From: Phycicoccus sp. Soil748
GTDB taxonomy: Bacteria; Actinomycetota; Actinomycetes; Actinomycetales; Dermatophilaceae
NCBI RefSeq assembly: GCF_001428025.1
Contig: NZ_LMSC01000012.1
Coordinates: forward strand, 263,619-327,618
Direction: 5' to 3'
DNA: 64,000 nucleotides
Both the position numbers and the translations under genes were made by a program. Under the pieces are notes generated by a model. That model saw only the letters and a program-made list of their open reading frames with translations, did no database searches and was not told the origin of the DNA. Positions 1 through 64,000 of the stretch are shown here, piece by piece (the stretch's first letter is position 1; every line of letters starts with the position of its first letter).

Positions 1-92
1 AGTCGCTGTCTGAGCGTTGTCCGTGTCCGTGCACCCGTCCATGATGGCGTAGGCGCCCGCCGGTCGCGTGCATCTCACGAGTTCGTGTCACC

Positions 93-120
93 AGGACCCC
101 GTCCACGAGGACGGGGTCCT
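93..120. terminator. Perfect hairpin, probable terminator
   Basis: Arms AGGACCCCGTCC (93-104) and GGACGGGGTCCT (109-120) pair perfectly over 12 bp around the loop ACGA. It lies about 45 bp beyond the stop of the small minus-strand ORF at 164-307. It could end that transcript or one entering from the left edge. No T-tract follows, as is usual in high-GC actinobacteria. Confidence 0.7.
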
Positions 121-163
121 GTCATGTCTGGCAGCCGGCAGCGTGGTCCGCCACCAGCCGGGA

Positions 164-307
164 TCAGTCGGCGGCATCTCGGTCCGCCATGGCGACGAGG
201 CTCTGGGCGATGGACGCCAGGGCGAGCGCCTGGACGGATTCCCACGTCCCGGGCTTGAGCTTCTCGGCGGTTGCGGTGGCCTGGTTGGCGAGCTCTTTGG
301 CGGTCAT
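164..307 (-). CDS. Small protein of 47 residues, unknown function
   Basis: An ATG at 307 opens a 47-residue frame beginning MTAKELANQATATAEKL and ending ADRDAAD at a TGA (164-166). The composition is normal for a helical protein: Ala, Glu and Lys rich, mixed charge, one Trp, no Arg runs. This differs from the Arg/Pro/Gly-rich shadow frames around it. There is no Shine-Dalgarno. A TAGGTT hexamer ends 8 bp before the ATG and sits in a 15-bp tandem duplication, so a leaderless promoter is possible. A terminator-like hairpin follows. I do not recognise the family. It sits about 100 bp from the putative dif site, but no functional link is shown. Confidence 0.5.
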   Translation of the reverse strand: MTAKELANQATATAEKLKPGTWESVQALALASIAQSLVAMADRDAAD

Positions 308-314
308 GGGCGCA

Positions 315-344
315 GAACCTACCCATGTCGAACCTACCCATGTC
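315..344. repeat. 15-bp direct tandem repeat, two copies
   Basis: GAACCTACCCATGTC occurs twice back to back (315-329 and 330-344). On the minus strand each copy carries TAGGTT, a TANNNT -10 candidate, and the inner one is 8 bp from the ATG at 307. The duplication may therefore have doubled a promoter element. Confidence 0.85.
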
Positions 345-409
345 GTCGGTGCTCAACACCGGCTCGCCGCGCCTGCAGGACACTGTGGGGCAGGGGTTGG
401 AGTCCAGTT

Positions 410-437
410 ACATGACATAATGTGGATTATCGGCGTT
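410..437 (-). other. dif: Putative chromosomal dif site (XerC/XerD recombination)
   Basis: On the minus strand the 28-bp site contains CCGATAAT, two spacer bases, then ACATTATGTCA. These are the invariant parts of the actinobacterial dif consensus as I recall it (TT-S-R-CCGATAAT-V-N-ACATTATGTCA-AGT). Differences are limited to the two outermost left bases and one base near the right end. XerC/XerD resolve chromosome dimers at dif in the replication terminus. Nearby genes match those near the terminus of Mycobacterium tuberculosis, which supports the call. It lies in a gene-free stretch between the small ORF and the broken ComB gene. Confidence 0.8.
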
Positions 438-448
438 CTACCGTGTGC

Positions 449-1248
449 TCAGGAGGTCTGGAACAGGGCCGATCCCGGCCGGCGCACGCTCTCCTCGAAC
501 GCGCCCTGGATGAGCACTGGGACGACTGTCGACGCGTCGAGGTCGGCCGCGAGAGCCACGTCAGCTGCGAATCCCTTGGCCGCCAGCTCTCGGCCACCGA
601 CACAGGTCTGTACATGACTCACCAGTCGGCCACGGCTCGCCTCGAACAGGTCGGCCGCCACTGACGCCTCAGGACTGAAGCCGTCGCCACCGGCCAGGGT
701 CGCCAGGGCCGAGAGGATCGCTCCGGCACCCAGGTGGTCCTCGAGGGACGGCCGCAACGAGCTGTCACGGCTCCACCGCTCGCCGGCGGCGACCACGGCG
801 ACCCGATGACCGTCCGCGACGCCGGCAGCAAGCCAGGACGCGACGGCGGAGGCGTTGCGCAGGCAGCCCACGGCGACCCTCGCGCCGGCGGCCTGCAGCG
901 CCGCCGCGATGGTCGACCCGTTCGTGACAGCAGTACCAGCCGCGGCCACACCGGCCCGTCGAGCAGCCCGGACGGTGACAGCGTCGGCGCCTGGGACCGG
1001 TCGCCCCTGGTGGCCTCGAGCCGCCCGACGGCCAGGACCGCGTCGTGTGCGGTGGCGAACTCCCCCGCCCGGGAGTCGTTCCACCGGAACGGGAACACAC
1101 GCATGCCGCGCTCCACGGCCACGGTGACCGTGATCGAGAAGCTGAGGACGTCGACCACCACGGCCAGGTCGGCGCAGATTGCTTGCGCGCCCGTCAGCCC
1201 CCAGTCGAGCCGGATGCCGTACTCGTCCTGTCCGAAGAGGTCACCCAT
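449..1248 (-). pseudogene. ComB-family (2-phosphosulfolactate phosphatase-like) gene, frameshifted
   Basis: The first half reads from the ATG at 1248 (MGDLFGQDEYGIRLDWG..., then a VVVDVLSFSITVTVA segment and a LSPSGLLDG segment). The second half continues in another frame to the TGA at 449 (TNGSTIAAAL, VGCLRNASAVASWLA, then AFEESVRR near the end). Together these give a ComB-family protein of about 265 residues in the expected order. Adding one base near 921-930 joins the frames as LVLLS-TNGSTI, where the family has its conserved NGS-T motif. So one base is missing here, either a true mutation or a sequencing error. ComB makes sulfolactate in archaeal coenzyme M synthesis; the role of bacterial homologues is unclear. 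Confidence 0.75.
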
Positions 1249-1345
1249 GGTCGGAGAACCTAGCGGCCGAGTCGCTCGATACGGCGCCTGACTTCCTCGG
1301 GCCAGGCGACGAACCGCGCAGGTCCTGGGTTTTGGCGCGACGGGC

Positions 1346-1711
1346 TCAGCCCGCGGCGGCTCGGACGGACCTGACGGCGGCGACGCGTGAGGCCTCCACC
1401 TCGTACCGGCTCACGGTGGCAGGGCCGGCCCTGAAGAACCGCCGACGCAGGGCGCCGGTTACCTCGACCGTCGCGCCGTCGGCGAGCCGGAGTGCCGACC
1501 TGCGGGTCCGCGCCGTCCAGCAGGCCACGTCGATCGTGTCCACCCGCGCGCCCCCGCCGGTACCAGCAGCCGCGCCGGCTCGGGCCGGCCGTGGCACGAC
1601 GACCCGGAGCTGCACGACGGTGTCGCCGCTGGGCAGCTCGCGCTCCTCCCCCGCGCCGCTGACGCGTCCGACCAGCCGTACCTCGTTGACCCACTCCCCC
1701 ATGTCATCCAT
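1346..1711 (-). CDS. Single-stranded DNA-binding protein (SSB/OB-fold), short form
   Basis: This 121-residue protein begins MDDMGEWVNEVRLVGRV and contains the OB-fold pattern of SSB: a first strand with NEVRLVGRVS, a mid-region with VVQLRVVVPRP, then DTIDVACW and VEVTGALRRRFFRA. The acidic C-terminal tail that recruits partners in replicative SSB is absent, so this is probably a small accessory paralogue. The family binds ssDNA. An alternative start is the second Met (residue 4). A GGGAG lies 9 bp upstream of the first ATG. The frameshifted ComB gene follows 97 bp downstream on the same strand. Confidence 0.8.
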   Translation of the reverse strand: MDDMGEWVNEVRLVGRVSGAGEERELPSGDTVVQLRVVVPRPARAGAAAGTGGGARVDTIDVACWTARTRRSALRLADGATVEVTGALRRRFFRAGPATVSRYEVEASRVAAVRSVRAAAG

Positions 1712-1800
1712 GACCCGAGGCTCCCCTGCTCCGTGGGCGGCGTCGACGACCTTGGCGGCCGCTGTGGACGAGCCGGCCGGCGACCCTGGCTTGTGGACGA

Positions 1801-1839
1801 CGACGGCGCCGCCCCGGTCGGACCGGGACTGCGCCGTCG
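1801..1839. terminator. Imperfect GC-rich hairpin, possible terminator
   Basis: Outer arms CGACGGCGC (1801-1809) and GCGCCGTCG (1831-1839) pair perfectly. Inside them CCCGGT (1813-1818) pairs with ACCGGG (1822-1827). It lies 32 bp beyond the stop of the acid phosphatase, on the correct side to end that transcript. Confidence 0.5.
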
Positions 1840-1870
1840 CGTGTGCAGTCGAGCGTGCCGAAAAGTGTTG

Positions 1871-3544
1871 CTACGGCAGGTAGTACGTCGGGTTGGGCAG
1901 CTTGATGGCCCGATCCGCGTGCCCACCGATGAGGTCGCTGTACTGGTCGCCGAAGTTGGCGATGATGTCGAAGCCCTGCGACTCGACGTGGGCCCGCGTC
2001 TGCGACTTGTACTCGATCGTGGTGCACCGCGGGGCGAGCACGCAGCTCGCGTAGGACGGGATCGGCTCGGTGGAGGTCCACTTGGTGTAGTAGTTCTCCG
2101 GGGTGAAGCCGGTGTAGCCGACCTTGGCGAGGTTGCCGAGGGTCGCCTCGCGCTGAGTCGTGTTGCGACCCGTGAGGCCGACCAGCGTGCATCCCGCGCC
2201 GGCGGCGGCGTTGGCGAAGGACACCATGCCTGGCGTGGCCGGGAACCGCTGCGGCTGCACCCAGTCGCGGTCCTGGACGACCGGGTCGAAGACGAAGTGC
2301 ATCGCCGAGACCTCCATGTCGTAGGTCCACAGCGTGGTGTCGTCGGCGTCGAGGACGATGGCCGGCTTGTCGCCGCGCCGGGCGCCGGTGGCGCACTGCT
2401 GCAGGATGCCGCGGCTGCGCTGGTCGATGAGCTTGGTCATCTCGGCGATGTACGGCGAGGAGACCTTGTCCGAGATCCCGGTGCCCGGGTCCCCGTAGTA
2501 GACGGCGATCGTCTTCTTGACGACGTCGATGTTCGGGATGCCCTCACCACCCTGCGTCAGGCCGCTGGAGCCGTCCGGCTTCATCGTGAACTGGGTGCGC
2601 GGTGCGAGGCGGGGCTGCTTGACGCCGGGCAGGTTGGGCGACGGGAGGTAGTAGGTGGGGTTGGGCAGCTTCAGGTAGTGGTCGGCGTACCCGCCCTGGA
2701 GGTCGGAGAACTGGTCGCCCACGTTGAGGACCACGTCGTAGCCAAGGTCCTTCTCGAGGTGGCGGCGCGTGCCGGCCTTGTACTCGACGGTGGTGCACTT
2801 CGGGTAGGCCGAGCACCACGTCGGTGACAGGTAGGACGGCGGGGTCGCGCCGGAGTCGAACTTGGTGAAGAACCGGTCTGCGGGGAAGGCGGTGTAGCCG
2901 ACCTTGGCGAGGTTGCTGACGGTGTGCGCCTTCTGGCTGTCGGGGCGACCGGTCAGGCCGAAGACGGTGAAGCCCATCGCCTGGGCGTCGTTGACGAAGT
3001 CGACCATGCCCGGCACCGCCGGGAACCGCTCGCCGTCGACCCACGGCTGCTGGGCGGCGGGGGTGAACACGAACTTCATGTCACCCACCTCCATCTGGTA
3101 GGTCCACAGGGTGGTGTCGTCGGCGTCGAAGACGATGGCCGGCTTCTCGTGGTGCCGCTTCGCGTCGGCGAGCAGCCGTGGCAGGCGGCGACGCTGCTGC
3201 GAGAGCAGCGAGGACATCTCCGCGACGTACGGCGAGCTGGTCGGGTTGGCGTTGCCGTCGCCCTTGGGATCGCCGTAGTAGGCGTAGATCGTCTTCTTGA
3301 CCGAGTCGATGTTGGGGATGCCCTCTCCCCCGGCGGTCAGGCCGCTCGAGCCGTCGTCGGCCATCGTGAAGTGGGTCCGCGGGGCCAGCCGGGTGTCGGA
3401 GCCGTGTGCGCTGGCGCTGGCGGCGCCACCGGTGGTGGCGGCAGCCAGGGCGAGCAGGGCCGCGCCCGCCGTCACCGCCGTCCTGGTGCTCGTGACGACC
3501 TTGCGGCCGCCGGGGATGCTGTGGACGGGGTGGGGCATGCGCAC
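1871..3544 (-). CDS. Secreted tandem-domain HAD acid phosphatase (subfamily IIIB-like)
   Basis: The 557-residue exported protein has a signal peptide (Arg/Lys N-region, hydrophobic residues about 23-38, Ala-rich cleavage region near 47). Two homologous phosphatase domains follow (about 53-300 and 311-557). Each starts with a near-identical block RLAPRT-FTM...GEGIPNID and carries HAD motifs: FDADDTT (140-144) and LDADDTT (399-403), GLTGR in both, and GDQFSDLQGG or GDQYSDLIGG near the end. Class B/IIIB acid phosphatases usually have one such domain of about 220-280 residues, so this is an intragenic duplication with both active sites apparently intact. They release phosphate from organic monoesters outside the cell. 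The ATG at 3544 has an AGGAG 7 bp upstream. Confidence 0.9.
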   Translation of the reverse strand: MRMPHPVHSIPGGRKVVTSTRTAVTAGAALLALAAATTGGAASASAHGSDTRLAPRTHFTMADDGSSGLTAGGEGIPNIDSVKKTIYAYYGDPKGDGNANPTSSPYVAEMSSLLSQQRRRLPRLLADAKRHHEKPAIVFDADDTTLWTYQMEVGDMKFVFTPAAQQPWVDGERFPAVPGMVDFVNDAQAMGFTVFGLTGRPDSQKAHTVSNLAKVGYTAFPADRFFTKFDSGATPPSYLSPTWCSAYPKCTTVEYKAGTRRHLEKDLGYDVVLNVGDQFSDLQGGYADHYLKLPNPTYYLPSPNLPGVKQPRLAPRTQFTMKPDGSSGLTQGGEGIPNIDVVKKTIAVYYGDPGTGISDKVSSPYIAEMTKLIDQRSRGILQQCATGARRGDKPAIVLDADDTTLWTYDMEVSAMHFVFDPVVQDRDWVQPQRFPATPGMVSFANAAAGAGCTLVGLTGRNTTQREATLGNLAKVGYTGFTPENYYTKWTSTEPIPSYASCVLAPRCTTIEYKSQTRAHVESQGFDIIANFGDQYSDLIGGHADRAIKLPNPTYYLP

Positions 3545-3654
3545 ACTCCTGATGAGGGGACAGCCGGGGCCGGATCTCGGCCTGACCGCCGGAGGCTATG
3601 CAGCGTGTGACCTGCGCGGAAGTGACATTTGTCATGGGTGGCAGACTGCGTGCC

Positions 3655-4176
3655 ATGAGCCCGGCCGACGTCCTGCGACCCATGACCGACGACGACGTGC
3701 CGAGGGTCCTCGAGCTCAACCACCGCCACGTCGAGCTGCTGTCACCGCTGGACGCCGAGCGGCTCGCCCGGATGCGGGGCTCGGCCTCACGTTCCGACGT
3801 CATCGTGTGCGACGGCGAGGTCGCCGGCTTCGTCCTCGTCTTCTCCCCCGGCTCCGACTACGACTCGGTCAACTACCGCTGGTTCGCGGCGCGGTACGGC
3901 GATGCGTTCGACTACCTCGACCGCATCGTCGTCGACGACGCCTACCGGCGCCGGGGCCTGGCCTCCGCGGTCTACGACGTCGTGGAGGCCTCCGCGGCTG
4001 CGCGCGGACGCCTGGTCCTCGAGGTCAACATCGAGCCGCCGAACGAGCCGTCGCTCGCCTTCCACCGCGCCCGGGGCTATGTCGAGGTGCACCAACTCGC
4101 CGCATCCGGACACACCGTCAGCCTCATGGAGCGAACGGGTCGGACGAACGGCCGAGAGTCTCGACAGAACGTCTGA
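3655..4176 (+). CDS. GNAT-family N-acetyltransferase
   Basis: From the ATG at 3655 the protein has 173 residues and begins MSPADVLRPMTDDDVPRVLE. The GNAT core is clear: strand pair DVIVCDGEVAGFVLVF, then YLDRIVVDDAYRRRGLASAVYD (the R-R-x-G-L/A acetyl-CoA pyrophosphate loop), followed by LVLEVNIEPPNEPSLAFHRARGYVEV. Family members move acetyl from acetyl-CoA to an amine; the substrate cannot be told. Upstream in-frame ATGs at 3598 and 3634 exist, but homology starts at the chosen Met. It is divergent from the acid phosphatase. Confidence 0.85.
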   Translation: MSPADVLRPMTDDDVPRVLELNHRHVELLSPLDAERLARMRGSASRSDVIVCDGEVAGFVLVFSPGSDYDSVNYRWFAARYGDAFDYLDRIVVDDAYRRRGLASAVYDVVEASAAARGRLVLEVNIEPPNEPSLAFHRARGYVEVHQLAASGHTVSLMERTGRTNGRESRQNV

Positions 4177-4261
4177 GGTGCCGGTCCCCGCCCCCCGGCT
4201 AGCGTGCCGGGAGGACATGTGCGGGGCCGCCCAGGGGGTGGCGGACAGGGAGTGGGACATC

Positions 4262-5638
4262 GTGGTGAGGGTCGGCATGCGCGCCGCGCTATCCGTGGCC
4301 GCAGTGGTCGTCGGCGTACTCGTCGGGTCGACCCCGGCGCTCGCCTCCACGCCCGCGATCCCGGCGGTCACCTCGCACCCAGCGACCTCGCGCCCTGCGG
4401 CAGTGGGCGCCGACAAGCCCGCCCCGACCAGCAGGAGCAAGGCCGCGAAGGCCAAGGCTGCGAAGGCGAAGGCCGCCAAGGCCGCCGCCGAGAAGCGCGC
4501 CGCAGCGGCCGACCAGGCCCTCAGCGCGGGTCAGCTCGCTGCCCAGATCGCCCAGGCGGAGGCGCTGACCGCCGACCTGACCCGCTCCAACGCCGCCATC
4601 GCTGCCGCCGCGACCCGCCTCGACCGGCTGGCCAAGCAGGCCAACACCCTCCTGGAGGAGTACGCCGCCGCGCGCGACGCCGAGCGGACCGCGAGGCAGG
4701 AGGCCGACCGCAATGTCGCCGCGTACCAGACCCTCTCGGCCCAGCTGGGCGAGGACCGCAAGGCGCTCGGGCAGCTGGCCTACCAGGCCTATGCCGGCGG
4801 TGGCGGTGACCTGGCCGACATGAGCACCCTGCTCGACGCGCTCAGCCGGCCGGCGGCCGAGGCGAGCGACACCAGCGCCCAGCTGACCTACCTCAACAAC
4901 CAGAAGGCGTCGGCGTTCGAGCGCGTCCAGGACCGCACCGTGCTGCAGCAGCAGGTCGCCGTGCAGGCGGTCGAGGCCAGCACCCGGGCGGCGGACGCCG
5001 CCACGGCCGCCGCGAAGGCGAAGGCCAGCCTGGAGACCGTGATCGCCGAGCAGAAGTCCCAGCTCGAGGCCACGCGCGCCCTGCACGCCGCCCAGGTGAA
5101 GAAGGCCGGGCCCATCGCGGGGCTGCTCCTCGGCAGCGAGGACGCCAGCGCCCTCGCGACGACCCGGCGGCTGCGGGACGCGCTCGTCGTCCCGGGCGTC
5201 GAGGCCGACGGGTCGGTCAAGGCGTGCAGCACCGACGAGGCCGACTACCCCAACGGTGCGGTCCCTGCAGCCGGGCTGTGCCCGCTGTACGGGGCCCCGG
5301 CCCAGAGCCTGCGCCCCGGGGCGGCCGCGGCGTTCAACGCCATGAGCCTCGCCTACGAGAAGGACACCGGTTCCCCCATCTGCGTCACCGACTCCTACCG
5401 GTCGCTGGCCGAGCAGGTGTCGGTCAAGGCCGAGCGCGGCAAGTGGGCAGCCACCCCGGGCACGAGCGAGCACGGGCGAGGGATGGCCGTCGACCTCTGC
5501 GGGGGGATCAACAGCTTCGGCTCCGCCGCCCACCTGTGGATGAAGCAGAACGCCCCGCTCTACGGCTGGTTCCACCCAGCGTGGGCCGAGGCGACCGGGT
5601 CGCTCCCTGAGCCGTGGCACTGGGAGTACGCCGGCTGA
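4262..5638 (+). CDS. Secreted coiled-coil D-alanyl-D-alanine carboxypeptidase (VanY/M15B)
   Basis: The GTG at 4262 has AGGGAG 9 bp upstream and gives 458 residues. A signal peptide (hydrophobic stretch from MRAALSVAAVVVGV, cleavage after TPALA) is followed by an Ala/Lys-rich linker and a long predicted coiled coil (about residues 85-285). The C-terminal 140 residues are a peptidase M15 domain: zinc and catalytic motif SEHGRGMAVDL and the closing EPWHWEYAG. The family cleaves the terminal D-Ala of peptidoglycan stem peptides. The coiled-coil plus lytic-domain plan resembles PcsB/RipC-type hydrolases, which are often governed by FtsEX, but that partner is not in the window. GTG 4265 and ATG 4277 are alternative starts. 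Confidence 0.88.
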   Translation: MVRVGMRAALSVAAVVVGVLVGSTPALASTPAIPAVTSHPATSRPAAVGADKPAPTSRSKAAKAKAAKAKAAKAAAEKRAAAADQALSAGQLAAQIAQAEALTADLTRSNAAIAAAATRLDRLAKQANTLLEEYAAARDAERTARQEADRNVAAYQTLSAQLGEDRKALGQLAYQAYAGGGGDLADMSTLLDALSRPAAEASDTSAQLTYLNNQKASAFERVQDRTVLQQQVAVQAVEASTRAADAATAAAKAKASLETVIAEQKSQLEATRALHAAQVKKAGPIAGLLLGSEDASALATTRRLRDALVVPGVEADGSVKACSTDEADYPNGAVPAAGLCPLYGAPAQSLRPGAAAAFNAMSLAYEKDTGSPICVTDSYRSLAEQVSVKAERGKWAATPGTSEHGRGMAVDLCGGINSFGSAAHLWMKQNAPLYGWFHPAWAEATGSLPEPWHWEYAG

Positions 5639-5701
5639 CACGCGCCGCAGCTGGGTACCAATACGCATCTGCGCCCGGGGCTGCTGTGCCACCCTTCACG
5701 C

Positions 5702-7087
5702 ATGACGACTGAGGCGACCACGCCAACGGCGACGTGGCAGGGCAACGAGCACTACCGCAGGTCCTGGTACTGGTACGACTGGGCCAACTCCGCCTACGTC
5801 ACGACCACCGCGACGGTGCTGTTCACCCCCTACCTCACCGCCATCGCCGAGGCCGCTGCCTGCCCCGACCTGGCGGACGGCGAGACCTGCCGCACCAACC
5901 TCGAGGTCCTGGGCGTCGGGATCTCTCCGGGGTCGGTGGCGCCGTTCACGGTCACCCTCGCCACCATCGTCTCCGCGGTCGCCCTGATCTTCGTGGGGGC
6001 GATCGCCGACCGCTCCCCCAGGCCGGCGCGGCTGCTCGGTGTCTTCGCCCTGGTCGGATCCGTCGCCGCCTGCCTCATGGCGCTCGTCCGCGGCACCAAC
6101 TGGCAGCTGGGTGTGGTGCTGCTCATCGTGGCCAACCTCAGCCTCGGCGCCTCCCTGGTGGTCTACGACTCGATCCTGTGCCGGATCGCCAGCCCCGACG
6201 ACCGCGACAAGGTCTCCTCGCGCGGCTGGGCCCTGGGCTACCTCGGCGGCGGCCTGCTGCTCGCCATCAACTTCCTCATGCTGAGCAAGCCCGACGCCCT
6301 GGGCCTCGACAAGGGCGGCGCCGTACGGCTGAGCATGCTGATGGCGGGCCTGTGGTGGGCCGGCTTCTCGCTCGTCCCCGTCATCGGGATGTGGCGGCTG
6401 CGTGGCGTCGAGCGGCCGGAGGTGGCCCGGACGGCGGGCATCGTCGGCGGCAGCCTGCGCCAGCTCGCCTCGACCTTCCGCGAGCTGCGGCTGTTCCCCC
6501 AGACGATGCTCTTCCTGATCGCCTACCTGTTCTTCAACGACGGCATCCAGACCGTCATCGGCCAGTCGAGCCTCTACGGCCAGCGCGAGCTCGGGTTCCC
6601 CGAGACGACGATGCTGACGCTGTTCCTGATGGTCCAGTTCGTCGGCTTCGGCGGCGCCCTGCTCTTCGGCTCCCTGGCCAGGCGGTACGGCGCGTGGCGC
6701 ACCGTGCTCTGGGGCCTGGTCCTGTGGACCGGCGTCGTGGTCTTCGCCTACTTCGTGCCCGACAAGCAGGTGGCGCCGCTGTTCGTCCTCGGCGTTGCCA
6801 TCGGGCTGGTGCTCGGCGGCACCCAGGCCCTGAGCCGCTCGCTCTACAGCCAGCTGGTGCCGAAGGACCGGGAGGCGGAGTTCTTCAGCCTCTACCAGGC
6901 CATGGAGCGCGGGACGAGCTGGTTCGGGACGCTGACGTTCGGGCTCGTCTACCAGTGGACCGGCTCCTATCGTCCCGCCATCGTCGCCCTCGCCGTGTTC
7001 TTCATCCTCGGCGGTGCGCTGCTGGCCAGGGTGGACATGCGCCGTGGCATCCTCGAGGCGGGCAACACCCTCCCCCACGTGGTCTGA
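5702..7087 (+). CDS. MFS transporter, UMF1/Atg22-like
   Basis: This 461-residue membrane protein has about 12 predicted helices. Its N-terminus (YRRSWYWYDWANSAYVTTTATVLFTPYL) carries the YDWANSA signature of the UMF1/Atg22 family. Later features include KVSSRGWALGYLGGGLLL, FLIAYLFFNDGIQTVIG and GGTQALSRSLYSQLVP, all typical of that family. Yeast Atg22 exports amino acids from the vacuole; substrates of the bacterial members are not known. It sits alone between the carboxypeptidase and rbpA on the same strand. Confidence 0.9.
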   Translation: MTTEATTPTATWQGNEHYRRSWYWYDWANSAYVTTTATVLFTPYLTAIAEAAACPDLADGETCRTNLEVLGVGISPGSVAPFTVTLATIVSAVALIFVGAIADRSPRPARLLGVFALVGSVAACLMALVRGTNWQLGVVLLIVANLSLGASLVVYDSILCRIASPDDRDKVSSRGWALGYLGGGLLLAINFLMLSKPDALGLDKGGAVRLSMLMAGLWWAGFSLVPVIGMWRLRGVERPEVARTAGIVGGSLRQLASTFRELRLFPQTMLFLIAYLFFNDGIQTVIGQSSLYGQRELGFPETTMLTLFLMVQFVGFGGALLFGSLARRYGAWRTVLWGLVLWTGVVVFAYFVPDKQVAPLFVLGVAIGLVLGGTQALSRSLYSQLVPKDREAEFFSLYQAMERGTSWFGTLTFGLVYQWTGSYRPAIVALAVFFILGGALLARVDMRRGILEAGNTLPHVV

Positions 7088-7157
7088 CCTGCGCCTTCCC
7101 GAGTGAGCGATGTGATCCGCGTCACAGGCGGCCAACGGGCGCGCCACGCCGGACGTC

Positions 7158-7183
7158 GGAACATTGCACGGGTCGATGGCGTT
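7158..7183 (+). promoter_or_regulatory. SigR/SigH-type promoter upstream of rbpA
   Basis: GGAAC (7158-7162), exactly 18 bases, then GTT (7181-7183) fits the GGAAY-N18-GTT consensus of thiol-stress ECF sigma factors. The rbpA start is 66 bp downstream. RbpA is an established SigR target in Streptomyces, so position and pattern agree. A housekeeping promoter may also exist. Confidence 0.65.
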
Positions 7184-7248
7184 ATGCCTAGCGAATCCGA
7201 GCCCCCACCCGAGCGGGCTGGGAAACCACGCACGTTGGGAGAACCACC

Positions 7249-7608
7249 ATGGCAGAACGCACCCTTCGCGGTAGCCGAATGGTTTCGCACAGCCTCGAGA
7301 CCGACGACCACGTCGTCCCGAGCGAACGACAGATCACCGCGTACGTGTGCCCACTGGGGCACCGTACGGAACTGCCCTTCTCGATCGAGGCGGAGATCCC
7401 TCCCACCTGGGAGTGCCGCTGCGGCGAGGAGGCCCGGCTGGTCGACGGCCCGGAGCCCGAGGCCAAGCAGGTCAAGCACGTCCGCACGCACTGGGACATG
7501 CTGCTCGAGCGGCGCTCCATCCCCGAGCTCGAGGAGCTCCTGGAGGAGCGGCTGACGCTCCTGCGCGAGTCGCGTGGCGAGAAGCCGCGGCGCAAGCGCA
7601 CCGCCTGA
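7249..7608 (+). CDS. rbpA: RNA polymerase-binding protein RbpA
   Basis: This 119-residue protein matches RbpA throughout. It has the N-terminal MAERTLRGSRM segment, the core domain with YVCPLGH and WECRCGEEA (Cys cluster that can bind zinc in some members), a basic linker (KQVKHVRTHWDMLLERRS), and the C-terminal sigma-interacting helices (IPELEELLEERLTLLRE). RbpA is an actinobacterial factor that binds RNA polymerase and the principal sigma factor and stabilises the open promoter complex. A GGGAGA lies 6 bp before the ATG. The preceding SigR-type promoter suggests induction by disulfide stress. A strong bidirectional terminator separates it from convergent fxsA. Confidence 0.97.
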   Translation: MAERTLRGSRMVSHSLETDDHVVPSERQITAYVCPLGHRTELPFSIEAEIPPTWECRCGEEARLVDGPEPEAKQVKHVRTHWDMLLERRSIPELEELLEERLTLLRESRGEKPRRKRTA

Positions 7609-7622
7609 CCACGGCACCACCG

Positions 7623-7658
7623 CGAGACGGCCACCTCCTGCTGGAGGTGGCCGTCTCG
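7623..7658. terminator. Strong bidirectional terminator hairpin between rbpA and fxsA
   Basis: A perfect 16-bp stem joins CGAGACGGCCACCTCC (7623-7638) and GGAGGTGGCCGTCTCG (7643-7658) around a TGCT loop. It lies 15 bp past the rbpA stop and 15 bp past the convergent fxsA stop, so it can serve both transcripts. Confidence 0.92.
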
Positions 7659-7672
7659 TCGCGTGCGCCAGG

Positions 7673-8194
7673 CTAGAGGACCTCGCCCTCGATGATGTCG
7701 GGTCCGCCCGGGCCACCTGGGCCGCCGGGCCCACGACCCCTCCCGCCCGGGCCACCCCGACGGCCGCCGAACACACCCCCCAGCAGCCGCCGCGCGACCA
7801 CCGTCTCGAGCAGGGTCCGCGCGATGGGCCGGGTCACGGGCAGGATGAAGAAGAAGCCGACGACGTCGGTGAGGAAGCCCGGGGCGAGCAGCAGGGTCCC
7901 GCCGACCAGCACCAGGGCAGCGTCGGCGAGCTCACGGCTCGGCATCCGTCCGGTGTTGAGGGCGGAGGTGAGCGCAGACCAGGCGCGCGCCCCTTCTCGG
8001 CGGACCAGCCAGGCGCCCAGCGCAGACTCCAGCAGGAGGAGTGCGAGGGTCTGCCAGCCGCCGATGACCTTGCCGACGGCGATGATGGTGGCGATCTCCA
8101 GGACCGGCACGACCAGCAGCAGCACGAACACCACGGCCAGCCAGTGCGGCCGGCGGCGCCGTGCGGGAGGAGGCCCTCCTACAGCTCGTGCCAC
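7673..8194 (-). CDS. fxsA: FxsA-family membrane protein
   Basis: Read from GTG 8194, the protein has 173 residues with a basic N-terminus (ARRRRPHW) and about three hydrophobic segments ([61 protein letters not shown]). The PGFLTDVVG motif is diagnostic of FxsA, whose E. coli member relieves phage T7 exclusion by F plasmid. The tail is a Gly/Pro/Arg low-complexity stretch. The start overlaps the end of ppm1 by 16 bp, implying coupling. The rbpA/fxsA/ppm1 arrangement matches Rv2050-Rv2053c of M. tuberculosis. Its biochemical role is unknown. Confidence 0.85.
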
Positions 8195-8949
8195 GTCGGT
8201 TCCCGGCGCTGCGACAGGCCACGGAGCTGGTCGGCACGGTGGTGCACACCCCAGACGGTGATGCGCTGCAGGGACTCGCGCATGATGTCGCCGCTCATCT
8301 TGGAGTCGCCGATCACACGCTCGACGAACGTGATGGGCACCTCGACGACGCGCAGGCCCAGCCGGACCGCGCGCCGGGTCAGGTCGACCTGGAAGCAGTA
8401 CCCCTGCGAGGCGACCTGCTCCAGTCCCATGGTCCGCAGGGCCTCGGCGCGGTAGGCGCGGAAGCCGGCGGTCGCGTCGTGGACGGGCATCCCGAGGAGG
8501 GCCCGGGTGTAGAGGTTGCCCCCGACGCTGAGCGCCTTGCGGTGCAGCGGCCAGTTGACCACCGAGCCGCCACGGACCCACCGGGAGCCGATGACGAGGT
8601 CGGCACCGGCCAGGGCGTCCAGGAGGCGGTGCAGCTGCTCGGGCTGGTGGGAACCGTCGGCGTCCATCTCGACGAGGGCGTCGTAGCCGCGGTCGAGACC
8701 CCAGCGGAACCCCGCCAGGTAGGCCATGCCGAGGCCCTGCTTCGCGGGGCGGTGCAGCACGTGGACCTGGGGGTCGCCGGCGGCGAGCTCGTCGGCGACG
8801 TCACCGGTGCCGTCCGGTGAGCTGTCGTCGAGGACGAGGATGTCGGCGCCAGGGACGGCGGCACGGATGCGGCGCACGACCAGCGGGAGGTTCTCCCGCT
8901 CGTTGTACGTCGGGATGCACACGAGCACCCGCTCGATCTGGTCAGACAA
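8179..8949 (-). CDS. ppm1: Polyprenol monophosphomannose synthase (GT2 family)
   Basis: The 256-residue GT2 glycosyltransferase begins with [18 protein letters not shown], then [17 protein letters not shown] (nucleotide binding), [14 protein letters not shown] (DxD metal site) and [12 protein letters not shown]. This is the dolichyl-phosphate mannose synthase pattern. It transfers mannose from GDP-mannose to polyprenyl phosphate on the inner membrane face, giving the donor for lipoglycan and protein mannosylation. It is a stand-alone catalytic domain. In mycobacteria, Ppm1 acts with or is fused to Lnt, and here lnt lies directly upstream with an 8-bp overlap. Confidence 0.95.
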
Positions 8950-10609
8950 CGACGCCTTCCCTTCGTGTCTTCGCCGGCCCCGTCGGGCCGGTGGCGGCGG
9001 CCTCGACCCTAGCGGTCCGCCGACGGGACCACTGACCCACCGCCAGCAGCAGCACGGCGGCCAGCCCGGCGACGTACTCGGGCAGGTTGCCGAGCCGGTC
9101 GGCGACGGTGACCTCGGTCCGGACCACCGGCGACCCGTACCGGGCCGCTGGGGTGAACAACGAGGTCTTGTCGACGTACGTTCCGTCGGGGTTGATGAAG
9201 CCGCTCACCCCGACCGTCGAGACGTGCACGACCGACCGGCCGTGCTCGATGGCGCGGATCCGGCTGATGGCGAACTGCTGCTCGGACTCCGCGGTGTAGC
9301 CGAACGTCGCGTTGTTGGTCTGCACGGCGAGGATGCTCGCGCCGAGCCCGGGCTGCAGCGTGGAGTCGCGCATGAGCCCGTCGTAGGCGACCTCGAAGCA
9401 GATGGTGGGGATCACCCAGTACGGGTCCTGGCCTGCGACGGGCACCTCGAACCCGCCCGGCCGGTCGCCCCTGGTGAAGTCACGCGCCACCAGGTCGACC
9501 TTGTCGCTGAAGTTGCGGAAGAAGCTGCGGAAGGGGATGTACTCCGCGAAGGGCACCGGGTGCTGCTTGACGTAGCGGCCCGGCTCGCCGCCCCCCGGGG
9601 TGTAGAGGAGGCTGGCGTTGGAGACGAAGGGCGCGGGGCCGTCGAGCACGGCCCCGAGCAGGATGGGCGCCTTGATGGTCTCCACGGCGAGCCGGATGTC
9701 CGCGGCCGCGTCGAGGTTGTCGAACGGGTCGATGTCGGAGGAGTTCTCGGGCCAGACGACCAGGGTCGGCGGCGCGCCGTTACGGGCCGCCGCAGCCAGG
9801 GTGCCCTGCACGTGGTTGTCGAGGACCTTGCGCCGCTCGGCGTTGAAGTCCAGGCCGGCCTTGGGCACGTTGCCCTGCACGAACAGGACCGAGACCTTGC
9901 GGCCACCGGTGGGGGGTGTCGTGGTCACGGCCAGCACGAGCGGCGCGAGGGCCAGGACGACCAGGACCGGGGCAAGGACCCGGGGCGCGGCGGGCAGCGT
10001 GGTCGCCGGCACCCGACGCAGGCGCCCCACCGCCCCCCGGGCCGCCGCGCGGAAGGCGACGTGCACGAGCACGCCGAGGCATGCCACGGCGAACGTCAGG
10101 CCGGGTGCTCCCCCGAACCGGGCGAACGGCGCCAGCGGGCTGTCGGCCTGGCTGAACGCCAGGCGCACCCACGGGAAACCCCCGAAGGGCGTGGCGCCGC
10201 GGGCGGCCTCCTGCAGCACCCACCCCAGGGGCACGGCGGCGTACGCGAGGGGACGCAGCCGGGTGGCGAGCAGGGGTCGCTGCAGCCAGGCCACCACCAG
10301 GCACATGGCCGCGACGTAGAGCGACTCCAGGACGGCCAGGGCCACCCAGGGCAGGGCGCCCACGTAGATGCCGGTCCAGGACAGGGTCGGCAGGAAGAAG
10401 CCGAGGCCGTGCGCGAGGCCGCCCAGGGCGGCCAGTCGCGGCCTGGCGCCGAAGGTGGCGGCCGACAGCAGGGCCACGCCGAGCGGCGCCGTCCACCAGA
10501 TGTCCTGCGTCGGGAAGGCGAGGGCGGTGAGGAGCCCGGAGACCAGGGCCGGGAGGAGGACGGCGCCGGACCGCAGGCCCGGTCGCGGCGGGCGGGATGG
10601 CGTCGTCAC
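8942..10609 (-). CDS. lnt: Apolipoprotein N-acyltransferase
   Basis: From GTG 10609 the protein has 555 residues: six to seven N-terminal membrane helices and a nitrilase-like domain. The catalytic Glu-Lys-Cys triad is visible as VVWPENSSD, the Lys in [16 protein letters not shown], and the Cys in [12 protein letters not shown] final helix ([16 protein letters not shown]) closes it. Lnt adds the third acyl chain to the N-terminal Cys of lipoproteins in the membrane. The longer frame up to 10774 is not supported, since homology begins after 10609. TACCGT lies 6 bp before this GTG and no Shine-Dalgarno is present, so the message is probably leaderless. Confidence 0.93.
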
Positions 10610-10615
10610 GCAACC

Positions 10616-10621
10616 ACGGTA
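10616..10621 (-). promoter_or_regulatory. -10 element for leaderless lnt-ppm1-fxsA mRNA
   Basis: TACCGT on the minus strand is 6 bp from the lnt GTG, so transcription would begin at the start codon. No upstream gene uses this TAC as a stop. Confidence 0.5.
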
Positions 10622-11005
10622 GGACACGCCGCGGCCCGCGCCGCCGTTGGGACCAGCAGGAGGTCGACCGGGTGTCGACATCCCGCTGTTGTCTACTGAG
10701 CGCGCGGGCCGGACGCCGTCCACCACCGCCTCGGGCGGGAGGCACCAGTAGGGATCGACGTCGCTGCTGGTCAACGGTGGCTGCGCGCGCTAGTCACCGG
10801 CAGTACGTCGTGTCCGGTCTGGGTCCCCTCCCCGGGCGGCCACTCGGTGTGACGGCCGTGGGCCAACTTACCGTCGCCGCGGAGCGCCCTGTCAAGGCGT
10901 CGTCCATGACGGTTTCACGCCATCGGCCCGGGCGCGCGAGAGGTATGGGGCCAAGTTCGTGCTCCGGCGAATTCCGTTGCAGCGGTTGGCGATCGTCACG
11001 GCCTC
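10622..11005. other. Gene-free stretch of about 380 bp
   Basis: This stretch lies between the divergently placed 5' end of lnt and the 3' end of kal. Frames crossing it (for example 10597-11217 plus) are Arg/Pro-rich shadows with no family resemblance. I looked for tRNA T-loops, a cobalamin riboswitch and a c-di-AMP riboswitch and saw none. It presumably holds the lnt promoter region and the 3' untranslated end of the kam operon. Confidence 0.6.
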
Positions 11006-11029
11006 CGGCGTGTCGCGAACGACACGCCG
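11006..11029. terminator. Perfect 10-bp hairpin ending the kamDE-kal operon
   Basis: CGGCGTGTCG (11006-11015) and CGACACGCCG (11020-11029) pair perfectly around a CGAA tetraloop. The hairpin begins 9 bp past the kal stop on the minus strand. Confidence 0.8.
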
Positions 11030-11038
11030 AGGGACGTG

Positions 11039-11443
11039 TCAGCTCTCGACGGCAGGAGCGGGGACCACGACGACGCCCCGTGCGGTGGTGGCCACCAGCG
11101 CCGGCTCCAGCACGTCGGCGCTGGACTCTCCGCGCTCGGGCGCACCGCGCCCCACGACCCGGACCTCGAAGTCCATCTCGCGGCTGCGGCTACCGACCCG
11201 GACCAGCGTGGCACTGATCTCGATCACGTCGCCGGCGCGGACCGGCGCCTTGAACTGGACGTCGGAGTAGGACGCGAACAGGCCTTCGTCACCGTCGGTG
11301 AGGATGCACATCTCGGTGGCGACGTCGCCGAACGCCGCCAGGGAGTAGGCGCCGTCGACGAGGTTGCCCGCGTAGTGCGCGTGGCTGTAGGGGACGTAGC
11401 GCCGGTGGGTGACGGTGCGCCCGACCGTGGCGGTGGTGGTCAT
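11039..11443 (-). CDS. kal: 3-aminobutyryl-CoA ammonia-lyase (deaminase)
   Basis: This 134-residue hotdog-fold protein starts MTTTATVGRTVTHRRYVPYSHAHYAGNLVDG. The YVPYSHAHYAGNLVDGA block is characteristic of Kal of lysine fermentation. Kal removes ammonia from L-3-aminobutyryl-CoA to give crotonyl-CoA, the last lysine-specific step. The ATG overlaps the kamE stop as ATGA and has AAGGAG 5 bp upstream inside kamE, so translation is coupled. The neighbouring lysine aminomutase genes make the assignment strong. Confidence 0.9.
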   Translation of the reverse strand: MTTTATVGRTVTHRRYVPYSHAHYAGNLVDGAYSLAAFGDVATEMCILTDGDEGLFASYSDVQFKAPVRAGDVIEISATLVRVGSRSREMDFEVRVVGRGAPERGESSADVLEPALVATTARGVVVVPAPAVES

Positions 11444-12279
11444 GCCTTCTCCTTCGTCGAGGGCGTGGTGACCCGCGGCGGGGCCAGGGCGTGGACGAGG
11501 TAGCTGGCCACCTCGCCCGGGGTGGTGCCGCGGCCGAAGATCCGGTCCACGCCGAGCCTGTCGGCGGAGCCCTCCTCGAAGCGGGGGCCGCCGACGACGA
11601 GCAGCGGCACCTGCCCGGCCGGGTACGCCTCGCGGAAGGCGGCGCTCATCGTCGTGGTGTTGTGGATGTGGGCGTCGCGCTGGGTCACGACCTGGCTCAC
11701 CATCACGGCGTCGGCCTTCTCGGCCCGCGCCCGCTCCACGAGCTCGGGCACGAGGACCTGCGCGCCGAGGTTCACGACCTTGACCTCGCGGTAGTACTCC
11801 AGGCCCTTCTCCCCCGCGAACCCCTTGATGTTGAGGATGGCGTCGATGCCGACGGTGTGGGCGTCGGTGCCGATGCAGGCGCCGACGACGACGAGCTTGC
11901 GGCGCAGGCGGGACTTGATGGCCTTGTTGACCTCGGTCGGGGTGAGCAGCGGGAACTCGCGTTCGACGACGGTGACCTCGCGCAGGTCGACGAGGTGCTT
12001 GACGCTGCCGTAGACCACGAAGAAGGTGAAGTCGGGGCCCATCGCCTTGGCGTGCACCAGCAGCGCCGGCTCCAGGCCCATCTTCGCCGCGAGCTGCAGG
12101 GCGGCCCCCTCGGCGCGCTTGTCGTGCGGGACCGGGAGGGTGAAGGAGACCTGCACCATGCCGTCGCCGGTGGTGTCGCCGTAGGGGCGGACGATGTCGG
12201 GCGTGGCCCTGCCGGACCTGGCTCCGGGGCCGGGCACCGGCTCGAGCGGCATCGCGCTGTCGGTGGTGGACGCGCTCAT
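11440..12279 (-). CDS. kamE: Beta-lysine 5,6-aminomutase, beta (cobalamin-binding) subunit
   Basis: The 279-residue protein has an N-terminal dimerisation/PLP region (RPYGDTTGDGMVQVSFTLP) and a C-terminal Rossmann-type B12 domain with the base-off motif TDAHTVG (Asp139-x-His141-x-x-Gly144). His141 would ligate cobalt. Together with KamD it moves the terminal amino group of beta-lysine (or D-lysine) from C6 to C5, using adenosylcobalamin and PLP, to give 3,5-diaminohexanoate. Its ATG overlaps the kamD stop as ATGA, with GGAGGGG just upstream. Confidence 0.95.
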   Translation of the reverse strand: MSASTTDSAMPLEPVPGPGARSGRATPDIVRPYGDTTGDGMVQVSFTLPVPHDKRAEGAALQLAAKMGLEPALLVHAKAMGPDFTFFVVYGSVKHLVDLREVTVVEREFPLLTPTEVNKAIKSRLRRKLVVVGACIGTDAHTVGIDAILNIKGFAGEKGLEYYREVKVVNLGAQVLVPELVERARAEKADAVMVSQVVTQRDAHIHNTTTMSAAFREAYPAGQVPLLVVGGPRFEEGSADRLGVDRIFGRGTTPGEVASYLVHALAPPRVTTPSTKEKA

Positions 12280-13874
12280 CGGTCGCTCCCCTCCTCGAGC
12301 ATCGTCGTGGCCGGGTTGTCGTAGCCGTCGGCACGGACCACCACCCCGTCCAGGCCCTTGCCGCGGTCGGCGGGCCGCTTCATCAGCCCGAAGGTGCCGT
12401 CGGCGATCGCCGCGAGCAGCGGCGGGTCACCGGCGGTGTCGCTGTCGTGGACGATCGCGTCGAGCAGGTCGACCGCCTCGCCGAGCACCTGGCGGGCGCG
12501 GGTCTGGATGAACCCGTCGCGCGGTGGGTGGAAGTCCTCGGTCAGGCCGCCGGCCGCGTTGAGGACGTAGCGGACGTTCTGCAGCGCCAGGTCGCGGTCG
12601 GACAGGAACGGCGTCACGACGGCCTCGGTCATCATGCCGACCAGCAGGATGCCCTGGCCGGTCATGGCGCCGACGAGGTTGAAGAACCCGTCGAGCAGGT
12701 AGCCGCGGAACACGTCGCCCGTCATGTGCTTGGTCGGCGGCATCCACTTCAGCGGCGCCTTGGGGAAGAGCTGGCGCGCCAGCAGCGCGTGCGCGAGCTC
12801 CATCCGGAAGCTGTCGGGCAGGTCGGGGTTGATCTCGAACGCGTGCCCGAGGCCGAGCTGCCAGTCCTCGAGGCCGGCCTCCTTGGCGAAGTACTCGTTG
12901 AGCAGCTGGCTCACGGTGACCGTGTGCGCGGCCTCGACGGCGTCGGCGGTGGTGAGGTAGTTGTCCTCGCCGGTGTTGATGATGATCCCGGCCCGGGCGT
13001 GGATCTGGCGGCTGAACCGCTGGTCGACGAAGGTGCGGATCGGGTTGATGTCGCGGAAGAGGATGCCGTACATCGAGTCGTTGAGCATCATGTCGAGCCG
13101 CTCGAGCCCGGCCAGCGTCGCGATCTCCGGCATGCAGAGGCCGGAGGCGTAGTTGGTGAGCCGGATGTAGCGGCCGAGCTCCTTGGACGTCTCGTCCAGG
13201 GCCGCGCGCATGAGCCGGAAGTTCTCCTGCGTGGCGTACGTGCCGGCGTACCCCTCGCGGGTGGCGCCCTCGGGTACGTAGTCGAGCAGCGACTGCCCCG
13301 TGGAGCGGATCACCGCGATGATGTCGGCGCCCTCCCGGGCGGCGTTCTGGGCCTGCGGGATGTCCTCGTAGATGTCGCCGGTGGCCACGATGAGATAGAT
13401 CCAGGGCCGCTGCTCGGGGTCGCCGTGGCGCTTGACGAGCCGGTCGCGGTTGGCCCGCTGCTTGTCGATGGTGCGTATGCCGCGGCTCACCTCGCGCCGC
13501 GCGAGCGACTGGGCGCGGGTGGCCTCACGGCCCACGGGCAGGCGGAACTGCACCGAGCCGCTGGCAGCCTTCTGCGCGAGGGTCAGCAGGTCGGGGGCCT
13601 CTCCCCTGCGCAGCGCGTCGTAGACCGGCGTCGTGACCCCGTGCTCGAGACCGACCTCCGCGCGGACCGCGTCGACGAGGTGGTTGACCCACGGCACGCG
13701 CTCGTGGTCGGCGCCGGCGAGACCGGCCAGGCGCAGGGTGGCCCGCTCCACCGAGACGGTCGTGTGGCTCTGGGCCAGCTTGACGACGGGGCGGCCCGCC
13801 TTGCGCGCGAGGGCGCGGGCTTGGCGGACGGTGGCCGGATCGAGGTCCAGCAGGGGCTTGGCACGGGAGGACAC
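12276..13874 (-). CDS. kamD: Beta-lysine 5,6-aminomutase, alpha subunit
   Basis: This 532-residue TIM-barrel subunit starts at GTG 13874 (MSSRAKPLLDLDPATVRQARALARKAG). Family-typical stretches include YIVATGDIYED-type PWIYLIVATGDIYED, RSTGQSLLDYVPEGATREG, RLTNYASGLCMPEIA and PLKWMPPTKHMTGDVFRGYLLDG. It binds adenosylcobalamin and PLP with KamE. It is the first gene of kamD-kamE-kal. TAGATT lies 6 bp upstream and no Shine-Dalgarno is visible, so the mRNA is probably leaderless. A large hairpin lies just above this promoter. Confidence 0.95.
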   Translation of the reverse strand: MSSRAKPLLDLDPATVRQARALARKAGRPVVKLAQSHTTVSVERATLRLAGLAGADHERVPWVNHLVDAVRAEVGLEHGVTTPVYDALRRGEAPDLLTLAQKAASGSVQFRLPVGREATRAQSLARREVSRGIRTIDKQRANRDRLVKRHGDPEQRPWIYLIVATGDIYEDIPQAQNAAREGADIIAVIRSTGQSLLDYVPEGATREGYAGTYATQENFRLMRAALDETSKELGRYIRLTNYASGLCMPEIATLAGLERLDMMLNDSMYGILFRDINPIRTFVDQRFSRQIHARAGIIINTGEDNYLTTADAVEAAHTVTVSQLLNEYFAKEAGLEDWQLGLGHAFEINPDLPDSFRMELAHALLARQLFPKAPLKWMPPTKHMTGDVFRGYLLDGFFNLVGAMTGQGILLVGMMTEAVVTPFLSDRDLALQNVRYVLNAAGGLTEDFHPPRDGFIQTRARQVLGEAVDLLDAIVHDSDTAGDPPLLAAIADGTFGLMKRPADRGKGLDGVVVRADGYDNPATTMLEEGSDR

Positions 13875-13880
13875 GGCGCA

Positions 13881-13886
13881 AATCTA
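13881..13886 (-). promoter_or_regulatory. -10 element for leaderless kamDE-kal mRNA
   Basis: TAGATT on the minus strand is separated by 6 bp (TGCGCC) from the kamD GTG. The distance fits transcription starting at the start codon. It lies downstream of the hairpin that ends the sigma-factor operon. Confidence 0.55.
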
Positions 13887-13895
13887 GCAGCGGGA

Positions 13896-13939
13896 CACAG
13901 AATTTCCGGCCAACCCCCCAGTTGGCCGGAAATCCTGTG
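13896..13939. terminator. Long stem-loop between the sigma-factor operon and kamD
   Basis: Nineteen base pairs with one mismatch join 13896-13914 and 13921-13939, with a C/G-rich 6-base loop. A short outer GGA/TCC pairing is possible after a bulge. On the minus strand it follows the CU044_5270-type gene by 45 bp and precedes the kamD promoter by about 10 bp. It most simply terminates the upstream operon and insulates kamD. Confidence 0.75.
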
Positions 13940-13984
13940 GGTCCATGAGTCGGGCTCCCGCCAGGTTCTCGTCAGGGGCTCTCG

Positions 13985-14998
13985 TCAGGGGCTCTCGACC
14001 GAGTCGGGCGCGTCCTCGTTCACCTGGGTCTTCGCCCTGGCGCGCACCACCGCGGGGACGGAATCGACCACGGTCGGCTGCACGGTCACCTCGGTCCGGT
14101 TCCCGGAGTCCGTCTCCCCCAGGTAGCGGGCGGTGGCGGCGTCGAAGTAGACGGCATCGACGTAGGCGCCGCGGTACTCCAGCTCCACCGCGTCGTGGCC
14201 CGCGAACTGGACCCTCGAGGTCGTGACCTGCGGCAGGCTCCCGAGGAGCCGGATCATGGCGGCGTTGAGGGCCGGCGGGGTCATGCCCTGGGCGAACCGG
14301 TCGCTGCAGTCCTCGAAGATCGCCTGGCTCGGGTCGAGGGAGTTGGGGCCGTCGCTGCGGAGGTGGGCGTCGAAGAAGGCCCGCAGCCCGGCGGGGTCGG
14401 AGGGCCACTGCTGGTAGTCGGCGGGCTGGGTGCCCATGAAGGGGTCGTCGCCGAGGTCGCTCGCCGGGATGCGCTCGTAGGTGGTGCCCACCGGCTCGAC
14501 CCGGGAGGTGTCGCGCCGCCACGCGGTCCCGTCGGCGTCGACCCAGCTCTCCGACGTGGAGTCGACGGCCGGGGTCTGGGCGTCGCGGTGCGCCTGGGTG
14601 AAGGTGACCACCTGGTGGAGGTACTGTCCCGGCCCGACCACCAGGGTGGGAGCCACGGCTGCGGTGCTGGCGAGCTGCTCCACGGCGTCAGCGCGGGGCA
14701 GCGCCGTACCGGGCGCGAGCACGGCGGTGCCGCCGGCGACCGCAAGCGTGGCGACGGCGGCCGCGGCACCCAGGGCGACCCACCGGCGGCGGGACCGGCG
14801 GGGTACGAGGGCGACGGTGCGCCCTGCCGAGGTGTGCTGCGGGTCCGCGCGGCGGCGGGTGGAGGCCAGGGTGTCCTCGACGTCTGCAGGGCCCCAGTCG
14901 TCGGTGAGGTCGTCGTCGGTGGGACGGGCGGCCACGAGCAGCGCGAACGGGTCACGCGGGTCGAGGGTCCGGTCGGGCAGCTGGTCGAGCGTCTTCAT
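13985..14998 (-). CDS. CU044_5270-family membrane protein, putative sigma-factor partner
   Basis: The 337-residue protein begins MKTLDQLPDRTLDPRDPFALL, has an N-terminal cytoplasmic part of about 70 residues, one membrane segment (WVALGAAAAVATLAVAGGTAVLAP, about 72-95) and an extracytoplasmic domain with YLHQVVTFTQAHRDAQ and ERIPASDLGDDPF. Proteins of this plan are common directly after ECF sigma genes in actinobacteria and are thought to act like anti-sigma or sensor partners. The start overlaps the sigma gene stop as ATGA, supporting a stoichiometric pair. The signal sensed is unknown. Confidence 0.75.
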   Translation of the reverse strand: MKTLDQLPDRTLDPRDPFALLVAARPTDDDLTDDWGPADVEDTLASTRRRADPQHTSAGRTVALVPRRSRRRWVALGAAAAVATLAVAGGTAVLAPGTALPRADAVEQLASTAAVAPTLVVGPGQYLHQVVTFTQAHRDAQTPAVDSTSESWVDADGTAWRRDTSRVEPVGTTYERIPASDLGDDPFMGTQPADYQQWPSDPAGLRAFFDAHLRSDGPNSLDPSQAIFEDCSDRFAQGMTPPALNAAMIRLLGSLPQVTTSRVQFAGHDAVELEYRGAYVDAVYFDAATARYLGETDSGNRTEVTVQPTVVDSVPAVVRARAKTQVNEDAPDSVESP

Positions 14999-15684
14999 GA
15001 GACCTCCTGGGCGAGTGCGGCACGGGTGAGGTGCGGGGTACGCGCCGGCTCCCCCGCCGGCGAAGGGGTGGAGGGTGCCGAGCCCGGCGCGGCCTCGGCG
15101 GCGTGCGCGGCACGCAGCCGGGCGCGGGCCCGGTGGAGCCGGACGGTGAAGGCCCGCACCGAGCAGCCGGCGACGGCAGCTGCCTCGGCGGGCGGCAGCC
15201 CGTCCCACGCGGTGAGCAGGAGCGCCTCACGCTCCGCGCGGGTGCACTGCTCGAGGGCCCGCAGGACGCTGTCGCGCTCGTGGACGGCCTCGTCCGCGGA
15301 CGGGGCGGTGGACGTCCAGCCCTGCCGCACCGCGGCGAACCAGACCTGGTCGGCGCGACGGGCCGTACGGCGCTGGTTGGCGATGACGTTGCGGGCCACC
15401 ACCAGCAGCCAAGGCAGGGGTTCGTCGGGCACCTGCTCGGGCCGGCGCCACGCGACGAGGAAGGTCTCGGAGACGACGTCGTCGCACTGGCTGGGCTCCA
15501 CGTGGCGCCGGGCGTAGGCGCGGACGCGGGGCGCGTGCTGCCGGAACAGGGCGCTGAGCTGCTCGTCGAGCTGGCGGCGGTGTGGGCTGTCGTCGGGGGC
15601 GGCGGGTGGGTGACCGTCGAGGTCACTGTCTGGGTGTCTGCTCACACCCTCCTGTGTCCGCTGCTCCCCCCGGATCACGCGCAT
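14995..15684 (-). CDS. ECF-type RNA polymerase sigma factor
   Basis: The 229-residue protein has sigma region 2 (FRQHAPRVRAYARRHVEPSQCDDVVSETFLVAWRRPEQVP, then PWLLVVARNVIANQRR) and region 4 (LEQCTRAEREALLLTAWDGLPPAEAAAVAGCSVRAFTVRLHRARARL, a helix-turn-helix). The tail after residue 200 is Ala/Pro-rich and poorly conserved. It should direct transcription of a small regulon, probably including its own operon. It is co-transcribed with the membrane partner downstream. The promoter it recognises cannot be told from the window. An internal GTG (residue 14) is a weaker start because its AGGAGG is only 2 bp away. Confidence 0.9.
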   Translation of the reverse strand: MRVIRGEQRTQEGVSRHPDSDLDGHPPAAPDDSPHRRQLDEQLSALFRQHAPRVRAYARRHVEPSQCDDVVSETFLVAWRRPEQVPDEPLPWLLVVARNVIANQRRTARRADQVWFAAVRQGWTSTAPSADEAVHERDSVLRALEQCTRAEREALLLTAWDGLPPAEAAAVAGCSVRAFTVRLHRARARLRAAHAAEAAPGSAPSTPSPAGEPARTPHLTRAALAQEVS

Positions 15685-15735
15685 GGCCCGAATTGTGTCG
15701 CTTCGCGCCCCGCGGAGCGGTAGGGATCGCCGGTG

Positions 15736-17364
15736 TCAGGCGGCTAGGGCGCCCGCGTCGAAGACGGTGCGGCCGCGGACCACGTTGCGCAGGCACTCGG
15801 GGGCGGGGGCACCGGGCGACAGGTCGGGCAGTCCCGGAGTGCCCGACCGCGGGTCGGTGCTCCACGTCTGGATGCGGTCGTCCGGGGCCTGCACGACGAG
15901 GTCGCCGACCTTCCAGACCGCGAACGTGGCAGGCAGGCCGAGGTCGAGGTAGCCGCGGTCGTCGAGCCCCGCAGCGCGCCAGCCGCCCCGGGTGTGGGCG
16001 AGGAACGCCGAGCGGGCGGAGATCCGCTGGCGCTCGTCGTGGTGCTCGATGCAGGCGCGCACGGCCTCCCACGGTGCGAACGGCGTCACGGGGGTGTCGG
16101 AGCCCAGCGCGACGGTCATCCCGGCGGCGAGCATGGAGGCGAACGGGTTCATCGGCGCCTCCCCGACGACGCGCTCGGCGCCCAGCCGCGCGGCGTACAT
16201 CGCGTCGGACCCGCCCCACAGGGCGTCGAAGGCAGGCTGGACGCTGGCCCCGACACCGAGGGCGACCAGGCGCTCGATGGCGCGGCGGTCGACCATCTCG
16301 AGGTGCTCGAGGCGGTGCCGGGACCGGGCGACGACGGGCGCGCCGACCAGCTCGGCTGCGGCCTCGAACCCCTCGACCACGGTGTCCACGCCGGCGTCGC
16401 CGATGACGTGGAACCCGGCCTGCAGCCCCGCGAGCGAGCAGGCCGCCACGTGGTCGCGGACCTCGGCGACGGACAGGTAGGGGTTGCCCGTGTGACCGGG
16501 CGCGTCGGCGTACCCGGACCGCAGGTGGGCGGTCCGCGAGCCGATGGAGCCGTCGACGTTGAGGTCGCCCGCCAGGCCGCGAGCGCCGTGCAGAGTCGCG
16601 ACATCACGGGCCTGCTGCTCGTCGGCGACGAGCTCGGCCCAGTAGCCCATGGCCTGCGGGACGTCACCGCCCCCCCCTGCCGCCAGGACGTCGGCGAAGT
16701 CGTCGGCGCTGGAGACGACGGGGCCGCCGTTCTCGTGGACGAGGCCGATGCCCGCTGCCGCCGCGGTGCGCAGCGCGAGGTCGATGTCGGCGCGGCGCTG
16801 GGCGGGCGTCACCGCCTGGTTGAACGCCTCGCGCGCCGCGTGGTGGGCCTCGCGGGTGACCAGCCCCTCCCCCTCCCAGCCGGGGAGGTCACGGGCACCG
16901 CACGCGGCCGCGAGCGCCGAGGAGATGACGGCGGAGTGGCCGTCGACGCGGGGCGAGTAGACGACACCACCGTAGGTCGCCCGGTCGAGCTCGGCCGCGG
17001 TCATCGCGCGTCGCTCGGCCCACAGGCCCTCGTCCCAGTTGGGGGCGTAGACCGGGCGTCCCTGCTGGCGACGTCCGGCGTCCTCGATGCGCGACAGCGC
17101 CTCGGCGGCGCTGCGCGTGGTGGCGACGTCGACGCCGCGCAGACCCGCGCCCGTCTGCGACAGGTGGGCGTGGGCGTCGACGAAGGCCGGCGTCACCAGG
17201 GCCCCGTCGAGCTCGACGACGCGGTCCACCGCGTCGCCGTGGACCGCGGCCGCGTCGTCGCCACCGATCCAGGCGATCGTGCCCGTCGCGTCGTCGACGA
17301 CCATCGCGTTGGCGAAGGGGTCGATGGGTGAGTAGACGAAGCCGCCGCGGTAGAGAGTGCTCAC
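15736..17364 (-). CDS. YtcJ-like amidohydrolase (amidohydrolase_3 family)
   Basis: This 542-residue enzyme starts at GTG 17364 (MSTLYRGGFVYSPIDPFANA). Metal-site motifs of the amidohydrolase superfamily are visible: VDAHAHL near residue 65, GFHVIGDAGVDTVVEGF, SRHRLEHLEMVD and ALGSDTPVTPFAPWEAV. Relatives act as exoenzyme regulators or N-substituted formamide deformylases, but most have no known substrate. It follows ackA by 9 bp and may be read through from the xfp-pta-ackA operon. A TAGGGT at -10 distance coincides with the ackA stop codon, so a separate promoter is uncertain. Confidence 0.85.
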   Translation of the reverse strand: MSTLYRGGFVYSPIDPFANAMVVDDATGTIAWIGGDDAAAVHGDAVDRVVELDGALVTPAFVDAHAHLSQTGAGLRGVDVATTRSAAEALSRIEDAGRRQQGRPVYAPNWDEGLWAERRAMTAAELDRATYGGVVYSPRVDGHSAVISSALAAACGARDLPGWEGEGLVTREAHHAAREAFNQAVTPAQRRADIDLALRTAAAAGIGLVHENGGPVVSSADDFADVLAAGGGGDVPQAMGYWAELVADEQQARDVATLHGARGLAGDLNVDGSIGSRTAHLRSGYADAPGHTGNPYLSVAEVRDHVAACSLAGLQAGFHVIGDAGVDTVVEGFEAAAELVGAPVVARSRHRLEHLEMVDRRAIERLVALGVGASVQPAFDALWGGSDAMYAARLGAERVVGEAPMNPFASMLAAGMTVALGSDTPVTPFAPWEAVRACIEHHDERQRISARSAFLAHTRGGWRAAGLDDRGYLDLGLPATFAVWKVGDLVVQAPDDRIQTWSTDPRSGTPGLPDLSPGAPAPECLRNVVRGRTVFDAGALAA

Positions 17365-17373
17365 GCGAGCACC

Positions 17374-18585
17374 CTATGCGTCGGCCTGTGCCCTCTCGTC
17401 GCCGAGGACGGACAGGCACGCGCGGGCGATCTCCAGCTCCTCACGGGTCGGCACCACCCACGCGGGCACCCGGGTGGTCACGGCGGTCACCCTCCGCTCA
17501 GGCTCGCCGTCCTCGTTCGCCTCAGGGTCCAGCTCCACCCCGAGGGCGCCGAGGCCGTCGAGCACCGCGGCGCGCACCGGCGCGCTGTTCTCCCCGATCC
17601 CACCCGTGAACGCGATGGCGTCCGCGCCTCCGAGCGCCACGGCGTACGCGCCGACGTACTTGCGCAGCCGGTAGGTCATGACGTCGAAGGCGAGCGCAGC
17701 GGCGTCGTCGCCGCTGGCCCGCCGCTGCTCGAGCTCCCGCAGGTCGGACACACCCGCCAGGCCGAGGAGGCCGCTGCGGAAGTTGAGGGCCTCGTCGTAG
17801 GACCTCGCGTCCAGGTCGGCGACCCGCGCCAGGTACGCGCCCAGGGCAGGATCGACGTCCCCGGACCGGGTGCCCATGACCAGGCCCTCGAGTGGGGACA
17901 GCCCCATCGAGGTGTCGATGCTGCGGCCGGCCTTCACCGCGCAGGCGCTGGCGCCGTTGCCGAGGTGGAGCACGATGACCGCGCAGTCCTCGGGTGCGCG
18001 CCCGAGCAGCTCGGCGGTGCGCTGGGAGACGTAGCGGTGGGAGGTGCCGTGGAAGCCGTAGCGGCGCACCCGGTGCTGCTCGCGCCACTCGGCAGGCACC
18101 GCGTACGTGTGGGCCTCCCTGGGCAGCGTCTGGTGGAAGGCCGTGTCGAAGACGGCAACCTGCGGGACGCCGGGGAACGACTCCCGCGCGCTGAGGATGC
18201 CCTCGAGGTTGGCCGGGTTGTGCAGCGGGGCCAGCGGCACGAGCGAGCGGATCGCCTCGACCACGTCGTCGTCGACCACGACCGGCGCGCTGAACCGTGG
18301 TCCGCCGTGCACCACGCGGTGGCCCACCGCGTACAAGCCCGCCCCGGACAGGTCCGGGCCGTGCTCGCGCAGCGCCTCCCTCGCCGCACCGAGGGCCTCG
18401 CCGTGGTCGCGACAGGTGACGTCGCGCTCATGGGTGTCGTCCCCGGTCTGGTGCCGCAGCCGACCCGCTCCGCCGATGCGGTCGACCATCCCGGACGCGG
18501 CGGTGCGTCCCGTGACGGCGTCGACCACCTCGTACTTCAGCGACGAGGACCCGGCGTTGACGACCAGGACGGTGCGGCTCGCCAT
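17374..18585 (-). CDS. ackA: Acetate kinase
   Basis: The 403-residue protein starts MASRTVLVVNAGSSSLKYEV (phosphate-binding N-terminus) and includes VGHRVVHGG, VFDTAFHQTLP, RYGFHGTSHRYV, HLGNGASACAVKAGRSIDTSMGLSPLEGLVMGTRSGDVD and FTGGIGENS, all acetate-kinase signatures. It transfers phosphate from acetyl-phosphate to ADP, giving acetate and ATP, in the cytoplasm. The ATG overlaps the pta TGA (TGATG), so it is translated with pta. With xfp upstream, the operon turns sugar phosphates to acetate with substrate-level ATP. Confidence 0.97.
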   Translation of the reverse strand: MASRTVLVVNAGSSSLKYEVVDAVTGRTAASGMVDRIGGAGRLRHQTGDDTHERDVTCRDHGEALGAAREALREHGPDLSGAGLYAVGHRVVHGGPRFSAPVVVDDDVVEAIRSLVPLAPLHNPANLEGILSARESFPGVPQVAVFDTAFHQTLPREAHTYAVPAEWREQHRVRRYGFHGTSHRYVSQRTAELLGRAPEDCAVIVLHLGNGASACAVKAGRSIDTSMGLSPLEGLVMGTRSGDVDPALGAYLARVADLDARSYDEALNFRSGLLGLAGVSDLRELEQRRASGDDAAALAFDVMTYRLRKYVGAYAVALGGADAIAFTGGIGENSAPVRAAVLDGLGALGVELDPEANEDGEPERRVTAVTTRVPAWVVPTREELEIARACLSVLGDERAQADA

Positions 18586-20642
18586 CAGGCGCCGGCCTGG
18601 ATGGCCGTGATGGCGATGGTGTTGACGATGTCGCGCACCAGGGCTCCCCGGGACAGGTCGTTGACCGGGCGGTTGAGCCCCTGCAGCACGGGGCCGATGG
18701 CGACGGCCGAGGCGCTGCGCTGCACAGCCTTGTAGGTGTTGTTGCCGGTGTTGAGGTCGGGGAAGACGAGCACCGTGGCGCGCCCGGCCACCGGGCTGTC
18801 CTTGAGCTTGGTCGCGGCCACGCCCAGGTCCACCGCCGCGTCGTACTGGATGGGGCCCTCGACGGGTAGGCCCGGTTCCCGCTGGTGGACCAGAGCGGTG
18901 GCGGCCCGCACCTTGTCGACGTCGGCGCCCGACCCCGACTCCCCCGTCGAGTAGGACAGCATCGCCACCCGCGGCTCGATGCCGAACTGCTCCGCGGTGC
19001 GGGCCGAGGAGATCGCGATGTCGGCGAGCTGCTCGGCGGTGGGGTCGGGGTTGACCGCGCAGTCGCCGTAGACGAGCACGCGGTCGGCGAGGCACATGAG
19101 GAACACGCTGGAGACGACCGAGACCCCCGGGGCCGTGCGCACCACCTCGAGGGCGGGGCGGATCGTGTGGGCCGTCGTGGTGACGCAGCCGGCAACCATG
19201 CCGTCGGCCAGGCCCTGGTGCACCATCATCGTGCCGAAGTAGGAGGGGTCGGCGACCCGGTCGCGTGCCTGGTCGAGGGTCACGCCCTTGTGGGCCCGCA
19301 GCTGCGCGTACTCCGCGGCGAACCCCTCGCGCAGGTCGCTCGTGCCGGGGTCCACGACGTCCGCCCCCGTGATGTCGACGCCGAGGAGCCCGGCGTTGGC
19401 GCGGACGGTCTCCTCGTCGCCGAGCAGCGTGAGCTTGGCGATCCCGCGGGCCAGCACGGTGTCGGCAGCCAGCAGGATCCGGTCCTCCGCGCCCTCCGGC
19501 AGCACGATGTGCGCCCCGGACAGCCGTGCCTCGTCGACGAGCCGGTGCTCGAACATCAGCGGGGTCACGGTGCCCTCGCCCGTCGTGGCGACCGGTCCGA
19601 GCAGCGCCTCGGCGTCCAGGCCGCGCTCCACCATGGCGACCGCCGCCTCGAGCTTGCGCGTCGAGTCGGGCGTGAGCCGACCGCGCGCCGCGCCCAGCCT
19701 CGTGGCCGTGGTCATCGTGCCGCCGTCGGTGGCGATGACCGGCAGCACGACATCGAGGCCCTCGATCAGCCGCTCGACCTGCGGGGTGAGGGGGAACCCG
19801 CCGTTGAGGACGATCCCGGACAACGTCGGGAAGGTCTTGGACCGGTGCGCGAGCAGGACACCGAGCAGGACGTCCTCGCGGTCACCGGGGACGATCACCA
19901 CTCCCCCGTCGAGGAGCCGGTCGAGGACGTGCGGCATGGTCATGGCGGCGACGACCAGCCCCGTGCACTCCCGGTCGAGCCAGCCGGTGTCACCGTGCAC
20001 GAGGCGGCCCGCGCAGGCGTCCATGAGGTCCTTGACGGTAGGCGCCCGGAGCAGCGGGGTGTCGGGCAGGGACTGCACCGGGACCCCGACCAGCGCCGAC
20101 ACCGCAGCGGTCACCTGCTCCACGCGCGCCGGGTCCACCCGGTTGGCCACGACGCCGGTCACGTGGGCGTGGGCCTCCCGGGCCGCCACGACGGCCATCT
20201 CGGCGGCGGTGGCGACCTGCGCCGGGTCGTGGTCGGCGGCGGGCACCACGAGCAGCAGCCGTGAGCCGAGGTTCGCCGCCACCGCGGCGTTGACCGAGAA
20301 CTCCGTGGGCGCCGACACGTCGGTGAAGTCTGAGCCGACGACCAGCACCACGTCGTGGTCACGCGCCACCTCGTGGAACCTGTCCACGATGAGGCCCATG
20401 GCGTGGTCGGGCGAGGCGTGCAGCTCGTCGTACGTGACGCCGCAGGCCTGCTCGACGGTGAGGTCCCCCGGCAGCTGGGCCAGCAGGGTCCGGACCAGCT
20501 CGTCCGGCGCACCGGCGCGGACGATGGGCCGGAACACGCCGACCCGCCCGGCGCGGCGGCTCAGCTGGTCCAGCAGGCCGACCGCCACCGCCGACTTGCC
20601 GGACTGCGCTTCGGTGCCGGCGATGTAGATGCTCGTGGCCAC
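18585..20642 (-). CDS. pta: Phosphate acetyltransferase, long form
   Basis: The 685-residue protein has three parts. An N-terminal P-loop domain (SIYIAGTEAQSGKSAVAVGLL) resembles dethiobiotin synthetase. A middle DRTGG domain follows (around VIVPGDREDVLLGVLLA). The C-terminal phosphotransacetylase domain begins near residue 360 (MFEHRLVDEARLSGAHIVLPEGAEDRIL, later SYSTGESGSGADVDKVRAAT and VLVFPDLNTGNNTYKAVQRS). It interconverts acetyl-CoA and acetyl-phosphate. The long form is typical of enterics and many actinobacteria; the N-terminal part is thought to be regulatory. The GTG start lies 10 bp after the xfp stop. Confidence 0.96.
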   Translation of the reverse strand: MATSIYIAGTEAQSGKSAVAVGLLDQLSRRAGRVGVFRPIVRAGAPDELVRTLLAQLPGDLTVEQACGVTYDELHASPDHAMGLIVDRFHEVARDHDVVLVVGSDFTDVSAPTEFSVNAAVAANLGSRLLLVVPAADHDPAQVATAAEMAVVAAREAHAHVTGVVANRVDPARVEQVTAAVSALVGVPVQSLPDTPLLRAPTVKDLMDACAGRLVHGDTGWLDRECTGLVVAAMTMPHVLDRLLDGGVVIVPGDREDVLLGVLLAHRSKTFPTLSGIVLNGGFPLTPQVERLIEGLDVVLPVIATDGGTMTTATRLGAARGRLTPDSTRKLEAAVAMVERGLDAEALLGPVATTGEGTVTPLMFEHRLVDEARLSGAHIVLPEGAEDRILLAADTVLARGIAKLTLLGDEETVRANAGLLGVDITGADVVDPGTSDLREGFAAEYAQLRAHKGVTLDQARDRVADPSYFGTMMVHQGLADGMVAGCVTTTAHTIRPALEVVRTAPGVSVVSSVFLMCLADRVLVYGDCAVNPDPTAEQLADIAISSARTAEQFGIEPRVAMLSYSTGESGSGADVDKVRAATALVHQREPGLPVEGPIQYDAAVDLGVAATKLKDSPVAGRATVLVFPDLNTGNNTYKAVQRSASAVAIGPVLQGLNRPVNDLSRGALVRDIVNTIAITAIQAGA

Positions 20643-20652
20643 GGGGCTGAAA

Positions 20653-23136
20653 CTACCGGGACGACTCGGCCGACGCCGCCCGGTCGGAAGGTCCGGGGTC
20701 GGACGGTGGGTTGTCGGACGGTCCGCTCCAGGTCCAGGCCGCGATGTCCGGCAGGTCCTCCAGGTGCTCGCGGATGTGGGTCTCGTGCTCGGCGAGCCGC
20801 TGGTCGCACAGGTCCTTGAGCTCGCGCCATCCCGTGGGCCTGGTGCGTGCCCGTCGCAGCACCTCCTTGGCGAGGTGGAAGCGGCTCATCTTGTTGAGCA
20901 CTACCATGTCGAACGGCGTCGTCGTCGTGCCCTGCTCGCTGAACCCGCGGACGTGGAAGCGCCCCGGGTTGGCCCGGCCGTGGATGAGCTGGTGGACGGC
21001 GCGCGGGTAGCCGTGGAACGCGAACACGACGTGCCGCTCCGGGGTGAAGACGTCCTCGAAGTGGCTGTCGGAGAACCCGTTGGGGTGGTCGTTCTCGGGG
21101 ATCAGCGTCATGAGGTCGATGACGTTGACGAACCGCACCTTGAGGTCCGGCACGTGGTCGCGCAGGAGCTCGGCGGCCGCGAGCGCCTCCTGCGTCGGCA
21201 CGTCACCCGCGCAGGCCAGCACGATGTCGGGGTCGTCGTCCGGGCCGCAGGTGCTGGCCCACTCCCACATCGAGGCACCGGCCGAGCACGCCCGGGCGGC
21301 CTCCTCGAGGGAGAGGTACTGCAGGTGCTTCTGCTTGTCGACGACGATGAGGTTGACGTGGTCGGTGCCGGACAGGCAGTGCTCGCTGATCCACAGCGCG
21401 GTGTTGGCGTCCGGTGGCAGGAACACCCGGACCACACCGGGAGCCAGCGGCAGCAGGCAGTCGATGAGACCGGGGCCCTGGTGGGAGAACCCGTTGTGGT
21501 CGTTGCGCCAGCAGGTCGAGGTCAACAGGATGTTGAGCGAGGACACCGAGTCCCGCCACGGCAGCTCCTGGGCGTGCTGCAGCCACTTGACGTGCTGCAC
21601 CGCCATCGACGCCGACACCATGGCGAAGGCCTCGTACGTCGCGAACATCCCGTGCCGACCGGACAGCAGGTAGCCCTCGAGCCAGCCCTGGCACAGGTGC
21701 TCGCTCAGCACCTCCATGACACGGCCGTCGGGGCCGAGGTCGTCGTCGGTGTCGCGCAGCGGTCCCATGAAGCACCGGTCGGTGACCTCGAACACCGGCT
21801 GCAGCCGGTTGCTCGCGGTCTCGTCCGGGGAGAACAGCCGGAAGGTGCCGCCACCGTCGGGGCGGGCCGTCGCGGCATACAGGTCGCGCAGCAGCCGGCC
21901 CGTGGTGATCGTGTTCTCGACGAGGTCCCGGCCGCGGCCCGAGGGCTCCACCGCCACCTCGTACGCCGCGAGCTCGGGCATGGGCAGCGGGGTCCGCAGC
22001 CGCCCGCCGTTGGCGTACGGCGTCGCGGACATGCGCCGGTCGCCCTCGGGAGCCAGGTCGCGCAGCTCGGGGACGAGGCGGCCCTCGTCGTCGAACAGCT
22101 CCTCGGGCCGGTAGGTGCGCATCCACTCCTCGAGCATCCGCAGGTGCTCCGGGTGGTCGGCGAGGCCGGAGAGCGGGACCTGGTGGGCGCGGTTGGTGCC
22201 CTCCACCTGGACGCCGTCGACGACGGCCGGACCGGTCCAGCCCTTGGGTGTGCGCAGGACGATGGCCGGCCACCGGTGCCGGACGGGCTCGGCGGGGGCG
22301 CCTGCCCCGCGGGCGGTGACCTGCAGCTCGCGGATGCGGCTGTGGGCGTCGAGCAGCGCGTCGAGCAGGGCGGGGAAGACCTCCCGCGGGTCGTCGCCGG
22401 ACACCGTGACGGGGTCCCAGCCCTGGCTCATCAGGTAGGCCTCGACATCTGCGTCGTCCGTGCGGCCGAGGACGGTGGGCCCGGCGATCTTGTAGCCATT
22501 GAGGTGCAGGATCGGCAGGACCGCCCCGTCGCGCCGGGGGTTGAGGAACGTCGGCAGCCGCCACGAGGCGCTGAGCGGCCCCGTCTCGGCCTCGCCGTCC
22601 CCGACGACGCAGGCCACGGTCAGGTCGGGGTGGTCGAACGCCGCCCCCGCCGCGTGCACGAGGGCGTAGCCGAGCTCACCGCCCTCGTGGATGCTGCCCG
22701 GCGTCTGGACGCTGACGTGGCTGGGCACCCCGCCGGGCGAGGAGAACTGCCGGAACAGGTCGCGCACCCCGGCCGCGTCGTCGCCGATGTGGGGGTACAC
22801 CTCGGTGTAGGTCCCCTCGAGCCACGCCGTCGCGACCAGCGCGGGCCCGCCGTGCCCGGGGCCGGTGACGTAGAGCCAGTCGCTGTCGGTGGCGCGGATG
22901 ACGCGGTTGAGCAGCGTGTAGACCATCGACAGGCCGGGACTGGTCCCCCAGTGGCCGAGCAGCCGCGGCTTGGTGTGCTCCAGCCGCAGCGGTTCGCGCA
23001 GCAGCGCGTTCTCGCGCAGGTAGATCTGGCCGACGGTGAGGTAGTTGGCCGCCGCCCACCACCGCAGGTCGAGGTCGAGGTCGTCCGGTGCGTACGCGAT
23101 CGCGGAGGGTGCGGTGGGAGCCGGGTCTGGGCGCAT
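20653..23136 (-). CDS. xfp: Phosphoketolase (xylulose-5-phosphate/fructose-6-phosphate)
   Basis: The 827-residue thiamine-diphosphate enzyme shows the phosphoketolase order: LLGHWGTSPGLSMVYTLLNRVI, VTGPGHGGPALVATAWLEG, GGELGYALVHAAGAAFDHP, VVGDGEAETGPLSASW (ThDP motif GDGE), HLNGYKIAGPTVLGR, then TSTCWRNDHNGFSHQGPGLID and PPDANTALWISEHCL. It splits xylulose-5-P or fructose-6-P with phosphate into acetyl-phosphate plus glyceraldehyde-3-P or erythrose-4-P. Length is normal. It heads xfp-pta-ackA, so acetyl-phosphate can go to acetyl-CoA or to acetate and ATP. The first 15 residues are variable; a slightly later start is possible. Confidence 0.96.
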   Translation of the reverse strand: MRPDPAPTAPSAIAYAPDDLDLDLRWWAAANYLTVGQIYLRENALLREPLRLEHTKPRLLGHWGTSPGLSMVYTLLNRVIRATDSDWLYVTGPGHGGPALVATAWLEGTYTEVYPHIGDDAAGVRDLFRQFSSPGGVPSHVSVQTPGSIHEGGELGYALVHAAGAAFDHPDLTVACVVGDGEAETGPLSASWRLPTFLNPRRDGAVLPILHLNGYKIAGPTVLGRTDDADVEAYLMSQGWDPVTVSGDDPREVFPALLDALLDAHSRIRELQVTARGAGAPAEPVRHRWPAIVLRTPKGWTGPAVVDGVQVEGTNRAHQVPLSGLADHPEHLRMLEEWMRTYRPEELFDDEGRLVPELRDLAPEGDRRMSATPYANGGRLRTPLPMPELAAYEVAVEPSGRGRDLVENTITTGRLLRDLYAATARPDGGGTFRLFSPDETASNRLQPVFEVTDRCFMGPLRDTDDDLGPDGRVMEVLSEHLCQGWLEGYLLSGRHGMFATYEAFAMVSASMAVQHVKWLQHAQELPWRDSVSSLNILLTSTCWRNDHNGFSHQGPGLIDCLLPLAPGVVRVFLPPDANTALWISEHCLSGTDHVNLIVVDKQKHLQYLSLEEAARACSAGASMWEWASTCGPDDDPDIVLACAGDVPTQEALAAAELLRDHVPDLKVRFVNVIDLMTLIPENDHPNGFSDSHFEDVFTPERHVVFAFHGYPRAVHQLIHGRANPGRFHVRGFSEQGTTTTPFDMVVLNKMSRFHLAKEVLRRARTRPTGWRELKDLCDQRLAEHETHIREHLEDLPDIAAWTWSGPSDNPPSDPGPSDRAASAESSR

Positions 23137-23184
23137 ACCCCCGATCGCACCATGTCCGACGGGGTCGCGCAGGGAAGTTGGTCC

Positions 23185-24249
23185 CTACCGGACCGGTTGC
23201 TCCTCGAGGCGCCCCTCGAACAGGCCGCGGACGACCGCGTCCCGGCGCAGCAGGTCCAGGGCGTACGCCGCGTGGCCGGGCACGTAGCCGTTGCCGACGA
23301 GCATGCGGACGTCGGCGGCGACGCCCTCCGCACCGAGCGCCGCCGCGGCGAAGCTCGTGGCCATCGAGAAGAAGATGATGGTGCCGCCCTGGGCGGTGGA
23401 CAGGATGGCGGGCTGCTCGCAGCCGGGCACGTCGACGCAGACGACGGTGACGTCCGCCGGCCCACCCGCAGCGGCCACGGCCTCGGACAGGCCCAGCGGG
23501 CTGCGCGCGTCGGCGACCACGACCTCCTCGGCCAGGCCGGTGTCCCGCAGCAGCTCGGCCTCCCGCTCGACGGGCACCACCGCGATGCGGTGGGCGGCGC
23601 CCGCCTCGGCCGCGGCTGCCAGCGAGAGGGAGCCCGACTTCCCGGCACCACCGAGGACGGCCACGGTCGGGGCGTGCCCGCGGGCGGCGTACTCGGCAAC
23701 GACGCGGTGCACGAGGGCGGGGGCGCCGCACACGTCCATCACCATCAGCGCGAGGTCGGGGCTGAGGTCGTCGGGGAGCTGCGCGGCGATGGAGCGGCCG
23801 AACAGGACCGCGTGCCCCTGTGCTGGCACGCGCTCGGAGCGGCCGTCCCAGCGGGCGAGGCCGTCGGTGAGGACGAGCGGCGTGAGCGACAGCGAGACCA
23901 GCGTGGCCACCCGGTCGCCGACCGACAGGCCCAGCGGGGACTGCGGCCCGACCTCCTCGACGGTGCCGATGAGCATGCCGCCCGAGCCGGTCACGGGGTT
24001 CTGCATCTTGCCTCGGGTGGCGACGATGTCGAGCACCTCGGCGCGCACCGCCTCACCGTCGCCGCCGTGCTTCTCCGACAGCTGGCGGAAGGAGGCCGCG
24101 TCGAGGTTGAGGGTCTCGACCGCGATGCGCACCTCGTCGGGCCACAGCTCCGGACGGGCGTCGAGGCGCTGCGCCGCCTGCGGCAGCGTCGCTCCGGCGG
24201 GCTCGAGGACGCGGTGGAGGCCGACCGGCGACGAGGGGGTGTGAGGCAC
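23185..24249 (-). CDS. kdd: L-erythro-3,5-diaminohexanoate dehydrogenase
   Basis: The 354-residue protein has an N-terminal GroES-like segment and a Rossmann domain with TVAVLGGAGKSGSLSLAAAAEAG (GxGxxG-like). Typical Kdd stretches are PELWPDEVRIAVETLNLDAASFRQL, GKMQNPVTGSGGMLIGTVEEVG and QGGTIIFFSMATSFAAAALGAEG. Kdd oxidises 3,5-diaminohexanoate with NAD(P)+ to 5-amino-3-oxohexanoate in lysine fermentation. The GTG at 24249 has GGGAG about 6 bp upstream. It is divergent from kamA with 86 bp between, so the two are likely co-regulated. Confidence 0.92.
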   Translation of the reverse strand: MPHTPSSPVGLHRVLEPAGATLPQAAQRLDARPELWPDEVRIAVETLNLDAASFRQLSEKHGGDGEAVRAEVLDIVATRGKMQNPVTGSGGMLIGTVEEVGPQSPLGLSVGDRVATLVSLSLTPLVLTDGLARWDGRSERVPAQGHAVLFGRSIAAQLPDDLSPDLALMVMDVCGAPALVHRVVAEYAARGHAPTVAVLGGAGKSGSLSLAAAAEAGAAHRIAVVPVEREAELLRDTGLAEEVVVADARSPLGLSEAVAAAGGPADVTVVCVDVPGCEQPAILSTAQGGTIIFFSMATSFAAAALGAEGVAADVRMLVGNGYVPGHAAYALDLLRRDAVVRGLFEGRLEEQPVR

Positions 24250-24322
24250 AGAATCTCCCAGCTATGGCGACACGAGGTGAAGATCTTGCGGCGAAGGTTC
24301 CCGATCGACGCAACCTGTCCCG

Positions 24323-24328
24323 TATCCT
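24323..24328 (+). promoter_or_regulatory. -10 element for leaderless kamA mRNA
   Basis: TATCCT ends 7 bp before the kamA ATG at 24336, with no Shine-Dalgarno between. A poor -35 (TTCCCG, 24298-24303) lies 19 bp upstream. The intergenic stretch 24250-24335 must also carry the kdd promoter. Confidence 0.5.
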
Positions 24329-24335
24329 GCCACGT

Positions 24336-25796
24336 ATGAGCACCGCGATCGAGCAGCCCTACGTCTACCGCCACCGCGAGCTGGTCGAGCCCGACTGGAC
24401 CCGCTTCCCCGGGTGGCGGGACGTCACGGCCCAGGACTGGGCCAGCGCCCAGTGGCAGCGCGCCCACTGCGTCAAGAACCTCAAGCAGCTCCGCGAGCTC
24501 ATGGGCGACCTGCTCACCGAGGCGTTCTACGCCGACCTCGAGCGCGACCAGGCCGAGCGCGCCACGATGTCGATGCTCGTGCCGCCGCAGATGATGAACA
24601 CCATGGTCAGTGAGATGACCTGGGCCGACGGCCGGATGCCTGCAGCCGGTGTCGAGTTCACCCGCGCGTTCTACGCCGACCCGGTCCGCCGCTACATGCT
24701 CCCGGTGTTCTCCGACCGTCGCACCGACTGGCCGAGCCACCCGCACGCCACCCGCGACAGCCTGCACGAGCACGACATGTGGGCCGTCGAGGGCCTGACG
24801 CACCGCTACCCCACCAAGGTCCTCGCCGAGATGCTGCCGACCTGCCCGCAGTACTGCGGCCACTGCACGCGCATGGACCTCGTCGGCAACTCCACCGCCG
24901 TCATCGACAAGCTCAAGCTCACCGGCAAGCCGGTCGACCGGTATGCCGCGATGCTCGACTACCTGCAGCGCACCCCGCAGGTGCGCGACGTCGTCGTCTC
25001 GGGCGGCGACGTGGCCAACATGCCGTGGAAGAACCTCGAGGGGTTCCTGGACAAGCTGCTGGACGTCGAGAACGTCCGCGACATCCGGCTCGCCACCAAG
25101 GCGCTCATGGGCCTGCCGCAGCACTGGCTGCAGGACGACGTCGTCGAGGGGGTCGCGCGCGTGTCGGCGAAGGCCCGCTCGCGCGGTGCCTCGCTCGCCA
25201 TCCACACCCACGTCAACAGCGCCCAGTCGGTCACGCCGCTGGTCGCCGACGCCGCGAAGGCGATGCTGCAGGCGGGCGTCCGCGACGTGCGCAACCAGGG
25301 CGTCCTCATGCGCGGGGTCAACGACTCCGTCGAGCAGCTGCTCGACCTCTGCTTCGCCCTGCAGGACGACGCGATGATCACGCCGTACTACTTCTACATG
25401 TGCGACATGATCCCGTTCAGCGAGCACTGGCGGCTCTCGCTCGCGGAGGCCCAGCACCTGCAGCACTCGATGATGGGCTACCTGCCCGGGTTCGCGACGC
25501 CGCGCATCGTCTGCGACGTCCCCTACGTCGGCAAGCGCTGGGTGCACCAGGTCGACAGCTACGACACCGAGCGCGGGATGTCGTTCTGGCGAAAGAACTA
25601 CCGCACCTCCATCGAGGGGGCCGACACCGACGCGCTGTCGCGCGACTACGTCTACTACGACCCGATCTACACCCTCCCCGAGGCCGGGCAGCAGTGGTGG
25701 CGTGAGCAGGGTGACCACGAGACGGCCCACGCCGTCGCCGTCGAACGCGCCGCCGCGAGCCGTGAGGCGGCCGAGCGCGACACCGCCCTGGTGTGA
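24336..25796 (+). CDS. kamA: Lysine 2,3-aminomutase (radical SAM, PLP)
   Basis: From ATG 24336 the protein has 486 residues (MSTAIEQPYVYRHRELVEPDW). The radical-SAM cluster motif CPQYCGHC has Cys170, Cys174 and Cys177. Other KamA traits are QLRELMGDLLTEAFYADLERDQ, VSGGDVANMPWKNLEGFLDKLLDVENVRDIRLATKALMGLPQHW and HTHVNSAQSVTPLV. It converts L-lysine to L-beta-lysine. An in-frame ATG at 24264 would add 24 residues, but homology starts near 24336 and TATCCT sits at leaderless distance. Length is somewhat above the clostridial enzyme (about 416), which matches the longer actinobacterial/PAO-type members. Bordered by kdd and bioY. Confidence 0.95.
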   Translation: MSTAIEQPYVYRHRELVEPDWTRFPGWRDVTAQDWASAQWQRAHCVKNLKQLRELMGDLLTEAFYADLERDQAERATMSMLVPPQMMNTMVSEMTWADGRMPAAGVEFTRAFYADPVRRYMLPVFSDRRTDWPSHPHATRDSLHEHDMWAVEGLTHRYPTKVLAEMLPTCPQYCGHCTRMDLVGNSTAVIDKLKLTGKPVDRYAAMLDYLQRTPQVRDVVVSGGDVANMPWKNLEGFLDKLLDVENVRDIRLATKALMGLPQHWLQDDVVEGVARVSAKARSRGASLAIHTHVNSAQSVTPLVADAAKAMLQAGVRDVRNQGVLMRGVNDSVEQLLDLCFALQDDAMITPYYFYMCDMIPFSEHWRLSLAEAQHLQHSMMGYLPGFATPRIVCDVPYVGKRWVHQVDSYDTERGMSFWRKNYRTSIEGADTDALSRDYVYYDPIYTLPEAGQQWWREQGDHETAHAVAVERAAASREAAERDTALV

Positions 25797-25854
25797 GGGG
25801 GCCGTGTGACGTGGTCGACGTGAGACGTCGGTGTGCGGCGGCTCGGGGCTTCGC

Positions 25855-25860
25855 TAGGTT
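25855..25860 (+). promoter_or_regulatory. -10 element for leaderless bioY mRNA
   Basis: TAGGTT ends 6 bp before the bioY GTG at 25867. A small palindrome CGACGTGAGACGTCG (25816-25830) lies 24 bp further upstream and could be an operator or the hairpin ending kamA. Confidence 0.5.
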
Positions 25861-25866
25861 GCTCCC

Positions 25867-26451
25867 GTGACTGCCATCGCCCTCCCCCGCAAGCGTGTCC
25901 TCGCCGACGTCATCCCGGGCGGTCTCGTCCGTGACGCCGTCCTCGTCCTCGGCGGCGCCGCCTTCGTCGGCCTGCTCGCCCAGTTCGCCATCCCGCTGTC
26001 GTTCACGCCGGTCCCGCTGACCCTCGGCACCTTCGCCGCGCTGCTCACCGGTGCCGCGCTCGGCTCCGTCCGCGGGCTGCTCAGCGTCGGCCTCTACATG
26101 GCTGCCGGCATGGCCGGGGTGCCATGGTTCGCCGGCCACGCCAGCGGCTACGGCTTCCCGTCGTTCGGCTACATCATCGGGTTCGTCGCGGCCGGCGCCC
26201 TCGTGGGCTGGCTGGCCCAGCGCGGTGCCGACCGCACGGTCGTGCGGACAGCCGGCCTCATGGTCCTCGGCAACGTCGTCATCTACGCCGTCGGGCTGCC
26301 CTACCTCATGGCCGCCACCGGCATGGACCTGTCCACCGGCCTGGCCAAGGGCGTCGTGCCGTTCCTGCTCGGCGACGCGATCAAGATCGCGGTCGCCGCC
26401 GGGCTGCTGCCCGCCGCGTGGAAGCTCGTCCAGCGCGTCGAGCAGCGCTGA
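25867..26451 (+). CDS. bioY: Biotin transporter BioY (ECF S-component)
   Basis: The 194-residue integral membrane protein has six hydrophobic segments and the BioY pattern: AQFAIPLSFTPVPLTLGTFAALLTGAALGSVRGLLSVGLYMAAGMAGVPWFAGHASG followed by PSFGYIIGFVAAGALVGWLAQRG. It is the substrate-binding unit for biotin; energising EcfA/EcfT genes are not adjacent, so it would rely on shared modules or act alone. Start GTG 25867 has TAGGTT at leaderless distance. It follows kamA by 70 bp on the same strand. Confidence 0.95.
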   Translation: MTAIALPRKRVLADVIPGGLVRDAVLVLGGAAFVGLLAQFAIPLSFTPVPLTLGTFAALLTGAALGSVRGLLSVGLYMAAGMAGVPWFAGHASGYGFPSFGYIIGFVAAGALVGWLAQRGADRTVVRTAGLMVLGNVVIYAVGLPYLMAATGMDLSTGLAKGVVPFLLGDAIKIAVAAGLLPAAWKLVQRVEQR

Positions 26452-26494
26452 CCCGCCTGCCCACCTCGGTCACCCCGCGCCCACCGCGTACCGC

Positions 26495-26986
26495 ATGGGA
26501 TCCCGACGTGACCGCTCGGCCGGCACCCCTGCCACCACGGCGCTGACGCGCCTCGGTGTGCGCTTCGGCATCCACCCCTACGAGCACGACCCGGCCGCGG
26601 CCTCCTACGGACTGGAGGCCGCGGCCGCGCTGTCGGTGCCACCCGGCCAGGTGTTCAAGACCCTGCTCGTGGAGGCCGATCGCGGCTTGGCGGTCGGCAT
26701 CGTGCCGGTCGACCGCAGCCTCGACCTCAAGGCGCTCGCGACGGCCCTGGGTGTGAAGAAGGTGTCGATGGCAGACCCGGTGGCGGCGGAGCGCAGCACC
26801 GGGTACGTCGTCGGCGGCATCTCCCCCATCGGCCAGAAGAAGCGGCTCCCCACGGTCCTCGACCGGGGCGCCACGGCCTTCGACGTCGTCTACGTCTCCG
26901 GCGGCCGGCGCGGGCTGGACCTCTCCCTGTCCCCCGACGACCTCGTCGCCGCCACCGGCGCCTCGCTGGCCCCGATCGCCCGCTGA
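26495..26986 (+). CDS. ybaK: Cys-tRNA(Pro)/aminoacyl-tRNA deacylase, YbaK type
   Basis: The 163-residue protein starts MGSRRDRSAGTPATTALTRLGVRFGIHPYEHDP. It has the YbaK features GQVFKTLLVEAD, LDLKALATALGVKKVSMADP and TGYVVGGISPIGQKKRLPTVLD, with the conserved lysine before S-M. The family hydrolyses mischarged tRNA, in YbaK mainly Cys-tRNA(Pro), in trans to prolyl-tRNA synthetase. Read from the ATG at 26495, 44 bp past bioY. The frame extends further upstream but only as a bioY shadow. Confidence 0.9.
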   Translation: MGSRRDRSAGTPATTALTRLGVRFGIHPYEHDPAAASYGLEAAAALSVPPGQVFKTLLVEADRGLAVGIVPVDRSLDLKALATALGVKKVSMADPVAAERSTGYVVGGISPIGQKKRLPTVLDRGATAFDVVYVSGGRRGLDLSLSPDDLVAATGASLAPIAR

Positions 26987-27139
26987 GCGCCGAGCCGCCG
27001 GGTCGCCGATGGCCGTCCCGCGCCCACCCGGTGGACGCCGGCGGGAAATGTCGGCGACTCGCCCCGATCCGGGCCCGGCCCGATCTACGGTGGCCGGAAG
27101 GGATCCGGGTCCGCCGGACCGGCGAGCGAGAGGGTGCGG

Positions 27140-28378
27140 GTGAGACGACGCTTCGTGGTGCCGGTGCTGCTCGGCGTGGCTGCGCTGGTGGCCGGCGCCG
27201 CGGCCGGCCCACGGGCCATGCCGCCGGAGGAACAGCTCATCACCGCTCCCGGGTACCGCGCGCAGCCCGCCTACGCGGACAACGGCCAGGAGGCCGCCGA
27301 CCTGCGCTGGCTCGCCTCGGGCACCGTCCCGGGCTCCGGGACGCCGTGGCAGGACATGGCCCGGTGGGCGCTCGTCGACGTCCACGCCCACCTCGAGATG
27401 AACGGGACCGTCTCGGCCGGCCCGGGTGGCCCGTGGGACCACTTCTGGCCGCGAGACGGCTCGTTCGCGGCGGTCGCGCTCAGCCGCAGCGGCCACCCCA
27501 GCGACGCGGCGTCCGTGCTCGACCGCCTGGCGCGGCTCGAGTTCGACCCGGCCGTGGGGTTCCAGGCTAGGTACGCCATGGACGGCAGCCCGCTGACCGA
27601 CCGCCCGCGGCAGTCCGACGGCTGCGGGTGGGTGCTGTGGGCCATCGCGGAGGTCCGCCGCGACGACGACGCGGGCGTGCCGCCGTCGGCATCCGAGCTG
27701 CGTGATCGGTGCGTGCGGACCCTGACCGGGCTCGTGGACGGTGGCCGACGGCTGCCTCCACCCTCGCCCGACTACTGGGAGGTGCCGGTCACCCGCACGT
27801 CCCTGGGCACTGTGGCGCCGATGCTGGCAGGCCTGGCGGCGGCCGGCCGCGACTACGCCGCCACGGGAGACCTCGAGGCGTCGAGCCGGACGCACGCCAC
27901 CGTCGCCCGTCTGGCCACGACGGTCGAGCGCGGCATGGGACCGGGCTACGAGCGGTTCGGTGACGACGGGGGCCTGGACGCCTCGCTCGTGGTGCTGCTG
28001 CCGCCGTTCACCGCCGAGGACGACCTCCCCGCCGGCATGGTGCGGGCGGTGGAGAAGGCGCTGGCGCACTACCAGCGGGAGGCTTCGCAACCGGCCGGCG
28101 GTGTCGCCCCGGGAGTGCAGTGGCTCAAGCCGGGCGGTGCCTCGTGGACCCCGCAGACCGCCCTGGTGGCTCTGTCGGACGCTGCCGGCGGCCACGGGCA
28201 CGCCGCCGACCTGCGGCTCGCGTGGCTGGACGCGCACCGGACGGCACACGGCTCCTTGCCGGAGAAGGTCACCAGGACCGGGCGCCCGGCCGGGCCGGCG
28301 CCGCTGGTCTGGACCGCCTCGCTCGTGGTGCTCACCCTCGCCGAGCTCGACGGCACCTCGGCCTCCGCCGCCTCCTGA
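27140..28378 (+). CDS. Exported glucoamylase-like (GH15-related) protein
   Basis: Start GTG 27140 has GAGAGG 6 bp upstream; GTG 27134 is an alternative. The 412 residues open with a signal peptide or N-terminal anchor (MRRRFVVPVLLGVAALVAGAAAG). The rest resembles the (alpha/alpha)6 barrel of GH15: NGTVSAGPGGPWDHFWPRDGSFAAVALSRSGH recalls the W-x-RD-x-S-F region, and PLVWTASLVVLTLAEL resembles the last barrel helix. The N-terminal beta-sandwich of true GH15 enzymes is missing and I cannot place both catalytic Glu residues. A glycan-acting exported enzyme is likely; the substrate is unknown. Confidence 0.7.
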   Translation: MRRRFVVPVLLGVAALVAGAAAGPRAMPPEEQLITAPGYRAQPAYADNGQEAADLRWLASGTVPGSGTPWQDMARWALVDVHAHLEMNGTVSAGPGGPWDHFWPRDGSFAAVALSRSGHPSDAASVLDRLARLEFDPAVGFQARYAMDGSPLTDRPRQSDGCGWVLWAIAEVRRDDDAGVPPSASELRDRCVRTLTGLVDGGRRLPPPSPDYWEVPVTRTSLGTVAPMLAGLAAAGRDYAATGDLEASSRTHATVARLATTVERGMGPGYERFGDDGGLDASLVVLLPPFTAEDDLPAGMVRAVEKALAHYQREASQPAGGVAPGVQWLKPGGASWTPQTALVALSDAAGGHGHAADLRLAWLDAHRTAHGSLPEKVTRTGRPAGPAPLVWTASLVVLTLAELDGTSASAAS

Positions 28379-28426
28379 CCGGCTGGCCGTCCGCGGTGAG
28401 GCCAGCGGCTCACCGGCGCGGCAGCT

Positions 28427-28849
28427 CTACTCCCAGGGGGTGGAGAGCACCACGGTGGTGCGGGTGGCCACGTTCGCCACGGCGCGGATCCTGGCGAGCA
28501 GCACCTCGAGGTCGCCGGGGGTGCGCACCCTGGCCTTGAGGATGTAGTTCTCCTCGCCGGCCACCGAGTGGCACGCCTCGATCTCGCTGACGTCGCGCAG
28601 CCGGTCGGGGATGTCGTCGGGGGCCGCCGGGTCGAGGGGCGTGATGGAGATGAACGCCGTGAGCGGCAGGCCGAGCTCGGCGTAGTCGACGACCGCGGCA
28701 TACCCCTTGAGCACCCCGCGCTCCTCGAGGCGGCGCACCCGCTGGTGCACGGCCGAGGTCGACAGCCCCATCGCCTTGCCCAGGTCGGTGTAGCTCATGC
28801 GGCCGTCGGAGCGCAGCAGGGAGACGATGCGTCGATCGAGGTCTTCCAC
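28427..28849 (-). CDS. Lrp/AsnC-family transcriptional regulator
   Basis: From GTG 28849 the protein has 140 residues. An N-terminal helix-turn-helix (VEDLDRRIVSLLRSDGRMSYTDLGKAMGLSTSAVHQRVRRLEERG) is followed by the RAM effector domain (GYAAVVDYAELGLPLTAFISITPLD, HSVAGEENYILKARVRTPGDLEVLLARI). Lrp/AsnC regulators usually sense amino acids and assemble as octamers. The longer frame to 29092 is a shadow of the exonuclease. The nearby lysine genes make lysine or a product a possible effector, but that is only proximity. TAGGCT lies 7 bp before the GTG. Confidence 0.9.
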   Translation of the reverse strand: MEDLDRRIVSLLRSDGRMSYTDLGKAMGLSTSAVHQRVRRLEERGVLKGYAAVVDYAELGLPLTAFISITPLDPAAPDDIPDRLRDVSEIEACHSVAGEENYILKARVRTPGDLEVLLARIRAVANVATRTTVVLSTPWE

Positions 28850-28856
28850 GCCCGAC

Positions 28857-28862
28857 AGCCTA
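28857..28862 (-). promoter_or_regulatory. -10 element for leaderless Lrp/AsnC mRNA
   Basis: TAGGCT on the minus strand lies 7 bp before the GTG at 28849. It supports this start over upstream candidates. The divergent exonuclease begins 50 bp from the GTG. Confidence 0.5.
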
Positions 28863-28898
28863 CTGAGCGGCACACCGCTGTGCTGGCAGCATGGGCAC

Positions 28899-29837
28899 AT
28901 GACCTCCGAGCCCACCGGGCGCCTGATGCTGCTCGACTCCGCGTCCCTGTACTTCCGGGCGTTCTTCGGCGTGCCTGACCAGCGCAAGGACCCGGGCGAG
29001 CCGCCCACCAACGCGATCCGCGGGTTCCTCGACATGGTGGCGTCGCTCATCACGACCCACCAGCCGACCCACTTCGTGGCCTGCTGGGACAACGACTGGC
29101 GCCCGCAGTTCCGGGTGGACGCGATCCCGACCTACAAGGCCCACCGGCTGGTCGACGGGTCGCTCGTCGAGGAGGAGTCGCCGGACGACCTCACCCCGCA
29201 GGTGCCTGTCATCCGTGACGTCCTGGAGGCGCTCGGGCTCCCCCGGCTCGGCGCCGACGGCTTCGAGGCCGACGACGTCATCGGCACCCTCACGGCGCGC
29301 CACAAGGCGGACATGGCCGTCGACGTCGTCACCGGTGACCGCGACCTGTTCCAGCTCGTCGACGACGCCGGCCCGGTCCGGGTCATCTACACCGCGCGCG
29401 GTGGCGTGCGCGACCCCGACCTGGTCGACGAGGCGTTCCTGCGCACCAAGTACGCGGTCGCGAGCGGCCCGGCCTACGCCGACATGGCGGTCCTGCGCGG
29501 CGACACCAGCGACGGGCTGCCCGGCGTGGCCGGCATCGGCGAGAAGACGGCGGCCAAGCTCATCGAGAAGTACGGGTCGCTGGTCGCCCTGCGCGCGGCC
29601 GTCGACGGTGGGGACCCCGAGATCAAGGGCGCCCAGCGCACCCGCCTCGAGGCCGGCGCCGCCTACCTCGACGTCGCGCCGAAGGTGGTGCAGGTGGCAC
29701 CCGACGCGCCGGTGCCAGCGGTCGACATGTCCCTGCCGACCGAGGTGGCCGACCCCGTCCTCATGAGTCGGGTGGCCAGCGAGTTCGGCGTCACCAGCTC
29801 GATCAACCGCGTCCTGGCGGCGCTGCGCATCGAGTGA
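28899..29837 (+). CDS. 5'-3' exonuclease (PolI N-terminal-like)
   Basis: The 312-residue protein from ATG 28899 has the FEN/PIN nuclease fold: LMLLDSASLYFRAFFGVP, HFVACWDNDWRPQFR, GFEADDVIGTLTARH and VVTGDRDLFQLVDD supply the acidic metal ligands, and DGLPGVAGIGEKTAAKLIEKYGSL is the helix-3-turn-helix DNA clamp. It corresponds to the exonuclease next to helY in mycobacteria (Rv2090). Such proteins digest 5' flaps and RNA primers independently of DNA polymerase I. Tandem hairpin repeats follow its stop. Confidence 0.93.
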   Translation: MTSEPTGRLMLLDSASLYFRAFFGVPDQRKDPGEPPTNAIRGFLDMVASLITTHQPTHFVACWDNDWRPQFRVDAIPTYKAHRLVDGSLVEEESPDDLTPQVPVIRDVLEALGLPRLGADGFEADDVIGTLTARHKADMAVDVVTGDRDLFQLVDDAGPVRVIYTARGGVRDPDLVDEAFLRTKYAVASGPAYADMAVLRGDTSDGLPGVAGIGEKTAAKLIEKYGSLVALRAAVDGGDPEIKGAQRTRLEAGAAYLDVAPKVVQVAPDAPVPAVDMSLPTEVADPVLMSRVASEFGVTSSINRVLAALRIE

Positions 29838-29844
29838 TTCCGTC

Positions 29845-29951
29845 TGCGCCGAAGTCCCGGACTTCGGCGCAAAACCGGGGCGGGAGGCCCGAAGTCCGGG
29901 ACTTCGGCGCAAGACCGGGACGCGACGCCCGAAGTCCCGGACTTCGGCGCA
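29845..29951. repeat. Three 40-bp-period palindromic repeats
   Basis: Units begin at 29845, 29885 and 29925, exactly 40 bp apart. The first unit has perfect 12-bp arms, TGCGCCGAAGTC and GACTTCGGCGCA, around CCG. The other two keep CCCGAAGTCC and the right arm GGACTTCGGCGCA, with the central base varying. Units are separated by ACCGGG-containing spacers. The array lies between the convergent exonuclease and MFS genes, so it can act as a multi-hairpin bidirectional terminator. Confidence 0.9.
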
Positions 29952-29987
29952 TACGCGTATGGCGGGTGAGGCGCCTGCCGGACCTGG

Positions 29988-31499
29988 CTAGGCCGCTGCC
30001 TCGGCTCGGTGGCGTCGGCGCAGCCAGACGTCGGCGAGGCTGGCGAGCAGGGCCAGCACGACCAGGCCGGTGGCGACCCGGAGCGAGACGGCGGCGGCGT
30101 CACCGGGCTGGTCGCGCAGGTGGGCGAAGAACACCGTGCCGACGAGCGCGATGCCCGCAGCCGTCCCGATGCGCTGTCCCGTCTGCAGGACCCCTCCCGC
30201 GGTGCCGGCCCGGCGCACGGGCACCTCGGACAGCGTCAACGTGATGTTCGGCGAGATCACCATCCCGCTGCCGAGCCCGGCGACGAGCAGCGGGACCGCG
30301 GCGTACCACCCGGTGGCCGGCCCGTCGACCGACGACAGCACGAGGTCGGTCGCGACCAGGCCGACGACCACGACCACCAGCCCCGCCGTCACCAGAGACC
30401 GCCCGAACCGCGTGACGAGCCTGCCGCCCACTGCCGACATGACCGCCGACCCACCGGCGAAGGGGGTCACGGCCAGCCCGGCCAGCAGTGGCGAGTACCC
30501 GAGCGCCTGCTGGAGGTAGACGGTGAGCACGAAGAAGATCCCGGTGAATCCGGAGAAGTAGACCGTGGCGACGACGGCTCCCGAGGCGTAGCCGGGCAGG
30601 CTGAACAGCCCCAGGTCGACCAGCGGGGTGCGGCCGCGCGCGGCGTACCGGTGCTCCCACAGCACGAAGACGCCGAGGAGCCCGGCGCCCACCGCGGCGA
30701 CCCAGCCGGGGACAGTGGCCGAGCCGCCGCCGCGCCCGCTCTCCACCAGGGGCAGCAGCAGGGCCAGGACGCCGGCCCCGAGCAGCGCGACGCCCACCGG
30801 GTCGAGGTCGGTACGGCGTCGCGCCGGCGTCGGAGCCCGGTCACCGCCGCGGGCAGGCTCGGACGACTCGTCCTCCGCGTGCACGTGGGCAGGGATCCAG
30901 CGCAGGGCCAGGACCACGGCGGCGAACGCCACCGGCAGGTTGACCACGAAGATCCAGCGCCAGCCCGCGTCGGCGCCGAGCAGGCTGAGGATGACCCCGC
31001 CGGCGATCGGGCCGACCGCGGTGGAGATCCCGATGGTCGCCCCGAGCAGGCCGAACGCCTTCGCCCGCTCACGACCGTGGAACAGCGCCTGGATGAGCCC
31101 GGAGACCTGGGGGTTGAGCAGCCCGCCGCCGATGCCCTGCAGGAGCCGCGCCGCCACCAGCAGGCTGCTCGTGGTCGCCAGCCCGCACAGCAGGCTCGCC
31201 ACGCCGAAGACCACCACGCCCGCGACGAACATGCGCCGCCGGCCGGTCGCGTCGCCGAGGCGGCCCGAGGGCACGAGCACCAGGCCGAACGTCAGGGCGT
31301 ACCCCGACACGACCCACTGGAGGTCGCTGGGGCTGGCGCCGAGGCCCTTCTCGATGCTGGGCAGGGCGACGTTGACGATGCTGACGTCGAGCAGGGTCAT
31401 GAACCCGGCGACGAGGCAGACGGTGAGGGCCTTCCAGCGGCGGGGGTCGGGGCCGTCGTCGGGCTCGGTGCGGGGCTGGGCGGAGACGGGGTGGGTCAC
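29988..31499 (-). CDS. DHA2-family (14-TM) multidrug efflux transporter
   Basis: The 503-residue protein has 14 predicted helices. MFS motifs are present: DVSIVNVALPSIEKGLG in helix 1, SGYALTFGLVLVPSGRLGDATGRRR (motif A) and RLLQGIGGGLLNPQVSGL (motif C-like region), plus helix 5 AVGPIAGGVIL. This is the EmrB/QacA type that exports lipophilic drugs in exchange for protons. The GTG at 31499 is preceded only by a weak G-rich stretch. The C-terminus faces the 40-bp repeat array. Confidence 0.92.
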   Translation of the reverse strand: MTHPVSAQPRTEPDDGPDPRRWKALTVCLVAGFMTLLDVSIVNVALPSIEKGLGASPSDLQWVVSGYALTFGLVLVPSGRLGDATGRRRMFVAGVVVFGVASLLCGLATTSSLLVAARLLQGIGGGLLNPQVSGLIQALFHGRERAKAFGLLGATIGISTAVGPIAGGVILSLLGADAGWRWIFVVNLPVAFAAVVLALRWIPAHVHAEDESSEPARGGDRAPTPARRRTDLDPVGVALLGAGVLALLLPLVESGRGGGSATVPGWVAAVGAGLLGVFVLWEHRYAARGRTPLVDLGLFSLPGYASGAVVATVYFSGFTGIFFVLTVYLQQALGYSPLLAGLAVTPFAGGSAVMSAVGGRLVTRFGRSLVTAGLVVVVVGLVATDLVLSSVDGPATGWYAAVPLLVAGLGSGMVISPNITLTLSEVPVRRAGTAGGVLQTGQRIGTAAGIALVGTVFFAHLRDQPGDAAAVSLRVATGLVVLALLASLADVWLRRRHRAEAAA

Positions 31500-31572
31500 C
31501 CACCCATCCTCAACCGCAGCGGCGCGAAACGCCCTGCCGTGTCTCGCCTGCCGTCTCGCCCACCGGGTCCGG

Positions 31573-34410
31573 TCAGTCGAGCCGGTCGGCAGCGACCACC
31601 CCGCGCATCACGGAGTCGATGGCCCTGCGGGCGGTGGCCGCCAGCTGGGGCTCGGGAGCCGCGTCGGCGATCTGGCCGAGCAGGTCGACGACCTGCTTGC
31701 ACCGCCGGACGAAGTCACCGGCCGCCATGTCCTGCCCCCGCAGCACGAGGTCGAGCTTCTGGCCCGACGCCCAGCGGTGCATCATCCACGCCATACCCCC
31801 GTCGGGGTCCCCCATGAGCGGCAGGCCGAGGTCGCGCTCCCGGTCCTCGATCGCGGACCAGAGCCGCTGCATCTCGGTGACGGCCTCGGCGACGTCGTCA
31901 CCGGGCATGCGTGGCGACGGGTCGGCCTCGTCGCGCCGCGGCTCGTGGACCAGCGCCGACACGACGCTGGCGAGCCCGGCGGGGTCGAGCCGCTTCCACA
32001 GCCCGAGCCGAAGGCACTCCGCGGCGAGCAGGTCCTTCTCGGTGTAGAGGCGGCGCAGGTTCTCCCCCTGGGGGGTCACCTGGGTGCCGTCCGCCGACAG
32101 GTAGCCCATCTCCGCGAGCAGCTCGCAGATCCGGTCGAAGGTGCGGGCCACCGAGTTGGTGCGCCCCTCGACCTTGCGCTGGAGCCCGACGGTCTCGCGC
32201 TTGAGGCGCCACCACCGCTCGGCCCAGCGGGCGTGGTCCTCGCGGTCGGGGCACTGGTGGCACGGGTGGGCCTTGAGCCGGCGCCGCAGCTCGGCGATGC
32301 GCTCGTCCTCACCCGGCGTGGAGGCGGTGCGCGAGCGCTTCGGCGGCGGGTCGTGCGGCACCGCGATGCGCAGCGACGTGGCGAGGTCGCGGCGCGCCTT
32401 GGGGCTCTTGGCGTTGAAGTGCGGTGGCACCTTGACCTGGGCGACCGCCTCGACGGGTACGGGCACGTCGACGAGGGTGAGCTTGCGCAGCTGGCGGTCC
32501 TCGGTGACGACGGTGGGCGCCGGTGCCTCGCCGCGGAACGACTTCGACGGCTGGACCACGACGGCGTACCCGGCGCGGCGGCCGGCGGGGATCCTGATGA
32601 CGTCGCCGATGCGCAGTGCCTCGAGGGACACGGCGGCCTCGGCCCGCTTGCTTGCCGACCTGGCCCGGGCGCCGTCCTTCTCGAGCCGGGCGATCTCCTG
32701 GCGGATCCCGGCGTACTCGGAGAAGTCGCCGAGGTGGCACTCCATGCCCTCGGCGTAGCCCTCGAGCCCCTCCTCGTTGCGCCGCACCGCGCGGGCGATG
32801 CCGACGACGGCCCGGTCGGCCTGGAACTGGGCGAACGAGGTCTCCAGGATCTCGCGCGCCACCTCCCGTCCCACCTGGGCCACGAGGTTGACCGCCATGT
32901 TGTAGGTCGGCCGGAAGCTCGAGCGCAGCGGGTAGGTGCGGGTGGACGCCAGGCCCGCGACGGCCAGCGGGTCGAGGCCGCGGTTCCACAGCACGAGGGC
33001 GTGGCCCTCGACGTCGATGCCGCGCCGCCCGGCGCGCCCGGTGAGCTGGGTGTACTCCGCGGGCGTGACGTCGGCGTGTGTCTCACCGTTGAACTTCACG
33101 AGCTTCTCGAGCACCACGGTCCGGGCCGGCATGTTGATGCCCAGGGCGAGGGTCTCGGTGGCGAACACCGCGCGGATGCGCCCGGCGGTGAACAGCTCCT
33201 CGACGATCTCGCGGAACGTCGGCAGCATCCCGGCGTGGTGGGCGGCGAAGCCGCGGGTGAGGCCCTCGACGAAGTCCCAGTAGCCGAGCACGCCGAGGTC
33301 CTCCTCGGCCAGGCCCTGGATGCGCTCCTCGACGGTGCGCCGGATCCGCTCCCCCTCCGCGTCGGTGATGAGGTGCACCCCGTCGCGCAGCAGCTGGCTG
33401 ACGGCTCCCTCGCACCCGGCCCGGCTGAAGATGAAGGTGATCGCCGGCAGCAGGCCGTCGCGGTCCAGCCGGGTGACGACCTCGGACCGGCTCGGACCGC
33501 CACCGGGCCTCCCGCCGCCGCCTCCTGCGCCGCCACGCGCCATACCGCGTCCGCCCGGGCCACCACCGGGGCCGCGGGGTGCGCCGCGCCCACGGTGCGG
33601 CAGGCGGCCGGCGTCACGGTTGCCCCGGCCCCCGTCGTCCCACCGTCCGCGCTGCTCGGTGCCCCGGATGGCCTGCAGGAGCTCGGGGTTGACCTTGGTG
33701 GCGTCGGCACCGGTGGTGGGTGAGGCGGTCTCGTCGACGAAGAGGTCGTACAGGCCCTGGCCCACCATCATGTGCTGCCACAGGGGCACCGGCCGGTGCT
33801 CGGAGACGATGACCTCGTGGTTGCCTCGGACCTCGGCCAGCCACGCGCCGAACTCCTCGGCGTTGCTGACCGTCGCCGAGAGCGAGACCACCTGAACGTC
33901 CTCGGGGAGGTGGATGATCACCTCTTCCCAGACGGCGCCGCGGAAGCGGTCGGCGAGGTAGTGCACCTCGTCCATCACCACGAAGCCGAGCCCGCGCAGG
34001 GTGGGCGAGCCCGCGTACATCATGTTGCGCAGCACCTCGGTCGTCATGACGACCACCGGTGCCTCACCGTTGACGGAGGAGTCCCCGGTCAGGAGCCCGA
34101 CGTTGGAGGAGCCGTGGCGCCGGACCAGGTCGAGGTACTTCTGGTTGGACAGGGCCTTGATCGGGGTCGTGTAGAAGGCCTTGCGACCCGTGCTCAGCGC
34201 GAGGTGCACGGCGAACTCGCCGACGATGGTCTTGCCGGCACCGGTCGGCGCGGCAACGAGGACGCCCTTGCCGGCCTCGACGGCGCGGCACGCCTGCTCC
34301 TGGAACTCGTCGAGCGGGAAGTCCAGGCCCGCGCTGAACTCGGCGAGCCGGGGGCTCCGGCGGGCCGACCGTTCGGCAGAGGCGGCGAAACGCTCGGCGG
34401 GGGTGGCCAT
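31573..34410 (-). CDS. helY: Ski2/Mtr4-like DEVH-box helicase HelY
   Basis: The 945-residue helicase has Walker A APTGAGKT (54-61), DEVH (147-150), SAT in VVSLSATVSNAEEFGAWL and motif VI QLTGRAGRRGIDV. The C-terminal half holds the rRNA-processing arch/DSHCT-type region. Residues about 254-307 form an Arg/Gly-rich insertion with RGRGAPRG, GGRGMARGG-like runs, unlike the compact bacterial helicases. HelY is the actinobacterial homologue of eukaryotic RNA-exosome helicases; its bacterial role is little defined. TAGCCT lies 6 bp before the ATG at 34410, giving a likely leaderless start. The helY-tatC-tatA-pafC-pafB order matches mycobacteria. Confidence 0.93.
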   Translation of the reverse strand: MATPAERFAASAERSARRSPRLAEFSAGLDFPLDEFQEQACRAVEAGKGVLVAAPTGAGKTIVGEFAVHLALSTGRKAFYTTPIKALSNQKYLDLVRRHGSSNVGLLTGDSSVNGEAPVVVMTTEVLRNMMYAGSPTLRGLGFVVMDEVHYLADRFRGAVWEEVIIHLPEDVQVVSLSATVSNAEEFGAWLAEVRGNHEVIVSEHRPVPLWQHMMVGQGLYDLFVDETASPTTGADATKVNPELLQAIRGTEQRGRWDDGGRGNRDAGRLPHRGRGAPRGPGGGPGGRGMARGGAGGGGGRPGGGPSRSEVVTRLDRDGLLPAITFIFSRAGCEGAVSQLLRDGVHLITDAEGERIRRTVEERIQGLAEEDLGVLGYWDFVEGLTRGFAAHHAGMLPTFREIVEELFTAGRIRAVFATETLALGINMPARTVVLEKLVKFNGETHADVTPAEYTQLTGRAGRRGIDVEGHALVLWNRGLDPLAVAGLASTRTYPLRSSFRPTYNMAVNLVAQVGREVAREILETSFAQFQADRAVVGIARAVRRNEEGLEGYAEGMECHLGDFSEYAGIRQEIARLEKDGARARSASKRAEAAVSLEALRIGDVIRIPAGRRAGYAVVVQPSKSFRGEAPAPTVVTEDRQLRKLTLVDVPVPVEAVAQVKVPPHFNAKSPKARRDLATSLRIAVPHDPPPKRSRTASTPGEDERIAELRRRLKAHPCHQCPDREDHARWAERWWRLKRETVGLQRKVEGRTNSVARTFDRICELLAEMGYLSADGTQVTPQGENLRRLYTEKDLLAAECLRLGLWKRLDPAGLASVVSALVHEPRRDEADPSPRMPGDDVAEAVTEMQRLWSAIEDRERDLGLPLMGDPDGGMAWMMHRWASGQKLDLVLRGQDMAAGDFVRRCKQVVDLLGQIADAAPEPQLAATARRAIDSVMRGVVAADRLD

Positions 34411-34416
34411 GAGCCG

Positions 34417-34422
34417 AGGCTA
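34417..34422 (-). promoter_or_regulatory. -10 element for leaderless helY mRNA
   Basis: TAGCCT on the minus strand, 6 bp before the helY ATG, within the 14-bp gap after the upstream lipid kinase gene (whose stop is a separate TGA). Confidence 0.45.
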
Positions 34423-34424
34423 CG

Positions 34425-35354
34425 TCAGCGGCCGGCGCCAGGAGCGGAGGGTGGCCGCGACCCGGCCGGCACCAGGACGGTGACGGCGGCGGGGACGACC
34501 TCGAGGGTTAGCGGCAGCGGTGCGAAGCGCTCGCCGTCCGCGTAGGCGACGATGCCCTCGGCCTCGAGGGTCACCTGGCGCCCGCGCAGCACCTCGACGG
34601 CCGGGTGGGCGACGTGGGTGCCCTTGAAGACCTTGGGGAACACCCGGAGGAACTCCAGGGTGCTGATCTCGCGCAGCACCAGGACGTCGAGCAGGCCGTC
34701 GTCCATCTGCGCGCCCGGGAGGACCTGCATCCCTCCCCCGTAGCTGGGGCCGTTGCCCACCGCGACGAGCATCGCCCGGGTCTCGTGGCGGACGCCGTCG
34801 ATGGTGACGACGTAGGGGATCGGGGAGAAGAGCGGCAGCTCGCGCAGCAGGGCCAGGGTGTAGCGCAGCTGACCCTTGGGCCACGGCCAGGTGTTGGCCC
34901 GCTCGTTGACGACCGCGTCGAATCCCGCACCCAGTACCCCGCCGAACCATCGCCGGTTGCCGTGCTCGTCGACGTGGCGGATGGCGTCGATGGTGCGCGG
35001 GACCCCGGTCGTGACGAGGTCGGCGGCACGCACCGGGTCGTGCACCGGCAGCCCGAGCCCGCGCGCGATGTCGTTGCCGGTCCCGGCCGCGATGAGGGCG
35101 AGCGGCACCTTGGTCTCGGCCGCCAGGTTGATGCCCAGGTGGGCCATCCCGTCACCGCCGACGACCGCGAGGACGTCGATGCCCTGCGCGATGGCGCCAA
35201 GGGCGCGGTCACGAGCGGCGTCGTACGACTCGTCGGAGAGGTCGAGGACCTCGTGCCCCGCGGCCCGCATCCGCGCGGCGACCTCCAGGCCGAGCGACCG
35301 GCCCCTGCTCTTGCCCGAGGTCGGGTTGACGACCAGGCCGATGCGCGTGCTCAC
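34425..35354 (-). CDS. Diacylglycerol/lipid kinase (DagK/YegS family)
   Basis: The 309-residue protein begins at GTG 35354 and shows the DAGK catalytic fold: IGLVVNPTSGKSRG, DVLAVVGGDGMAHLGIN (GGDG nucleotide motif), ALIAAGTGNDIARGLGLP (GTGND), then FGGVLGAGFDAVVNERAN and QMDDGLLDVLVLREIS. The family phosphorylates diacylglycerol or related lipids with ATP, feeding phosphatidate back to phospholipid synthesis. It lies between tatC (25 bp upstream) and helY (14 bp downstream), so it is likely in the same transcript as the tat genes. Confidence 0.92.
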   Translation of the reverse strand: MSTRIGLVVNPTSGKSRGRSLGLEVAARMRAAGHEVLDLSDESYDAARDRALGAIAQGIDVLAVVGGDGMAHLGINLAAETKVPLALIAAGTGNDIARGLGLPVHDPVRAADLVTTGVPRTIDAIRHVDEHGNRRWFGGVLGAGFDAVVNERANTWPWPKGQLRYTLALLRELPLFSPIPYVVTIDGVRHETRAMLVAVGNGPSYGGGMQVLPGAQMDDGLLDVLVLREISTLEFLRVFPKVFKGTHVAHPAVEVLRGRQVTLEAEGIVAYADGERFAPLPLTLEVVPAAVTVLVPAGSRPPSAPGAGR

Positions 35355-35379
35355 GGGCGGACAGTACCGGTGCGGCGGC

Positions 35380-36186
35380 TCAGAGCGCGGACGCCTCGTC
35401 GTCGGACACGTCGACCCAGTCGGGGCGGGACTTGCGCTTGCGCCGCTCGATCAGCTTGCTGACCAGGATCGCCAGGAAGTAGAGCACCGTCAGCGGCAGC
35501 GCCATCAGGAACATCGTGAACGCGTCTGGCGTCGGGGTGGCCACCGCCGACAGCACGAAGATCCCGAAGACCGCCGGGCGCCACGCCTTGAGCATCGCCC
35601 TGGCAGGCAGGATGCCGATCGCGTTGAGGGCCACGAGGAACACGGGCAGCAGGAAGGCCGCGCCGAACACCAGGATGAACCGCGTGACGAAGCTGAAGTA
35701 GTCGGAGACCTGCTGGATGTTGGAGGCGCCCGCGGGCGTGAACCCGTAGAGCACCGCGAGGACCGCCGGCAGGACGTAGTAGGCGAGCCCGCACCCGGCG
35801 AGGAACAGCGGGAAGATGGCGCCGATGAACGCCAGGGAGATGTTGCGTTCCTTCTTCGTCAGGCCCGGGACGATGAACGCCCACACCTGGTAGAGCCACA
35901 CCGGGCTCGAGGCGATGATGCCGACGAAGATCGCGATGCTCAGCTGCTGGGAGAACGCCGCGGTGGCGTTGCCGAAGTTGAGGCTGATGACGCTCTCGGG
36001 GTGGGCGGCCTTGTAGTCGTTGAACGGTGCCGCCAGCCGGCCGTAGACCTGGGGGTAGTAGATCCACCCGAAGACGGCCCCCACCAGGGTCGCGACCGCC
36101 GAGATGAGGAACCGCCGCCGCAGCTCGCGCAGGTGGTCGCCGAGCGTCATGCGTCCCTCGGGGTTGCGGGCACGACGGAGCGCCAT
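35380..36186 (-). CDS. tatC: Sec-independent translocase subunit TatC
   Basis: The 268-residue protein starts MALRRARNPEGRMTLGDHLRELRRRFLISAVATLVGAVFGW, with the family's L-x-E-L-R-R-R cytoplasmic motif before the first helix. Six hydrophobic segments follow, including ASSPVWLYQVWAFIVPGLTKKERN. TatC recognises twin-arginine signal peptides and forms the core of the Tat translocase, which exports folded proteins. The C-terminal tail is basic. It is 50 bp downstream of tatA; no tatB gene is nearby, as in many actinobacteria. Confidence 0.96.
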   Translation of the reverse strand: MALRRARNPEGRMTLGDHLRELRRRFLISAVATLVGAVFGWIYYPQVYGRLAAPFNDYKAAHPESVISLNFGNATAAFSQQLSIAIFVGIIASSPVWLYQVWAFIVPGLTKKERNISLAFIGAIFPLFLAGCGLAYYVLPAVLAVLYGFTPAGASNIQQVSDYFSFVTRFILVFGAAFLLPVFLVALNAIGILPARAMLKAWRPAVFGIFVLSAVATPTPDAFTMFLMALPLTVLYFLAILVSKLIERRKRKSRPDWVDVSDDEASAL

Positions 36187-36236
36187 GGTCGGTCAGCTCT
36201 CGGCGGGTTCGGGGCTCAGGTCGGCGCGCAGGGCGG

Positions 36237-36560
36237 TCAGAGGCCGCTGGTGTTGTCCGTGCGGGGGCTGTTGTCCTCGGTGATCGGCGAGGAGGCCGTG
36301 GCCCCGGGCGTTGCCGTGGTGCCCGTCGTCGTGCCGGTGGTGGGCGTCGCGGTCTGGTCGCGGACGGTCTCGCCCTTGACGGTGTCGCTGCTCGCGGCGC
36401 TCTTGCCGTCGTTCTTCATCTCGTGCACCTCGGACTTGAAGATGCGCATCGAGCGGCCCACGCTGCGGGCGGCGTCGGGCAGACGCTTGAACCCGAACAG
36501 CACGACGAGCAGGACCAGCAGGACGATGATGTGCCAGCCTTCGAAGAGTCCGCGACCCAT
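36237..36560 (-). CDS. tatA: Twin-arginine translocase subunit TatA
   Basis: The 107-residue protein has one short membrane helix (HIIVLLVLLVVLFGFKRLPDAARSVG) with the FGFKRLPD hinge followed by an amphipathic helix (residues about 25-45), then a Thr/Ser/Ala-rich unstructured tail from residue 65. TatA oligomers make the protein-conducting element for folded Tat substrates. The ATG at 36560 begins MGRGLFEGWHI. It precedes tatC on the same strand. Confidence 0.95.
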   Translation of the reverse strand: MGRGLFEGWHIIVLLVLLVVLFGFKRLPDAARSVGRSMRIFKSEVHEMKNDGKSAASSDTVKGETVRDQTATPTTGTTTGTTATPGATASSPITEDNSPRTDNTSGL

Positions 36561-36638
36561 GGAATTCAGTCCTCTCGGTCCCCGTCGGGGTGACCTTGCG
36601 CTTGTCGTGGTGCCTGGTGGCGTGGTGCCGGGTGGTTC

Positions 36639-36950
36639 CTAGTCTAGATGCCGTGCCCACGCAGGGCGGCGTGCCGCCTGTCGGGCGCGCCGCTGCTGCT
36701 TCAACGAGGCGCGGGTGGCGTCGCGTTCCCGGCGCAGCGCACGGGGGTCGCCGAAGATCGCCGGCTCTGGGGCGGGCGTGGGCTCACCGAGCCGCTCCGT
36801 CTGCTCCTGCAGCGCCGCGACGGTCTCCGACGCGCGGGACACCTCGGCGCCCAGCTCCTTGACCTGGCCCCACAGGCCCCACGCACGGGACGCGAGGTAG
36901 GCCGCCGCGATGACCACGAGCAGCACCCAAATCAGGACCCACCACCACAT
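36639..36950 (-). CDS. Small single-pass membrane protein, unknown function
   Basis: This 103-residue protein has one N-terminal helix (MWWWVLIWVLLVVIAAAYLASRAWGLW) followed by a predicted coiled coil (about 28-55, QVKELGAEVSRASETVAALQEQTERL) and a basic C-terminus (SLKQQRRARQAARRPAWARHLD). I know of no assigned function. It follows pafC by 10 bp and precedes tatA by 78 bp, so it belongs to the pafB-pafC-tat gene string. TAGGGT 7 bp before its ATG coincides with the pafC stop codon. Confidence 0.75.
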   Translation of the reverse strand: MWWWVLIWVLLVVIAAAYLASRAWGLWGQVKELGAEVSRASETVAALQEQTERLGEPTPAPEPAIFGDPRALRRERDATRASLKQQRRARQAARRPAWARHLD

Positions 36951-36960
36951 GCCGTCGACC

Positions 36961-37950
36961 CTACCCGCCCGCCGCGGGCGTCGTGTCGGCGACGCCGTAC
37001 GCCGCGAGGGCCTCCAGGGCGCCGTCGGTGACGGCCCGCGCGAGCTCGGGCGGGGCCACGACGATCGCGTGCCCGCCGAGGCGCCAGAGCAGCCTGCGCA
37101 GCCAGAGCGTGTCGGCCGTGCGCAGGGTCACCGTGCTCGACCCGTCGGGGGCGACGTCCACGGAGTCGACCGGGTAGTAGTCGGCCACCCAGGCGGCGCC
37201 GCGCGACAGGTGCAGCGTCACCTTGGTGTCGTCCTCGCGCGGGGTGAAGGTGCCGGCGTCGAGGTCGCGCAGCCGGGCGTCGGCGGGCGGCGTGCCGTCG
37301 ACGTCGAGCACCTCCAGCGACTCGATCCGGTCCATGCGGAACAGCCGGGTGTCCTGGGCGCGGTGGCACCAGCCCTCGAGGTACCAGTGGGCGTCGAGGT
37401 TGACCACGCGCATCGGGTCGACGTCGCGCTCGGTGGACTCGTCACGGCTCGGCACGAGGTAGCGCAGGTGCATCCGGCGGCGCCGCTCGACCGCGCGTCG
37501 CGCGTCGGCGAGCAGCCCGGCCTCGACGCCCTCGTCGATGGACACCTCGACCCGCGAGGCGGCCTCGGCGCTGGCGCCGGTCGCCGCCTCGAGCTTGGCC
37601 ATGGCCCGCTCGATGGTGTCGCGCTCCCCCAGCCCCGGCACCGCGGCGAGGGCGCGCAGGCCGACCATGAGGGTCAGGGCCTCGTCACGGCCGAGGCGCA
37701 GGGGGCGGGCGATGGTGTCGGCGTTGCTGACGAAGACACGGCCGCCCTCCCACTCGGCGTCGATGAGCTCGTCGGGCATCTGGCCGTAGCCACACAGGTA
37801 GAGCAGCCGCAGGTCGGTCTCGAGCTGCTCGACGCTGATGCCGAGGTCGGCCGCCGCCTGCTCGGTGTCGATGCCCTGGCGGTTGACCAGCCAGGGGACC
37901 ATGGTCAGCAGGCGGGCGAGGCGCGCCGTGGCGGTCTCCTGCGTGCTCAC
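36961..37950 (-). CDS. pafC: WYL-domain transcriptional activator PafC
   Basis: The 329-residue protein from GTG 37950 has an N-terminal winged helix (ARLARLLTMVPWLVNRQGIDTEQAAADLGISVEQLETDLRLLYLCGYGQ), a WYL domain (RMHLRYLVPSRDESTERDVDPMRVVNLDAHWYLEGWCHRAQDTRLFRMDRIESL) and a C-terminal WCX region. With PafB it forms the PafBC heterodimer that switches on the mycobacterial DNA-damage response, independent of LexA. The GTG overlaps the pafB TGA (GTGA). Pup-ligase genes are nearby, as in mycobacteria. Confidence 0.94.
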   Translation of the reverse strand: MSTQETATARLARLLTMVPWLVNRQGIDTEQAAADLGISVEQLETDLRLLYLCGYGQMPDELIDAEWEGGRVFVSNADTIARPLRLGRDEALTLMVGLRALAAVPGLGERDTIERAMAKLEAATGASAEAASRVEVSIDEGVEAGLLADARRAVERRRRMHLRYLVPSRDESTERDVDPMRVVNLDAHWYLEGWCHRAQDTRLFRMDRIESLEVLDVDGTPPADARLRDLDAGTFTPREDDTKVTLHLSRGAAWVADYYPVDSVDVAPDGSSTVTLRTADTLWLRRLLWRLGGHAIVVAPPELARAVTDGALEALAAYGVADTTPAAGG

Positions 37951-38948
37951 GCGGCACCCCCGGTCAGGGCGCGGTGGGCAGCGAGGGCACCGCGCAGGCG
38001 CGCCACAACGAGGTCGCGCACCTCGACGGGCTCGACGACGACGACGTCCGCGCCGTACCCGCTCACCTCGTCGGCCAGCGCGTCGTCGTCGGTGAACGGC
38101 ACCTGCAACGTGGTCCACTCCCCCTCCACCCCACGGGTCTCGCCGCGACGGCGCAGCGACTGGCCGCGCCCCTCCCGGACGCGCACCGTGGCGCTGCCGG
38201 AGAACTCGCGCTCCCCCACCGTTGTCCGGATCATCTCGCGCGCGCGGTGGTCGGACGGCACGACGTACGGTGCCGCCCGCCGGACCACGGACACGGTGCC
38301 GTCGATGCGGGACAGGCGGAACACGCGCGGGGCTCCACGGTCGAGGTCGAAGCCGGTGAGGTACCAGCGGCCGTGCCACGAGGCGAGCCCCCACGGCTGG
38401 ACGCGGCGGGTGTTGACCTCGCCCTGGCCGCCGGTGCGGTAGCCGAACGAGATGGTCTGCTGGCCGACGACGGCGTTCTTCACCGGTTCGAAGGCGGGCT
38501 CGCTGGTGCCCAGGCGAGGCTCGATCCCGACGAGGGAGTCGCCGTCGCGCTCGATGCCGGCCGCCTTGAGCTTGCGCAGGGCCTGCGCGGCGGGACCCGC
38601 GAGCGAGGCGTGTGCCCAGGTGCGGCTGGCCAGGCCCAGGACCGCCAGCTCGTCGGGCTCGAACTCGATGTCCGGCAGGGCGTACTCACGCTGGTCGATC
38701 CGGTAGCCCACCTCGTCGTCCCAGACGCCACCGATGTCCTCGGTCACCAGCGGGATGCCGAGCTCGCGCAGCTCGTCCTTGTCGCGCTCGAACATGCGGT
38801 CGAAGGCCTCGTCGCTGGCGGCGTCGCCGTACTGCGGCACGATGTCGCGGATCTTGGACTTCGGCAGGGCACGCCGGGTGTAGAGCAGGCACAGCACGAG
38901 GTTGAGCAGTCGCTCGGTCTTGGCCGCGGGACCGGTGGGTGAACTCAC
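37947..38948 (-). CDS. pafB: WYL-domain transcriptional activator PafB
   Basis: From GTG 38948 the protein has 333 residues: an N-terminal winged helix (KTERLLNLVLCLLYTRRALPKSKIRDIVPQY, FDRMFERDKDELRELGIPL), a WYL domain (TISFGYRTGGQGEVNTRRVQPWGLASWHGRWYLTGFDLDRGAPRVFRLSRI) and a C-terminal WCX region. It works with PafC as DNA-damage activator. The longer frame to 39023 is rejected because TAGCGT sits 7 bp before GTG 38948. It is divergent from the DUF3866 gene, the two starts being 52 bp apart. Confidence 0.94.
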   Translation of the reverse strand: MSSPTGPAAKTERLLNLVLCLLYTRRALPKSKIRDIVPQYGDAASDEAFDRMFERDKDELRELGIPLVTEDIGGVWDDEVGYRIDQREYALPDIEFEPDELAVLGLASRTWAHASLAGPAAQALRKLKAAGIERDGDSLVGIEPRLGTSEPAFEPVKNAVVGQQTISFGYRTGGQGEVNTRRVQPWGLASWHGRWYLTGFDLDRGAPRVFRLSRIDGTVSVVRRAAPYVVPSDHRAREMIRTTVGEREFSGSATVRVREGRGQSLRRRGETRGVEGEWTTLQVPFTDDDALADEVSGYGADVVVVEPVEVRDLVVARLRGALAAHRALTGGAA

Positions 38949-38955
38949 CCGCCCG

Positions 38956-38961
38956 ACGCTA
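38956..38961 (-). promoter_or_regulatory. -10 element for leaderless pafBC mRNA
   Basis: TAGCGT on the minus strand, 7 bp before the pafB GTG. No gene on this strand ends here, so the TAG is not a stop codon. It shares the 52-bp divergent region with the DUF3866 promoter. Confidence 0.6.
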
Positions 38962-38987
38962 CCCGAGTGGTGCAGGCACCCCGTGGC

Positions 38988-38993
38988 TAGTCT
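38988..38993 (+). promoter_or_regulatory. -10 element for leaderless DUF3866-gene mRNA
   Basis: TAGTCT on the plus strand, 7 bp before GTG 39001. The two divergent -10 hexamers (this and pafB) lie only 26 bp apart, so RNA polymerase binding on the two sides is likely mutually exclusive. Confidence 0.6.
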
Positions 38994-39000
38994 GCGTGTC

Positions 39001-40116
39001 GTGATGCAGTGGCGCGAGGGCACGGTGCAGGAGGTGCGTGGCCGGTGGCCGGGCGCCGTGGAGTACGCCGTGGAGCTGGCCGGCGACGAGGGTCGCGTCG
39101 TGCGGGCGCTCGCCTACACCGCGCTCGCGGGTGAACCCCAGGTCGGCGACCGGGTCCTGCTCAACGCCTCAGCCCTCCTGCGCGGCCTCGGCACCGGCGG
39201 CCTGGCGTTCGTCGTCGTCGCCCCCGACCGCCTCCCGGCCGACCCCCCGGCGGACGCCGGGCACATCGTCAAGGCGCGGTACACCCCCCAGCAGCAGATG
39301 TTCATGGCCGTCGACGAGCAGGACAGCCCGCACCACGCCGCGCTGACCTCCGGCCCGGCCGACGCCGGCGACCTCCTCGGGATGCCCGTCGTCGTGGCCG
39401 ACCTCCACTCCGCACTGCCCGCGGTCGTCGCCGGGCTCCGCTCGGAGCGACCCGGAGCCCGGGTCGTCTACCTCATGACCGACGGCGGGGCCCTGCCGAT
39501 CGCCTTCTCCCGGACCGTCGCCGGGCTCCGCGACGCGGGCTGGCTGCACGGCACCGTCACCGTCGGCCAGGCCTACGGGGGCGAGCACGAGGCCGTCACC
39601 CTGCACTCCGGGCTGCTGGCGGCCCGCCACGTGCTGGGCGCCGACGTCGCGGTCGTCGTGCAGGGGCCCGGCAACGTCGGCACCGGCACCACGTGGGGCT
39701 ACACCGGTGTCGCTGCCGGCGAGGCGCTCAACGCCGTCGGGGTCCTGCGCGGGCGCGGGGTCGCCGCGCTGCGCGTCTCCGACGCCGACCTGCGCGGCCG
39801 CCATCGCGGCATCTCCCACCACAGCCGCACGGCGTACGGGCGCGTGTGCCTGACCGCGGCGGACGTGCCGGTGGGGCTGGTGGACGACGAGTTCGGGCGG
39901 CTCGTGCACGAGCAGGCCAGCGCCCTGGTCGAGGACGCCAGCGGCGACCTGGCGCTGCGTGAGGTGGAGGTCGACGGGCTCGACGAGTCGCTGCGCGCCT
40001 CCCCCGTCAGGCTCTCGACCATGGGCCGCGGGCTCGACGAGGACCACGCGGCGTTCCTGCACAGCGCAGCAGCCGGGCGGTGGGCCGCCCGGCTGCTGGA
40101 AGGTGGTGCCGGCTGA
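39001..40116 (+). CDS. DUF3866-family protein
   Basis: The 371-residue protein starts GTG-ATG (39001; ATG 39004 is equally possible): VMQWREGTVQEVRGRWPGAVEYAV. Recognisable DUF3866 stretches are HIVKARYTPQQQMFMAVDEQDSPHH, GMPVVVADLHSALPAVVAGL, YLMTDGGALPIAFSRTV, GQAYGGEHEAVTLHSGLLAARHVLGADVAVVVQGPGNVGTGT and SHHSRTAYGRV. The Gly-rich GPGNVGTGT segment looks like a ligand loop. No membrane segment or signal peptide is present. The function is unknown. It sits head to head with pafB and tail to tail with an FKBP gene. Confidence 0.88.
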   Translation: MMQWREGTVQEVRGRWPGAVEYAVELAGDEGRVVRALAYTALAGEPQVGDRVLLNASALLRGLGTGGLAFVVVAPDRLPADPPADAGHIVKARYTPQQQMFMAVDEQDSPHHAALTSGPADAGDLLGMPVVVADLHSALPAVVAGLRSERPGARVVYLMTDGGALPIAFSRTVAGLRDAGWLHGTVTVGQAYGGEHEAVTLHSGLLAARHVLGADVAVVVQGPGNVGTGTTWGYTGVAAGEALNAVGVLRGRGVAALRVSDADLRGRHRGISHHSRTAYGRVCLTAADVPVGLVDDEFGRLVHEQASALVEDASGDLALREVEVDGLDESLRASPVRLSTMGRGLDEDHAAFLHSAAAGRWAARLLEGGAG

Positions 40117-40131
40117 GCCCAGCTCAGCCGT

Positions 40132-40148
40132 GGTCCGCGAGGCGGACC
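40132..40148. terminator. Bidirectional hairpin between DUF3866 and FKBP genes
   Basis: GGTCCGC (40132-40138) and GCGGACC (40142-40148) form a perfect 7-bp stem around GAG, in the 48-bp gap between two convergent stops. Confidence 0.65.
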
Positions 40149-40164
40149 GTCGTGGGGTTCGCGG

Positions 40165-40551
40165 TCAGCGCACGTCCACGAGGTCGACGACGAAGATCAG
40201 GGTCTCGCCCGGCTTGATCGCGCCACCGGCGCCACGGTCGCCGTAGGCGAGGTGGGCGGGGATGACGAGCTTGCGGCGGCCGCCGACCTTCATGCCGACG
40301 ATGCCCTCGTCCCAGCCGCGGATGACCTGGCCCACGCCGAGGCGGAAGTCCAGGGGCGCGCCACGGTTCCACGAGGCGTCGAACTCCTCACCGGTCGAGT
40401 GGGCGACGCCGACGTAGTGCGCGGAGATGGTGTCGCCGGCGCCGGCCTCCTGGCCGTCGCCCTCCTTGAGGTCCTCGATGACGAGCTCGGTGGGGGCGGC
40501 GTCACCGGGGAAGTCGATCTCGGGCTTGGTGGTGCTGGGGTCGAAACCCAT
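40165..40551 (-). CDS. FKBP-type peptidyl-prolyl cis-trans isomerase, cytoplasmic
   Basis: The 128-residue protein is a single FKBP domain with no signal peptide: LVIEDLKEGDGQEAGAGDTISAHYVGVAHSTGEEFDASWNRGAPLDFRLGVGQVIRGWDEGIVGMKVGGRRKLVIPAHLAYGD. The hallmark positions Y-V-G, F-D-A-S, G-V-G-Q-V-I-x-G-W-D-E-G and A-Y-G are all present. It catalyses prolyl bond isomerisation in protein folding. It lies 60 bp downstream of a second, two-domain FKBP lipoprotein gene on the same strand. Confidence 0.95.
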   Translation of the reverse strand: MGFDPSTTKPEIDFPGDAAPTELVIEDLKEGDGQEAGAGDTISAHYVGVAHSTGEEFDASWNRGAPLDFRLGVGQVIRGWDEGIVGMKVGGRRKLVIPAHLAYGDRGAGGAIKPGETLIFVVDLVDVR

Positions 40552-40611
40552 GGTGGTGCTCCTGTCAGTGGGGTGGATGGTTCAGGCTGGGTCGTGCCGG
40601 TGCGCGGGGCG

Positions 40612-41583
40612 TCAGTACGCGGCGAGGATGTCGACGACGAACACGAGGGTGTCGGTGCCGCTGATCTTCGGCGGGCTGCCGGCTGCTCCGTAGCCGTCGG
40701 CCGGGGGCACGACCATGAGCACGCGGCTGCCGACGGTCTTGCCGACGAGCTGGTTGTCCCAGGCCTTGATGACCTGCTGCTTGCCGATGACCGTCTCGAA
40801 GTAGCCCTGCGGCGAGCTGGCCGAGGAGTCGAAGACCTTGCCGTCCTTGTAGAGCGCGCCGGTGTAGGTGACGCGGATCGTCTGGCCGGCCTGCACCTTG
40901 GCGCCGGTGCCCTCGATGAGGTTCTGCCCGACCGTCTTGGTCGGCGGCTTGGTGCCCTTGGGGATCGTGATCGCGGCGGCCTTGCCGGGGGTGACCTTGA
41001 CGGTCGGCAGGCCCTTGGCCGGGGCGACGGCCTTGCCCTGCGCGCTCGGCAGGGGCTTGGTCACCGACAGGACGTCCATGAGGAACAGCACGGTGTCGGT
41101 GCCGCCGACCTTGATGTCGGTGTTGCCCGAGGGGCCGAACGCGTCCTTCGGCGGCACGGCGACGAGCACGCGGGAGCCGACCTTCTGGTTGGCCAGGCCC
41201 TTCTTGAGGCCGGGCAGCAGGTCGGAGGTGCCGAGGCTGAGGCCGAGGTTCTGCTTGCCGAAGTTGGTGTCGAGCACCGAGGCGTCCTTGGCGTTGAGCA
41301 GGACGTACTTGACGCTGACGATCTCGTCGTTCTCCACGACCGGGCCGTCACCCTGCTTGAGGACCTTGGTCGTCGTCTCGGTGACGCTCAGCGGCTTGGG
41401 CTTGACGGTGACGGTCGGTGCCGTGGTGGCGCTGCCCCCCGTGACGCTCACGCCGTCGAGGACCGACTTCTTGGCGTCGGACGAACCGCCGCCGCACGCG
41501 GACAGGGCCAGGACGGCGGTGAGGGCGGCGGCAGCCGCGGAGAGCGCGCGGCCGGGCCGGGCATGGGTACGGAGCAAGGACAC
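40612..41583 (-). CDS. Lipoprotein with two FKBP domains
   Basis: From GTG 41583 the protein has 323 residues. A signal peptide ends in the lipobox LSAC (about residue 27), which would be acylated by Lgt and Lnt. Two FKBP-type domains follow (about 70-170 and 210-323). The second keeps the core residues (TYTGALYKDGKVFDSS, GKQQVIKAWDNQLVGKTVGSR, GYG), while the first is degenerate: SVKYVLLNAKDASVLDTNF and LLPGLKKGLANQKVGSR lack the usual Trp and Tyr. It is probably an extracytoplasmic folding factor with one active domain. An in-frame Met at 41643 is unsupported. Confidence 0.88.
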   Translation of the reverse strand: MSLLRTHARPGRALSAAAAALTAVLALSACGGGSSDAKKSVLDGVSVTGGSATTAPTVTVKPKPLSVTETTTKVLKQGDGPVVENDEIVSVKYVLLNAKDASVLDTNFGKQNLGLSLGTSDLLPGLKKGLANQKVGSRVLVAVPPKDAFGPSGNTDIKVGGTDTVLFLMDVLSVTKPLPSAQGKAVAPAKGLPTVKVTPGKAAAITIPKGTKPPTKTVGQNLIEGTGAKVQAGQTIRVTYTGALYKDGKVFDSSASSPQGYFETVIGKQQVIKAWDNQLVGKTVGSRVLMVVPPADGYGAAGSPPKISGTDTLVFVVDILAAY

Positions 41584-41689
41584 GGTGGGGACTTTCGCTG
41601 GGGGCGGTGGACCAGCAGCCACCATAACCGGGCTCTCTGGCAATGCCCGAAACGCCCGGTTCCCCCGAGCGTGCTCGTAGCCGGTCGGG

Positions 41690-43057
41690 TCAGCCGCGCA
41701 TGCCCTCGATCAGCCGCTCGACCCGGGCGTCCACGGCGGCGAACGGGTCCTTGCACAGGACGGTCCGCTGGGCCTGGTCGTTGAGCTTGAGGTGCACCCA
41801 GTCGACGGTGAAGTCACGCCGGTGCTCCTGCGCCGCCTTGATGAAGTCGCCGCGCAGCTTGGCCCGCGTCGTCTGCGGCGGCACCGTCTTGGCCTCGAAC
41901 ACCTCGGGGTCGGTGCACACTCGCGCGGCCCGGCCGTGCTTCTGCAGCAGGTAGAACAGGCCGCGCCGCCGGTTGACGTCGTGGTAGGCGAGGTCGAGCT
42001 GGGCGATGCGGGGGCTGTCCATCGGCAGGTCGTGCTTGGCCATGTAGCCGGTGATGAGCTTGTGCTTGATGACCCAGTCGATCTCGGTGTCGACCAGCGA
42101 CAGGTTGCCCGTGTCGATCGCGGTGAGGGTGCGCTCCCAGAGGTCGAGGACCTGCTTGTGGATCGGGTCCTCGAGTCCCTCGCGGTCGGCGTAGGTCTGG
42201 GCCCGCTCGAGGTACTCCGACTGGATCTGCAGCGCCGAGAGCTCGCGGCCGTTGGACAGGCGGACCGTCTTGCGGCCGGTCATGTCGTGGCTCATCTCGC
42301 GGATGGCCCGGATGGGGTTCTCCAAGGTCAGGTCACGCACGACCATCCCCGACTCGATCATCCGCAGCACCAGGTCGGCGGACCCGACCTTGAGCATCGT
42401 GGTGGTCTCGCTCATGTTGGAGTCACCGACGATGACGTGCAGCCGCCGGTACTTCTCGGCGTCGGCGTGCGGCTCGTCGCGGGTGTTGATGATGGGCCGC
42501 GAGCGCGTGGTCGCCGAGGAGACGCCCTCCCAGATGTGGTCGGCCCGCTGGCTGACGCAGAACGTCGCACCCTTGGACGTGGTGACGACCTTGCCCGCAC
42601 CGGAGGTGATCTGCCGGCTGACGAGGAACGGGATGAGCACGTCCGACAGCTGCTGGAACTCCCCCGCCCGGCCGACCAGGAAGTTCTCGTGGCAGCCGTA
42701 GGAGTTGCCGGCCGAGTCGGTGTTGTTCTTGAAGACGTAGATCTCGCCCTCGATGCCTTCCTCGGTCAGGCGGTCCTGGGCGTCGGCGACGAGGCCCTCG
42801 ATGATGCGCTCGCCGGCCTTGTCGTGGATGACGAGCTGCCGCACGTGGTCGCACTCGGGGGTGGCGTACTCGGGGTGCGACCCGACGTCGAGGTAGAGGC
42901 GCGAGCCGTTGGAGAGGAACACGTTGGACGACCGGCCCCACGAGACGACCTTGCGGAACAGGTAGCGCGCCACCTCGTCGGGGGTCAGCCGGCGCTGTCC
43001 CTCGAACGTGCACGTGATGCCGTACTCGTTCTCGATCCCGAAGATTCGGCGCTCCAT
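41690..43057 (-). CDS. pafA: Pup-protein ligase PafA
   Basis: The 455-residue carboxylate-amine ligase begins [20 protein letters not shown], with the GIENEYG metal/ATP motif. [18 protein letters not shown] carries the catalytic Asp region, followed by [17 protein letters not shown] and [34 protein letters not shown]. PafA joins the C-terminal Glu of deamidated Pup to lysines of target proteins using ATP. TAGAGT lies 6 bp before the ATG and there is no Shine-Dalgarno. The partner genes dop, pup and prcBA lie 4 kb downstream in the window. Confidence 0.97.
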
Positions 43058-43063
43058 GAACCC

Positions 43064-43069
43064 ACTCTA
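43064..43069 (-). promoter_or_regulatory. -10 element for leaderless pafA mRNA
   Basis: TAGAGT on the minus strand, 6 bp before the pafA ATG at 43057. No same-strand gene ends here. Confidence 0.55.
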
Positions 43070-43122
43070 GGCTCGAACCGCTCTGCGGCCGATGACAACG
43101 CGCGCCGTGCAAGGATGCCGCC

Positions 43123-43194
43123 ATGTCCGACGACCACGCTGCCGCGCAGGAGTCCCCCGCTCCTGGCTGGTCCAGGCAGCCGACCCGCGCCTGA
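43123..43194 (+). CDS. Possible 23-residue leader ORF before the SDR gene
   Basis: An ATG at 43123, with AAGGA 7 bp upstream, opens MSDDHAAAQESPAPGWSRQP and stops at TGA 43192-43194, three bases before the GTG of the next gene. The Shine-Dalgarno, the close junction and the absence of another ribosome site for the SDR gene suggest coupled translation. The APGW segment recalls the N-terminus of many actinobacterial membrane proteins, so it could instead be a remnant of one. Confidence 0.4.
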   Translation: MSDDHAAAQESPAPGWSRQPTRA

Positions 43195-43197
43195 ACC

Positions 43198-44196
43198 GTG
43201 GACGTCCTCGTCCTCGGTGGCACCGCCTGGCTCGGGCGGGAGGTGGCCCTCGCCGCACTGGCGCAGGGCCACGAGGTGACGGCGCTGGCGCGCGGCGAGT
43301 CCGGCTCCGTACCCGGCTCCGTACGGTTCGTCCGCGCCGACCGTTCAGCGGCCGACGCCTACGACGAGGTGGCCGGTCGTGACTGGGACGTGGTGGTGGA
43401 CGTGGCTCGGCAGCCCGGCCACGTGCGCGGCGCCCTGGGCGCGTTGGGCGACCGCTCCCGGTCGTGGGTCTTCGTGTCGTCGAGCTCGGTCTACGCCCGC
43501 GACGACTCCCCCGGTGACGACGAGTCGGCGGCCCTGCACCCTCCTCACGACGCTGACGACGAGGGCTGGGAGACCTACGGCGCGCGCAAGGTCGCGTGCG
43601 AGTCGGCGGTGCTGGGTGCCGTCGGCGACCGTGCGCTCGTCGCGCGGGCGGGGCTCATCGCCGGCCCTGGCGACCACACCGACCGCACGGGGTACTGGCC
43701 CCTGCGCTTCGCCCACCCCGCAGGGTCGGACGGCGCCGTGCTCGTGCCGGACGTCGGGCTCGCCACCCAGGTCGTCGACGTGCGCGACCTCGCGTCCTGG
43801 CTCGTCGCCGCGGGGGGCGCCGGGGCGACCGGCGTCGTCAACGCGAGCGGACCGGTCGTGCCGCTGGCCACCCACCTCGAGACCGCGCGCCGCGTCGCCG
43901 GCCACACCGAGGAGGTGGTGACGGTCTCCCAGGAGTGGCTGCTCGAGCACGACGTGCAGCCCTGGTCCGGACCGCGCTCCCTGCCGATCTGGCTGCCGCT
44001 GCCCGACTACGCCGGTTTCATGGCCCGGGACACCTCCGCCGCGCAGGCGCTCGGGCTGACGCCCCGCCCGCTCGCCGAGACGCTGGCCGACACCCTCGCG
44101 TGGGAGCTCCAGCACGGGCCGGGTCGCCGGCGCAAGGCCGGGCTCTCCCCCGCCGAGGAGGCCGAGCTCCTGACCCTCGCCGGTCACGCCACCTAG
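43198..44196 (+). CDS. NAD-dependent epimerase/dehydratase-like (extended SDR)
   Basis: The 332-residue protein starts at GTG 43198 (VDVLVLGGTAWLGREVALAALAQG) with a Gly-rich dinucleotide loop. YGARKVACE supplies the YxxxK catalytic pair, after SWVFVSSSSVYA. Later RAGLIAGPGDHTDRTGYWPLRFA is typical of atypical epimerases. The active site is therefore intact, but the substrate is unknown; sugar-nucleotide or isoflavone-reductase-like activity is possible. It follows the 23-residue leader ORF directly. Confidence 0.85.
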   Translation: MDVLVLGGTAWLGREVALAALAQGHEVTALARGESGSVPGSVRFVRADRSAADAYDEVAGRDWDVVVDVARQPGHVRGALGALGDRSRSWVFVSSSSVYARDDSPGDDESAALHPPHDADDEGWETYGARKVACESAVLGAVGDRALVARAGLIAGPGDHTDRTGYWPLRFAHPAGSDGAVLVPDVGLATQVVDVRDLASWLVAAGGAGATGVVNASGPVVPLATHLETARRVAGHTEEVVTVSQEWLLEHDVQPWSGPRSLPIWLPLPDYAGFMARDTSAAQALGLTPRPLAETLADTLAWELQHGPGRRRKAGLSPAEEAELLTLAGHAT

Positions 44197-44216
44197 CTCG
44201 CTGCGGCCAGGACCGC

Positions 44217-44255
44217 GCCGGCGCCACGCCGGGACCTCGCGAGGCGGGCGCCGGC
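44217..44255. terminator. Nested GC palindrome after the SDR gene
   Basis: GCCGGCGCC (44217-44225) pairs with GGCGCCGGC (44247-44255), and the loop itself contains the palindrome CCTCGCGAGG. It begins 20 bp past the SDR stop. The remaining intergenic sequence to 44448 shows only a Shine-Dalgarno (GAGAGGGG) for the next gene. Confidence 0.6.
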
Positions 44256-44448
44256 ACCGCGCCCGACAGCCGAGTCCGGTGCACGGGTGGTCTCCCCACA
44301 CCGCCGCACGCGGGAAGTGGCGGGCCACTCCATAGGGTGCGCCGCGCCGGCTGCGTAGCGTCAGGGCCCCGAGGCACCGGGCCGCACGGCCGCAGGCGCC
44401 CGTCGCTGGTGCGGCGCGGGTCGGGTACGGCGACGAGAGGGGTGTCCG

Positions 44449-45384
44449 GTGCGACCGGTGACCGAGCGGGTGGCCGTGGCCGGGGGCGACCTGGCCGTGC
44501 ACCACCTCACGCACGCACCCGCCGAGGCGCCGACCGTCGTGGCCCTGCACAGCATCTCCTCCAACGCCTTGGCCTGGGTGCCCGTCGCCGAGGCGCTCGA
44601 CGGCCGGGCCCGGGTGCTCGCCCCGGACATGCGCGGCCGGGCGGAGAGCGCCTCGCTGCGTTCGACCGGGCTCGCCGACCACGTCGCCGACGTGCACGCG
44701 GTGGTGGCCCACTACGGGCTCGAGCGACCGGTGCTCGTCGGCCACGACATGGGCGCCTTCGTGGCCGCCCTGGCAGCGGCGACGCACCCGCAGGACGTCG
44801 GCGCGGTGGTCCTGGTGGACGGCGGACTGGCGTTCCCCTCGCCGGGCTCCTTCGACGTCGACGAGGTGCTGCACAGCATCATCGGGCCCGCCATGGACCG
44901 GCTGTCGATGGCCTTCGAGGACGAGGACGCCTACCTCGACCACTGGCGCGCCCACCCCGCCCTGGGACCCCACCTGGCCGGGCCGCAGGGAGCCGCACTG
45001 GCGGCGTACCTGCTGCACGACCTGGCCGGCCCCATGGGGGACATGCGCTCGACGTCGTCGCTGGAGTGCGTGCGAGCCGACTGGGCCGACCTCATGAGCG
45101 ACCCGGCCACGCTCAGTGCCGTGCACACGCTGCAGTGCCCGGCCCGGCTGCTCCACGCCCGTCGCGGTCCCCTGGCGCAGGCCGAGGGGCTGTACACCAC
45201 CGCCCGCGTCGCGGCGGCGCACCTGCCCGCCGACGTCGTCGCCACCGAGCTGGCCTCCGACCACTACGGGCTCCTGCTCGACGACGGCAGCGTGGCGGCC
45301 GTGGTCGCGGCCGTGCTGGACGTGGCGGTTCCACCATCCGGACGGGTCATCCACACTCCGGTCACGTCACGGCATGTTATGTGA
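44449..45384 (+). CDS. Alpha/beta hydrolase with an Asp nucleophile elbow
   Basis: The 311-residue protein starts at GTG 44449, with GAGAGGGG about 6 bp upstream. The fold is clear: TVVALHSISSNALAWVPVAEAL (first strand and oxyanion region), VLAPDMRGRAES, then nucleophile elbow VGHDMGAF with Asp100 in place of Ser. The C-terminal SDHYGLLLDDG carries the probable catalytic His. An Asp at this place is typical of epoxide hydrolases and haloalkane dehalogenases. The HG-x-P and cap tyrosines of true epoxide hydrolases are not obvious, so the reaction is open. It precedes a peroxiredoxin by 35 bp. Confidence 0.85.
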   Translation: MRPVTERVAVAGGDLAVHHLTHAPAEAPTVVALHSISSNALAWVPVAEALDGRARVLAPDMRGRAESASLRSTGLADHVADVHAVVAHYGLERPVLVGHDMGAFVAALAAATHPQDVGAVVLVDGGLAFPSPGSFDVDEVLHSIIGPAMDRLSMAFEDEDAYLDHWRAHPALGPHLAGPQGAALAAYLLHDLAGPMGDMRSTSSLECVRADWADLMSDPATLSAVHTLQCPARLLHARRGPLAQAEGLYTTARVAAAHLPADVVATELASDHYGLLLDDGSVAAVVAAVLDVAVPPSGRVIHTPVTSRHVM

Positions 45385-45419
45385 CACCAAACATCGCGTT
45401 ACCCGACCGAGGAGCCCCC

Positions 45420-46055
45420 ATGGCCACGCTGCGACTGGGCGACGACGCCCCCGACTTCACCGCCGAGACGACGGAGGGGCAGATCTCCTTCCACGAGTGG
45501 AAGGGCGACGGGTGGGCGGTGCTGTTCAGCCACCCGGCCGACTTCACCCCGGTCTGCACCACCGAGCTCGGCCGCGTCGCCCAGCTCAAGGACGAGTGGG
45601 CCCGCCGCGACACCAAGGTCCTGGCCGTGTCCGTCGACGGCCTCGACGACCACCACGCCTGGAAGTCCGACATCGAGGAGGTCGCCGGCACGCCGGTCAC
45701 CTACCCGATCGTGGCCGACCAGGACCGCCAGGTGGCCGAGCTCTACGACATGATCCACCCCGGGGCCGGCGACACCTCCCCCGTGCGCTCGGTGTTCCTC
45801 ATCGACCCGGCCGGCAAGGTGCGCCTGTCGCTGACCTACCCCAAGAGCGCCGGCCGCAACTTCGACGAGATCCTGCGCGCGCTCGACGCCCTGCAGGTCA
45901 ACGACGCCGGCCCGTTCTCGACCCCCGCCGACTGGAAGGCCGGCGAGCGGGTCATCGTCGCTCCCGCCGTGACCACCGAGGACGCCCGGGCGCGCTTCGA
46001 CGGCGTGGAGGTCGTCACGCCCTATCTCCGGTACGCGGAGGCCCCCACCGCCTAG
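45420..46055 (+). CDS. 1-Cys peroxiredoxin (Prx6 type)
   Basis: The 211-residue protein starts MATLRLGDDAPDFTAETTEG with GGAG 5 bp upstream. HPADFTPVCTTELGRVAQL holds the peroxidatic Cys46 in the PxxxTxxC motif; no other cysteine occurs, and the length and C-terminal extension (RVIVAPAVTTEDARARFDGVEVVTPYLRY) fit Prx6. It reduces hydrogen peroxide and organic peroxides, with an external thiol (mycothiol or thioredoxin) as resolving partner. It lies between two hydrolases on the same strand. Confidence 0.95.
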   Translation: MATLRLGDDAPDFTAETTEGQISFHEWKGDGWAVLFSHPADFTPVCTTELGRVAQLKDEWARRDTKVLAVSVDGLDDHHAWKSDIEEVAGTPVTYPIVADQDRQVAELYDMIHPGAGDTSPVRSVFLIDPAGKVRLSLTYPKSAGRNFDEILRALDALQVNDAGPFSTPADWKAGERVIVAPAVTTEDARARFDGVEVVTPYLRYAEAPTA

Positions 46056-46064
46056 GTTGGGGCC

Positions 46065-46799
46065 ATGGCACCCACCGAGCCCACCGCCGGCCGCACCACC
46101 CTGTCCGTCGACGTCGAGGGTGGACAGCTACCCGCCGACCTCCTGCTGCCGCCGTCGGGACTCGGGCCCGGCATCGTCGTGCACCAGGAGATCTTCGGCG
46201 TGACGGGCTACGTCCGCAGCCGTGCCGAGGCCCTGGCCGCACTGGGCTACGTCGTCCTCGTCCCGCACTTCTACTGGCGCCTCGGCGACCCGGTCGTCGC
46301 CGAGGGCGCGGACGGCCTGCCGGAGGCCGTCGGCCTCGCGGGCCGCTTCGACTGGCCCGCCGGGGTCGCCGACGGTGTCGCGGCCCTGCAGGCCCTGAGG
46401 TCTCGCGAGGAGGTCGACGGCCCGGTGGGGCTGCTCGGGTTCTGCTTCGGGGGCGGGCTGGCCTTCAACGTCGCCGCGGCGGCGACCGAGGCGGGCTCCG
46501 CACCGGACGCCCTGGTCAGCTACTACGGCTCGGCGCTGCCGAACCTGCTCGACCTCGCCGACCGGGTGACCTGCCCGAGCCTGCACCACTTCGGGCTCGA
46601 CGACGCCTACATCCCGCAGGAGACCGTGCGGGACATCGAGGCGGCCGTGACGGCTCGCAACGACGACGTCACGTTCCTGCGGTACGCCGGTGCAGGGCAC
46701 GCGTTCGACAACCCCTCACCGGTGTTCCACCACGCCGACGCCTCGGCGCAGGCGTGGGTCGCCACCGAGGCGTGGCTCCTGGAGCACCTGCCGGTCTGA
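46065..46799 (+). CDS. Dienelactone hydrolase family protein
   Basis: The 244-residue alpha/beta hydrolase has the family's Cys nucleophile (GLLGFCFGGGLAFN, Cys127), the first-strand region GIVVHQEIFGVTGYVRSRAEALAALGYVVLVPHFYWR, the Asp in HHFGLDDAYIPQE, and the His in GAGHAFDN. Family members open dienelactones in aromatic degradation, or act as general carboxyl esterases; no aromatic gene cluster is nearby. The ATG lies 9 bp after the peroxiredoxin stop. TAGGTT at -10 distance coincides with that stop codon. Confidence 0.9.
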   Translation: MAPTEPTAGRTTLSVDVEGGQLPADLLLPPSGLGPGIVVHQEIFGVTGYVRSRAEALAALGYVVLVPHFYWRLGDPVVAEGADGLPEAVGLAGRFDWPAGVADGVAALQALRSREEVDGPVGLLGFCFGGGLAFNVAAAATEAGSAPDALVSYYGSALPNLLDLADRVTCPSLHHFGLDDAYIPQETVRDIEAAVTARNDDVTFLRYAGAGHAFDNPSPVFHHADASAQAWVATEAWLLEHLPV

Positions 46800-46802
46800 G
46801 GC

Positions 46803-47633
46803 CTAGGGCCCGTCCTGCTCCTGGGGGCGCTGCGTCTGCGGGTTGGTCGACTCGTCCCGCGGCGACTCCCCGGTGAGGGTGTCGTGGTGCCCGGGCGTCG
46901 CCTCGTCCTCGGCCGGGATGTCGTGGGTCGGGTCCTCGGGGCTGAGCAGCGCCTCGAGCAGCCCGCCGCCGATGCGCCGGAAGGTACGGCGCGGACGCTC
47001 GCGGTCGAGCACCGCGACCTCGAGCTGGCCGGCGCCCAGGGTCCGGCTGGCTCCGCCGGCGGGGTCCTTGGCGAGCAGGTCGACGGCCAGGCGCAGGGCA
47101 TCGCCGAGGGTGAGCCCCGGCTCCCAGCGCTCCTTGAGCCCCGTCTCGATCGGCTCGGCGGCGCCGCCCATGGCGACGAACCCCCGCTCGTCGGCGACCG
47201 AGCCGTCGTAGGTGAGCCGGTAGATCTGGTCGTCGTCGGCCGAGTCCCCGACCTCGGCCACGACGATCTCGACCTCGTACGGCTTGGACTCCTGGGTGAA
47301 GACGGTCCCGAGCGTCTGCGCGTAGGCGTTGGCCAGGCCACGGGCCGTCACGTCCGTGCGGTCGTAGGAGTAGCCGCGGAGGTCGGCGTAGCGCACACCG
47401 GCGACCCGCAGGTTCTCGAACTCGTTGTACTTGCCGACGGCGGCGAACGCGATGCGGTCGTAGATCTCGGAGACCTTGTGCAGGGCCCGTGAGGGGTTCT
47501 CCGCGACGAAGGCGATGCCCTTGTCGTAGCCGAGCACGACGACCGAGCGGCCGCGCGCAATTCCCTTGCGGGCGTAGTCGGCCCGGTCCTTCATGAGCTG
47601 CTCGGGCGAGACGTAGAACGGCATGCTGCTCAT
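46803..47633 (-). CDS. prcA: 20S proteasome alpha subunit
   Basis: The 276-residue subunit begins [36 protein letters not shown], the gate/N-terminal helix region of PrcA. Core strands [68 protein letters not shown] follow. The tail from about residue 225 is acidic and Pro/Gln-rich. Alpha rings gate the chamber and dock the ARC ATPase through its GQYL end. The ATG overlaps the prcB TGA (ATGA). Confidence 0.97.
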
Positions 47634-48457
47634 CGCGCACCCCCCGGGTTGCCCTGGCGCGCGGCGACGACGGCCTCGACCGTCCCGCGCAGCTGCTCGT
47701 CGCTGCGGAACGCGACGCCCTGCACGCCGACCACGGCGACGGTGGGCCAGATGCGGCGGCCGATGTCGGGGCCGCCGGTGGCGGAGTCGTCGTCAGCGGC
47801 GTCGTAGAGCGCCTCCACGGCAAGGCTCACGGCCTCGTCGGCGGTCAGGCCCGGCCGCCAGAGCTTCTTCATCGCGCCGCGCGCGAAGAGCGAGCCCGAG
47901 CCCACGCTGTGGTGGTCGTGCTCCTCGTAGCAGCCGCCCGTGACGTCGTAGGAGAAGATCCGCCCGACCTGCCGGTCGAGGTCGTAGCCGGCGAACAGCG
48001 GCACGACCGCGAGGCCCTGCATGGCCATCGCGAGGTTGGCGCGGATCATCGACGCGAGGCGGTTCGCCTTGCCCTCCAACGAGAGCAGCGTCCCCTCGAT
48101 CTTCTCGTAGTGCTCGAGCTCGACCTGGAACAGCTTGACCAGCTCGATGGCGATGCCGGCCGTGCCGGCGATGCCCACGGCGGAGTACTCGTCGGCCGCG
48201 AACACCTTCTCCATGTCGCGGTTGGCGATGATGTTGCCCATGGTCGCCCGGCGGTCCCCCGCCATGACCACGCCACCGTCGTAGGTCACCGTGACGATCG
48301 TGGTGCCGTGCGGGGCCTCCAGCGTGCTCCCCGCAGGCAGGGCGCGCCGCGACGGAAGCAGGTGCGGGGCGTGGGCGCCCACGAAGTCGGTGAAGGAGGA
48401 CGAGCCCGTGGCGAGGTATGCCGCGGAGAGCCTGCCCGCGTCGGCTCCGGTGGTCAC
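47630..48457 (-). CDS. prcB: 20S proteasome beta subunit (catalytic)
   Basis: From GTG 48457 the protein has 275 residues with a propeptide of about 51 residues ending APHG. The mature subunit begins [24 protein letters not shown], so Thr52 is the N-terminal nucleophile. The catalytic Asp and Lys environment (AGDRRAT..., [16 protein letters not shown]) is intact. It degrades pupylated proteins delivered by ARC. The GTG overlaps the pup TGA (GTGA). Order pup-prcB-prcA is the standard actinobacterial one. Confidence 0.97.
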
Positions 48458-48660
48458 TGGCCGCCCTTCTGGACGAACCCGCGGACGAACTCCTCCGCGT
48501 TGGACTCGAGCACCCCGTCGATCTCGTCGAGCACGCTGTCGATGTCGGAGTCGAGGTTCTCCTTGCGGGCACTGGCCTCCGGCGCGGCGGGGGTGGGCTC
48601 GGGACCCTCGTCCGGGGCGTCGTCCCGGCGCTGGGGGCGGCTCTGCTCCTGGCTCGGCAT
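48454..48660 (-). CDS. pup: Prokaryotic ubiquitin-like protein Pup
   Basis: The 68-residue protein from ATG 48660 ([14 protein letters not shown]) is acidic and disordered, with the ARC-binding helix [34 protein letters not shown] at the C-terminus. It ends Gly-Gly-Gln, so Dop must deamidate the Gln to Glu before PafA uses it. AGAGG lies 8 bp upstream of this start, which fixes it over the longer frame to 48738. It is between dop and prcB. Confidence 0.97.
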
Positions 48661-48734
48661 GTCCGTGACCTCTCGCTCGGTGCTGCTGCGATGCGTGCTG
48701 CTGAGATGCGTGGGCGGGTCGCGGGCGACCCGCC

Positions 48735-50273
48735 TCACTCGACCCTAGTCGGAACCTGTCGTGATGCCGAGGCCAACTCGCGCAGCAGGGTGGCGGCGTC
48801 CGGGCTGCGGTCCAGGAGGCCGCCGACACTGGCGCGGGTGCCCCGGAGCGGTTCGAGCATCGGCACCCGCTGCAGCGAGGCCTGGCCGGGGACGTCGAAG
48901 ATCACCGAGTCCCACGAGGCGGCCGCGATCTGGTCCGGGTACTTCTCCAGGCACTTGCCCCGGAAGTAGGCGCGGGTGTCCTCCGGCGGCTGGTGCACGG
49001 CCTCGAGGACCTGCGCGTCGCTGACCAGCTCCTCGAACCGGCCGGCCCGGCGCAGGCGGTGGAAGATGCCCTTGTCGGGGCGCACGTCGGACCACTGGAT
49101 GTCGACGGCCCGCAGCCGGGGGTCGGACCAGTCGAGCCCGTCACGGTCGATGTAGCCCTGCAGCACCTGCTGCTTGCCCACCCAGTCGACCTCGCGGGCG
49201 GCCTCGGCGGGGTCGCGCTCGAGCTTGTCGAGCACGGTCGCCCACCACCGCATGACCTCCACGGTGTCGTCGTCGCGCTCGGCGCCGTACCGGTCCTGCA
49301 GGTAGCGCTCGGCGAGCTCGTGGTAGCGCCAGAGGAGCTGCACCGCGGTGAGCTTCGTGCCGTCGCGCAGCTCCACCAGCTGCCGGCAGGTGGGGTCGTG
49401 GCTGACGGCCTGCAGCGTGGACACGGGTCGCACGACGGTGAGGTCGACGTCGATGGCCCGGTCCTCGACCATGGCCAGCACCAGCGAGGTGGTGCCGAGC
49501 TTGAGCAGGTTGGCGACGTCACAGTGGTTGGCGTCGCCGATGATGACGTGGAGCCGGCGGTAGAGGTCGGCGACGGCGTGCGGCTCGTCGCGGGTGTTGA
49601 TGATCGGCCGCTTCAGGGTCGTCTCTAGGCCCACCTCGACCTCGAAGAAGTCGCTGCGCTGGCTCAGCTGGAAGCCGTGGTTGCGCGAGTCGACACCGAT
49701 CCCGACCCTGCCGGACCCCGTCATGACCTGGCGCGCGACGAAGAACGGGACGAGGTGGCGCACGATGTCGGTGAACGGCGTCTCGCGGCGCATGAGGTAG
49801 TTCTCGTGCGTGCCGTAGGACTGGCCCTTGCCGTCGGTGTTGTTCTTGTAGAGGTTGACGCCGGGCGGCACCTGCGACAGCCGCCGCACCGACTCGGCCA
49901 TGATCAGCTCGCCCGCGCGGTCCCACGCCACGGCGGCGCGCGGCGACGTCACCTCCGGCGAGGAGTACTCGGGGTGGGCGTGGTCGACGTAGAGGCGGGC
50001 TCCGTTGGTGAGCACGACGTTGGCGAGGGTCGGGTCCTCCTCGTCGGTGAGCTGGCTCGCGTCGGCGAAGGCGCGGCCCACCTCGAACCCGCGGGCGTCG
50101 CGCAGCGGCGCCTCGTCCGCGTAGTCCCACGAGGCGTGGGCCGCCCGGATGCCCTGCGCCGACGCGTACGCGTTGACCACCTGGCCCGACAGGAGCATGG
50201 GGTTGGCCGCGGGGTCCCCGGGCACGGAGATGCCGTACTCGGTCTCGATGCCCATCACGCGGCGCACGGTCAT
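48735..50273 (-). CDS. dop: Pup deamidase/depupylase Dop
   Basis: The 512-residue PafA homologue begins [19 protein letters not shown] and has the Dop-specific loop [21 protein letters not shown] before [15 protein letters not shown], which carries the catalytic Asp. [20 protein letters not shown] and [28 protein letters not shown] match PafA's ATP/metal parts. Dop deamidates Pup's Gln and also removes Pup from substrates. Its ATG overlaps the stop of a 15-residue upstream ORF (ATGA), which is itself preceded by a leaderless -10. Confidence 0.96.
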
Positions 50274-50317
50274 GGCGCCGACCCCACGACGGGGGATGCT
50301 GCGGTGTCCCGGCTCAT
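50270..50317 (-). CDS. Possible 15-residue leaderless uORF coupled to dop
   Basis: ATG 50317 opens [15 protein letters not shown] and its TGA overlaps the dop ATG as ATGA. TAGGGT (50324-50329) ends 6 bp before this ATG. A ribosome loading at the 5' end would translate this ORF and reach the dop start. The peptide itself has no recognised function. Confidence 0.4.
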   Translation of the reverse strand: MSRDTAASPVVGSAP

Positions 50318-50323
50318 GTCCTC

Positions 50324-50329
50324 ACCCTA
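50324..50329 (-). promoter_or_regulatory. -10 element for the dop uORF mRNA
   Basis: TAGGGT on the minus strand, 6 bp before ATG 50317. It forms part of the palindrome CTCACC-CTA-GGTGAG (50321-50335), which is centred between the two divergent starts and might be an operator. Confidence 0.5.
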
Positions 50330-50336
50330 GGTGAGT

Positions 50337-50342
50337 TAGTTT
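50337..50342 (+). promoter_or_regulatory. -10 element for the HSL-type hydrolase mRNA
   Basis: TAGTTT on the plus strand, 6 bp before ATG 50349, and divergent from the dop promoter with only 7 bp between the two hexamers. Confidence 0.55.
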
Positions 50343-50348
50343 CGGCGC

Positions 50349-51392
50349 ATGCGCCACTCCCCCAGGGCCATGTACCCGCAGACCGCCCTCCTCACCGCTT
50401 TCCTGGACCGCGTCCTGCGACGGCCGGTGCAGCAGCGCTCCGTCGAGGAGATCGTCGCCGACCGTGGCAAGGTCACACCCGACCGGCCGCCCTTCTCCTG
50501 GGTCACCGGGGCGGTGGACCGCTCCGTGGGCATCACCTTCGGGACGGCGCCGGCGCGCGACGGCTACGAGATCCCCCTGCGCATCTACCGGCCGCGCGCC
50601 CTGCGGGACCGAGACACCGACGCGCCGGTGGTGGTCTTCTTGCACGGTGGCGGGTTCGTCGAGGGCAACGTCGTCATGTACGACCCGCTCTGCAGCCACC
50701 TGGCGAGCCGGGTTCGCGCGGTTGTCGTCAGTCTCGACTACCGGCTCGCCCCCGAGCACCGCGCGCCCACCGCGGCCCACGACTGCCTCGACGCCACGAC
50801 CTGGCTCCAGCAGCACGGCGACGTGCTCCACGCGGACACGAGCCGGATGGCCCTGTGCGGCGACAGCGCCGGCGGCAACCTCGCCGCCGTGACCGCCCAG
50901 CTGCTGCGCGACCGGGGCGACTCCCCCGTCCGGCACCAGGCCCTGATCTACCCGGCCACCGACATGACCCTGGCATCGCCGTCGATGGACGAGAACGCCG
51001 ACGCCCCCATGCTCACCAGGGCGAGCGTCGTCGCGTTCCGCGAGCACTACCTGCCGCCGGGCCACGACCACACGGACCCCTTGGTCTCCCCGCTCTTCGG
51101 CCGGCTCGACGGCCTGCCCCCGGCCCTCGTCCAGACCGCCGACCTCGACCCCCTGCGCGACGACGGCGTGCGGTATGCCGCCGCGCTGGAGGCTGCGGGC
51201 GTGCCGGTCCGGCTCACCAACTACGTGCGCGTGCCGCACGGCTTCGCCTCCATACCGGGCGCTGTGCCGACCAGCGCGCAGCACCGGGCCGAGCTCGTCG
51301 AGGAGCTGGTGTCCCACCTCTACGGCGACCGGTCCGGCGATCCGTCTCAACCGGCTGACGGGGAGGTCCCGCTGGCGGCTCCCGCCGGTTAG
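50349..51392 (+). CDS. Alpha/beta hydrolase, hormone-sensitive-lipase family (fold-3)
   Basis: The 347-residue esterase has the family marks VVFLHGGGFVEGNVVMYDPL (HGGG oxyanion hole), VVSLDYRLAPEHRAP, MALCGDSAGGNLAAV (GDSAG nucleophile Ser), a D in TADLDPLRDDG and the catalytic His in VPHGFAS. It probably hydrolyses short or medium acyl esters. Start ATG 50349 follows TAGTTT at leaderless distance. It is divergent from dop and ends 35 bp before the PRPP synthetase gene. Confidence 0.92.
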   Translation: MRHSPRAMYPQTALLTAFLDRVLRRPVQQRSVEEIVADRGKVTPDRPPFSWVTGAVDRSVGITFGTAPARDGYEIPLRIYRPRALRDRDTDAPVVVFLHGGGFVEGNVVMYDPLCSHLASRVRAVVVSLDYRLAPEHRAPTAAHDCLDATTWLQQHGDVLHADTSRMALCGDSAGGNLAAVTAQLLRDRGDSPVRHQALIYPATDMTLASPSMDENADAPMLTRASVVAFREHYLPPGHDHTDPLVSPLFGRLDGLPPALVQTADLDPLRDDGVRYAAALEAAGVPVRLTNYVRVPHGFASIPGAVPTSAQHRAELVEELVSHLYGDRSGDPSQPADGEVPLAAPAG

Positions 51393-51427
51393 TCTCGTCT
51401 CGGATCATCGGTCGGCCGAGGAGCGTC

Positions 51428-52417
51428 ATGCGGGACATCGTGGTTTTCTCCGGTAGCGCCCACCGGGTCCTGGCCCGCCGGATCTGCGACGGCCTCGGCG
51501 TGGAGCTGTCGCCGGTCGAGCTGACCCGGTTCAGCAACGACTGCCTCCAGGCGCAGCTGCTCGCCAACTGCCGCCAGCGCGACGTCTACATCGTGCAGCC
51601 GCTGGTGCCACCGACCCAGGAGCACCTCATGGAGCTGCTCCTCATGGTCGACGCGGCCCGCGGCGCGAGCGCTGCGCAGATCACCGCGGTCATCCCGCAC
51701 TACGCCTACGCGCGGTCCGACAAGAAGGACGCCTCCCGCATCTCCCTCGGCGGGCGCCTGGTGGCCGACATGCTCGTGGCCGCAGGCGTCGACCGCGTCC
51801 TGACCATGACTCTGCACGCCCCGCAGGTCCACGGCTTCTTCTCCGTGCCCGTCGACCACCTCACCGCCATCGGGGTGCTGGCCGACCACTTCCGCGGCAC
51901 CGACCTCAGCCACTCGGTCGTGGTCTCCCCCGACCTCGGCAACGCCAAGACCGCGACCCAGTTCGCCCGGCTCCTCGGGCTGCCGGTGGCGGCGGGGTCC
52001 AAGCAGCGCCTGGCCGACGACCGCGTCATCATCGACTCGATCGTGGGAGACGTCGCGGGCCGGCGGGCCATCGTCCTCGACGACGAGATCGCCACCGGCG
52101 GCTCCATCGTCGAGCTGCTCGAGCGCCTCGACAGCCTGGGCTGCACCGGCGCCGACGTCGCCTGCACGCACGGCCTGTTCGTCGGCAAGGCCGTCGAGCG
52201 GCTGCGGGAGCACCGCATGCTCGGCGAGGTCGTGACCACCGACACCGTCCCCGCCCCGGCCCACTGGCCGGAGCTGCGGGTGCGCTCGGTGGCGCAGCTG
52301 TTCGCCGAGGCCATCAAGCGGATCCACGCCGGCGAGTCGGTGAGCAGCCTGTTCGACGGCGTCGACCCGACCCTCTCCCCGCCCCAGGCGACCCTGTTCG
52401 ACAAGGTCCACGCGTGA
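51428..52417 (+). CDS. prs: Ribose-phosphate pyrophosphokinase (PRPP synthetase) family
   Basis: The 329-residue protein begins MRDIVVFSGSAHRVLARRICDGLG, with GAGGAG 4 bp upstream. Prs features include HYAYARSDKKDASRISLGGRLVADML, LHAPQVHGFFSVPVDHLTA (catalytic/AMP region), VVVSPDLGNAKTATQFARLL and the PRPP loop AIVLDDEIATGGSIVELL. It makes PRPP from ribose-5-phosphate and ATP for nucleotide, His and Trp synthesis. The loop and length suggest a divergent paralogue; the usual actinobacterial Prs sits next to glmU elsewhere. Its TGA overlaps the next gene's GTG. Confidence 0.9.
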   Translation: MRDIVVFSGSAHRVLARRICDGLGVELSPVELTRFSNDCLQAQLLANCRQRDVYIVQPLVPPTQEHLMELLLMVDAARGASAAQITAVIPHYAYARSDKKDASRISLGGRLVADMLVAAGVDRVLTMTLHAPQVHGFFSVPVDHLTAIGVLADHFRGTDLSHSVVVSPDLGNAKTATQFARLLGLPVAAGSKQRLADDRVIIDSIVGDVAGRRAIVLDDEIATGGSIVELLERLDSLGCTGADVACTHGLFVGKAVERLREHRMLGEVVTTDTVPAPAHWPELRVRSVAQLFAEAIKRIHAGESVSSLFDGVDPTLSPPQATLFDKVHA

Positions 52418-52905
52418 GGCGAGCCGCCCCGGCACTCGCGCTCGACGTCGCCTCGGTGCTGCTGTTCGCCGGCATCGGCCGGGCCAGCCACGCGGAGGGC
52501 CTGACGGTCGGCGGCGTGCTGGGTGTGGCCTGGCCGTTCCTCGCCGCCCTCGCCGTGGGGTGGGCGGTGGTGCGGGCCCGCGGGACCTGGCCGCTCGCGG
52601 TCGGGGCGGCCGCCCCGGTCTGGCTGGTCACCGCGTGCCTCGGCCTGGTGCTCCGCGTTGCCACCGGCGGCGGCTTCGCGTGGAGCTTCGGCGTCGTGAC
52701 CCTGGTCGTCCTCGGGCTCTTCCTCGTCGGGTGGCGCTGCGCCCGGGAGGTCGGACGGTTCGCCGTCGAGGGGTTGGCGCGGTGGTCGGGCGAGGAGCCG
52801 CAGCGCCTCAGCGTCGGCGGGTCGGCTGGGGACGCGCCCGCAGCACGTCGCGCAGCAGCGCCCCCAGCAGGAACGCGCACACCGCCAAGGTCACCGAAGC
52901 ACTGA
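52414..52905 (+). CDS. DUF3054-family membrane protein
   Basis: The 163-residue protein from GTG 52414 has four hydrophobic segments (LALDVASVLLFAGIGRASHAEG, VAWPFLAALAVGWAVVRARGTWP, VWLVTACLGLVLRVATGGGFAWSFGVVTLVVLGLFLVGWR) and a charged Pro/Arg-rich tail. The GIGRASHAEG and GGFAWSF segments are typical of DUF3054. Its GTG overlaps the Prs TGA (GTGA), so translation is coupled. The role is unknown. The last 98 bp overlap a convergent small ORF. Confidence 0.85.
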   Translation: MRRAAPALALDVASVLLFAGIGRASHAEGLTVGGVLGVAWPFLAALAVGWAVVRARGTWPLAVGAAAPVWLVTACLGLVLRVATGGGFAWSFGVVTLVVLGLFLVGWRCAREVGRFAVEGLARWSGEEPQRLSVGGSAGDAPAARRAAAPPAGTRTPPRSPKH

Positions 52906-53044
52906 CGCTCGCACCCTCGCGGCCGAGCCGGTCCACGAGGAAGACGACCCGCGTGCCGAGGAACGCGAGCACCAGGAACTCGACGGCGTTCAGCCGCCAC
53001 CCACGCGCCCGGCCCCTGGCCAGAAGCCTCACCAGCCACCCCAT
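52808..53044 (-). CDS. Small membrane protein, convergent overlap with DUF3054 gene
   Basis: The 78-residue frame from ATG 53044 encodes MGWLVRLLARGRARGW, two hydrophobic helices (AVEFLVLAFLGTRVVFLV, SASVTLAVCAFLLGALLRDVL) and a basic C-terminus. The hydrophobicity pattern is better than expected for a shadow, and the first 140 bp lie outside the DUF3054 gene. The last 98 bp overlap the DUF3054 tail in antisense, where that protein is low complexity. One of the two is likely annotated too long. Confidence 0.45.
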   Translation of the reverse strand: MGWLVRLLARGRARGWRLNAVEFLVLAFLGTRVVFLVDRLGREGASVSASVTLAVCAFLLGALLRDVLRARPQPTRRR

Positions 53045-53126
53045 GCGCGCCAGTCTGCCGATCCCTTCTCCGGCGAGGGCCGCAACGGGTCGACCCTCGG
53101 CTGAAGGGATGACCAGCCGTTTTGGG

Positions 53127-53145
53127 TTTGGTAAGGCTTACCTAA
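53127..53145. promoter_or_regulatory. IdeR/DtxR iron box
   Basis: TTTGGTAAGGCTTACCTAA is a 19-bp palindrome with one arm mismatch. It fits the DtxR/IdeR consensus (TTAGGTTAGCCTAACCTAA) at about 15 positions as I count them. It ends 12 bp before the GTG of the downstream gene and abuts its -10, so a bound repressor would block transcription when iron is sufficient. Confidence 0.85.
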
Positions 53146-53151
53146 TACGGT
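53146..53151 (+). promoter_or_regulatory. -10 element for the iron-box gene
   Basis: TACGGT lies 6 bp before GTG 53158, directly after the iron box. TAATAC (53143-53148) overlaps as an alternative -10. Confidence 0.5.
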
Positions 53152-53157
53152 GTCGGC

Positions 53158-55743
53158 GTGGTCGTTCCTCCCCTCGTCGCCCCAAGCCGGCTCGCCCCGG
53201 CCTTCGTGACCTCGCTGCGCTCGCGCGGCGGGGCCCCGGCCGTGCACACCGCGACGCAGGCGCTCACGTATGCCGCGCTGGCCGACCGCGTGGACGAGGC
53301 CGCCGCGGCGCTGGGTGGCGGTCGGCAGCTCGTGCTGCTCGCCTGTGACAACACCCTCGAGACCCTCGTGACCTACCTCGGCGCGCTGGCGGCCGGGCAC
53401 GTCCCCCTTCTCGCCCCGGGCGACCGCCCGCACACCCTCGAGGCCCTCGTCGAGGCCTACGACCCCGACATCGTCGCAGGTCGGGGTGACGGGGACTGGC
53501 AGGTCGTGCGCCGCCCCGAGGGCGCGGGCGGCCGGCACGACCTGCACCCCGACCTGGCCCTGCTGCTGCCCACGTCCGGCTCCACGGGTTCCCCCAAGCT
53601 GGTCCGGCTGTCGCACGCCAACCTCGACAGCAACGCCGGCGCCATCGCCGAGGCCCTGGGCATCCGTGCCGACGACCGCGCCGTCACCAGCCTCCCGCTG
53701 CACTACTGCTACGGCCTCTCGGTCGTGCACAGCCACCTGGCGGTCGGCGCCGCGGTCGTCCTCACCGACCTGTCCGTCGTCGACCCGTGCTTCTGGGAGC
53801 TGGCCGACGCGACGGAGGTGACCACCCTGGCGGGGGTCCCACACACCTTCGAGCTCCTCGACCGCAGCGGGTTCGCCGAGCGCGAGCACCCGTCCCTGCG
53901 CACGGTCACCGCCGCCGGTGGTCGCCTGGCCCCGGAGACGGCCTCGCGCTACGCCGAGCTCGGCGGCCGTCGTGGGTTCGACCTGTTCGTCATGTACGGG
54001 CAGACCGAGGCCACCGCGCGGATGGCGGTCCTGCCGCCTGAGCTCCTGGCGACACGGCCCGAGGCGGTCGGCTTCGCCGTCCCCGGCGGCTCGTTCAGGG
54101 TCGACCCGCTCGGCGAGCTCGAGTGCGGGCTGGGCGAGCTCGTCTACAGCGGCCCCAACGTCATGCTCGGCTACGCCACCGACCCGGCCGACCTGGCGCG
54201 GGGCCGGGACGTGCACGAGCTGCGTACCGGTGACCTCGCCCGGATGACCCCCGACGGGCTCGTGGAGGTCGTCGGCCGACGGAGCCGGTTCGCCAAGGTC
54301 GTCGGTCTGCGCATCGACCTCGACCACGTCGAGCGCGACCTGGCGCAGGAGGGCCTCGAGGCCCACTGCGTCGACCTCGGCGACGCGGTCGGCGTGCTCC
54401 TGGCGCAGGCGGGGACGGGCGCTGCGGCCACCGAGGTGCTACGGCGCCGCCACGGCATACCGGCCGGTGCCGTCGTCGCGCTCGACGGGCTCACGCCCCC
54501 ACGGTTGTCGACGGGCAAGCCCGACTACCCCGGCATGACCGCCCTCCTGGGCGCGCACCGTGAGGAGCAGGAAGAGCTCGCGGCACCGGCGACCGGCGAC
54601 CGGCTCGTCGCGGTGGTCGAGCTCTACCGCGAGCTGCTCGACTCCCCGCAGGCCGGGGCTGACTCGAGCTTCGTCGACCTCGGCGGCGACTCCCTGTCCT
54701 ACGTCGAGGTCTCCCTGCGGCTCGAGCGCGTCCTGGGCGACCTGCCGTCCGGGTGGCACCTGCTGGCGCCGACGGAGCTGGTGGAGGCGGCCGCGCAGGC
54801 GGCACCCCGAGCGGGCTCGCGGCTGCACCGCGTGGAGACCAGCGTCGTGGTGCGCGCGGTCGCCGTCCTCCTCATCCTCGCCAACCACACCCACCTGTCG
54901 TTCGTGCCCGGCGGGGCGCACACCCTGCTGGCGCTGGCCGGCTACAACCTGGCCCGGTTCCAGCTCACCGACCGGCCCCGCGCGGCCCGGGCGCGCGGCA
55001 TCGCGCGCAGCGCCCTGCGGATCTGGGCGCCGAGTGCGGCGTGGATCGGCGTCGTGGCGCTCGTCGCGGGCACCTACGACTGGCGCAACGTGCTGCTGCT
55101 CAACCAGGTCCTCGGCGACTGGGCGCGCTGGTCACCGCACTGGCACTACTGGTTCATCGAGGCGCTGGTGGCCCTGCTGCTCGGGACGGCACTGCTCGTG
55201 TCGGTCCCGGCCGTGGACCGCTTCGAACGGCGTCACCAGCTCGCCCTCCCCCTGGCCCTGGTCGCGGTCGGCCTGTTCACGCGGTACTCCGTCCTGGTGC
55301 CGGACGCGGGGCCGTACCGGGGCGCGAACGCCTACGTGCTCATCTGGCTGTTCGCCACCGGCTGGGCCGCTGCGAGGGCGAGCACCTGGCCGCAGCGCCT
55401 GCTCGTCTCGGCGATCCCTGTCCTGACCGTTCCCGGGTTCTGGCCGACGATGCCCACCCGCGCGGCGACGGTGGTCCTCGGGCTGCTCGTCCTCACCTGG
55501 GTGCCGACCGTGGCGCTGCCCGCCTGGCTCGGACGCGCCGCGTCACTGGTGGCCGGGGCCAGCCTCTTCGTCTACCTCACGCACTTCGTCGTCTACCCGC
55601 ACATCATGGCGACGAGCTCGGTCCTGGCCATGGCCGCGTCGGTCGCCGTCGGCATCGCCTACTGGCAGCTGTGGCTCCGCGTGGAGTCGACGGCTGGGCG
55701 GCTCGCCGCCCAGGTGACCCGGCTGACGCGCCGGACCACCTGA
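53158..55743 (+). CDS. Adenylation-carrier-acyltransferase-3 fusion protein, iron-regulated
   Basis: The 861-residue protein has three parts. Residues 1-470 form an AMP-binding adenylation domain: TSGSTGSPK (139-147), YGQTEA (280-285), RTGD (356-359) and the catalytic Lys in LSTGKPDYP (Lys454). Residues about 480-545 are a carrier domain with GGDSLS (Ser512 would take phosphopantetheine). From about 559 a membrane domain of about 10 helices looks like acyltransferase-3 (VRAVAVLLILANHTHLSFVPGGAHTLLALAGYN; ASLFVYLTHFVV near the end). It would activate an acid, load it on its own carrier and pass it across or onto a membrane or surface acceptor, as DltA/C/B do in three proteins. The iron box implies a siderophore or iron-starvation role. 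Substrate and acceptor are unknown. Confidence 0.85.
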   Translation: MVVPPLVAPSRLAPAFVTSLRSRGGAPAVHTATQALTYAALADRVDEAAAALGGGRQLVLLACDNTLETLVTYLGALAAGHVPLLAPGDRPHTLEALVEAYDPDIVAGRGDGDWQVVRRPEGAGGRHDLHPDLALLLPTSGSTGSPKLVRLSHANLDSNAGAIAEALGIRADDRAVTSLPLHYCYGLSVVHSHLAVGAAVVLTDLSVVDPCFWELADATEVTTLAGVPHTFELLDRSGFAEREHPSLRTVTAAGGRLAPETASRYAELGGRRGFDLFVMYGQTEATARMAVLPPELLATRPEAVGFAVPGGSFRVDPLGELECGLGELVYSGPNVMLGYATDPADLARGRDVHELRTGDLARMTPDGLVEVVGRRSRFAKVVGLRIDLDHVERDLAQEGLEAHCVDLGDAVGVLLAQAGTGAAATEVLRRRHGIPAGAVVALDGLTPPRLSTGKPDYPGMTALLGAHREEQEELAAPATGDRLVAVVELYRELLDSPQAGADSSFVDLGGDSLSYVEVSLRLERVLGDLPSGWHLLAPTELVEAAAQAAPRAGSRLHRVETSVVVRAVAVLLILANHTHLSFVPGGAHTLLALAGYNLARFQLTDRPRAARARGIARSALRIWAPSAAWIGVVALVAGTYDWRNVLLLNQVLGDWARWSPHWHYWFIEALVALLLGTALLVSVPAVDRFERRHQLALPLALVAVGLFTRYSVLVPDAGPYRGANAYVLIWLFATGWAAARASTWPQRLLVSAIPVLTVPGFWPTMPTRAATVVLGLLVLTWVPTVALPAWLGRAASLVAGASLFVYLTHFVVYPHIMATSSVLAMAASVAVGIAYWQLWLRVESTAGRLAAQVTRLTRRTT

Positions 55744-55756
55744 GCGGGCCGACGGC

Positions 55757-57496
55757 TCAGAGGTACTGGCCGGTGTTGGCGACGTTGTCGATCGACCGAC
55801 CCGGCTCGGTACCGCTCTTGCCGGTGATCAGCGTGCGGATGTAGACGATCCGCTCGCCCTTCTTGCCGGAGATGCGGGCCCAGTCGTCGGGGTTGGTCGT
55901 GTTGGGCAGGTCCTCGTTCTCCTTGAACTCGTCGACGCAGCTGGCGAGCAGGTGGTCGACCCGGATGCCCTTCGCGCCGACGGTGAGGAAGTCCTTGATC
56001 GCCATCTTCTTCGCCCGGTCGACGATGTTCTGGATCATGGCGCCGGAGTTGAAGTCCTTGAAGTAGAGGACCTCCTTGTCGCCGTTGGCGTAGGTGACCT
56101 CGAGGAAGCGGTTCTCCTCGATCTCGGAGTACATCCGCTCCACGGTGGCCGTGATCATCGCGTCGACCGTGGCCTGGGCCGAGCCGTCGTGCTCGGACAG
56201 GTCGTGCTCGTGCAGCGGCAGGTCGGCGGTGAGGTACTTGGTGAAGATGTCGCGGGCGCTCTCGGCGTCGGGGCGCTCGATCTTGATCTTCACGTCGAGG
56301 CGTCCGGGTCGCAGGATGGCCGGGTCGATCATGTCCTCGCGGTTGGAGGCGCCGATGACGATGACGTTCTCGAGCCGCTCGACTCCGTCGATCTCCGAGA
56401 GCAGCTGCGGGACGATCGTCGTCTCGACGTCGGAGGAGACGCCCGACCCGCGCGTGCGGAACAGGCTGTCCATCTCGTCGAAGAACACGACCACGGGCGT
56501 GCCGCCGGAGGCCTTCTCCCGGGCCCGCTGGAAGATCAGGCGGATGTGGCGCTCGGTCTCGCCGACGTACTTGTTGAGCAGCTCGGGGCCCTTGATGTTG
56601 AGGAAGAACGACTTGCCGATGGGCTTGCCCTCCTTCTCGGCGACCTTCCTGGCCAGGGAGGACGCGACCGCCTTGGCGATGAGCGTCTTGCCACAGCCGG
56701 GCGGCCCGTAGAGCAGGACCCCCTTCGGGGGCTTGAGCTGGTGCTCGGTGAACAGGTCGGGGTGAAGGTAGGGCAGCTCCACGGCGTCGCGAATGGCCTC
56801 GATCTGACCCGCGAGCCCGCCGATGTCCTCGTAGTCGATGTCCGGCACCTCTTCGAGGACCAGCTCGGCGACCTCGGCCTTGGGGATGCGCTCGTAGACG
56901 AACCCGGACCGCGGCTCGAGCAGCAGGGCGTCGCCGACCCGGATCGGCTCGCCCTCGAGGGAGTCGGCGAGGCGGCAGACCCGCTCCTCGTCGGCGTGGG
57001 CCACGATGAGCACCCGGCCCTCGCCGAGCAGCTCCTTGATCATGACGACCTCGCCGACCCGCTCGTAGCCGCAGGTCGCCACGACGTTCATCGCCTCGTT
57101 GAGACGCACCTCGCGGCCGCTGGAGAGCTCGGCGGGGTCGACCGCCGGGCTGACGGCCACGTGCATCTTGCGGCCGCCGGTGAGGATGTCGACGGTGGCG
57201 TCGTCGTAGGACTCGAGGATCACGCCGTACGCCGCCGGCGGCTGGGCGAGCCGGTCGACCTCGGACTTCAGGGTGACGATCTGCTCGCGCGCCTCCTTCA
57301 GGGTGCGCACCAGCCGCTCGTTCTGGGAGGAGATGGTGGCCAGGTTGGACTGCAGCTGCAGCACCCTGGTCTCGAGCTCACGGGACCGCACGGGGGCGTC
57401 CGCGAGCCGCTGCCGCAGGGCGGCGACCTCCTCGGACAGGAGCTCCGCCTGGCGGCGCTCCTCGGGGCTGTCGTGGTGGGGGCTGTGGTCGGTCAT
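55757..57496 (-). CDS. arc: Proteasome-associated AAA ATPase ARC (Mpa)
   Basis: The 579-residue protein begins with a coiled coil (about 12-84, [24 protein letters not shown]) that binds Pup, then OB interdomains, then an AAA module: Walker A GPPGCGKT, Walker [12 protein letters not shown], and arginine-finger region. It ends GQYL, the tail that docks on and opens the proteasome alpha ring. It unfolds pupylated proteins for PrcBA. GGGAG lies 5 bp before the ATG. It follows trmI as in mycobacteria. Confidence 0.97.
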
Positions 57497-57510
57497 GTCG
57501 ACTCCCTCAG

Positions 57511-57536
57511 TGGCGAACCTCGGTGGCGAACCTCGG
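57511..57536. repeat. Perfect 13-bp tandem duplication upstream of arc
   Basis: TGGCGAACCTCGG occurs twice in tandem (57511-57523, 57524-57536), in the arc 5' untranslated or promoter region 15 bp above the start codon. Confidence 0.85.
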
Positions 57537-57581
57537 TCATCGACCGTGCGGGGACGGCCGATGACCCAACCTAACCCCGAA

Positions 57582-59773
<2,192 letters not shown>

Positions 59774-59832
59774 GTCACGACACTACGTGAACCGCGCGCA
59801 CGCCGGACGACCCCCCGCGCCATACTTGGACG

Positions 59833-63630
<3,798 letters not shown>

Positions 63631-63643
63631 CCCCCCACGCTTT

Positions 63644-63720
63644 CCCCACTTGTTGCCAGAGGGTGGTCACGGAATCCGCGAATCGGGCCTCTGCTGACCA
63701 CCTGGTGGCAACAAGTGGGG
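63644..63720. terminator. Large inverted repeat after metH
   Basis: Two 26-bp arms (63644-63669 and 63695-63720) pair at 23 of 26 positions; each outer part is CCCCACTTGTTGCCA or its complement. The central 25 bp contain short GC palindromes. Located 14 bp past the metH stop, it is long for a simple terminator and may be a dispersed palindromic element. Confidence 0.75.
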
Positions 63721-63771
63721 GGTGTCCCACAGGTATGGCGCGGGCTGTCCGGTCCTGTCGGTCGCCGCACC

Positions 63772-63777
63772 TAGAGT
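63772..63777 (+). promoter_or_regulatory. -10 element for leaderless recB-like mRNA
   Basis: TAGAGT ends 7 bp before ATG 63785, with no Shine-Dalgarno. Confidence 0.55.
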
Positions 63778-63784
63778 GCGGGTC

Positions 63785-64000
63785 ATGGTTCCCGCCCTGT
63801 CCCCGAGCCGCGCGTCGGACTTCAAGCAGTGCCCGCTGCTCTACCGGTTCCGCACCATCGACAAGCTGCCCTCGCCGCCGAGCCCTGCCGCGGCACGGGG
63901 CACGCTCGTCCACGCGGTGCTGGAGCGGCTGTTCGACCTCCCCGCTGACCAGCGCACGCCGGCCGCGGCGCAGTCACTGCTGGGCCCGCAGTGGGAAGCA
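63785..64000 (+). CDS. RecB-family PD-(D/E)XK nuclease, N-terminal fragment (runs off the window)
   Basis: The first 72 residues (VPALSPSRASDFKQCPLLYRFRTIDKLP, then ARGTLVHAVLERLFDLPA) match the short RecB-like exonuclease family (PDDEXK_1), including the invariant R-A-S-D-F-x-x-C and the R/G-T-x-x-H motif I. The catalytic D-E-K region lies beyond the window edge. M. tuberculosis has the same gene (Rv2119) by trmI. ATG 63785 follows TAGAGT at leaderless distance. Confidence 0.9.
   Translation, partial: MVPALSPSRASDFKQCPLLYRFRTIDKLPSPPSPAAARGTLVHAVLERLFDLPADQRTPAAAQSLLGPQWEA

Follow-up and report, generated by a model that had tools for sequence, protein, structure and literature searches.

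A putatively IdeR-repressed adenylation–carrier–acyltransferase-3 fusion protein with a possible role in siderophore-independent Fe(III) uptake

The window, by which we mean the whole 64,000-nucleotide stretch of Phycicoccus sp. Soil748 DNA analysed here, contains an open reading frame that starts with GTG and encodes a protein of 861 residues (Table 1). The preliminary description of this DNA, made from the letters alone, had read it as a single protein joining an intact adenylation domain, a carrier with the motif GGDSLS and an acyltransferase-3 (AT3) membrane domain. Our Pfam search bears this out, as all three domains score above their cut-offs: AMP-binding with 153.8 bits (cut-off 29.9), PP-binding with 26.3 bits (cut-off 20.8) and Acyl_transf_3 (PF01757, residues 564-818) with 32.6 bits, a narrow pass over the cut-off of 31. 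The core motifs of the adenylation and carrier domains are unbroken (TSGSTGSPK, YGQTEATAR, TGD, K454 and GGDS512LS), and hydropathy averaged over a 33-member alignment revealed hydrophobic segments, about ten by eye, from residue 563 onward. The same Pfam search found no SGNH domain in the protein. Among the best 25 of 89 NCBIfam matches no model reached its cut-off, the top one, a model for an exosortase-associated ligase, scoring 150 bits where 592 are required, and a sequence search for solved relatives of the AT3 part returned only antibody chains at chance level.

Table 1 Features of the fusion gene and its promoter region (positions in the window; residue numbers refer to the 861-residue protein).
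Feature	Position	Strand	Remarks
-35-like hexamer TTGGGT	53122..53127	+	By eye from upstream comparison; TTGAGT in several close relatives
IdeR/DtxR box TTTGGTAAGGCTTACCTAA	53127..53145	.	16/19 to the consensus in PMC1382209
-10-like element TACGGT, immediately 3' of the box	53146..53151	+	TANNNT there in 45/56 family boxes
CDS, 861 aa, adenylation–carrier–AT3 fusion	53158..55743	+	GTG 12 nt past the box; probably leaderless
Adenylation domain, residues ~21-470	53218..54567	+	Pfam AMP-binding 21-339; domain end approximate
Arg288 of adenylation domain	54019-54021	+	Kept in 47/47 aligned members
Lys454 of adenylation domain	54517-54519	+	Kept in 47/47 aligned members
Carrier domain core, residues 486-527	54613..54738	+	Pfam PP-binding
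Phosphopantetheine Ser512 of carrier	54691-54693	+	Kept in 47/47 aligned members
AT3 membrane domain, residues ~555-855	54820..55722	+	R566-X10-H577 and S802-X3-Y806 present, RXXR missing; from Pfam, alignment, hydrophobic segments and motifs in PMC9833829

The fusion is conserved in related genomes. A protein search at E <= 1e-20 matched 27 of 58 relatives, with a full-length match in 20 of them (E <= 4.7e-131) and adenylation-domain matches only in the other 7. Scanning named genomes with a sequence pattern identified 54 loci, spread over Pedococcus, Arthrobacter and its kin, Kocuria, Nocardioidaceae and others, and a phylum-wide draw matched 18 of 396 genomes at E <= 1e-90, namely 15 fusions (1 cut by contig ends) and 3 adenylation-only cousins. 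Further copies in a plasmid collection come from Rhodococcus, Mycolicibacterium, Arthrobacter kin, Rhizobium, Sinorhizobium, Leisingera, Shinella, Rhodobacter and others. Far from being degenerate in most homologues, the core residues R288, K454, S512, R566 and H577 are invariant in all 47 full-length members aligned (the 33 of the first alignment plus 14 more), with S802 in 46 and Y806 in 45 of the 47. This invariance indicates that the predicted adenylation–carrier–AT3 machine is under strong constraint. Three loci (L080, L081 and L083) had been considered as a conserved split gene; their three-frame readings break at differing places, which ruled this out, and they appear to be separately frameshifted copies.

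The box upstream of the gene agrees at 16 of 19 positions with the 19-bp DtxR/IdeR consensus TTAGGTTAGSCTAACCTAA, as given in PMC1382209, and 8 of its 9 position pairs match when TTTGGTAAGGCTTACCTAA is compared with its own reverse complement. It is the sole match to the consensus with at most 3 mismatches in the 3.97-Mb genome, the reversed-pattern control giving 0. To the survey of this box across the family we admitted 81 actinobacterial loci, some of them close kin and more than half from Arthrobacter and its kin, out of 92 that were oriented; left out were 3 same-contig duplicates, 3 adenylation-only cousins, 2 alphaproteobacterial loci and the 3 frameshifted copies. In 56 of the 81 loci the promoter of the gene itself carries a box of at least 14/19, and in 6 more such a box heads an operon shared with an importer, leaving 19 with a box in neither place; the box too is thus conserved, and this across families. 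With the threshold lowered to 13/19 the corresponding numbers are 63, 7 and 11. Base-shuffled upstream regions reached at least 14/19 in only 10 of 4450 cases (89 loci with a slightly shorter stretch, of which 55 real ones reached it).

That the promoter overlaps the box, as also proposed earlier, is supported by cross-species comparison and not by consensus: a sigma-70 consensus scan found no promoter. TANNNT begins at most 2 nt past the box in 45 of the 56 family boxes of at least 14/19, compared with 5% of shuffles, and an in-frame start codon lies 8-21 nt past it in 50 of the 56, compared with 14% of shuffles; in 42 of those 50 the spacing is 12-13 nt. By this layout the gene is probably leaderless, its repressor site occupying the spacer from -35 to -10, a placement that fits repression by IdeR. 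The genome encodes one DtxR-family repressor (a single PF02742 match), and its nearest solved chain is IdeR (1fx7, 251 bits). With a box at its promoter and an iron-type regulator in the same genome, the gene has the features of a predicted IdeR/DtxR regulon member.

A looser box pattern has three sites in the genome: that of the window and one each on contigs C9 and C7. The C9 box, which is weaker than the window's by the strict consensus (more than 3 mismatches), immediately precedes an operon for a complete ferric importer; the binding protein encoded there shares 56% identity with one linked to the fusion gene in Rhodococcus. The C7 box departs from the looser pattern at 2 positions; the genes around it look like glycosyltransferase genes, and it was taken as a chance occurrence. 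We also searched the genome for siderophore biosynthesis. The preliminary description had noted no siderophore gene nearby, and this extends genome-wide for the three families searched: neither an IucA_IucC nor a Condensation domain was found in the genome or in the 861-residue protein, and for the Lys/Orn oxygenase (PF13434) nothing convincing appeared, only three partial matches of at most 33 bits to a profile that also matches in 12 of 14 control genomes. A siderophore cluster of the NIS (IucA/IucC), NRPS condensation or hydroxylase type was rejected on this basis. A search for EfeO, run without a positive control, likewise found none in this genome.

Across the family, where a neighbour recurs it is a ferric importer. 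In 24 of the 81 loci a complete ABC importer of the FbpABC/FutABC type (binding protein, permease and ATPase) lies within 5 kb of the fusion gene. It is upstream on the same strand at 12 of these loci and downstream at 5, and the two are convergent at 4 and divergent at 3. In 4 of the 81 loci EfeO and EfeB adjoin the gene. In 53 loci, that of the window among them, neither importer type was found within the flank read. The fewest changes that explain the ABC linkage on a FastTree tree of 83 rows, which has some long branches and does not separate gains from losses, is 10. Two linked binding proteins compared with solved structures are of two kinds, one FutA-like (nearest 7li0 and 2pt1, with 288 and 228 bits) and one SfuA/FbpA-like (nearest SfuA, 1xvy, with 456 bits). 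Within the window's own genus the importer adjoins the gene in 3 genomes (G002, G003 and G009); in the window's close clade it is located elsewhere in the genome.

Linkage is accompanied by co-occurrence. An FbpA-type binding protein at E <= 1e-30, a limit set after the list was seen, is present in 20/20 gene-positive and 13/38 gene-negative relatives (Fisher p = 3e-7; by genus 11/11 and 12/36, p = 8e-5), and at E <= 1e-10, the limit of the search, in 20/20 and 17/38 (p = 9e-6; by genus 11/11 and 16/36, p = 7e-4), all of these tests over 58 relatives ignoring relatedness. A different picture emerged from four alphaproteobacterial plasmid regions (Rhizobium, Shinella, Leisingera and Rhodobacter): no ferric importer or Efe genes stand beside the homologues there, and no box of at least 14/19 is found at the gene. 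ABC transporters near two of these copies were considered as ferric importers and rejected, since they look like sugar and pyrimidine-precursor types. These copies without an iron context indicate that the chemistry of the fusion is not bound to iron in all of its hosts.

What the enzyme might do can be approached from its two ends. At the adenylation end, the position of PheA Asp235, the amino-group-binding Asp of NRPS A domains, corresponds to residue 184 in an alignment with a gramicidin synthetase module and is Cys184 here; 41 of the 47 members have Cys at this place and the other 6 have Ser. Two stand-alone cousin ligases with the motif YGQTEAT(A/S)R (L122 and L123) cluster with an SDR reductase and LuxE homologues, and one of the two clusters also holds LuxC and a carrier-like protein below the Pfam cut-off. 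The Cys or Ser residue and the company of the cousin ligases suggest that the activated substrate is probably a carboxylic acid other than an alpha-amino acid. Arg288 had been considered as a sign of an acidic substrate and was dropped; because it is common to the cousin ligases as well, we name no acid.

At the membrane end, the motif R-X10-H in TM1 is absolutely conserved in AT3 proteins and RXXR at TM3 highly conserved, one Arg of the latter holding the 3'-phosphate of CoA in simulations, according to PMC9833829, which names S-X3-Y as a further AT3 motif. RXXR is missing in 47/47 aligned members, whereas it is found in 4/4 other AT3 proteins of the genome (R-X10-H in 3/4). The membrane part thus looks like a divergent AT3 domain set apart from typical acyl-CoA-using members. 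The absent RXXR is most simply read as a sign that the arm of the fused carrier stands in for CoA as the donor. The second Arg of RXXR is retained in 36/47 members, however, an Arg stands four rather than three residues before it in 15/33, and the first Arg of R-X10-H, which contacts the CoA phosphate as well in the model of PMC9833829, is kept. In view of these Arg residues, a loss of CoA use is only suggested.

Taken together, we propose that the gene encodes a one-polypeptide acyl-transfer machine, repressed by IdeR, that serves siderophore-independent Fe(III) uptake; to this statement as a whole, whatever form the product takes, we assign a probability of about 55%. In the cytoplasm, a carboxylic acid that is probably no alpha-amino acid would be activated by the adenylation domain and loaded onto Ser512 of the fused carrier. 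The carrier arm would present the acyl group to the AT3 pore, from which an acceptor on the outer side would receive it. The resulting conjugate, either a small molecule that is secreted or a group attached to the surface, may then help to supply Fe(III) to importers of the FbpABC/FutABC or EfeUOB type, while IdeR would repress the fusion gene through the promoter box. This order of reactions with the carrier as donor seems likely to us, and a role in iron uptake very likely. The shared iron switch, the repeated linkage to ferric importers and the lack of NIS and NRPS synthetases in this genome together point to uptake of the siderophore-independent kind. That the product itself binds iron is a tentative guess, at somewhat less than even odds. 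The more specific version, in which the enzyme alone joins its acid to a common acceptor through its own pore and so supplies the importers with an Fe(III) ligand, secreted or attached to the surface, we regard as rather unlikely.

The same features might instead reflect remodelling of the envelope under iron starvation, in which a surface glycan or lipid is acylated for protection, charge or adhesion, with no handling of iron, and the shared IdeR signal and neighbourhood merely give the same timing. AT3 proteins are chiefly described as acylating extracytoplasmic sugars (review PMC9558356), and the alphaproteobacterial homologues without an iron context would agree with such a function. However, the repeated and variously arranged linkage to importers and the 20/20 co-occurrence exceed what shared regulation needs, and the hosts differ in their envelope polymers, which would argue for a common or small acceptor; we therefore consider envelope remodelling unlikely.

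The preliminary description had suggested a siderophore or the cell surface as the target of acylation, and it is the siderophore branch that has weakened, as the recurrent neighbour is a ferric importer and no NIS or NRPS synthetase is present here. Tailoring of a siderophore made by other genes or other species would be compatible with the iron control predicted from the box survey, and an NIS synthetase does occur in 2/20 gene-positive relatives. Against it stand the absence of IucA_IucC and Condensation domains from this genome, the lack of any association with NIS synthetases (2/20 versus 7/38, p = 0.48, which is also not significant as a negative link) and the fact that both compared binding proteins are ferric-ion types rather than siderophore receptors, so that we judge it improbable. 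The gene might also be a generic fusion of acid ligase and AT3, its iron box and neighbours being a coincidence or an inheritance in few clades, for which the weight of Arthrobacter and its kin among the loci and the 53 loci without an adjoining importer could be cited. Yet the box occurs far beyond chance and is placed at the promoter, the ABC linkage has changed at least 10 times on the tree, and the FbpA co-occurrence holds at genus level, which makes this explanation highly improbable. We therefore prefer the acyl-transfer machine serving Fe(III) uptake.

If this preferred reading is correct, it bears on how iron reaches the importers. To our knowledge, it is not known how importers of the FbpABC and EfeUOB types in Gram-positive bacteria obtain Fe(III) at the cell surface, nor do we know of any acyl-transfer enzyme in the FbpABC/FutABC or EfeUOB uptake systems. 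Being conserved and predicted to obey the same iron switch, the enzyme is a concrete candidate for this surface supply step. In the less likely version with an Fe(III) ligand as product, importers so far regarded as siderophore-independent would be fed by that ligand. The enzyme would also be an AT3 protein whose donor is a carrier protein and not CoA; it could reveal how acyl groups pass from a fused carrier into an AT3 pore, and the question of the AT3 donor would become testable with one purified protein. Neither the fusion nor its link to importers is described in the literature searched, comprising titles and beginnings of abstracts among the matches listed and few subscription papers, and the AT3 review PMC9558356 uses neither 'AMP-binding' nor 'siderophore' in its main text.

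Among known systems, AT3 acyltransferases (OafB, OatA and others) share with the fusion the PF01757 match, R-X10-H in TM1 and S-X3-Y in TM9; the fusion differs by the absent RXXR, by its own acid-activating and carrier modules and by having no SGNH domain. The Dlt pathway (DltA, DltC, DltB and DltD) proceeds by adenylation, tethering to a carrier and transfer by an integral membrane protein to an acceptor on the outer face. Its logic of activating, tethering and transferring is the same, and in this respect the earlier idea of an all-in-one, iron-regulated Dlt counterpart fits the domains. The protein is not of the Dlt family, however: the membrane part matches PF01757 alone and not the MBOAT type of DltB, and the adenylation domain scores only 71.9 bits against the DltA model TIGR01734 (cut-off 559.85), with Cys or Ser at the Asp235 position. 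It also differs from the Dlt pathway in being a single polypeptide and in its predicted iron control. The stand-alone YGQTEAT(A/S)R ligases have the closest adenylation domain among the non-fused proteins examined, but they lack a fused carrier and an AT3 domain and belong to a different pathway. FbpABC/FutABC and EfeUOB are genomic and regulatory partners of the gene, and the enzyme itself is not a component of a transporter. NRPS siderophore synthetases are iron-repressed, as is predicted for the fusion, and have adenylation and carrier domains, whereas the fusion has a membrane transferase in place of a condensation domain; NIS synthetases, also iron-repressed, are of the IucA/IucC type, which the fusion is not, and it is linked to ferric-ion importers. 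The parts of the predicted machine are thus known and its logic is Dlt-like. If its product is an iron ligand, the novelty goes further, and a one-protein route would join NRPS and NIS as a third way in which bacteria make iron ligands.

The gene for the adenylation-carrier-acyltransferase-3 fusion sits inside a region of the window whose open reading frames (ORFs), going by their translations, resemble subunits of the proteasome, a Dop-like ligase and an ATPase of the ARC/Mpa kind. A ferric importer operon of the FbpABC/FutABC type lies on another contig of the same genome.

Coordinates of the importer operon, the ORFs around the fusion gene and a plasmid-borne fusion copy
Feature	Location	Coordinates	Remark
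Ferric ABC importer operon	L150, contig C9, own genome	7739-11449	IdeR/DtxR-type box directly 5' of operon
Proteasome-, Dop- and ARC/Mpa-like ORFs	window	46803-50273, 55757-57496
Fusion copy	L154, plasmid, Pseudarthrobacter defluvii	5995-8682	15/19 box ~30 nt 5' of annotated start

Plasmids of Rhodococcus and Mycolicibacterium (L087, L091) each carry a fusion copy together with a ferric importer, and genes for a cation P-type ATPase, a cadmium transporter, LspA and ArsR adjoin the pair; it is as if these copies and their importers were pieces of mobile metal islands. No importer was found next to another plasmid copy, that of P. defluvii, which stands outside our counts of loci, boxes and importers. 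On four alphaproteobacterial plasmids (L089, L090, L152, L153), neither ferric importer nor Efe genes were found adjoining the homologues. The R. etli homologue is flanked by two genes annotated as adenylate cyclases.

Among L045, L080, L081 and L083, a gene named from its translation as a multicopper oxidase lies immediately 5' of the fusion gene on the same strand at one intact fusion copy and at two or three frameshifted ones, the sequence at L083 covering the oxidase as a fragment only. The oxidase is possibly a ferroxidase partner of the fusion protein.

Stand-alone cousin ligases at L122 and L123 adjoin SDR and LuxE genes, with LuxC and a carrier-like protein additionally encoded at L123. 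Such gene groups may constitute an acid-handling pathway.
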